Source of the DNA: a virus
Direction: 5' to 3' (one strand)
Virus record (IMG/VR): IMGVR_UViG_3300032229_000222
Location: 1 to 25,417 of that record
Length of the DNA: 25,417 nt
How positions within the stretch are numbered: position 1 is the first letter of the stretch; every line of letters begins with the position of its first letter. The notes under the pieces are model-generated. The model saw nothing but the letters and a program-made list of their open reading frames with translations, searched no databases and was not told the DNA's origin. Of this stretch, positions 1 through 25,417 are shown in pieces. Position numbers and translations under genes: made by a program.

Positions 1-509
1 GCCACCGCGCTCGCTGCCGTGCGCCAGTCCAGCCGGTAGTTCGCTGGCCCGCTGTACCAAGTCCGCGCACTGGACCGCGTCACCACCGGCACCGTGTTCG
101 TCCCGATCCACCCACCGAGGTTGCGATTGGTGGATGCTGCACCGGCCAACGCAAACGACCAGTTGGCCACAAGCGTTGATCCCGCAGTCGCACGCAGCTG
201 GGTCACCCCAGCCTCACTATCCGCAGCGACCAATCCACCCGCTGCAACCGCGATGTTGTTCGTGGTCCTCAGCTCAATGAGCCACGGTATGACGTCCAGA
301 TTCACCACCGTCGCTTGAGGCGCAGTCGCCCCATCCACCGTCACCTGGACGGACTTCAGCTTCCCGAGCCGCGCATCGAACTGCGGGACCCGGTTGGTGA
401 CACTCCAGTCCGTCAGCGTGGGGTTGATCGTCACGGTGTGAACCACCGTCGCGGCCTGCGTTGAGTAGGCCAATCCAATTGCCATCAGTGTTCTCTTCAT
501 GTTGTTCAT
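1..509 (-). CDS. Secreted protein, choice-of-anchor E-like domain (3' truncated by window edge)
   Basis: The reading frame is open from the ATG at 509 to the window edge, giving 169 codons. The start overlaps the upstream stop as ATGA; an in-frame ATG at 500 is an alternative. Residues 4-19 look like a signal peptide (Met-Lys-Arg, then a hydrophobic stretch ending near Thr-Gln-Ala-Ala), so export is likely. The mature N-terminus carries a pattern typical of choice-of-anchor E domains: a Thr/Val-rich strand, then the VPQFDARLGKLKSVQV segment around residues 38-53. Such proteins are known from bacterial surface and exopolysaccharide contexts, often with a C-terminal sorting signal. Any such signal would be outside this window. 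It is the last visible gene of the leftward operon. The domain name rests on motif recognition; the molecular role is unknown. Confidence 0.6.
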   Translation of the reverse strand, partial: MNNMKRTLMAIGLAYSTQAATVVHTVTINPTLTDWSVTNRVPQFDARLGKLKSVQVTVDGATAPQATVVNLDVIPWLIELRTTNNIAVAAGGLVAADSEAGVTQLRATAGSTLVANWSFALAGAASTNRNLGGWIGTNTVPVVTRSSARTWYSGPANYRLDWRTAASAV

Positions 510-883
510 TTGGTTTGTGTTGTTGAAATCTTTTGCGCCATCCGAACCAGCTCTTCCGGGACGCACTTTCCTCCACGAGCATGTTGGTGCGCCTTCTTGT
601 GGTGCAGATACTCGCATTCAGGAAACGCGCACTCCAATGCTGCCTTCATGAGCTGAAGCGCCTCGGCCATATTGCAGTTTTGCGCTTTGAGCGTAGCGCA
701 CTGCCACAGATAGTCGGCGGACTCGTCCTCAAGGTTCCGAATCCGCTCGTTGGCTGCGCTGAGTTCGCGCTCCATGAGCTTCATCTCACCAGCAAGATCG
801 TACATGGTAGCGTGAGGCTTGAAGTACGCCGCATCCGTCCTGGGCGTCTCCACCATTTTGTTGCCGTCACCAATATGGTTCAT
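506..883 (-). CDS. Phage hypothetical protein with coiled coil
   Basis: A 125-residue protein. I chose the ATG at 883 because AAGGAGG sits seven bases upstream and the start overlaps the previous stop as ATGA; an upstream in-frame ATG at 910 is inside the previous gene. Near the N-terminus is the segment ETPRTDAAYF, a pattern often seen at the start of small phage proteins. Residues about 30-55 are a heptad-rich helix (ERELSAANERIRNLEDE). The C-terminal half contains several Cys and His residues (Cys and His near LECAFPECEYLHH), which could bind metal. Function is unknown. It is translationally coupled on both sides within the early-type operon. Confidence 0.75.
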   Translation of the reverse strand: MNHIGDGNKMVETPRTDAAYFKPHATMYDLAGEMKLMERELSAANERIRNLEDESADYLWQCATLKAQNCNMAEALQLMKAALECAFPECEYLHHKKAHQHARGGKCVPEELVRMAQKISTTQTK

Positions 884-1191
884 GGCTTGGCCTCCTTGGC
901 TTTCTCCCATTTGAAGGCAGAGATGGAATCGCAGTATTGCCGCATCGCATCACCCGCCTCCTCCAACCGCTTCACACGCTCCACCAGCGACTTGTTCTCG
1001 CGAAGCGCAGCGTCAGCCACCAAATTGGCGTGGTCTCGCTCACGCTCCCGGTCAGCAACCCGATCCTTCAGCAGGCCAATCTCCAACACCAAGCAATCCC
1101 TGCTTCGATACACATCGCTAACACTCCCGCACCGCCACTCGATAGGGTAGTCATAACGCGGATTGGATCCGCAATAGGGACACGTTTTCAT
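880..1191 (-). CDS. Small zinc-finger-like and coiled-coil phage protein
   Basis: A 103-residue protein whose ATG is preceded by AAGGAGTAAACT, a good ribosome binding site. The N-terminus has CPYCG (Cys4, Cys7) followed by Cys21 and Cys33, a likely zinc-binding module. Residues about 38-85 form a strongly charged coiled coil rich in Arg and Glu. This layout (zinc knuckle then coiled coil) is common in uncharacterised phage early proteins. Its stop overlaps the next start as ATGA. It is the first gene after a probable terminator at 1213-1261, so it may have its own promoter in that gap, although none is obvious. Function is not known. Confidence 0.75.
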   Translation of the reverse strand: MKTCPYCGSNPRYDYPIEWRCGSVSDVYRSRDCLVLEIGLLKDRVADRERERDHANLVADAALRENKSLVERVKRLEEAGDAMRQYCDSISAFKWEKAKEAKP

Positions 1192-1212
1192 AGTTTACTC
1201 CTTCAGTAGGCC

Positions 1213-1261
1213 AAAATTAAAATCCCGCCGCCAGTCCGGTCCTTGAATTCGGACCAGCGGC
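1213..1261 (-). terminator. Possible intrinsic terminator after the exonuclease gene
   Basis: Read on the minus strand, GCCGC (1261-1257) and GGTCC (1255-1251) pair with GGACC (1242-1238) and GCGGC (1231-1227) around an eight-base loop, with an asymmetric internal loop. The stem is followed by GGGATTTTAATTTT. It lies 14 bases after the stop of the exonuclease gene, in the 83-base gap 1192-1274. The interrupted stem makes this only a moderate candidate. Confidence 0.4.
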
Positions 1262-1274
1262 AGGAACCTCCCAC

Positions 1275-2357
1275 TCAGGAGGAAAGTTTCACTAATGACG
1301 GCGCGGTCGCCTTTGTTTCGGTGCATCCAGCAAGGATGGATTCTAAGCGCGCATCAAGAGCCTTACCCTTCTCGGTCGTCGCCGCCTTCACCGCGTCCTT
1401 GAGCTTACCCTTGGCGATTGAGACGCAGGACATGAACGCCTCGGAATTTACTCCGAGTGCAGTGGTTCGGTTATAGACGGTCGTCGCATCCGTGATCGTC
1501 TCACGCTCGCTGCCGGGTTTGAGCGCCCACCCAGGCACAACGTCTCCAGATTCAAGTCGGCGCTTCGCCTCAGCCTTGCACGCGTCAATCACGCGAGTCG
1601 CAAACTCGGCGCGTTCCAAAAACTCAGCCAGCGTCTGCGAGGTCAGCGTGGCCGCAATCGCGTCAGCAGTCGTTCCTGCGGGCATAGCTACGACCGGCAG
1701 CGCCACCGAGGCTTCCCTAGCCTCGACGCAATAGGGCTTGGCCTTGCAGTATCTGCAGGCGTCCGCGCTCGGCGACCGCGGCGCATTCGGCGCGTTGATG
1801 CGGTCAACGATCCGGCCAACCTCGGCGCGTGCCACGATCAGGTCTTCAAACGTGTACTCGCAGAGCGTCGGAGCACCTGCCATCGGCTGGACGATTGCGA
1901 CCGTGACCTTGGTTAGTCCGTGATGGATGCCGACCAGCACGGCTAGCGCACGGAGTTGGAGGTTGCCCTCGGCGCTCGTCACCTCGCCACGCCCAGTCTT
2001 GTAGTCGATCACCACTCCGTCACCGCTGAGACTGTCAATGGCCACTACGTCGGGCTTGCCAGACCAGTCGTGATCCATCCAATACCGATGCTCGCGGATA
2101 ATCTCGTCCCGGTGCGGCAGGACGGTGTTCAGGATTGTCTCCTCCTGCTCGCGGCATCGCAGCGCAAGGTCTACCTCGTCCGCGGTCAGCGGCACGGTCA
2201 TTGTCTCACCTGCCAGCCACGCGTGGATCCGGTTGCCAATTGTCGCGTCGTCCGAGGTCTGATCAGGGATGCCCTGCTCGGCCTGCCATGAGCCAGGGCA
2301 GAGCGCGTAACGCTCCATGCTCGACGCCGAAGGCTTGTTGTTGCGCTCGTCACTCAT
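1275..2357 (-). CDS. PD-(D/E)XK exonuclease, Cas4/RecB-like (DUF2800 type)
   Basis: A 360-residue protein of the RecB/Cas4-like nuclease fold, as found beside phage single-strand annealing proteins. Visible motifs in order: Cys20 in ALCPGSW; GNRIHAWL with His45; GKPDVVAID with Asp103 (metal ligand); VIDYKTG with Asp118 and Lys120 (the D-x-K core); LQLRALA as the Gln-containing motif IV; then Cys201, Cys204 and Cys210. Cys20 plus the three late cysteines match the four ligands of a 4Fe-4S cluster in this family. It probably resects double-stranded DNA to feed the RecT-type protein encoded two genes upstream, giving a phage recombination pathway. Its start overlaps the preceding gene by eight bases. 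The last 140 residues are less conserved and Ala-rich. Confidence 0.85.
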   Translation of the reverse strand: MSDERNNKPSASSMERYALCPGSWQAEQGIPDQTSDDATIGNRIHAWLAGETMTVPLTADEVDLALRCREQEETILNTVLPHRDEIIREHRYWMDHDWSGKPDVVAIDSLSGDGVVIDYKTGRGEVTSAEGNLQLRALAVLVGIHHGLTKVTVAIVQPMAGAPTLCEYTFEDLIVARAEVGRIVDRINAPNAPRSPSADACRYCKAKPYCVEAREASVALPVVAMPAGTTADAIAATLTSQTLAEFLERAEFATRVIDACKAEAKRRLESGDVVPGWALKPGSERETITDATTVYNRTTALGVNSEAFMSCVSIAKGKLKDAVKAATTEKGKALDARLESILAGCTETKATAPSLVKLSS

Positions 2358-2712
2358 GGTTGCCTCTCATTCTTGCAGCGTGCACCGCTTTAACCTGCTC
2401 GACGGCCAGACGGTCCTCTTCCCGGAGCGGATCGAGCGGGAGGCCGGGTTGATTGGGATCGTCCATGCTGGCAGTCACCGTGAATTTGCGTCGGACGTTC
2501 ACCGGCATGGACACGACGACTGCGCTGCCGTCGAGATCCCATTTGGCAGTTATGGCGAGCGACAGGACAGCCTTGCCTTCCTCCTTCTCCTGCGCCTCTT
2601 CCATGGTCGCGGTGATGGCCTCGGTGATGTTGTCCCGCGCCTCGTCGATGAGTATGGGGATCTGCGCGCAGATCACGCGCTTGAGTTCGTCGATGCGGTC
2701 TTGAGCGTTCAC
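2350..2712 (-). CDS. Conserved phage protein between RecT and exonuclease genes
   Basis: A 120-residue protein starting with GTG at 2712, preceded by AGGAGG six bases upstream; the start overlaps the RecT stop as GTGA. The N-terminal half is an acidic amphipathic helix (residues 1-45). The second half is a predicted beta segment (KWDLDGSAVVVSMPVNVRR at about residues 57-75) followed by PGLPLDP and a basic helix. I have no functional assignment. Its fixed position between an annealing protein and its exonuclease suggests a role in recombination or replication, for example as an accessory or substrate-handling protein. It overlaps the exonuclease start by eight bases, so expression is coupled. 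Confidence 0.75.
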   Translation of the reverse strand: MNAQDRIDELKRVICAQIPILIDEARDNITEAITATMEEAQEKEEGKAVLSLAITAKWDLDGSAVVVSMPVNVRRKFTVTASMDDPNQPGLPLDPLREEDRLAVEQVKAVHAARMRGNHE

Positions 2713-3629
2713 TTTCCACCTCCTTCAACCCACTTTTTCGCCTTCGACACAATCGGACCGAGATTGTCCGCGATGCGCCCAACTAGAGCCTCGTCCAACT
2801 CCGCAAACGAGTCGGCAGCAACGTCGATCTTGCGGACCTCAACCATCCATTGCCTGAACAGATCAAAACTCACGCCGACCTCAATAAACGCCTCGGCGAT
2901 TGCCTGACGCTTCAGATCCAGATCGGACGGCTGGGCGGCTTCCTGCGCGACCTCTGCAACCGGTGCGGGCTCTGGTGTCGGCTCAGGCTCTGGCGCCGGA
3001 GTCGCAAACATCGGGGGCGTCACGTTGCGCGCATTCGCCACCGGGTCGTCCTGGACCTCCTCAACGGTGCGCAGACCGCGCAGCGCGTCCCCGAATTGGT
3101 CGCGCAAGGCAAACGAGCGAGCGCGATGTTTCAACATGCGCGCAGGGTACTGGCTCCATGGGCCGGATTTGCCCCACAGGTTGGCCCTCTTGGCGTCGGC
3201 CACGGAAAACGCAGTCTCGGCAGGCTCGTAGCCTTGGCGCTGCACGCGGCAGACGGCGGCGGTTTCGTCGCTAAATGCCATCGGGTTGCGCGTGAGTCGC
3301 TTACCCTTCTCCTCGTACCACTCCTCAAACAGCGTCAACTCACCGGTGCTGCGAACAACCGCAAGCTGGGCGTCGCCCCAGATCGCAGGACGACCGTTGA
3401 TCACTGCGATGTTTTGGAGCGCAGCCATCATGGGCAATCCGACTTCCAAACCCATCTCCAAGGCCACGAAGATCGCCTCTGGCGTCTCGATGCCCTTGGG
3501 GGCAAGACCTGACTTGCTGACCGCAGTGGCAAACCTGTAGAGGTCGTCCATGCTGGAAGGAGCGATGCCTCGGTTGCCGATTGGCACGACCTGCTTGGTA
3601 GGCTGCTGTGTTGTTAGTGCGTTGCTCAT
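2709..3629 (-). CDS. recT: RecT-family single-strand DNA annealing protein
   Basis: A 306-residue protein. The core (about residues 20-200) carries hallmarks of RecT-like annealing proteins: MDDLYRFATAVSKSGLAP, then EMGLEVGLPMMAALQNIAVI, NGRPAIWGDAQLAVVR and a Trp-rich WGKSGPWSQYPARMLKHRA segment. The C-terminus has a Pro/Ala/Glu-rich linker and a short helical tail. Such proteins bind single-stranded DNA and anneal complementary strands in phage recombination. I prefer the ATG at 3629, two bases after the upstream small gene; a GTG at 3659 in frame would overlap that gene. It pairs with the Cas4/RecB-like nuclease at 1275-2357. Confidence 0.85.
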   Translation of the reverse strand: MSNALTTQQPTKQVVPIGNRGIAPSSMDDLYRFATAVSKSGLAPKGIETPEAIFVALEMGLEVGLPMMAALQNIAVINGRPAIWGDAQLAVVRSTGELTLFEEWYEEKGKRLTRNPMAFSDETAAVCRVQRQGYEPAETAFSVADAKRANLWGKSGPWSQYPARMLKHRARSFALRDQFGDALRGLRTVEEVQDDPVANARNVTPPMFATPAPEPEPTPEPAPVAEVAQEAAQPSDLDLKRQAIAEAFIEVGVSFDLFRQWMVEVRKIDVAADSFAELDEALVGRIADNLGPIVSKAKKWVEGGGK

Positions 3630-3631
3630 TG

Positions 3632-3775
3632 TTACTTGATGCGTGTGATTTTCAGCCACTTACGCAGGCTGTTTCGGCGCGTGTTGCGCTTTTTCTCAAA
3701 CAGAGCGCCTAGCGTCAGGCACCCGAAAATGAAGAGCAGCGTTGCCACTGCTGCGATGTGCGCGGGAGGATTCAT
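3632..3775 (-). CDS. Small single-pass membrane protein, 47 residues
   Basis: A short gene with strong context evidence: its ATG overlaps the upstream stop as ATGA, GGAGG lies seven bases before it, and its TAA is followed after two bases by the RecT start. The protein has one hydrophobic segment (about residues 6-26, AHIAAVATLLFIFGCLTLGA) and a very basic tail (KKRNTRRNSLRKWLK), so it is probably an inner-membrane protein with a cytoplasmic basic C-terminus. No family was recognised. Confidence 0.65.
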   Translation of the reverse strand: MNPPAHIAAVATLLFIFGCLTLGALFEKKRNTRRNSLRKWLKITRIK

Positions 3776-3954
3776 CTGCGAGCCTCCAATTCAGCGCGGA
3801 GCCGAAGGTTTTCGTCGTACAACCTCTTGGCCTCGTCCCTCATAGCCGCCAACTTGCAGGCGAGGTCCTCCGCTCGCTTGATGGCGCACCACTGCGCCCA
3901 GATGGCGACTGCGGCCAGCGCGGACAGCATAATTACTGCGATGGTGTTGCTCAT
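3772..3954 (-). CDS. Small membrane-anchored coiled-coil protein, 60 residues
   Basis: The ATG at 3954 lies 19 bases after the stop of the preceding gene, and the frame continues to a TGA that overlaps the next start. Residues 4-22 form one transmembrane helix (TIAVIMLSALAAVAIWAQW), followed by a charged helix with heptad character to the end (RDEAKRLYDENLRLRAELE). The frame is open further upstream, but that part runs through the neighbouring gene. It is followed by a second small membrane protein, so the two may act together. Function is unknown. Confidence 0.65.
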   Translation of the reverse strand: MSNTIAVIMLSALAAVAIWAQWCAIKRAEDLACKLAAMRDEAKRLYDENLRLRAELEARR

Positions 3955-3973
3955 GGTGTCAGTTCGAAATGGT

Positions 3974-4291
3974 TTAGAGGCTAGCAGCACTCCAGCACGG
4001 CTCAACGCCTTGGTCGTCAGGCCCCAGGTACGTTCTGTTGTACCAGTTAAAATAAGACTCAACGGTACGACCCTCTCCGTCGCAGTGATTGCCTTGCGCG
4101 TTGCGCCATCCAGTCGGCGTAACGGTGACGTATATGAGGCGCGGATCATCGCGCAGGATTGCCTTGGCCTCGGTTGCTGTTACCTCACGATCCTCCGCAT
4201 CAACCGGGTTTGCGTGACATCGGATTGTCAGGTTTTCGCGTTGGGCAAGGCGGACAGCATCGGATCCGGTGATTTTGTAGCTCGTAGACAT
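3974..4291 (-). CDS. Hypothetical phage protein, 105 residues
   Basis: The ATG at 4291 (MSTSYKITG) is the first plausible start after the palindrome-bearing 68-base gap; an upstream ATG at 4489 would run through the DNA-binding protein gene and is rejected. The ribosome binding site is weak. The protein is polar, with a TATEAKAILRDD helix near the middle, a YVTVTPTGWRN strand, and a C-terminal Tyr/Trp-rich part (YFNWYNRTYLG). No family was recognised. It may be controlled by the repressor-type protein, because two TTGCR-N4-CGCAA palindromes lie just upstream of it. Confidence 0.6.
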   Translation of the reverse strand: MSTSYKITGSDAVRLAQRENLTIRCHANPVDAEDREVTATEAKAILRDDPRLIYVTVTPTGWRNAQGNHCDGEGRTVESYFNWYNRTYLGPDDQGVEPCWSAASL

Positions 4292-4342
4292 ATTCGGCTC
4301 AGTAGTGGTTTCGCTTTCGACATGCGCAGTAGGCCACGCATT

Positions 4343-4379
4343 TTGCGCGGACGCAACCACTATGTTTGCATCGGCGCAA
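4343..4379. promoter_or_regulatory. Operator-like palindromes 1 and 2
   Basis: TTGCG-CGGA-CGCAA lies at 4343-4356 and TTGCA-TCGG-CGCAA at 4366-4379. The first is a perfect five-base inverted repeat, the second has one mismatch. Their centres are 23 bases apart, about two helical turns. They sit at the 3' end of the small DNA-binding protein gene and just upstream of the next gene. The same motif occurs twice upstream of the DNA-binding protein, so these are probably its binding sites. Confidence 0.55.
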
Positions 4380-4560
4380 ATTTCTTTTCGGCGCAGATCA
4401 GCGCTTGGTACGTGCTCACACTCGGAGTCTGCCCGCGCTCCAGAATGCGCCAAAGGGTTGTATGGGACACGTCCGCGGCCGCAGCCCAATCTTGGATGCT
4501 CACGTCTTGTTTAGCCAGGCGATCGCGGATTGCGCGGAGTTCGCGCTTGAAATCATGCAT
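4360..4560 (-). CDS. Xre/Cro-like DNA-binding protein, 66 residues
   Basis: The ATG at 4560 gives a compact 66-residue protein. Residues about 21-50 form a helix-turn-helix of the Xre/Cro type: SIQDWAAAADVSHTTLWRIL, with the recognition helix at HTTLWRIL, followed by GQTPSVSTYQAL typical of this fold. N-terminal residues 1-18 are a basic helix. The frame is open for another 172 codons upstream, but those read through the structured RNA region and have no protein-like features. Four near-identical palindromes flank the gene, two upstream (4582-4617) and two at its 3' end (4343-4379), which fits an autoregulating phage repressor or Cro-like switch protein. Confidence 0.75.
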   Translation of the reverse strand: MHDFKRELRAIRDRLAKQDVSIQDWAAAADVSHTTLWRILERGQTPSVSTYQALICAEKKFAPMQT

Positions 4561-4581
4561 GGGCGGACCATGAACACCGGA

Positions 4582-4617
4582 TTGCGTGGGCGCAAGTTTG
4601 GAGTTGCGCGGGTGCAA
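4582..4617. promoter_or_regulatory. Operator-like palindromes 3 and 4
   Basis: TTGCG-TGGG-CGCAA lies at 4582-4595 and TTGCG-CGGG-TGCAA at 4604-4617, with centres 22 bases apart. They lie 22-57 bases upstream of the DNA-binding protein start and end 11 bases before the TTGACA box of the plus-strand RNA promoter candidate. Binding here could control both divergent transcripts. Confidence 0.6.
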
Positions 4618-4628
4618 ACGTTGTGCTG

Positions 4629-4656
4629 TTGACATCCTTTCAACCATTGGCATTGT
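4629..4656 (+). promoter_or_regulatory. Candidate sigma-70-like promoter for the structured RNA
   Basis: A perfect TTGACA at 4629-4634 is followed after 16 bases by CATTGT at 4651-4656, which keeps the A2, T3 and T6 positions of a -10 box. Transcription would begin near 4663, seven bases before the first stem of the RNA. The -10 box is weak, so this is a candidate only. Confidence 0.4.
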
Positions 4657-4662
4657 CCAACC

Positions 4663-5163
4663 CGTCAGAGGGACCGAGGTCCCGCAGGTTTGAAACCCTG
4701 TACTACATCGAAAGTGAGCTTTGCCGCCTGAGTGCCTACGGGCACACCGTACGATGTAACGGGTTTCAATCAGGCGGCGATTTCTTTTCCCCCGACTGGT
4801 CTGAAGCGAAGCGGGATAATCAAGACGCGGCATCTTCAGGCGAGAGCGCAAGCCGGGGCCACCCAAAGCGCAAAGGCTGGTGTCGAGATCGCTAGAGGCC
4901 GGGTGATATGGCGGGTCAATCTCCGTTGAGAGTCTGGCGAAGTGCGGACTGAGCTTCCAGAGCCGCATACCCAAGTGTCCGAGGCTGTTCCCAAAGGAAC
5001 GGAGTGGAAACTGGAGGGTGACGACAGCGCGCTTAGGCGTGGTGTCTTTACCCTTCGGAACCGGGCTGAAACCCAAGGAACAAAGAGGAATCCGGGAACC
5101 TCAAGACCTTAAAGAAACCGGGTAGTCCTGCGGATGATCCCGAAACAGATTTCGGGATGATCC
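4663..5163 (+). ncRNA. Large structured non-coding RNA, about 500 nt, family unknown
   Basis: This fills most of the only gene-free interval (4561-5165). Plus-strand helices by eye: 4670-4674/4679-4683; 4691-4698/4761-4768; 4704-4710/4752-4758; 4711-4714/4719-4722; 4732-4736/4741-4745 closing a UACG tetraloop; pseudoknot 4723-4731/4770-4778; 4931-4936/4945-4950; 4961-4964/4983-4986 with 4967-4970/4975-4978 inside; 4987-4991/4996-5000; 5003-5005/5010-5012 with a GGAA loop (this one competes with the next helix); 5011-5019/5050-5058; 5085-5088/5099-5102; and a long terminal stem at 5132-5163. Several helices need G-U pairs on the plus strand that would be A-C mismatches on the minus strand, which sets the orientation. 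Size and phage context resemble ornate large phage RNAs such as GOLLD or ROOL, but I cannot match either. The ends are uncertain. Confidence 0.6.
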
Positions 5164-5206
5164 CCTCAAGCCCTACGGGAAACCGGACACTCCTGCGGAT
5201 GATCCC
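5099..5206. repeat. 65-nt period tandem duplication
   Basis: Bases 5099-5141 and 5164-5206 align without gaps at an offset of 65, with 35 of 43 positions identical by hand count. The best conserved parts are CCTCAAG, GAAACCGG and the 16-base TCCTGCGGATGATCCC. The first copy is in the structured RNA. The second overlaps the 3' end of the Cys-rich gene. Related GAAnCCGGG motifs also occur near 5057 and 5088. Confidence 0.8.
5132..5163. other. Strong hairpin at the end of the structured RNA region
   Basis: GGAT-G-ATCCCGAAA, loop CAGA, TTTCGGGAT-G-ATCC: a nine-base-pair perfect stem extended by four pairs across a single G-G mismatch. It lies directly after the stop of the Cys-rich gene on the minus strand and at the 3' end of the proposed plus-strand RNA. 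Neither side has a T-run, so it is not a canonical terminator. It could cap the RNA's 3' end or protect the 3' end of the late mRNA. Confidence 0.65.
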
Positions 5207-5387
5207 ACGGTGAAATCCTGTGAGCGCCACGCGGGCAGCCGTTGCGCGGATGGCAGCACCTGGACACCTCCTGCTGGAACCATTCGCACGCTCCGCACAT
5301 CTCGCGGGACGGTCCGATCACTCGACGGGTTGCGGTGACGGTCTCGCCCTTTGGCATTCGGACCCGGCCTGTGATGCGGAAGGTCAT
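5166..5387 (-). CDS. Small Cys-rich protein, possible zinc binding
   Basis: A 73-residue protein whose ATG overlaps the stop of the 1126-residue gene as ATGA, with GGAG just upstream, so it is the last gene of the leftward structural operon. It has Cys31, Cys34, Cys44, Cys45, Cys51 and Cys67 plus several His residues, a pattern that suggests metal binding (CGAC ... CCHPRNGC). The last 14 codons lie inside the second copy of the 65-nt repeat, so the C-terminus may have been extended or replaced by that duplication. No family was recognised. Confidence 0.6.
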   Translation of the reverse strand: MTFRITGRVRMPKGETVTATRRVIGPSREMCGACEWFQQEVSRCCHPRNGCPRGAHRISPWDHPQECPVSRRA

Positions 5388-8300
5388 TCTCCAGCGTAGT
5401 CGACCAACGCCACGGGGAACATGAACGCGTCCGTTGTCACCGGCTCAACTGCGCGGCTGATGTCCGTAGACGCAGTGCAGACCGTGCCGGACCTGAGCGC
5501 ACCGAAGACAGTCACCGTGCCCAATTCCGGCATCTCAACAGTGCCCTGCATGGGCAGTATCTCGCAGGTTCTGGTCGTCTGCGTGATCGTCTCCACAAGC
5601 CACTCCTGACCTGACGCGAGCGGGTAGGCGGTCAGCCCTGCGCAATCGGATCCAGCGCCAGCGGCGACGACCGTTGCGCGATCGAAAACCTCGGTTGTCG
5701 TGACCGTGAACAACATCTCACCGTCCGCGCTGAACTGCCCGCGCCAACCTTCAGGAATTGCGTTTTCTGCGTCTGGGTCAACCAGGTCGAGCCAGTAGTC
5801 ATCCTGCTGGGCGAACTGCTCAAATGCGAAGGCCGCGCCACTGCACACGTAAGCGCCTCCGCTGGTTTCATAGCCGACACGATTGACCGCACTCGCGTTG
5901 ATCGCAGTCGCTCGCGGGCTTGATACCGTCGTCGGAATTGTGGTCGGTACGTCCACACTTGCATACCAGCCTGTACCAGTCGGACTTGAGCAATCCGCAG
6001 CCGTGCCGATTGAGTTGGTCGCGTTGCGGGTCTGGAATGACGAGTATGTGTCCGAGCGGCTTTCCGCTTCGAACTTCATGGGCAGCATTACGCGCACGCG
6101 AGTCAACAAATTGACCGCCGTTGCGAACTGATTCCAGACCTCCGCCGATGTCAACGTGTTCGGCCACGGACCAAAGCTCTGCGGTAGATCGCTGCGCGTG
6201 TCTTTGGTTCGCGTGTACGCTGTGGCCTCAGATGCCAGTGGGCTAATCCATTGGCCTTGGAATGCGTCGAAGCAGAGGTTCGTGAACGTGTAGTCATACC
6301 ATGACGAGATGCCGGACGAGCATGCGTATTCCTCGGATGTCTTGCCGTCAATGTAGCCCTCGCACATGGCGCGGAGGTAAAGCTCGGCCTGCGCGAGCGT
6401 GTCGTGCAGCAGCGGCGTGTCCACGCTGTTCTGCGAGTCGTTGCCGTCCAGATATGGAAGCGGCATCAGCTTGGTCATGACAATTGTCGGGAACACTGTC
6501 CCGAATGGATTGTCCGCCAGGGAGTCAACGCCTGACCCAACCGCAGAGTCACCCGGCTTGCCAGCGATGGCATTTTGCCCGGTGTTGGTGAAAACCAAAT
6601 ACTCGCGGATGGCGTTTTCGGTCGATCTGTAAGCCTCGGCGCGGAGCGCGGTGACATCCCACGTGGTCACGTCGCGGTCAATTGATGACACGGCATCGTC
6701 AGAGTAATGCAGGCGTCCCTTGAGCGTGACCTTAACCACGTCAACGCCGTTCTCGGTCAGTTCTTCGGCGCTCTCGACCTCGATGTCTGGCTCGTAGATT
6801 CGGCAGGATTTGTACCGGTCCACATCGCCCACAGAGTTGTTCACGCCCTTTGCGTATCGGTAGCCAGGTGCGCCTTCCGGGCTGAGACTTAGCGTCTGAC
6901 CGTAATCGAAGTGTTGTTGGAGGTCTGATGGATAAGTTGGATGGTAGAAATGGCAGCGGTCGCTGAACGTGAAGTAATCGCTGAACGCGGACGGTTTCCA
7001 GATGCTGCTTTCGCTTGGGTGATAGGCCTTGAACTGAAAGCCCATCATCCACTCGTTGGTGTATCCACGAGGCGGTGCAGTGTGCGCGATTCCACCGACA
7101 CCGTCGACCGGCGCAATGCCCGCGAACGTGTCGGCGCGGATGGTGTTCTGGCGCACAAACCACAGGACACTCTTGCCATCCTCAAGGGCGTACCCAATGA
7201 GCTGATTGCGGGACAGAATGCGGACACATTGGGACATCCTGCGGAACGCGTCGTAGACCGCATTGCTGTTGATCACCGCGTCTTCAAACGGCAGTCCGGG
7301 GCCTGGCACAATGCAGCCGTAGGCTTTGTAGCCATCCCAGATCTCCTTCGCCGCCTCCTCCTCCAAACCGCTGCCGTGGACGGTGCCTGTTTTTGCGGAC
7401 GCGACGCGCAGGAGGATGTAGGCGTCCGATGCGTTCGGTTTGTACGGATACAGTTCCGTGGTCTGAACGGTCAGGGTACCAGTGCCACCAACAAATCGCA
7501 GGGGAGCCGCAAGGCGCGCTCGGATTGCCGTCGGCGTGGCCGGACTAGGGAGCCAGTGGATTGCCTCCGCCACGCCGCTTGTAGGAACGGCGCTGACGGT
7601 TGCCAGCACGTTGTTCGCGTCGTCTAGGATCTCGACCGTGACCGGATCCGCAACATTGTTGGCGCGGATGTAGACCGCATCAATGACGTAGCCACTGGCG
7701 AACGCGTGGCCGGTGCCTGAGATTGTCCCGCTTGCCTGATCAGTCGACCAATAGAACGTCGGGTACGTTGCCGTGATTTCGTTGCCGACCTGCTGGCCTC
7801 GGTTGGGCGCCAGACTGTATTGGCGAGTCAGGAACCGCTGGAAATCAAACGCGTTCTTGTTCCATCCGCGCTCACGCTGCGCTTCGGTGCCTCGGAAATC
7901 TTTGGTGTACCGGTCAACGGCGCGGTCTAGCTGCCCGCCAACGTCCCGCTTGAGCGACCCTCCTCCGGTATATGGTCCCTCAATCCATTCCGTGCGGCGG
8001 TAGTAGTCCGTGTCCCCGTTGTTCAGGACGACAACGTAGAGGTCCGACAGGCGTAGGATGTAGCCGACATGTGTGGGTTCCTCGGGACAAGATCCCGGGT
8101 AGGTGACGACCGATCCGTCGATAATGCTTGTGAATTTGTACTCGTAATTGACCGGCGTGAATCCGTCCGCCGGATCGCATGGTGTCGCGCCAATCTCAGG
8201 AATCGGTTGGAAGCCTCCGTAACTGTTGCCGTATGGCGAACGGACGCTGTACGCAATCCGCATGTGGAGCCGCGCAGCATCGAGTGCAGGCGATGCGATA

Positions 8301-8764
8301 GCGCCTGTGTCCGGGTCGATCGCTCCGCGTTGGAGTTGACCGAGCGTCCAATAGTCCGCGAGCGTGGCAGGAGCAGCGCCGTTGACGAGGAAGGCGACGG
8401 TCTCAATGCGGTCCGTCTCGTTGTCGATGTCCGCGCTCTGGTTGCCGAAGACGAAAGCGCCGAGCGGATTGGAGACGTTCACGCCTTCGGGCGTGCCAGC
8501 GAACGAGTTTGGCCATTGCCCATCCTGTGGCTCCAAACTCTGGTACTGCTCAAAGAACTCGCCCTGGCTGGGAAATAGAAAGCCGCCGTCAGAGTTCCTG
8601 ATCTGACGTGCGGCTTGGAATAGATAGTACGGAATCCGGTAGGTCGCATCCCCAAGACCAGACCGGATGCGCGAGTTGAAGGCGTCAGCGAGCGATGCCA
8701 TTTGTCGCGAGGTTATCGCGTCGCCTGGCTCAACCGTCTCTGCTCGCGTGAATGTGATCGGCAT
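5384..8764 (-). CDS. Very large tail-tip or host-interaction protein, 1126 residues
   Basis: The largest protein of the window, placed last in the tail gene series, as expected for a tail-tip, baseplate hub or receptor-binding protein. The ATG at 8764 follows the previous stop by three bases, with GAGAAG as ribosome binding site. The N-terminal 60 residues are helical and polar. The rest is rich in Tyr, Trp, Gly, Asp and Thr, typical of large beta-rich virion proteins, with a Thr/Val-rich segment at about residues 345-450 that could be a carbohydrate-binding-like beta domain. Scattered Cys residues occur through the C-terminal half. I do not recognise a defined family or an enzymatic motif. 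The role is inferred from position and size. Confidence 0.75.
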   Translation of the reverse strand: MPITFTRAETVEPGDAITSRQMASLADAFNSRIRSGLGDATYRIPYYLFQAARQIRNSDGGFLFPSQGEFFEQYQSLEPQDGQWPNSFAGTPEGVNVSNPLGAFVFGNQSADIDNETDRIETVAFLVNGAAPATLADYWTLGQLQRGAIDPDTGAIASPALDAARLHMRIAYSVRSPYGNSYGGFQPIPEIGATPCDPADGFTPVNYEYKFTSIIDGSVVTYPGSCPEEPTHVGYILRLSDLYVVVLNNGDTDYYRRTEWIEGPYTGGGSLKRDVGGQLDRAVDRYTKDFRGTEAQRERGWNKNAFDFQRFLTRQYSLAPNRGQQVGNEITATYPTFYWSTDQASGTISGTGHAFASGYVIDAVYIRANNVADPVTVEILDDANNVLATVSAVPTSGVAEAIHWLPSPATPTAIRARLAAPLRFVGGTGTLTVQTTELYPYKPNASDAYILLRVASAKTGTVHGSGLEEEAAKEIWDGYKAYGCIVPGPGLPFEDAVINSNAVYDAFRRMSQCVRILSRNQLIGYALEDGKSVLWFVRQNTIRADTFAGIAPVDGVGGIAHTAPPRGYTNEWMMGFQFKAYHPSESSIWKPSAFSDYFTFSDRCHFYHPTYPSDLQQHFDYGQTLSLSPEGAPGYRYAKGVNNSVGDVDRYKSCRIYEPDIEVESAEELTENGVDVVKVTLKGRLHYSDDAVSSIDRDVTTWDVTALRAEAYRSTENAIREYLVFTNTGQNAIAGKPGDSAVGSGVDSLADNPFGTVFPTIVMTKLMPLPYLDGNDSQNSVDTPLLHDTLAQAELYLRAMCEGYIDGKTSEEYACSSGISSWYDYTFTNLCFDAFQGQWISPLASEATAYTRTKDTRSDLPQSFGPWPNTLTSAEVWNQFATAVNLLTRVRVMLPMKFEAESRSDTYSSFQTRNATNSIGTAADCSSPTGTGWYASVDVPTTIPTTVSSPRATAINASAVNRVGYETSGGAYVCSGAAFAFEQFAQQDDYWLDLVDPDAENAIPEGWRGQFSADGEMLFTVTTTEVFDRATVVAAGAGSDCAGLTAYPLASGQEWLVETITQTTRTCEILPMQGTVEMPELGTVTVFGALRSGTVCTASTDISRAVEPVTTDAFMFPVALVDYAGE

Positions 8765-8767
8765 CGA

Positions 8768-9157
8768 TCACTTCTCAACGATGGCGTAAAACAGACTCGG
8801 CGTTCCCGAGGAGGCGATTGCGTAAATTGTGGTTCCTGATGGAACGACAAGAAAGCATTCATCTCCTGGAGCCAGAACCGTTACAGGGGTTCCCGAAACC
8901 GGAGTTGACCTGTCAATGCTGATTGTCACCGTGCTTGGGCTTACCTCCATGTTCATCATGTAAATTCGATACGGCGCGACAACGGAACCCAGAGGAATAG
9001 CGGATGTCGTGGTGCTGGTTGCGTGCGTGCCGGAAATCATGTCGGCCCCGGTCATGTCATAAGACGCTGACGCAGGTCCGGTTGCTCCGACGGTGTTGAT
9101 TGATGCTCCGCCCTTGGAAGCGGACATCGACAGTGCGATCGTGATCTCGTTTGCCAT
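8768..9157 (-). CDS. Small virion-associated protein, beta-rich
   Basis: A 129-residue protein beginning MANEITIALSMSASKGG, rich in Ser, Thr, Ala, Gly and Val, with no Cys apart from one near the end. It resembles small structural proteins found among tail-tip genes of many phages, with alternating beta strands and turns and no enzymatic motif. A GGGG stretch lies about ten bases before the ATG. It follows the 67-residue gene by three bases and precedes the 1126-residue gene by three bases, so all three are co-translated. Likely a minor tail or tip component. Confidence 0.65.
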   Translation of the reverse strand: MANEITIALSMSASKGGASINTVGATGPASASYDMTGADMISGTHATSTTTSAIPLGSVVAPYRIYMMNMEVSPSTVTISIDRSTPVSGTPVTVLAPGDECFLVVPSGTTIYAIASSGTPSLFYAIVEK

Positions 9158-9160
9158 AAA

Positions 9161-9364
9161 TTATCCCCATCGAGGAACGCTGCCTGAACCGTTACCGCGA
9201 GCCGACGGTTTGACCGCCAGCGTGACGCCATTGGTCGTCGTGCTGACCGAGACGCTGGCACTGTCGCGTGGCTGGATCGTGCGCAGGTACTCAACCAATT
9301 GATTGAACGCTCGGCGAAGCTCAGGCTCCAGACCCTGCTCGGAAACTTTGTTCGGAATCCTCAT
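9161..9364 (-). CDS. Small tail-region protein, 67 residues
   Basis: The ATG overlaps the stop of the preceding 270-residue gene (ATGA at 9361-9364). The N-terminal half is a helix (RIPNKVSEQGLEPELRRAF then LVEYLRTI). The C-terminal half is Ser/Thr-rich and ends in a Gly/Arg-rich tail. This layout is common for tiny connector genes between tail-tip genes. No family is recognised. Confidence 0.6.
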   Translation of the reverse strand: MRIPNKVSEQGLEPELRRAFNQLVEYLRTIQPRDSASVSVSTTTNGVTLAVKPSARGNGSGSVPRWG

Positions 9365-10173
9365 TGGATCAGTCGATAGATGCCTTGCAGAGCGGATCCT
9401 TCAGGCCATGCGTTCCAGCTACCAAAGCGCCATCCAAGGTTTTCAGTGACCTTAAGCGCGCTTCGTTCCCGCTGATAGCTGAAGTCCTGACGCGATAGAT
9501 ACCATCCCCAGACGAAGCCCTCAGGTAGAGTCTCAGCCGGATCAAGCGGGATACGTTCGGAGAGCGGGGAAATGATTCCAAAGTCACGCAGCAACGCTGC
9601 CCGCGTGTAGACCAGACCCTGCGTTACGACCCGGTGGGGCGTTCCGGTATAGGTCAGCGAATACGTGCGGTTGCGGTTGAGCACCGGCATGCCGCGCGGG
9701 TAAGTGTCGATGCCTTGCGAGAGCAGGTTGTAGATGTACCAACCAACCGGGTATTGGGTCTGATCGAGCGGGTAGGCCTCGCCTCCGCGTGCCGCCTCCT
9801 CGATGTCTGATCGGTACTGCGCCTTGCTGACGTAGCCTTGGGCCTCCTCAACGGCGCGGTCCATCGAGAACAGACTGACCTGGTATTCCTCCTGCGATAT
9901 CGACCAAGTGTCAAAGGTGGTCTCAGCCGCTGCCGGTTGCGTTGGGTCACGGACGAATGATGCAACAAGGCGCGAGACCGGACCGCTGTTGTCGACCGTC
10001 GTCCTGGCTCCAGCCGCCTGCATGTCTGCGGCCTGCGTCGCAATGCCTGCGGCGGTTCCCTCGTAGGTGTATTCCCACGTGTTTCCGTTGCCTTGGTCGA
10101 AGACTGGGCGCGTCGAGACCAGCGTCACGCCGGACGCCAGAAACGATGGTGAGCCGTGTGTGTATGCGCTCAT
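9361..10173 (-). CDS. Tail-region structural protein, 270 residues
   Basis: It starts at 10173 with ATGA overlap to the tape measure stop and is directly downstream of it. This is the usual place of a distal tail protein or the first tail-tip protein of siphoviruses. The sequence is beta-rich with many aromatic residues: WEYTYEGTAAG at about residues 32-42, TFDTWSISQEEYQVSLFSMD at about 85-104, YPVGWYIYNLLSQGI in the middle, and a Trp-rich C-terminus (GWRFGSWNAWPEG). No catalytic motif is visible. The assignment rests on gene order. Confidence 0.65.
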   Translation of the reverse strand: MSAYTHGSPSFLASGVTLVSTRPVFDQGNGNTWEYTYEGTAAGIATQAADMQAAGARTTVDNSGPVSRLVASFVRDPTQPAAAETTFDTWSISQEEYQVSLFSMDRAVEEAQGYVSKAQYRSDIEEAARGGEAYPLDQTQYPVGWYIYNLLSQGIDTYPRGMPVLNRNRTYSLTYTGTPHRVVTQGLVYTRAALLRDFGIISPLSERIPLDPAETLPEGFVWGWYLSRQDFSYQRERSALKVTENLGWRFGSWNAWPEGSALQGIYRLIQ

Positions 10174-11114
10174 TTTCCAGTCTGCTCTCGGAGCAGTTGA
10201 AAGGTTGCTTCGTTAGCAATGGCTGAACGGCGGACAAGTTCCTCCATTGTTTCGGATTTTGCGGGTTTTTCTCCCCTTAATTCCGGGACGCTGATTCCAA
10301 GCTGACTTGCTTGCAGGCCTTCAAGAGCTTCACTCATGCGAGCCATTCTAAACCGCTTCGCCTCCTCTCCCGTCATTCCTGCGTTTTCAGCGGCAATCGC
10401 GGCGTATGAATGCGCGTCGTAAGCGACCTTCATGGCTTCGATGTTTGCCATGGCGTTGCCGGTAGCGCCAACGGTTGCCATCCAAGCCCTGCGCCACATT
10501 CGACTGGCCACCTTTTCAGTTTGGTCAATCTTGTTGATGGCCTGCTCTGAGATTAGGTCGACTTTCGGGAGAGAGTTGAGTTCCTCAACAACACGCCTCA
10601 AGTGAACAACCTTGGACCCTAGAAGCTCAAATGCCGCCGCGTTCTGGGTTGCGCCTTTCTCCGATGCGATTACGGCTGCTTTAAGGATGTCGATGGAGTT
10701 CTTGTTTGGATCAATTCCAAGCATCCCGAAAAGTCCCATTGCTTTATCGTCCCCAGTCAGAGCTTCAGCCTTCTTCTTTTCCAGATTCTGGAACGCTCCG
10801 ATGATCTTTGAAAACGGGATGTTCGCTTCCTCGGCCGCGATTTGAAGCCGTTGAACTTCGTCCGTGGACACGCCTAGAAACTCTGACAGGTCTTTTATCT
10901 CTCCAGCCGTCTCGGCAACCTTTGAGGCAAAACTTGTAACGGCGGCAACGCTGAATGCTGCGGCCATATTTGCTCCAAGCGATTTGAAACCGGATCCGAG
11001 GTGGGAATTGATGCCCTTTCCAAGACCCGAAGCAGCAGACTGCGCACGCTTGACCCCGGTCTGAAAGTCCGTCGTGTCGAGGCCGAGCTTGGCGAGAAAT
11101 GTGAAAATGGCCAT
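10170..11114 (-). CDS. Short tail tape measure-like protein
   Basis: A 314-residue protein; the ATG at 11114 has GGAGG seven bases upstream and gives the start MAIFTFLAKLGLDTTDFQTG. An upstream in-frame ATG at 11201 lies inside the preceding gene. The LGLDTTDFQTGVKRAQSAA motif is the typical N-terminus of tape measure proteins, which set tail length and are ejected with DNA. It is followed by a small hydrophobic stretch (AAAFSVAAVTSFA at about residues 51-63) and long helices with Lys/Glu pairs. It is very short for the family: lambda gpH has over 800 residues. At the usual 0.15 nm per residue this predicts a tail near 47 nm. Confidence 0.7.
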   Translation of the reverse strand: MAIFTFLAKLGLDTTDFQTGVKRAQSAASGLGKGINSHLGSGFKSLGANMAAAFSVAAVTSFASKVAETAGEIKDLSEFLGVSTDEVQRLQIAAEEANIPFSKIIGAFQNLEKKKAEALTGDDKAMGLFGMLGIDPNKNSIDILKAAVIASEKGATQNAAAFELLGSKVVHLRRVVEELNSLPKVDLISEQAINKIDQTEKVASRMWRRAWMATVGATGNAMANIEAMKVAYDAHSYAAIAAENAGMTGEEAKRFRMARMSEALEGLQASQLGISVPELRGEKPAKSETMEELVRRSAIANEATFQLLREQTGK

Positions 11115-11115
11115 G

Positions 11116-11658
11116 TCAGTTCCTCCGGGAATGTTCCTCGCACATGCGCAGGTAATCGCGCTGCCGGTCGCTGACGAATTCGACCGCACCGCTTGCCTCA
11201 AGCCGAGCAGCCACGATCAGCGACAACGTCCGCAAAGGCATCACCAATGCATCCTGATAACTGATACCTGCCTCCAGTGCCTGCGACAGCCTATTGAGCC
11301 ACCACGGGGCGGCTAGCTCGGTCTTTCGGCCTTTGCTGTCAGTGGTCCAGGTTTCGGGAAGTTGGATCTGAAACCTCAGCCAATCCATGAACCGTTCCGC
11401 GTCTCCGTTGGGTGCCCAGAACTTGCCCCAAAGTTTGAACACCAGAGGGCACCATCGCGAAGACAGCAAATCGCGGGATTTAGCAGCAGGCCACGCGCAA
11501 ATGAACGCAGCCAGTGCAACGTCCCCAATGGTGACCAGTCCACCAGTCACCACAGGGGAATCGACCTCAGCGAGCAACAGCACATGAGCCAGCGTCACAG
11601 GCTCACGCAAGGTAAGCCCGAGGACGCGTGTCGGCTGAATGGCTGTTGCCCAGTCCAT
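11116..11658 (-). CDS. Tail assembly chaperone-like protein
   Basis: A 180-residue protein in the position between the tail tube-like gene and the tape measure gene, where siphoviruses encode tail assembly chaperones. It starts at 11658 with a TAATG overlap and its TGA is one base from the tape measure ATG. The sequence is helical, with LTLREPVTLAHVLLLAEVDS near the N-terminus and many Trp residues. The C-terminal half (ALEAGISYQDALVMPLRTLS) resembles small phage proteins that bind the tape measure. I see no classical slippery heptamer for the -1 frameshift found in many chaperone pairs. Position is the main evidence. Confidence 0.55.
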   Translation of the reverse strand: MDWATAIQPTRVLGLTLREPVTLAHVLLLAEVDSPVVTGGLVTIGDVALAAFICAWPAAKSRDLLSSRWCPLVFKLWGKFWAPNGDAERFMDWLRFQIQLPETWTTDSKGRKTELAAPWWLNRLSQALEAGISYQDALVMPLRTLSLIVAARLEASGAVEFVSDRQRDYLRMCEEHSRRN

Positions 11659-12176
11659 TAGATCACGATTGCAGCGCCACCAACGATGCCAGGGTAACGG
11701 CGCAGGGTCACGCTGCCGGTGCTGGTGCCGGTCGACGTGCGGCGGATGGTCATGCCAGGCATTGGATGCCAGCGCGAGGTCTCTGGAGCAGATCCGCCAG
11801 CGACGTTGATTGCGTCGGTGAAAGATCCCATTGAACGGACCGGCGCGCCTGAAATGCTAATCGTCGAACCCGGCGGAAAACCGCGCTCCGCAAGCGCAAG
11901 GTTGGCTTCGCTCGATCCAACGAAAACCAAATCGCACGACATTTCGAGATACTCACCGTGCACGGTGTGAGAATCGTAGTCGCCGTTGCCGAGACGCGTA
12001 TTGGAGGTCTCGTAGTTATGCGTCAGTGTAAATCCGTCGACCGTGGGCATGACAAACCCAGCGCCGAGCGATGTATTGCTCGCGTTGTAGACGGTGAAGC
12101 TGACAGGCGTCCTTGATCCTGCTGTTCCTCCGTATGTGCCGAATCCGTTAGCTGCACCCTGCGTTTGTGAGGCCAT
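11658..12176 (-). CDS. Major tail tube protein-like
   Basis: A 172-residue beta-rich, Gly/Ser/Thr-rich protein with a flexible N-terminus (MASQTQGAANGFGTYGGTAG) and strands such as GFTLTHNYETSNTRLGNGD, which fit tail tube proteins. It sits between a tail terminator-like gene and the chaperone-like gene, the classical location. The C-terminal part carries STGTSTGSVTLRRYPG. It has one Cys only. It would polymerise around the tape measure to form the tail tube. The start ATG at 12176 lies nine bases after the preceding stop, with GGAT nearby. Confidence 0.6.
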   Translation of the reverse strand: MASQTQGAANGFGTYGGTAGSRTPVSFTVYNASNTSLGAGFVMPTVDGFTLTHNYETSNTRLGNGDYDSHTVHGEYLEMSCDLVFVGSSEANLALAERGFPPGSTISISGAPVRSMGSFTDAINVAGGSAPETSRWHPMPGMTIRRTSTGTSTGSVTLRRYPGIVGGAAIVI

Positions 12177-12185
12177 GTGTATCCT

Positions 12186-12635
12186 TTAGCTGATGTCGGA
12201 CGGCGCTGCCGTCAGTTGAAACTCAAACCGAGTGACCCACTTGCGACCCATTTGGTCGAAGCTTTGATTCACGTTCCCGCGACCGAATGCGGTGAAACCA
12301 GAATACGCACTCAGATCAGAAATGAATGAGTCGCCGTGAATCCAATCCGCGACCTCAGCCACGGATTGCAGATGGTCATCTGGCGTGCTGTCGTCCGCCT
12401 GGTGCCTAACCTCGACAGAGACGGACACTTCAAAGTTTGCGATCTGCGGCGTGATCTGGGATGCCGTGCTAGCGTTGGCGATGATCGAAGGAAGCGGATT
12501 GCTGGCAGGCGATGCCGTTTCGTCGTCGTCTAGCGGTCCCCGCGAAATCCCGGCGCGGATAGACGCTGGCCACGTCCAAGCCTTGGCCTCCATTGCGTCG
12601 CGAAACGCAAACATGGTCTTGCTCAGAATGCTCAC
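12186..12635 (-). CDS. Tail terminator or completion-like protein
   Basis: A 149-residue protein whose GTG start at 12635 overlaps the protease stop (GTGA) and follows GGAGGGG at good spacing. An internal ATG at 12614 is the alternative. The N-terminus is helical (TMFAFRDAMEAKAWTW), followed by strands and FEVSVSVEVRHQADDSTPDDH. The fold outline (helix then beta sheet, around 150 residues) and the position before the tail tube gene fit tail terminator or minor tail proteins of siphoviruses. No diagnostic motif is visible. Confidence 0.5.
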   Translation of the reverse strand: MSILSKTMFAFRDAMEAKAWTWPASIRAGISRGPLDDDETASPASNPLPSIIANASTASQITPQIANFEVSVSVEVRHQADDSTPDDHLQSVAEVADWIHGDSFISDLSAYSGFTAFGRGNVNQSFDQMGRKWVTRFEFQLTAAPSDIS

Positions 12636-13423
12636 AGGTTAATCCCCTCCAGAAAGGATTTGATCGCCTCTTCGCGAGTCACAAACACGCCATCCAATAG
12701 ACCGAGCCTGACACCCTGCTTTCCGCTCACGGCGCGACCGTCGAACACGTCAACGTCGACGTTGTCGCGGTAGGTCGTGACCCAATCCGCGAAGTCGCTT
12801 CCAACCTCGGACACCATGCCTTGGAAATGCGCGGCTTCAACCTCGGACAACGCAGTGCCTGGATAACCTGCGGCCTTGAGCTCGCCACTGCGGAAGACCT
12901 GCACCTTGATGCCGGACTGATCCAGCATTGACGAGTAATCGTAGAACGCGAGGACGCATCCAACGGATCCGACGACCGAGGACGGCGTTGCGTAGATCAC
13001 ATCCGCGCTTGCGGTGATCCAGTAAGCAGCGCTGCAAAGCTCGCCCTCCGTCCACACCATGAGAGGCTTGGAAATGCGCGCAATACGCTCGGCTGCCTCA
13101 GGCGTGCCGTTGACGGTTCCGCCTGGGCTGTCCATCTCGACGATGATGGCAGTCACGTTGGCGTCTGCGTCCGCCTCCTCGATCTCTTCGGCAAGCTCGT
13201 CCAGATCGCAGCAGCCGAACCAGCCGTCGACGTTGAGTGCGAGAACGCCACGTGCCTTGATCACAGCAACGGACATCTCCATGCCCGTCATCTCGTCTTC
13301 CCACTCAATCAATTCGTAGGGAGGCGTGGAAATCGGCTCGTCTTGGCATTTCTTTGGGCGCAAAGCCTCGACGGCTTCGGACGTGACCTCGGGGCGAATC
13401 GCGAAAATCTTGTGTTGGCTCAC
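12632..13423 (-). CDS. S49 family capsid maturation protease
   Basis: A 263-residue SppA/ClpP-fold serine protease as used for prohead maturation in lambda-like phages. Start is GTG at 13423 (GTGA overlap with portal), with AGGAGG seven bases upstream. Visible features: IIVEMDSPGG at residues 93-102 (oxyanion loop), Ser131 in ELCSAAYW as nucleophile, and Lys183 in FRSGELKAAGYP as general base, the Ser-Lys dyad of family S49. It would cleave scaffold and capsid N-termini inside the prohead. It directly follows the portal gene, as in lambda. No scaffold-like C-terminal extension is seen, so scaffolding may be supplied by the coiled-coil protein near the capsid gene. Confidence 0.85.
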   Translation of the reverse strand: MSQHKIFAIRPEVTSEAVEALRPKKCQDEPISTPPYELIEWEDEMTGMEMSVAVIKARGVLALNVDGWFGCCDLDELAEEIEEADADANVTAIIVEMDSPGGTVNGTPEAAERIARISKPLMVWTEGELCSAAYWITASADVIYATPSSVVGSVGCVLAFYDYSSMLDQSGIKVQVFRSGELKAAGYPGTALSEVEAAHFQGMVSEVGSDFADWVTTYRDNVDVDVFDGRAVSGKQGVRLGLLDGVFVTREEAIKSFLEGINL

Positions 13424-14892
13424 GGTGTTACCTCCTGCGTCTGATCGGTTGGCGGTTGAGCCGTCCCAGAGTTCGTGTTGATCGCCTTCACTTCGTCAGT
13501 CGAAATGCCAGCCTCAGCGCACTTTTCGCGGAACCGAATGGCAAAAGCGATTTGCTGATCCATCACGTGCTCCCAGTCGTTGCCAATCTGCGCGGCTTCG
13601 ATCTGCGGTGAAGACAATCCGCGTTCCATGCGGATCTCGGAAACCTGCGCGGCGTATTTGGCATCCGCCGTGATGTTGGCTGCGCCTTGGTAGCGCCACC
13701 GATACCAGTCATCAGACGGCGGCAGGATGCCTTCCTTGATGGCCTTTGCGATGCGCCACGAGTCGACCGAACGGGCCAGCGGAAACAAGCATTGGTTGCG
13801 CATCATTCCGACATGACGATTGATGCGCTCAACCACAACACGCATGGCAGCGCCACCAACCTTAGACGGATCTAGGAAGTAGTCGATTGACCATCCCATC
13901 CCGGCCATCGCCTGACGGATGATTGAATCCGCAAACTGCTGCTGTGCCGGAGTAGGCCGGTCAGCCTTGAGCGCCTCCAGCTTGCCGCCGGTTCCGCTGC
14001 GGAAGTATTGGATCTCGCCGCCACGCATTGAGTGCATGGCGAGATTTGCGTCTGGGTTGGTCTCGGTCGAATCCTCGCCGAGCAGGCTTTCCGCGGTTGC
14101 TGGAGGAAGTCCGGTTTCGTTGGTCTCAGCCAGAACGATCGAAGCCGCGAGTTTCTGCGCGATCAACTCAAAGCGCCGAACTTCATCAACGTCTTGAAAG
14201 TCCGTCATAGCGCATCCAAGCGCAGAGAATCCGCGCACCTGGTCGGCGTACCGAGGCAGGAAGCGCACCTTCATGTCTACGGCGCTGATGTCCTGATATG
14301 TCGTCCTGGCGTCGTCGTAGACCCGATAAGCAAGCGGTCGCCCCACGTCATTGACGATCACTCCGTCAACGATTCGATAGCCTTCCCAAGGCGAGTCGGA
14401 GCCAGCGGTTCCAACTCCATTGTCCCGGATGCGATGTGCCGGGATGGTCTGCAAAAGAGGGTATCCACCAGCGCCCTCGGTAAAGATAACGCCTACGTCT
14501 CCGTCGCGGATGATGTGCAGCATCCACAAGCGTTGCAGGGTCTGCATCGGGTACAGGTCCCCTCGCACGTCGCAAAGTCGGTCGTGATCCTCTAGCCATT
14601 GTTCCGCCAGCATGCCCCACTCAGAGTCAGACCCGGCAAACTGCGGCGTGAGTTCGCCAGACACAATTGCGGCCTGATCGTCGACTGATCCAGCCACCAG
14701 CGAGTTGTTGGCGTAAAGCCAGCGCCCCATCGACATCAGCAGCAGGCGATCTGTGCCGCTGTACAGGTTAGCCGCGTCGCGATCAAATCCAGTGCGAGCC
14801 CTGCGTTGCTGCGAGCCAATGGCGGCAGTGCTGATCCGGGTCGGCATTAGCCGCCCGAACTGGTCAAAGAGTCTGACGGGTTGCGTGGCCAT
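13420..14892 (-). CDS. Portal protein, lambda family
   Basis: A 490-residue protein of the lambda gpB-type portal family, which forms the dodecameric DNA entry ring of the capsid. The N-terminal part carries ARTGFDRDAANLYSGTDRLL and SLVAGSVDDQAAIVSGELTP. The centre has MLHIIRDGDVGVIFTE and IPAHRIRDNG, and later VRGFSALGCAMTDFQDVDEV and WSIDYFLDPSKVGGAAMRVV, all in the expected order for this family. Length is near normal (about 500). Start ATG at 14892 overlaps the connector stop (TAATG). Gene order terminase, connector, portal, protease matches lambda. Confidence 0.85.
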   Translation of the reverse strand: MATQPVRLFDQFGRLMPTRISTAAIGSQQRRARTGFDRDAANLYSGTDRLLLMSMGRWLYANNSLVAGSVDDQAAIVSGELTPQFAGSDSEWGMLAEQWLEDHDRLCDVRGDLYPMQTLQRLWMLHIIRDGDVGVIFTEGAGGYPLLQTIPAHRIRDNGVGTAGSDSPWEGYRIVDGVIVNDVGRPLAYRVYDDARTTYQDISAVDMKVRFLPRYADQVRGFSALGCAMTDFQDVDEVRRFELIAQKLAASIVLAETNETGLPPATAESLLGEDSTETNPDANLAMHSMRGGEIQYFRSGTGGKLEALKADRPTPAQQQFADSIIRQAMAGMGWSIDYFLDPSKVGGAAMRVVVERINRHVGMMRNQCLFPLARSVDSWRIAKAIKEGILPPSDDWYRWRYQGAANITADAKYAAQVSEIRMERGLSSPQIEAAQIGNDWEHVMDQQIAFAIRFREKCAEAGISTDEVKAINTNSGTAQPPTDQTQEVTP

Positions 14893-15152
14893 TAGACAGC
14901 AGCACCCATGACCGCCACCGATCTAGTCGGCGGAATCTGGGAAAGCGGATACAGATCCGGGTTGATGGCGAACAGTGCCTTTTGGACCAAAACAAACCGC
15001 TGGAATGGTCCCATCTGGATGATGGATGACGCCTGAACGTCGCCAGCGGACGAGGACTGCAATTGCGATCCAGACAGCATCTCAGTCTGGATGCTCCTGC
15101 GAGCAGCCAGCAACTCCGCCTCAGTCAGTCCGACGAACGGGTTGAACGCCAC
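14892..15152 (-). CDS. gpW-like head-tail connector or joining protein
   Basis: A protein of about 86 residues between the large terminase and portal genes, the position of lambda gpW. I choose GTG at 15152 (AAGG nearby); the only upstream ATG in frame, at 15251, lies inside the terminase gene and would add unlikely sequence. The core FVGLTEAELLAARRSIQTEM is a helix as in small head-tail joining proteins, followed by a Ser/Gln-rich loop and a second helix (FVLVQKALFAINPD). The exact start is uncertain. Confidence 0.6.
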   Translation of the reverse strand: MAFNPFVGLTEAELLAARRSIQTEMLSGSQLQSSSAGDVQASSIIQMGPFQRFVLVQKALFAINPDLYPLSQIPPTRSVAVMGAAV

Positions 15153-15177
15153 ACCTTGATGGCTAACCGCAACACCG

Positions 15178-16932
15178 CTACGCGACGCCCTTTGCCATTG
15201 CAGCGAAAACTTGCATCCGTGCCACGTCCCACGCGTGCGGTTCGCACCCAACTTGCTCCCACGTTTCCGGTTCTCCCGGCTTTTTGCGAATCTTCATCAT
15301 CGAGTTTAGCTGGTCCGTGTAGTCCTGCTCCGCCTTCGTCATTGGCTCGACCTTAGGCTCAACCCATAGCCCAGAGTCACGCAGCGATTGCAGACGGTCG
15401 GCGGTCGATGGTTTGGAGATGAAAAAGGCCAAAGCCTTTTTGCCTTTGCTGGTCAGTCCGTTGGAGTCCGGGTCGCCCCACCAAGACAGGCTCCACGGTT
15501 TCTCGACCCACGTCGGCGCTTTGCCAGGCTCCGCAACCTTATGCTTCCACGCACGCCGAGCGTCACCGCGAATGCAAACCCAATCGTAATTTGCCGCCCA
15601 CGTGTAGACCATGCGAGCATTCCAAGCCGCGTCAATGATCACGCATCGCGGCTTGATGTTCATCGCGATTCTCAACGCCTCAATTTCCTCTGGCGTTTTG
15701 ACCTGCCCCCAATGCAGTCGGCGGCTTTCCCCGGTCTTAGCCCATGCGCGAGCCGTAACGTAAAAGTGACCGTGCTGCGTGTCGACCGCCATAAACCGGA
15801 AAGCCTCGTCAGGCCATTCCTCCGAAGCCGACATTTCGACGCGTTGCAACGGGTTTTCCGATTCGGCAACCGTTCGTTCATTGGCGAACTCCGCCAGTTG
15901 CTTCTGGGTGAAGTCGACAAGCGGTTTCCAGTTGCCACGCTTGGATTGGACTCGGGCAGCTAGGAACAGCGCAACAAGATCACGCCATTGGGCGCAGATG
16001 ACATCGTTCCAATGGTAGCTGTGCGACTCCGAGGACCCGCCCTCGACACGAGCGTATCGACCCAGGGCATTCCATCGGCCTTGCGTCTGCTTGCACTCTT
16101 TGTGCTCGTGCCCGCAGAACTGGCAGACGTAACGCGTCGATGCTTTGGCGCCCTCGATGTCGTATGATCCATCCGCCCTTTTGTCCGCCGCAAACACGAT
16201 CCCGTAGCGGCTGCCGTCATCGTGCTTGCCTGAGAAAACGGGTCGTTGATAGACGCCGCACGCGTCACATGGGACCTCCCATTCATGGACGGTCCCAGCC
16301 GTGTATTGCTGCCACCATTCGCCGCCAGTCTCTCCGCCTTGGGAGATGCCAAGGAACTTGTCGGACTGATTGCGCCTGAAGTCTCCAAGCCGCGTCTTGG
16401 CCTGTCCCAGTCGTCCATGTGGCCAAAGCCAAAGCTCGTCTCCAATCAGGTAGCGATAGCCTCGCGCTTGCAGATTGCCAAATGCTGGACCCTTTACGTG
16501 GACTGGGTAGCCATTGGCCAGTTGGATCTCGGTTGATCGGTCCTTGTGCCGGTTTTCCGGCAGCAGCGACTGGACGGCCTCGCACGCGTGCAGAATTGGC
16601 ATCAGGCGCGTTTCGCAATGCAGTCGGGCCTGATCATCCACGGCGAAGACCCATAGCAACGGACCGGGATCCTGGGCGATTGCCCACGGTGCAAACACGT
16701 CCGCGATCAAAGTCTTTCCGGTTCGAGGGGGAGCCAGAATGTTAACCTCGCGCACCCGGTCGGATTTGAGCGAATCCAACGGCGCGATAAAGTGACGCGA
16801 GATCGACGGATCAAACTTGCCAGAAAACGTCAGCGTTGGAGGAAGCGTGACATTGTCCGCCGCCCACTCTGAAATGGGCCTTCGGTCAGGAACCCACTGT
16901 ATTCTCCGCCACTCTTCCGCCAGATCAATCAC
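15178..16932 (-). CDS. Large terminase subunit, GpA family
   Basis: A 584-residue DNA-packaging motor of the lambda GpA type. Start is GTG at 16932, overlapping the previous stop as GTGA. ATPase domain: Walker A-like APPRTGKT at residues 67-74; Walker B YLIGDE with Asp165 and Glu166. A zinc-ribbon-like insertion follows with CDAC and CQFC pairs around residues 220-270. Nuclease domain: FMAVDTQHGHFYV near residue 380 and CVIIDAAWNARMV further on, with the Asp residues that bind metal. It would work with the portal and with the small-terminase-like protein encoded far upstream. Length is somewhat shorter than lambda gpA (641 residues). Confidence 0.9.
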   Translation of the reverse strand: MIDLAEEWRRIQWVPDRRPISEWAADNVTLPPTLTFSGKFDPSISRHFIAPLDSLKSDRVREVNILAPPRTGKTLIADVFAPWAIAQDPGPLLWVFAVDDQARLHCETRLMPILHACEAVQSLLPENRHKDRSTEIQLANGYPVHVKGPAFGNLQARGYRYLIGDELWLWPHGRLGQAKTRLGDFRRNQSDKFLGISQGGETGGEWWQQYTAGTVHEWEVPCDACGVYQRPVFSGKHDDGSRYGIVFAADKRADGSYDIEGAKASTRYVCQFCGHEHKECKQTQGRWNALGRYARVEGGSSESHSYHWNDVICAQWRDLVALFLAARVQSKRGNWKPLVDFTQKQLAEFANERTVAESENPLQRVEMSASEEWPDEAFRFMAVDTQHGHFYVTARAWAKTGESRRLHWGQVKTPEEIEALRIAMNIKPRCVIIDAAWNARMVYTWAANYDWVCIRGDARRAWKHKVAEPGKAPTWVEKPWSLSWWGDPDSNGLTSKGKKALAFFISKPSTADRLQSLRDSGLWVEPKVEPMTKAEQDYTDQLNSMMKIRKKPGEPETWEQVGCEPHAWDVARMQVFAAMAKGVA

Positions 16933-17717
16933 GCGCCAGTTATGGCCTCGTCGGCAGCTTGCGCAAGCTTGTCCGCAAGGTGCTTCTCCATCTCGATTCG
17001 CTCGTCCCGGAATGCGCGTGTAGCGGCAGCCGTGTAAATGGCGTTGACCCGCTCCAATTGGTTATCGGCGATGCCAATTGACAAATTCATCCACGCTTCC
17101 GTCTTCGACCCAGACAATCCCGGCTTTGCAGTCCAGACCTGAAACTTTGCGCCTCTGTGTCTTGCCACGTTTCCGGTTCCCTCAAGTCCACCATATTCGC
17201 GGACCAGTCGCATGAACGCGGCGTTGCCGGAAATCTGCTTACCTTTGGACTTCTTAGACGATCCGCCAAACTGCGTGAAGTGCCCTTGGAACTTTCTGAT
17301 GGCCCCAATCAATCCTGATTTGAGGTAGCCCACTGAGCCGATAGACTTGCGCCTAAGGGAGGCAGCAGCCTTGGCCATTCGGGCTCCGTAAAGACCTTTG
17401 GACCCTTCTCCCTCAGTCGGCATCTTTGCCCTGCGAGCCTGCGCGATGAGATGCACGCGCCGAAGCTCTCGCGCCCGACCCACCTTCTTTCCCGTCTTCT
17501 TGTCCATGCGCCGATCGCCAATCGGCTGGTTTAGGTAAGCGCGAATCTCATCCCGCTTCTGCTGCACACGATGCGGCGGAATCAGCACAAACATCCGCAT
17601 CAAAAGAAATGCCATGCGCGCATTTACTGCCACGGACATTTCGCGGCTGGTCGTCACCAGCCAGCGCTTCATCACCTCATTAAACCTCTCCGTCTCAATT
17701 GTGAGTTCGGCTTTCAC
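16929..17717 (-). CDS. Neck or minor tail protein, 262 residues
   Basis: Start is GTG at 17717, overlapping the preceding stop as GTGA. The protein is basic and helical, with a Lys/Arg-rich middle (RRMDKKTGKKVGRARELRRV, then GGSSKKSKGKQISGN) and a C-terminal helix. Its general character resembles gpZ or HK97 gp10-like neck/tail completion proteins, but I see no decisive motif. It is the gene immediately before the large terminase, an unusual place for a neck protein. Head-tail joining is an inference. Confidence 0.45.
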   Translation of the reverse strand: MKAELTIETERFNEVMKRWLVTTSREMSVAVNARMAFLLMRMFVLIPPHRVQQKRDEIRAYLNQPIGDRRMDKKTGKKVGRARELRRVHLIAQARRAKMPTEGEGSKGLYGARMAKAAASLRRKSIGSVGYLKSGLIGAIRKFQGHFTQFGGSSKKSKGKQISGNAAFMRLVREYGGLEGTGNVARHRGAKFQVWTAKPGLSGSKTEAWMNLSIGIADNQLERVNAIYTAAATRAFRDERIEMEKHLADKLAQAADEAITGA

Positions 17718-18085
17718 GCGTTGGCGTCAGCGCACATTAGGATGATGTACACGTTGTCAGGCGAAAACGCAGTCTTCACGATTCTGCGGGCGGATCCCTG
17801 ATAGACGATTGTCTTGCCAGTCACCGGAGTCGGACGGTCGTTGTCCATGGTGTAGAGTTCGGAATCCATGGTGATCAGCGTCGAATCTACAGTTAGGAAC
17901 TCTTCGCGATCGACAAACAGCGTCAGCGACACCGTCATGTCGTAGCCTCCGTCGGCCACGATTGATCCAACTCCGAGCGTATTAGGCACACACGGGACCG
18001 GCAGCGACTTCCAAGTAAAAGTCGGCGATTCCAGAAGCGTTCGCAGGCTCGAAAGACCTGCCCTTGTCATGTTGGCAATGCTCAT
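17714..18085 (-). CDS. Putative head-tail or neck protein, 123 residues
   Basis: Start ATG at 18085 overlaps the preceding stop as ATGA; an in-frame ATG at 18130 is inside the preceding gene. The N-terminus is a helix (ANMTRAGLSSLRTLLE), then a beta-rich body with the repetitive segment TVDSTLITMDSELYTMDNDR and the Val/Ile-rich KTIVYQGSARRIVK strand. It resembles small neck proteins with an all-beta core, and is followed by another neck-like gene. No catalytic motif and no clear family. Confidence 0.55.
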   Translation of the reverse strand: MSIANMTRAGLSSLRTLLESPTFTWKSLPVPCVPNTLGVGSIVADGGYDMTVSLTLFVDREEFLTVDSTLITMDSELYTMDNDRPTPVTGKTIVYQGSARRIVKTAFSPDNVYIILMCADANA

Positions 18086-18198
18086 CGCATCAGCTTGTAG
18101 ACTGCTTCCTTTTCCGCCATTGAAAACCACTCAGGCACAATGCCTGAATCCGCAGCGTCAATAAGCTGCTGCGCGGTCGCCCTAGCGGATCTTCCCAA
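18082..18198 (-). CDS. Very small protein downstream of the lipoprotein gene, start uncertain
   Basis: The frame ends with a TGA that overlaps the next ATG (ATGA at 18082-18085), which argues for translation. Between the lipoprotein stop and this end it encodes ATAQQLIDAADSGIVPEWFS, then MAEKEAVYKLMR. No ATG lies upstream except far inside the lipoprotein gene; a TTG at 18198 (38 residues) is my best guess and an ATG 12 codons from the end is an alternative. Function is unknown. Confidence 0.4.
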   Translation of the reverse strand: MGRSARATAQQLIDAADSGIVPEWFSMAEKEAVYKLMR

Positions 18199-18469
18199 GA
18201 ATGGAGTCGAGCGCTTCGAGGGCTCGGACTGCGTTGGTTCCGCTGGATTCTTGGGCGAGACTTCCGACGCTTGCTCCTTGCTGCTTTTCGGTTTGGCTGG
18301 CTCGGAAGTTTGCGAGTTGCGACCGAGACGTGAATAGCGTGGAAGCCGAGACGATCGTGCTGACCTTGGTAATCTGTCCATCTGGTGCCTTTCGTTCGTC
18401 GATCTGAGTCGTCTTAAATCTAGCGCAGCCAGCCATGGCCAACGCGGCAATCAGTGCAATGCGTTTCAT
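18182..18469 (-). CDS. Lipoprotein, possible outer spanin or lysis accessory
   Basis: A 95-residue protein with a typical lipoprotein signal: MKRIALIAALAMAGC, lipobox Met-Ala-Gly-Cys with Cys15 as lipidation site. The mature part is Ser/Thr/Gln-rich with QLANFRASQTEKQQG, ending in a short helix. The start ATG overlaps the holin-like gene stop (ATGA). It follows a membrane-anchored coiled coil and a holin-like protein, which suggests a lysis cassette where the lipoprotein could be the outer-membrane spanin subunit. No spanin family motif was recognised, so this role is inference. Confidence 0.65.
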   Translation of the reverse strand: MKRIALIAALAMAGCARFKTTQIDERKAPDGQITKVSTIVSASTLFTSRSQLANFRASQTEKQQGASVGSLAQESSGTNAVRALEALDSILGKIR

Positions 18470-18741
18470 TTTTTGATGATCTCGGTGTTCCCGCTCCGAC
18501 GCTTAACGTCGTCCGCAGCGCCTTTGACGCCTTGGTGAATGCCGGTTGCGCCGAGGCCAGCCACAAATCCAGACACCACGTTGAGCGCATCCCAACCGCA
18601 CAGCTCGGGCACAAGCAAAGCGCCAGCAACCGCAGCCAGCGTCGGGATGTAGGCGTTTGGAAACCTTGGCCAAGACTTGGCCAATGCTCCAAGCCCTAGG
18701 CTTGCCGTGGTCGCCAGCGGGATAGCTTCAGCGAGTGTCAT
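18466..18741 (-). CDS. Holin-like membrane protein
   Basis: A 91-residue protein with two or three hydrophobic segments: LAEAIPLATTASLGLGALAK (about 3-22), YIPTLAAVAGALLVPEL (31-47) and VVSGFVAGLGATGIHQG (55-71), then a charged C-terminal tail (DDVKRRSGNTEIIKK). The pattern Asn-Ala-Tyr-Ile-Pro, hydrophobic stretch, then SGFVAGLGATGIHQ is typical of small phage holins of the r1t/phage_holin type. It would permeabilise the cytoplasmic membrane for lysis. It overlaps the previous gene by 14 bases and the lipoprotein gene by four. No endolysin gene is adjacent. Confidence 0.65.
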   Translation of the reverse strand: MTLAEAIPLATTASLGLGALAKSWPRFPNAYIPTLAAVAGALLVPELCGWDALNVVSGFVAGLGATGIHQGVKGAADDVKRRSGNTEIIKK

Positions 18742-18976
18742 GTTTTGCGATTCCGGTTTTGGCCTCGATCTTAATCAACCTGCGCTCGTGGTCCTCAAGC
18801 CGAGTGTTGAACGACTCCAGCTTGCGCTCAATGCTGGCGATGCTCCGCTTGATCTCAGACAAGTGGTTAAACGTTGCCGCCAACCAAAACCCTCCAAATC
18901 CGACGCCAAACAGAATTGCCCAAAGCAATCGAAGAGGAAGGTTTACCCGCGTGCCTTCGTCGATCTGATTTTTCAT
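18728..18976 (-). CDS. Membrane-anchored coiled-coil protein, lysis cassette
   Basis: An 82-residue protein with one N-terminal transmembrane segment (LPLRLLWAILFGVGFGGFWL, about residues 13-32) followed by a long heptad-rich helix (HLSEIKRSIASIERKLES onward). This layout is shared by XhlA-like holin partners and inner-membrane spanins. It starts with ATG three bases after the preceding fibre gene and overlaps the holin-like gene by 14 bases. The function is inferred only from topology and neighbours. Confidence 0.6.
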   Translation of the reverse strand: MKNQIDEGTRVNLPLRLLWAILFGVGFGGFWLAATFNHLSEIKRSIASIERKLESFNTRLEDHERRLIKIEAKTGIAKHDTR

Positions 18977-18979
18977 ACA

Positions 18980-20065
18980 TCAAGCAACTGTAAGCGCTGG
19001 CTGCGCAGTGATTTTGCCGGAAGCGTTTCGCGTTACAAGCGATTGAGTTACGGTCTTGGAGCTTGCTGTGTGCGTAATGGTGTAGGCGTCAATTGTAAGG
19101 AACGTCGCATTCTTGTTGGTCCGAGTGAAAGTTCCAGCGCTGCCGTCAGGCCAGGACACAGTTGCGACCGTAATCACGTTGTCTCCGTCCAATGTTGCCG
19201 ATGTCAACGTGTAGGCCGCTGACGCTGCCCAAGCCTTCAGGTCAATGCTCGGGTCGTTTTTCCAAATTTGCGTTGAGGAATCATACCGCAGCGATTGGCC
19301 GTTTACTGGCGAGGCAATCGTTACGTCATGCAATTCGTCAAGCTCGTAGCCGTTCTGAATGCGGATGAAAGCCGAACCGTTATTGCCGTTGCTGGCGTTT
19401 ATGACGCGTCCCAGATAGACGCCATTGGCCGGATCCGCTGGAGGCGTTGTCTGCCATCCACCAGCAGTCGATGAAAGCCAGAGCGACGCACCGTTTGTAA
19501 ACGTCGAGGATGGCAAGTTGCTTAGGCCGGTAAGCAACCCTTCTACAATCACGTAACCCTCCGTTGATGCCGTTATTGTTTCAGCGGCAACCCCGAAAGT
19601 TTTGGACGACGTGATTTCAGTGTCTGCATCAGCCAGTTCGACTTCCAGATGCGATCCAGTCGACCCTGTGATGTAAACCACCTGGCCCTTGGTGATCGTG
19701 CCAGCGGATTGCTTTCGGCAGGAACGCAGGAGCGCCTCGTTGACATTGGACGTGTAGGATCCGGTGACGACTCCGATGCCCTGCAACGTGCCGCCGGTCA
19801 GGGTGACATTGTTGGCATTCTGCGTGGCGACAGTCCCAAGTCCAAGCTGCGTCCGAAGGTTTGCAGCGTCAGCAGCAACACGGGCAGAAAGCGTGCTAGG
19901 CGTGTCCAAGACTCCGCCAGTGACCGACACCAATCCAGTGCCAGATGGAGCAGGACCAGCCACGCCATTAGCGACGACGTTAAGCGTCAACGGAAGCGTC
20001 TGCTCGGTCTTTGTAAATTCCAGACCGCTCGCACCGTAGACCACAGACACATTTACGTCGCTCAT
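18980..20065 (-). CDS. Tail fibre-like protein, 361 residues
   Basis: A Gly/Ser/Thr-rich beta protein in the fibre cluster. The N-terminal part has GPAPSGTGLVSVTGG and SARVAADAANLRTQLGLGTV, a pattern often seen near the start of phage tail fibres. The middle (about 110-250) resembles capsid- or fibre-associated beta domains (GQVVYITGSTGSH and VYLGRVINASNGNNGSAFIR). Later GQSLRYDSSTQIWKND is a motif repeatedly found in phage fibre tips. The C-terminus is another beta domain. Start ATG overlaps the preceding gene stop (ATGA). It probably contributes to adsorption; the receptor is unknown. Confidence 0.7.
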   Translation of the reverse strand: MSDVNVSVVYGASGLEFTKTEQTLPLTLNVVANGVAGPAPSGTGLVSVTGGVLDTPSTLSARVAADAANLRTQLGLGTVATQNANNVTLTGGTLQGIGVVTGSYTSNVNEALLRSCRKQSAGTITKGQVVYITGSTGSHLEVELADADTEITSSKTFGVAAETITASTEGYVIVEGLLTGLSNLPSSTFTNGASLWLSSTAGGWQTTPPADPANGVYLGRVINASNGNNGSAFIRIQNGYELDELHDVTIASPVNGQSLRYDSSTQIWKNDPSIDLKAWAASAAYTLTSATLDGDNVITVATVSWPDGSAGTFTRTNKNATFLTIDAYTITHTASSKTVTQSLVTRNASGKITAQPALTVA

Positions 20066-20424
20066 AGATTCGTCGGTCCATCAGCCAGTTTGATCAAATA
20101 TGTCTTAGTCGCGGACTTAGTTACCGACGCTGCCCAAAAGAAAAAGTCTACGTAGTACGTTCCCGCCTCAAGCGTGCCGGTCGTGGCGCTTGGAATAAGG
20201 ATGGTTGCGCTTGCGGACCCGTCACCAGCAACAGTCGCCGATACATTACCGGAATCCCAGATTAGTTGATCCGAGGAGTTTCGCAGTTGGCCTTTGATTG
20301 TCAGGCCTGTCCAGCTTACCGAATCAGACGCAGCAAACGAAAAGGCGAACGAAATATCCTCGTATCGCTTTTTGTAGATCGGATTGGCTGCGTCTACGCT
20401 TTGGCCTGAGGTTGTAAGTGGCAT
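20062..20424 (-). CDS. Ig-like or BppU-like fibre/baseplate protein, 120 residues
   Basis: A 120-residue beta-sandwich-type protein: ISFAFSFAASDSVSWTGLTI, then KGQLRNSSDQLIWDSG, then a Gly/Thr-rich strand and GTYYVDFFFWAASVTKSA. The order resembles the N-terminal domain of baseplate upper proteins (BppU-like) that many phages place next to fibre genes. It is located between two fibre genes, starting ten bases after the upstream fibre stop and overlapping the downstream start by ATGA. Probably a structural linker or adsorption accessory. Confidence 0.5.
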   Translation of the reverse strand: MPLTTSGQSVDAANPIYKKRYEDISFAFSFAASDSVSWTGLTIKGQLRNSSDQLIWDSGNVSATVAGDGSASATILIPSATTGTLEAGTYYVDFFFWAASVTKSATKTYLIKLADGPTNL

Positions 20425-20434
20425 GATTTGATTG

Positions 20435-22570
20435 TTACCACGCTCCGTTTAGCTCCATTGCATCCAGTGACGCGCCCCAAGTCACCGTCTCGCCGGTTAG
20501 CCCGCGAGCGTTCAGGACGATCCCTCGATAGGTCGCGTCCGAGCGGATGGCTGGGGCGATTGTCCAGGTGGTTGAATGGCCGTCGAAGACGACGACGGAG
20601 GAAGGAGAACCAAGAAGGGAAAGTGTTCCGCTCGAATCTCGGACAGCGAAATCAAGCGTCCACGATCCATACTTTGCGCCGGTTGACTGCGCTGCCGTGA
20701 TGGTGGCCGTCACCGTCCAGACGCTGTTGGTCGGGACGTAAATGAACTCACCAGATCCATCCAATCGAAGTTGCACGTCAACCCCCGTGGTCATTGCGGA
20801 CCTACGTTTTAGGATGTACCGGCTGCGTTGGACGTTGACCGTCGATTCGTTGCCGTTGCTTTCCACCCGCTGGCCGTAGGATCGGATTACACCCTGCCAG
20901 CCGAAAGCTGCGCCGTAGTCAGCATTCACCAACGGGCTTGCAAGATCAGCAGATGACAGAGCGCGACCCATGAGAAACGTGTACTGTGTTCCGTTTAGGG
21001 TGTGCGAGTTTCCAACCGAAAACCCATAATTTGCATTAGTCACGGTTGAGTTGTTTGCAAACGTCCAACTGTCGGACGTGTTTCCGACGGTCGTGGATGC
21101 GCCCATCACAACGGCACGCGGGGAGTTGGTAATCAAAACCGTCGCACCGTATCCAAATCCGTAGGTGCCAGTGCCGTCGATGTTCACGGCGTTACCAAGC
21201 GCTACGTTGTAGCCGCCAGAGTTGCCGTAAATGTTGTTGTTCAACCCCATTGCAAGGTTATGTGTGCCGCCTGAAATCGTGTTTCCAATTCCGTTTAGGA
21301 CCGTGCTGTAGTTTACGCCTGCAGCCAAAGTCTGCACGATATTCCCATTTCCATTAATGATTTGATTATGGTATGCCGACGTGCTGGAAAACGGATTGAT
21401 GACTCGGTTATTAAGTCCGGTCCCTATGAACCCGTATGCGGTGTCCTCAATCTGACCTTCTTGACCGGCCACGATCGCGGACTCATCCGCCGCGCTCCAG
21501 TTGTCCGATGTGATAGTGTTTCCCCATCCGCCAACTATGGTTCCAAAATCTTGCCCGCTTTGATTTTGGGTGCCTCCGCCAATAAAGGCATAAACACCAT
21601 TTTTGAGCAGGTTGTAGGACCCGCCTACAATCGTCGCGTGATTGCCTGCGCTGCGCAGTTCGTTATGTCCACCACCAGCAATGGTCCCGGCAATCTGGTT
21701 GTTCAGGTGGTCGTAGCCCCCAAGAATGCTGGCCACGTAAGCGGTGCCTGGCGTGTAGGAAGAGTCTGCTTGCCGAGACGTGTTGTCTTTTACGCCAGCG
21801 TTTCCGGTTGCTGTAAAAGTCTTAACCCCGTAAACACCAGTAAACGTCGCGCCAGGAGAATATGCGGTTCCATTGTACGTCACCTGGCCGGTAGATCCGC
21901 TTACCCAGTAGGTCCTGCGAGCCATCACGACACCGCTGGCGACAAATCCAGCAATTGTATGTGTTGAGGTGCCAATGCGGTTTGGCTGAGACCCTCCAGC
22001 CCCCAAAAGCGTGACTATTTCCGTCCCAGGATTTGTGTCGACGATGGAGTTGTCATCACCTAAGACAATGTTGTTTCTTGATGCATCAAAGCTAAATCCA
22101 GTTGGAGTTGGCGCTTGAGCAAATTCCACAGTCCCTTCAGTAGCATCAGATAACCGCAAAAACTGCCCATTGGTTGCCGTTCCAGCAAATACTCCAGGCG
22201 TAATCAGGTTCAGGTTTGTGACACCGCGCAGCGTCGTAATTCCGCCATCAAGGAACAATGTCTGAACCCCTCCAATGTCGGTGTTAACGCCGTCGAGGTT
22301 CAGTTGGTTTATGTCGTCGAAGTCGAAGTTGTTGGTCAGGTTGCCATCAAGTACAACCGAACCAGAAAGCACAATATTGGTCCCAATCTTTGTTACTCCG
22401 TTGGTGTAGACCGAAGCCCACAACGTCGCAAAGTTGGTGTTTGATTTTAGCCCAAAGGTCCGAAGCGAGTCCCCGGTTCCGTCGTTTGCAGTCGTTCCAG
22501 TATTAATGACTGCACGCGTTTGGCCAAACAGGCACAACGGGAAAAGCAAAACCAGCAAGAGTTTGTTCAT
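20435..22570 (-). CDS. Tail fibre with signal peptide and YadA-like head repeats
   Basis: A 711-residue adhesin-like fibre. Residues 1-20 form a clear signal peptide (MNKLLLVLLFPLCLFGQTRA). Residues 22-51 carry NTGTTANDGTGDSLR and NTNFATL, a motif common at phage fibre N-termini. Residues about 279-540 contain many short repeats of the YadA/trimeric autotransporter head type (ATIVGGSYN, GTIVGGWGN and similar), which form left-handed beta rolls. The C-terminal part (SRYILKRRS ... WTVTATITAA) resembles fibre tip domains. It presumably trimerises and binds the host surface. It starts eight bases after the T-run of a terminator-like hairpin and lacks a Shine-Dalgarno sequence. A signal peptide on a virion fibre is unusual. 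Confidence 0.75.
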   Translation of the reverse strand: MNKLLLVLLFPLCLFGQTRAVINTGTTANDGTGDSLRTFGLKSNTNFATLWASVYTNGVTKIGTNIVLSGSVVLDGNLTNNFDFDDINQLNLDGVNTDIGGVQTLFLDGGITTLRGVTNLNLITPGVFAGTATNGQFLRLSDATEGTVEFAQAPTPTGFSFDASRNNIVLGDDNSIVDTNPGTEIVTLLGAGGSQPNRIGTSTHTIAGFVASGVVMARRTYWVSGSTGQVTYNGTAYSPGATFTGVYGVKTFTATGNAGVKDNTSRQADSSYTPGTAYVASILGGYDHLNNQIAGTIAGGGHNELRSAGNHATIVGGSYNLLKNGVYAFIGGGTQNQSGQDFGTIVGGWGNTITSDNWSAADESAIVAGQEGQIEDTAYGFIGTGLNNRVINPFSSTSAYHNQIINGNGNIVQTLAAGVNYSTVLNGIGNTISGGTHNLAMGLNNNIYGNSGGYNVALGNAVNIDGTGTYGFGYGATVLITNSPRAVVMGASTTVGNTSDSWTFANNSTVTNANYGFSVGNSHTLNGTQYTFLMGRALSSADLASPLVNADYGAAFGWQGVIRSYGQRVESNGNESTVNVQRSRYILKRRSAMTTGVDVQLRLDGSGEFIYVPTNSVWTVTATITAAQSTGAKYGSWTLDFAVRDSSGTLSLLGSPSSVVVFDGHSTTWTIAPAIRSDATYRGIVLNARGLTGETVTWGASLDAMELNGAW

Positions 22571-22576
22571 GGGAAT

Positions 22577-22609
22577 GAAAAGGGCCGATCTGGATGAGCA
22601 GACCGGCCC
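22577..22609 (-). terminator. Intrinsic terminator after the capsid cement gene
   Basis: On the minus strand GGGCCGGTCTG pairs with CAGATCGGCCC around a six-base loop (an 11-pair stem with one G-U), followed by TTTT. The G-U would be an A-C mismatch on the plus strand, so the structure belongs to the leftward transcript. The T-run ends eight bases before the fibre ATG. Confidence 0.7.
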
Positions 22610-22646
22610 AGTGTGACCAATGAGCGGTGAGGGCCGAGCGGTAAGA

Positions 22647-23042
22647 TTACGTATCCAGGCGAATGCCAGCAGTGATCGCAGTCAGATCGCCAGTCGTCGC
22701 CGACATCGCGATGTTGACCCGAATGTAGCGGCGGACCGTGGACGGCAGACGCCAACGGCGCGTGGTCGCGGCGGTCGCGTTGGAAGCGCCAGTGAGCACC
22801 AGCGTCGCAAGCTGCGAGACGGCAGCGAATGAACTGTTGTCCGCGCTGTCGTTGATCGTGAACGTGATGGTCTGACCAGTGGCGCAGGTGGTCGCCGGAA
22901 CAGCGATCACAAGCTCGGACTGTTCACCAACGTATTCGGGAAGCGCCACGCCCAGGTCGATCGACGAGGAGTTGGCGTTGGTGTTCTGGGCGGGCAGCGC
23001 ACGGCTGACCGTAAGGAGTGCGTCCTGAGTTTGACGAGGCAT
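22647..23042 (-). CDS. Capsid cement/decoration protein, Bbp16-like
   Basis: A 131-residue beta-rich protein right after the major capsid gene. The pattern LPAQNTNANSSSIDLGVALP near the N-terminus, then a beta body with TGQTITFTINDSADNSSFA, matches the small capsid cement proteins of the Bbp16 type known from Bordetella phage BPP-1 relatives. Such trimers stabilise the capsid shell. The ribosome binding site AAAGGAA lies eight bases before the ATG. It ends 37 bases before a terminator hairpin. Confidence 0.65.
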   Translation of the reverse strand: MPRQTQDALLTVSRALPAQNTNANSSSIDLGVALPEYVGEQSELVIAVPATTCATGQTITFTINDSADNSSFAAVSQLATLVLTGASNATAATTRRWRLPSTVRRYIRVNIAMSATTGDLTAITAGIRLDT

Positions 23043-23069
23043 GGTATTGGTTCCTTTCGGGCAGTTGCG

Positions 23070-24032
23070 TTATTCGATGGTATCCGTGATGCCGATGTTG
23101 TCGGACAGCACGATGGGGATTCCGTCCCAGTCCTGCACGCGGCTCGCGATGTTCGGCGTGGTTCGCGCAGCGTTGGGCGCGACACCGGCCTGCGAGAAGA
23201 TCGTGACCGAGCGGGACCGCGCAAGCTGGCCAGCGGACCGGCGGCTCATGAAAAGCACGTCCGGCGTATAGCCAACCGGGAACTTCTCAATCAGCTGCGA
23301 GATCAGCGAGTCGCTCGCCGTCTTGCCGGAATCGGCAGTGACGTTGAGGATTCGGCCCACGCAGTTGACATTGCCCAACTGGAGTCCGACGTGAGCGGTC
23401 AGGTCAGCAACCCGGCCACCGTACTTGTTGCCGGAACTGTCGGTCAGCTGCTGATCACGGAACTCGCCAAGCTGAAGCGTGTTTCCGTTGCCGAACACCA
23501 GGTGACAGTCCTGAAGCCCGAACTTGACGGCGTAGATTGAGGACGCAGTGCTGGAGGTCGTGCCAGTGGCGTCGACGACGATCGAGGACGTGCCGGATGC
23601 AGCGGTCTTAGGAGTGAACGCCTTGAGGCCGGTAAAGCCGAGCGCGGACGTTCCATTGAAGATCTGGCCACCGAGCGTCACCAGCGCGGAGCGGGTGACA
23701 CGGCTGGCTTCGATCATCTCAAGGTCAGGCAGACCCAGACCCTCAGAAGCGCGGCTGACGGCAAGGTCAACCTCGACCGCGCCACGGAAAATGAAGCACT
23801 CGGTAAGACGTTGGTCGAACGTCGACTTGGTCGGCGCGATACCTTGGTTGGCGGCGGTGAAGCCGGTGGTAGGGAGCGTCGTGGCGACCGCAGTCTTGTA
23901 GCTCGTGCCGGGAATGACCCGCGACATGAACGACAGCACTTCGGGGGCGAAGGTCTGATTCTCTTCGATCAGGCCAACCGCCACGTCGTTGCCGGTAAGC
24001 TTGGCAACATCGAGCAGGCTATGAACTGGCAT
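23070..24032 (-). CDS. Major capsid protein, BPP-1 Bbp17-like
   Basis: A 320-residue HK97-fold-type major capsid protein, recognised by length, gene neighbours and order of segments: SLLDVAKLTGNDVAVGLIEE at the N-terminus, PGTSYKTAVATTLPTTGF, DLEMIEASRVTRSALVTLGG as the long spine-like helix, LKAFTPKTAASGTSS, VLFMSRRSAGQLARSRSV and the C-terminal DWDGIPIVLSDNIG, which is typical of phage capsids. The following cement-like gene matches the BPP-1 gene pair. There is no clear Shine-Dalgarno sequence: the 14-base gap to the upstream gene is A-rich (CCAAAAAACACACG), perhaps a leader used without SD. It would form the shell that the GpA-type terminase fills. Confidence 0.75.
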   Translation of the reverse strand: MPVHSLLDVAKLTGNDVAVGLIEENQTFAPEVLSFMSRVIPGTSYKTAVATTLPTTGFTAANQGIAPTKSTFDQRLTECFIFRGAVEVDLAVSRASEGLGLPDLEMIEASRVTRSALVTLGGQIFNGTSALGFTGLKAFTPKTAASGTSSIVVDATGTTSSTASSIYAVKFGLQDCHLVFGNGNTLQLGEFRDQQLTDSSGNKYGGRVADLTAHVGLQLGNVNCVGRILNVTADSGKTASDSLISQLIEKFPVGYTPDVLFMSRRSAGQLARSRSVTIFSQAGVAPNAARTTPNIASRVQDWDGIPIVLSDNIGITDTIE

Positions 24033-24046
24033 CGTGTGTTTTTTGG

Positions 24047-24484
24047 TTAGGGTTTGGCGGACGCGGCGCGGGCGGCCTTAGCGCGCGCCAGCCCCGTAAG
24101 GGTAGGGTCGATCGTCTTCTTCACCGGATTGGCCGATGCGCCGGAATCGGCGGCGGCAGCCGGATGGCCGACGGTCCCGAGGATCGCGGCAGCCTGGGCA
24201 GACGGACTGGCAGTCAATCGGCTTGCCTCAAGCTTCAACGCTTCAGCGGCGGCGTTAGCCTCTTCGGCGGTCTTGGCAGCAGCGGACGCAGACGCCTTGG
24301 CGGTCTCGACCTCGCCAGTCAGACGCTGGACTTCGGCATTGAGCCGGTCCCGGTCTTGGGAAACAGACGAGAGATCGGAAAGCGCTTTGTCACGCTCGCC
24401 AGTGAGTGCCGCGACCTTGGACGCGTGCTGCTCGGCGGATCCGAGGAGCGCGGTGGCGCGGGCAAAAAATTCGCCTACGTTCAT
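24047..24484 (-). CDS. Ala-rich coiled-coil protein, possible scaffold
   Basis: A 145-residue protein just upstream of the major capsid gene. The ATG at 24484 is preferred over the in-frame TTG at 24487. Residues about 20-95 form a long coiled coil (ERDKALSDLSSVSQDRDRLN and AEVQRLTGEVETAKASASAA), then an Ala/Ser-rich linker and a basic C-terminus (LARAKAARAASAKP). Scaffolding proteins are often coiled-coil proteins encoded directly before the capsid gene, and the basic end could contact the capsid. No family motif is visible, so scaffold is an inference. Confidence 0.6.
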   Translation of the reverse strand: MNVGEFFARATALLGSAEQHASKVAALTGERDKALSDLSSVSQDRDRLNAEVQRLTGEVETAKASASAAAKTAEEANAAAEALKLEASRLTASPSAQAAAILGTVGHPAAAADSGASANPVKKTIDPTLTGLARAKAARAASAKP

Positions 24485-24528
24485 CAACCCTATGTTCTAA
24501 CCGCAACACAGTGTTGATGGTTGGACTG

Positions 24529-24903
24529 TCAGGCATTGCGTTTTCGTCGATGCGTCTTTGTGATCCCCGGAGGAAGTCCAAGCTTTTTGACCACTCCAGC
24601 AGCCATTCGGCGAATTGCCTGACCAGACATCCCGCACAGTTTGCCGATGTGCTCCAGCGAGTACAGGGTCTCATGCCCTGGCATCCGCAGGACGTAGACG
24701 GCAATCATTACGCGAGCCTGAGCAGCCCGACTGTATCGCGCATGAAAGCTCGGCGTGGTAGACAGCAAGACAAGCGATGCAAACGCTCTGGCACCACGCT
24801 CGACGGCTGCGCGTTCAAGCTCATTGTTCCAGCCCTGAGGTTGAGCTTCGCCTAGGCCGCGCTCTACCTCGTCTAGGTCAAAGTCTACGGATGGCTCGTT
24901 CAT
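24529..24903 (-). CDS. Helix-turn-helix protein of unknown role, 124 residues
   Basis: Start ATG at 24903 overlaps the small-terminase-like stop (ATGA). The N-terminus is acidic (DFDLDEVERGLGEAQ), the middle helical, and residues 82-108 form a helix-turn-helix resembling sigma factor region 4 or MarR-type segments (SLEHIGKLCGMSGQAIRRMA). The C-terminus is strongly basic (KTHRRKRNA). It may bind DNA in packaging or late regulation. It is located between the small-terminase-like gene and the capsid genes. A 44-base gap before the next gene holds a perfect CAACACAGTGTTG palindrome (24504-24516). Confidence 0.6.
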   Translation of the reverse strand: MNEPSVDFDLDEVERGLGEAQPQGWNNELERAAVERGARAFASLVLLSTTPSFHARYSRAAQARVMIAVYVLRMPGHETLYSLEHIGKLCGMSGQAIRRMAAGVVKKLGLPPGITKTHRRKRNA

Positions 24904-25385
24904 TTGGGTTTCTCCTCAAACTCGACCGCGCAAGAAGCCAGCACATGGCCGATTGCATCCCAGACCTTGCGCACCTCCTCGCGGATCTCGGCAACGTCCT
25001 TGCCTACCATGCGGAGAGGAGCCTGGGATTCTGATTGCGTTCTAGCCTCGGCAATTCTGGAGGCTATGCGACCGAAAGCGCCAGCGACCAATGAGCGCTC
25101 GACAAGCGTCCCGGCTTTGCGGTCGTTGATAAGCTTTAGCTGCCGGATCTGCTCTTGCAGCTTTTGGTCTTTGAGAGGCCCCATCGTCCCGCGTGATCCT
25201 GCCGCCTCAAGGGCAGCGCGAGATTGGGCCTCGGTCCACATGGCGTGCCCATCGCTTGATTTGGCTGCCGGTGTCACATTTACAAGCGCAGCGTGCAGCG
25301 CTTGCTTTCCAACCTTCAGTGTCCTGGCAAGGTGCGCGATTGACCGCGGCACATCCGCGGGGGTGGTTTGGTTTGATTTTGCCAT
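24900..25385 (-). CDS. Small terminase subunit-like protein (Nu1-type)
   Basis: A 161-residue protein. Residues about 12-36 look like a winged-helix or HTH segment (RSIAHLARTLKVGKQALHAA), as in terminase small subunits that recognise packaging sites. Residues about 70-155 form long charged helices with LKDQKLQEQIRQLKLINDRK, AGTLVERSLVAGAFGRIASR and REEVRKVWDAIG, a pattern typical of Nu1-type small terminases. It would direct the GpA-type large subunit, whose gene lies 8 kb away rather than next door. The start ATG at 25385 has no strong Shine-Dalgarno sequence. The 32 bases to the window edge hold nothing recognisable. Confidence 0.6.
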   Translation of the reverse strand: MAKSNQTTPADVPRSIAHLARTLKVGKQALHAALVNVTPAAKSSDGHAMWTEAQSRAALEAAGSRGTMGPLKDQKLQEQIRQLKLINDRKAGTLVERSLVAGAFGRIASRIAEARTQSESQAPLRMVGKDVAEIREEVRKVWDAIGHVLASCAVEFEEKPK

Positions 25386-25417
25386 GTATAGACGGAGGTC
25401 GATCTGCTGCGGTCACC

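Follow-up and report, generated by a model that had tools for sequence, protein, structure and literature searches.

On our preferred, if tentative, reading, a cassette of about 480 nt (positions 4619-5098) in a phage genome is an accessory, recombining non-coding block that most likely makes a plus-strand structured RNA with its core in the 3' part. The absence of genes, the optional presence of the cassette, its recent exchange and a strand-specific fold excess are directly supported by the analyses. The cassette would lie between the late operon (end 5166) and the repressor/early operon (start 4560), beside putative operators. Its transcription, its RNA product and its role we infer.

The window, that is the whole stretch of DNA analysed, comprises 25,417 nt of the linear virus record IMGVR_UViG_3300032229_000222 (25.4 kb). 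All its recognisable genes are on the minus strand, and they encode a terminase, portal, head protease, major head protein, tape measure, RecT-like annealing protein and PD-(D/E)XK exonuclease. The terminase is closest to that of Verrucomicrobia phage P8625 (24% identity), and the lowest E-value among the exonuclease matches listed belongs to an Akkermansia phage. An alignment search of genome contigs with the terminase found no relative. A six-frame genome search supplied relatives in 34 of 388 Verrucomicrobiota genomes (best E 1e-66, 32% identity), against just three of 199 Planctomycetota genomes (best E 4e-8); thus a Verrucomicrobiota host is likely. The ORF at 3-617 (minus strand) matches the NCBIfam choice-of-anchor E domain above the cut-off (31.0 vs 23.8 bits).

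The interval 4561-5165 is the largest gene-free gap in the window. It is delimited by the start of a gene encoding a 66-aa helix-turn-helix (HTH) protein (4360-4560, minus strand) and the stop of a 73-aa conserved ORF (5166-5387, minus strand). The HTH protein is conserved in four relatives (62-71% identity), and its family matches are below the cut-off (Pfam HTH_31, E 0.003; NCBIfam BcepMu gp16, E 9e-4). The 73-aa ORF is 86-93% identical in the four relatives and ends at the same point in all of them, so the right boundary of the gap is real. The original prediction had seen no credible protein gene between these borders, and this is borne out. All six frames of the gap score below zero in codon-usage log-odds (real genes score +0.18 to +0.36), and Pfam matches in 4561-5165 are limited to the HTH gene at the left edge. 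Nor does any conserved protein frame cross the interval, the observation that had been named as contrary to an RNA: a 223-nt deletion in one relative, not a multiple of three, shifts the frame. We also considered whether the HTH protein might extend N-terminally through the cassette (ORF 4360-5076/5100) and rejected this, as relatives without the cassette match the 66-aa protein from its first methionine; the same frame shift also rules it out.

A degenerate tandem duplication (5099-5141 and 5164-5206, minus strand; read from the sequence) involves about 12 codons at the end of the 73-aa gene, and an inverted repeat, 5132-5163, lies between the copies. The right half of the degenerate copy 5099-5141 is found in all relatives, and this copy blurs the right edge of the cassette.

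Four related IMG/VR contigs spanning the site (L003, L004, L005 and L006) were compared with the window. The cassette is missing from three of them, a presence/absence pattern that the original prediction had overlooked. In L005, some 21 nt take the place of the region from 4619 to about 5117, and L003 and L006 carry about 104 unrelated nucleotides at this site. The fourth contig, L004 (IMGVR_UViG_3300009161_000212), has the cassette, identical at 256 of the 257 aligned positions in 4619-5098. Outside the cassette, the window and L004 are about 84-94% identical; therefore a recent exchange took place that comprised the cassette together with its close surroundings (roughly 4521-5120). Its gain and loss would occur by recombination between related phages. 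The single substitution in the shared positions, A4702G, falls at a predicted unpaired base; with two near-identical copies only, no covariation signal can be obtained.

The L004 copy lacks a 223-nt segment, 4746-4968, nearly half of the cassette. The alignment places the ends of this segment at an imperfect 7-nt repeat, GCACACC/GCATACC. Judging by the sequence, a deletion is favoured over an insertion as the origin of the difference, because two adjacent 9-bp complementarities link the retained and missing parts. The shortened allele retains the strongest hairpins. A further relative, L007, diverges before the cassette site. At about 9400-9700 of this contig a 1126-aa gene is followed by an opposite-strand tyrosine recombinase-like fragment and then by a PAPS-reductase-like gene (read from the sequence), possibly a prophage end or host junction.

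The left edge of the cassette adjoins a pair of 14-bp palindromes of the TTGCG-N4-GCAA type (4582-4595 and 4604-4617, together 4582-4617); the cassette starts beside the second. The HTH gene has a second pair (4343-4356 and 4366-4379) at its opposite end, so that four such palindromes, in two pairs spaced 22-23 bp, flank it. The upstream pair is kept in the relatives, with changes. The palindromes are probably operators of the HTH protein. At the other side, directly after the stop of the 73-aa gene, the backbone hairpin 5132-5163 is kept in the relatives without the cassette. One possibility is that the cassette is a DNA-level or cis-regulatory site, such as an early-operon control element, a replication origin, or a leader or terminator for minus-strand transcripts, with no separate RNA gene. 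Its position next to the operator-like palindromes and the HTH gene, and the conserved hairpin after the late operon, would fit such a function. However, L003, L005 and L006 keep both the operators and the hairpin without the cassette, which is therefore needed for neither. Moreover, the minus strand of the L004 allele has no fold excess (z +0.43). We consider a cis-acting site unlikely.

The fold itself speaks for an RNA product. On the plus strand, 4663-5163 folds at -205.1 kcal/mol with a z-score of -4.4, and none of 100 shuffled sequences folds as well; the minus strand reaches z -2.3. This segment ranks first among 50 non-overlapping 500-nt plus-strand windows of the phage. The fold excess is real but not huge, and the z statistic alone is not decisive, since two coding 500-nt windows reach about -3.9 on the minus strand. 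Most of the excess comes from the 3'-terminal 150 nt or so, 4969-5118, which are retained in L004. This domain has the strongest fold signal (z -3.36 on the plus strand and -0.73 on the minus strand); its extent is an upper limit, as 5099-5118 overlaps the duplicated gene tail. The 5' part, 4663-4968, has z -2.28 and -0.42, respectively, and the segment 4746-4968 alone folds worse than its shuffles (z +1.0). The shortened L004 allele again shows an excess on the plus strand (z -2.87). Thus, both for the whole segment and for its 3' domain, the plus strand folds better than shuffled sequences and better than its complement, as expected for a structured non-coding RNA.

Among individual helices, the one originally proposed at 5011-5019/5050-5058 is part of a 20-bp plus-strand hairpin, 5011-5058, with two 1x1 mismatches, a 4-nt loop and several G-U pairs. 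Local folding energies are -31.5 kcal/mol on the plus strand and -16.6 on the minus strand; for this helix, the argument that G-U wobbles reveal the strand is right. The hairpin is the third best of 5072 sixty-nt windows, and its plus/minus asymmetry is the second largest of 5074 fifty-nt windows. No T-run follows it. A second hairpin of the 3' domain, 4978-5008 with the stem GUUCC/GGAAC, is predicted by the fold. Two other helices fared poorly: 4931-4936/4945-4950 has only -6.4 kcal/mol alone and is outcompeted in the ensemble by 4942-4947/4963-4968, and 4967-4970/4975-4978 does not form (0 kcal/mol). Hence the prediction of a plus-strand structured RNA stands as regards the fold excess, the strand bias and the non-coding character, but not as regards two of the three helices cited for it.

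The 5' module (4690-4778, plus strand) is built around the hairpin 4732-4745, which contains the C(UACG)G tetraloop noted earlier. Overlooked at that time were two adjacent exact 9-bp inverted repeats, 4690-4698/4761-4769 and 4723-4731/4770-4778; equally many occur in 3 of 200 shuffled sequences. Because they are interleaved, both could form together in one molecule as a pseudoknot only, to judge from the pairing pattern. A predicted helix 4660-4667/4909-4916 would close the 5' domain (4660-4916, plus strand) with a mean pair probability of 0.90. Through the deletion, L004 has lost the 3' arm of each inverted repeat as well as the 3' strand of the closing helix, which is thus not conserved.

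Evidence for transcription was sought in 4500-5250. No consensus promoter for a plus-strand transcript was found there; TTGACA occurs at 4629-4634 with only a weak -10 box and is suggestive at best. One terminator-like site was found in the same region, no more than expected by chance. U-tract terminators appear by inspection elsewhere in the phage, one example being the minus-strand site around 1213-1265 that follows the exonuclease gene. Directly after this gene, 1192-1290 (minus strand) contains a strong hairpin resembling an intrinsic terminator, followed by TTTTAATTTT.

These results leave a close rival: passive filler, that is foreign or duplicated DNA in a recombination hotspot between operons, decaying and without product, whose fold arises from inverted repeats or by chance. 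Near relatives carry three different contents at this one site (the cassette, 21 nt, or about 104 nt), the 223-nt deletion occurred soon after the exchange, and the cassette contains internal partial duplications, D1 and D2. The failure to detect a promoter points the same way, and so do the similar z-scores of coding windows. On the other hand, neither the strand-specific fold excess in both alleles nor a 20-bp hairpin stabilised by G-U pairs of the plus strand only is expected of random DNA. We regard passive filler as quite possible, if somewhat less probable than an RNA. For a structured RNA speak the plus-strand fold score and its first rank, the strand asymmetry of both alleles, the lack of coding signal, the clear-cut presence or absence of the cassette in the four related contigs, the recent exchange and the survival of the strongest hairpins in the deletion allele. 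Against it are the lack of a consensus promoter and of an above-chance terminator in a phage whose other genes have U-tract terminators, the recent deletion, the existence of two near-identical copies only, which show no covariation, and the fold scores of coding windows (z -3 to -3.9).

We then consider whether the putative RNA belongs to a known class. The Rfam search that the original prediction had proposed, with GOLLD, ROOL and intron models among the families, was run on the whole window and on 4561-5200 alone. At E<=10 it yielded chance matches only and no family; in particular, the GOLLD and ROOL covariance models have no match. This agrees with the earlier statement that neither RNA was recognised. 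GOLLD resembles the cassette in being a large RNA borne by phages or prophages. However, many of its members exceed 800 nt, are often near tRNA islands and are supported by covariation, whereas the cassette has about 480 nt, no tRNA and no covariation. ARAGORN found no tRNA in the window, and thus the tRNA-island context of GOLLD is absent from this contig, which may be incomplete. ROOL RNA is phage-borne and highly structured, with no known protein partner (PMC12286853). The cassette is phage-borne as well, but it has no Rfam match and no tRNA neighbour in the window, and 223 nt are missing from its second copy.

Several features would suit a new giant RNA that forms a cage or scaffold like GOLLD and ROOL: the phage location, the length of about 480 nt, the many predicted helices and the better preservation of the 3' domain relative to the 5' domain. 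On the other hand, no Rfam family matches, the window has no tRNA genes, nearly half of the molecule is missing from the sole other copy, and there are no homologues to show covariation. This alternative is very improbable, and the earlier suggestion of a large ornate RNA of this kind is not supported: three of four relatives have no cassette, its L004 copy is truncated, and the fold excess resides in some 150 nt.

Group I and group II introns were rejected, as no Rfam intron model matches at E<=10 and the site lies between two intact conserved ORFs, so that no gene is interrupted. A group IIC intron inserted after a terminator hairpin was also rejected: it has no Rfam support, and no intron ends are recognisable by eye. 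No match to the Rfam HEARO family, which would indicate an IscB/IsrB guide RNA, was observed, and no RNA-guided nuclease gene was found among the scanned window proteins, a set that excludes some short ORFs.

Collection of homologues by blastn, also proposed originally, gave no divergent copy, and L004 has the only other copy found. No homologue was found in 373 genomes from the order of an Opitutaceae genome or in 388 phylum-wide Verrucomicrobiota genomes (overlapping sets). The best match, 41 nt at 85% in two copies in one genome, lies inside a gene for a Fic-like protein (read from the sequence) and was judged to be chance. Phage records contain no DNA homologue of the cassette, and plasmid records only chance matches. 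Beyond chance matches, none of five short patterns searched in IMG/VR retrieved anything but the L004 contig; such patterns miss most copies below about 85-90% identity. One 16-mer pattern had chance matches only in 84,980 genomes. A covariance model of 4973-5062 recognised the window and L004 only, plus a reverse-strand self-match of the hairpin, and had no match in 289 genomes. The 15-mer CCAACCCGTCAGAGG from the 5' end of the cassette (4657-4671) recurs in L178 (about 354-368) and L179 (about 377-391), two relatives without the cassette; these sites are homologous to each other and occupy a separate place. The recurrence is probably due to chance (E about 0.05).

To return to the preferred structured RNA, its transcription would diverge from that of the HTH gene and begin immediately to the right of the operators. 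The 3' domain (about 4969-5103), in which the hairpin 5011-5058 dominates, would make up the working core of the RNA together with part of the 5' end. The most plausible role may be that of a trans- or antisense-acting regulator. An antisense role is plausible because the RNA would be complementary to any late-operon read-through; its target would be minus-strand transcripts that continue beyond the late operon into the repressor/early one.

The immunity regions of phages encode antisense RNAs, such as lambda OOP, P22 Sar and the C4-type RNAs of P1 and P4, which are short (about 70-80 nt) and have their own promoter and terminator. The cassette RNA would likewise oppose the main transcription beside a repressor gene, but the cassette has no such Rfam match. 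Phage morons are accessory genes between operons; they usually consist of a protein gene under its own promoter and followed by its own terminator. The cassette is likewise an optional, recently exchanged insert between conserved genes, but no protein gene, promoter or terminator was detected in it. Novelty was part of the original prediction, and indeed no known class matched; a large ornate class is not established. That the cassette represents a new class, absent from Rfam, of horizontally exchanged plus-strand RNAs of Verrucomicrobiota phages, whose transcription would start in the repressor control region and oppose that of the phage genes, is in our opinion decidedly unlikely.

If the cassette is not transcribed, it demonstrates that weakly constrained intergenic DNA can yield both a z-score of about -4 and a fold that looks convincing when drawn by hand. 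If it is transcribed, a phage group that has seen almost no experimental work would possess an accessory RNA with a regulatory or counter-host function, and otherwise similar phages with, with a truncated, and without the cassette would provide a natural comparison.
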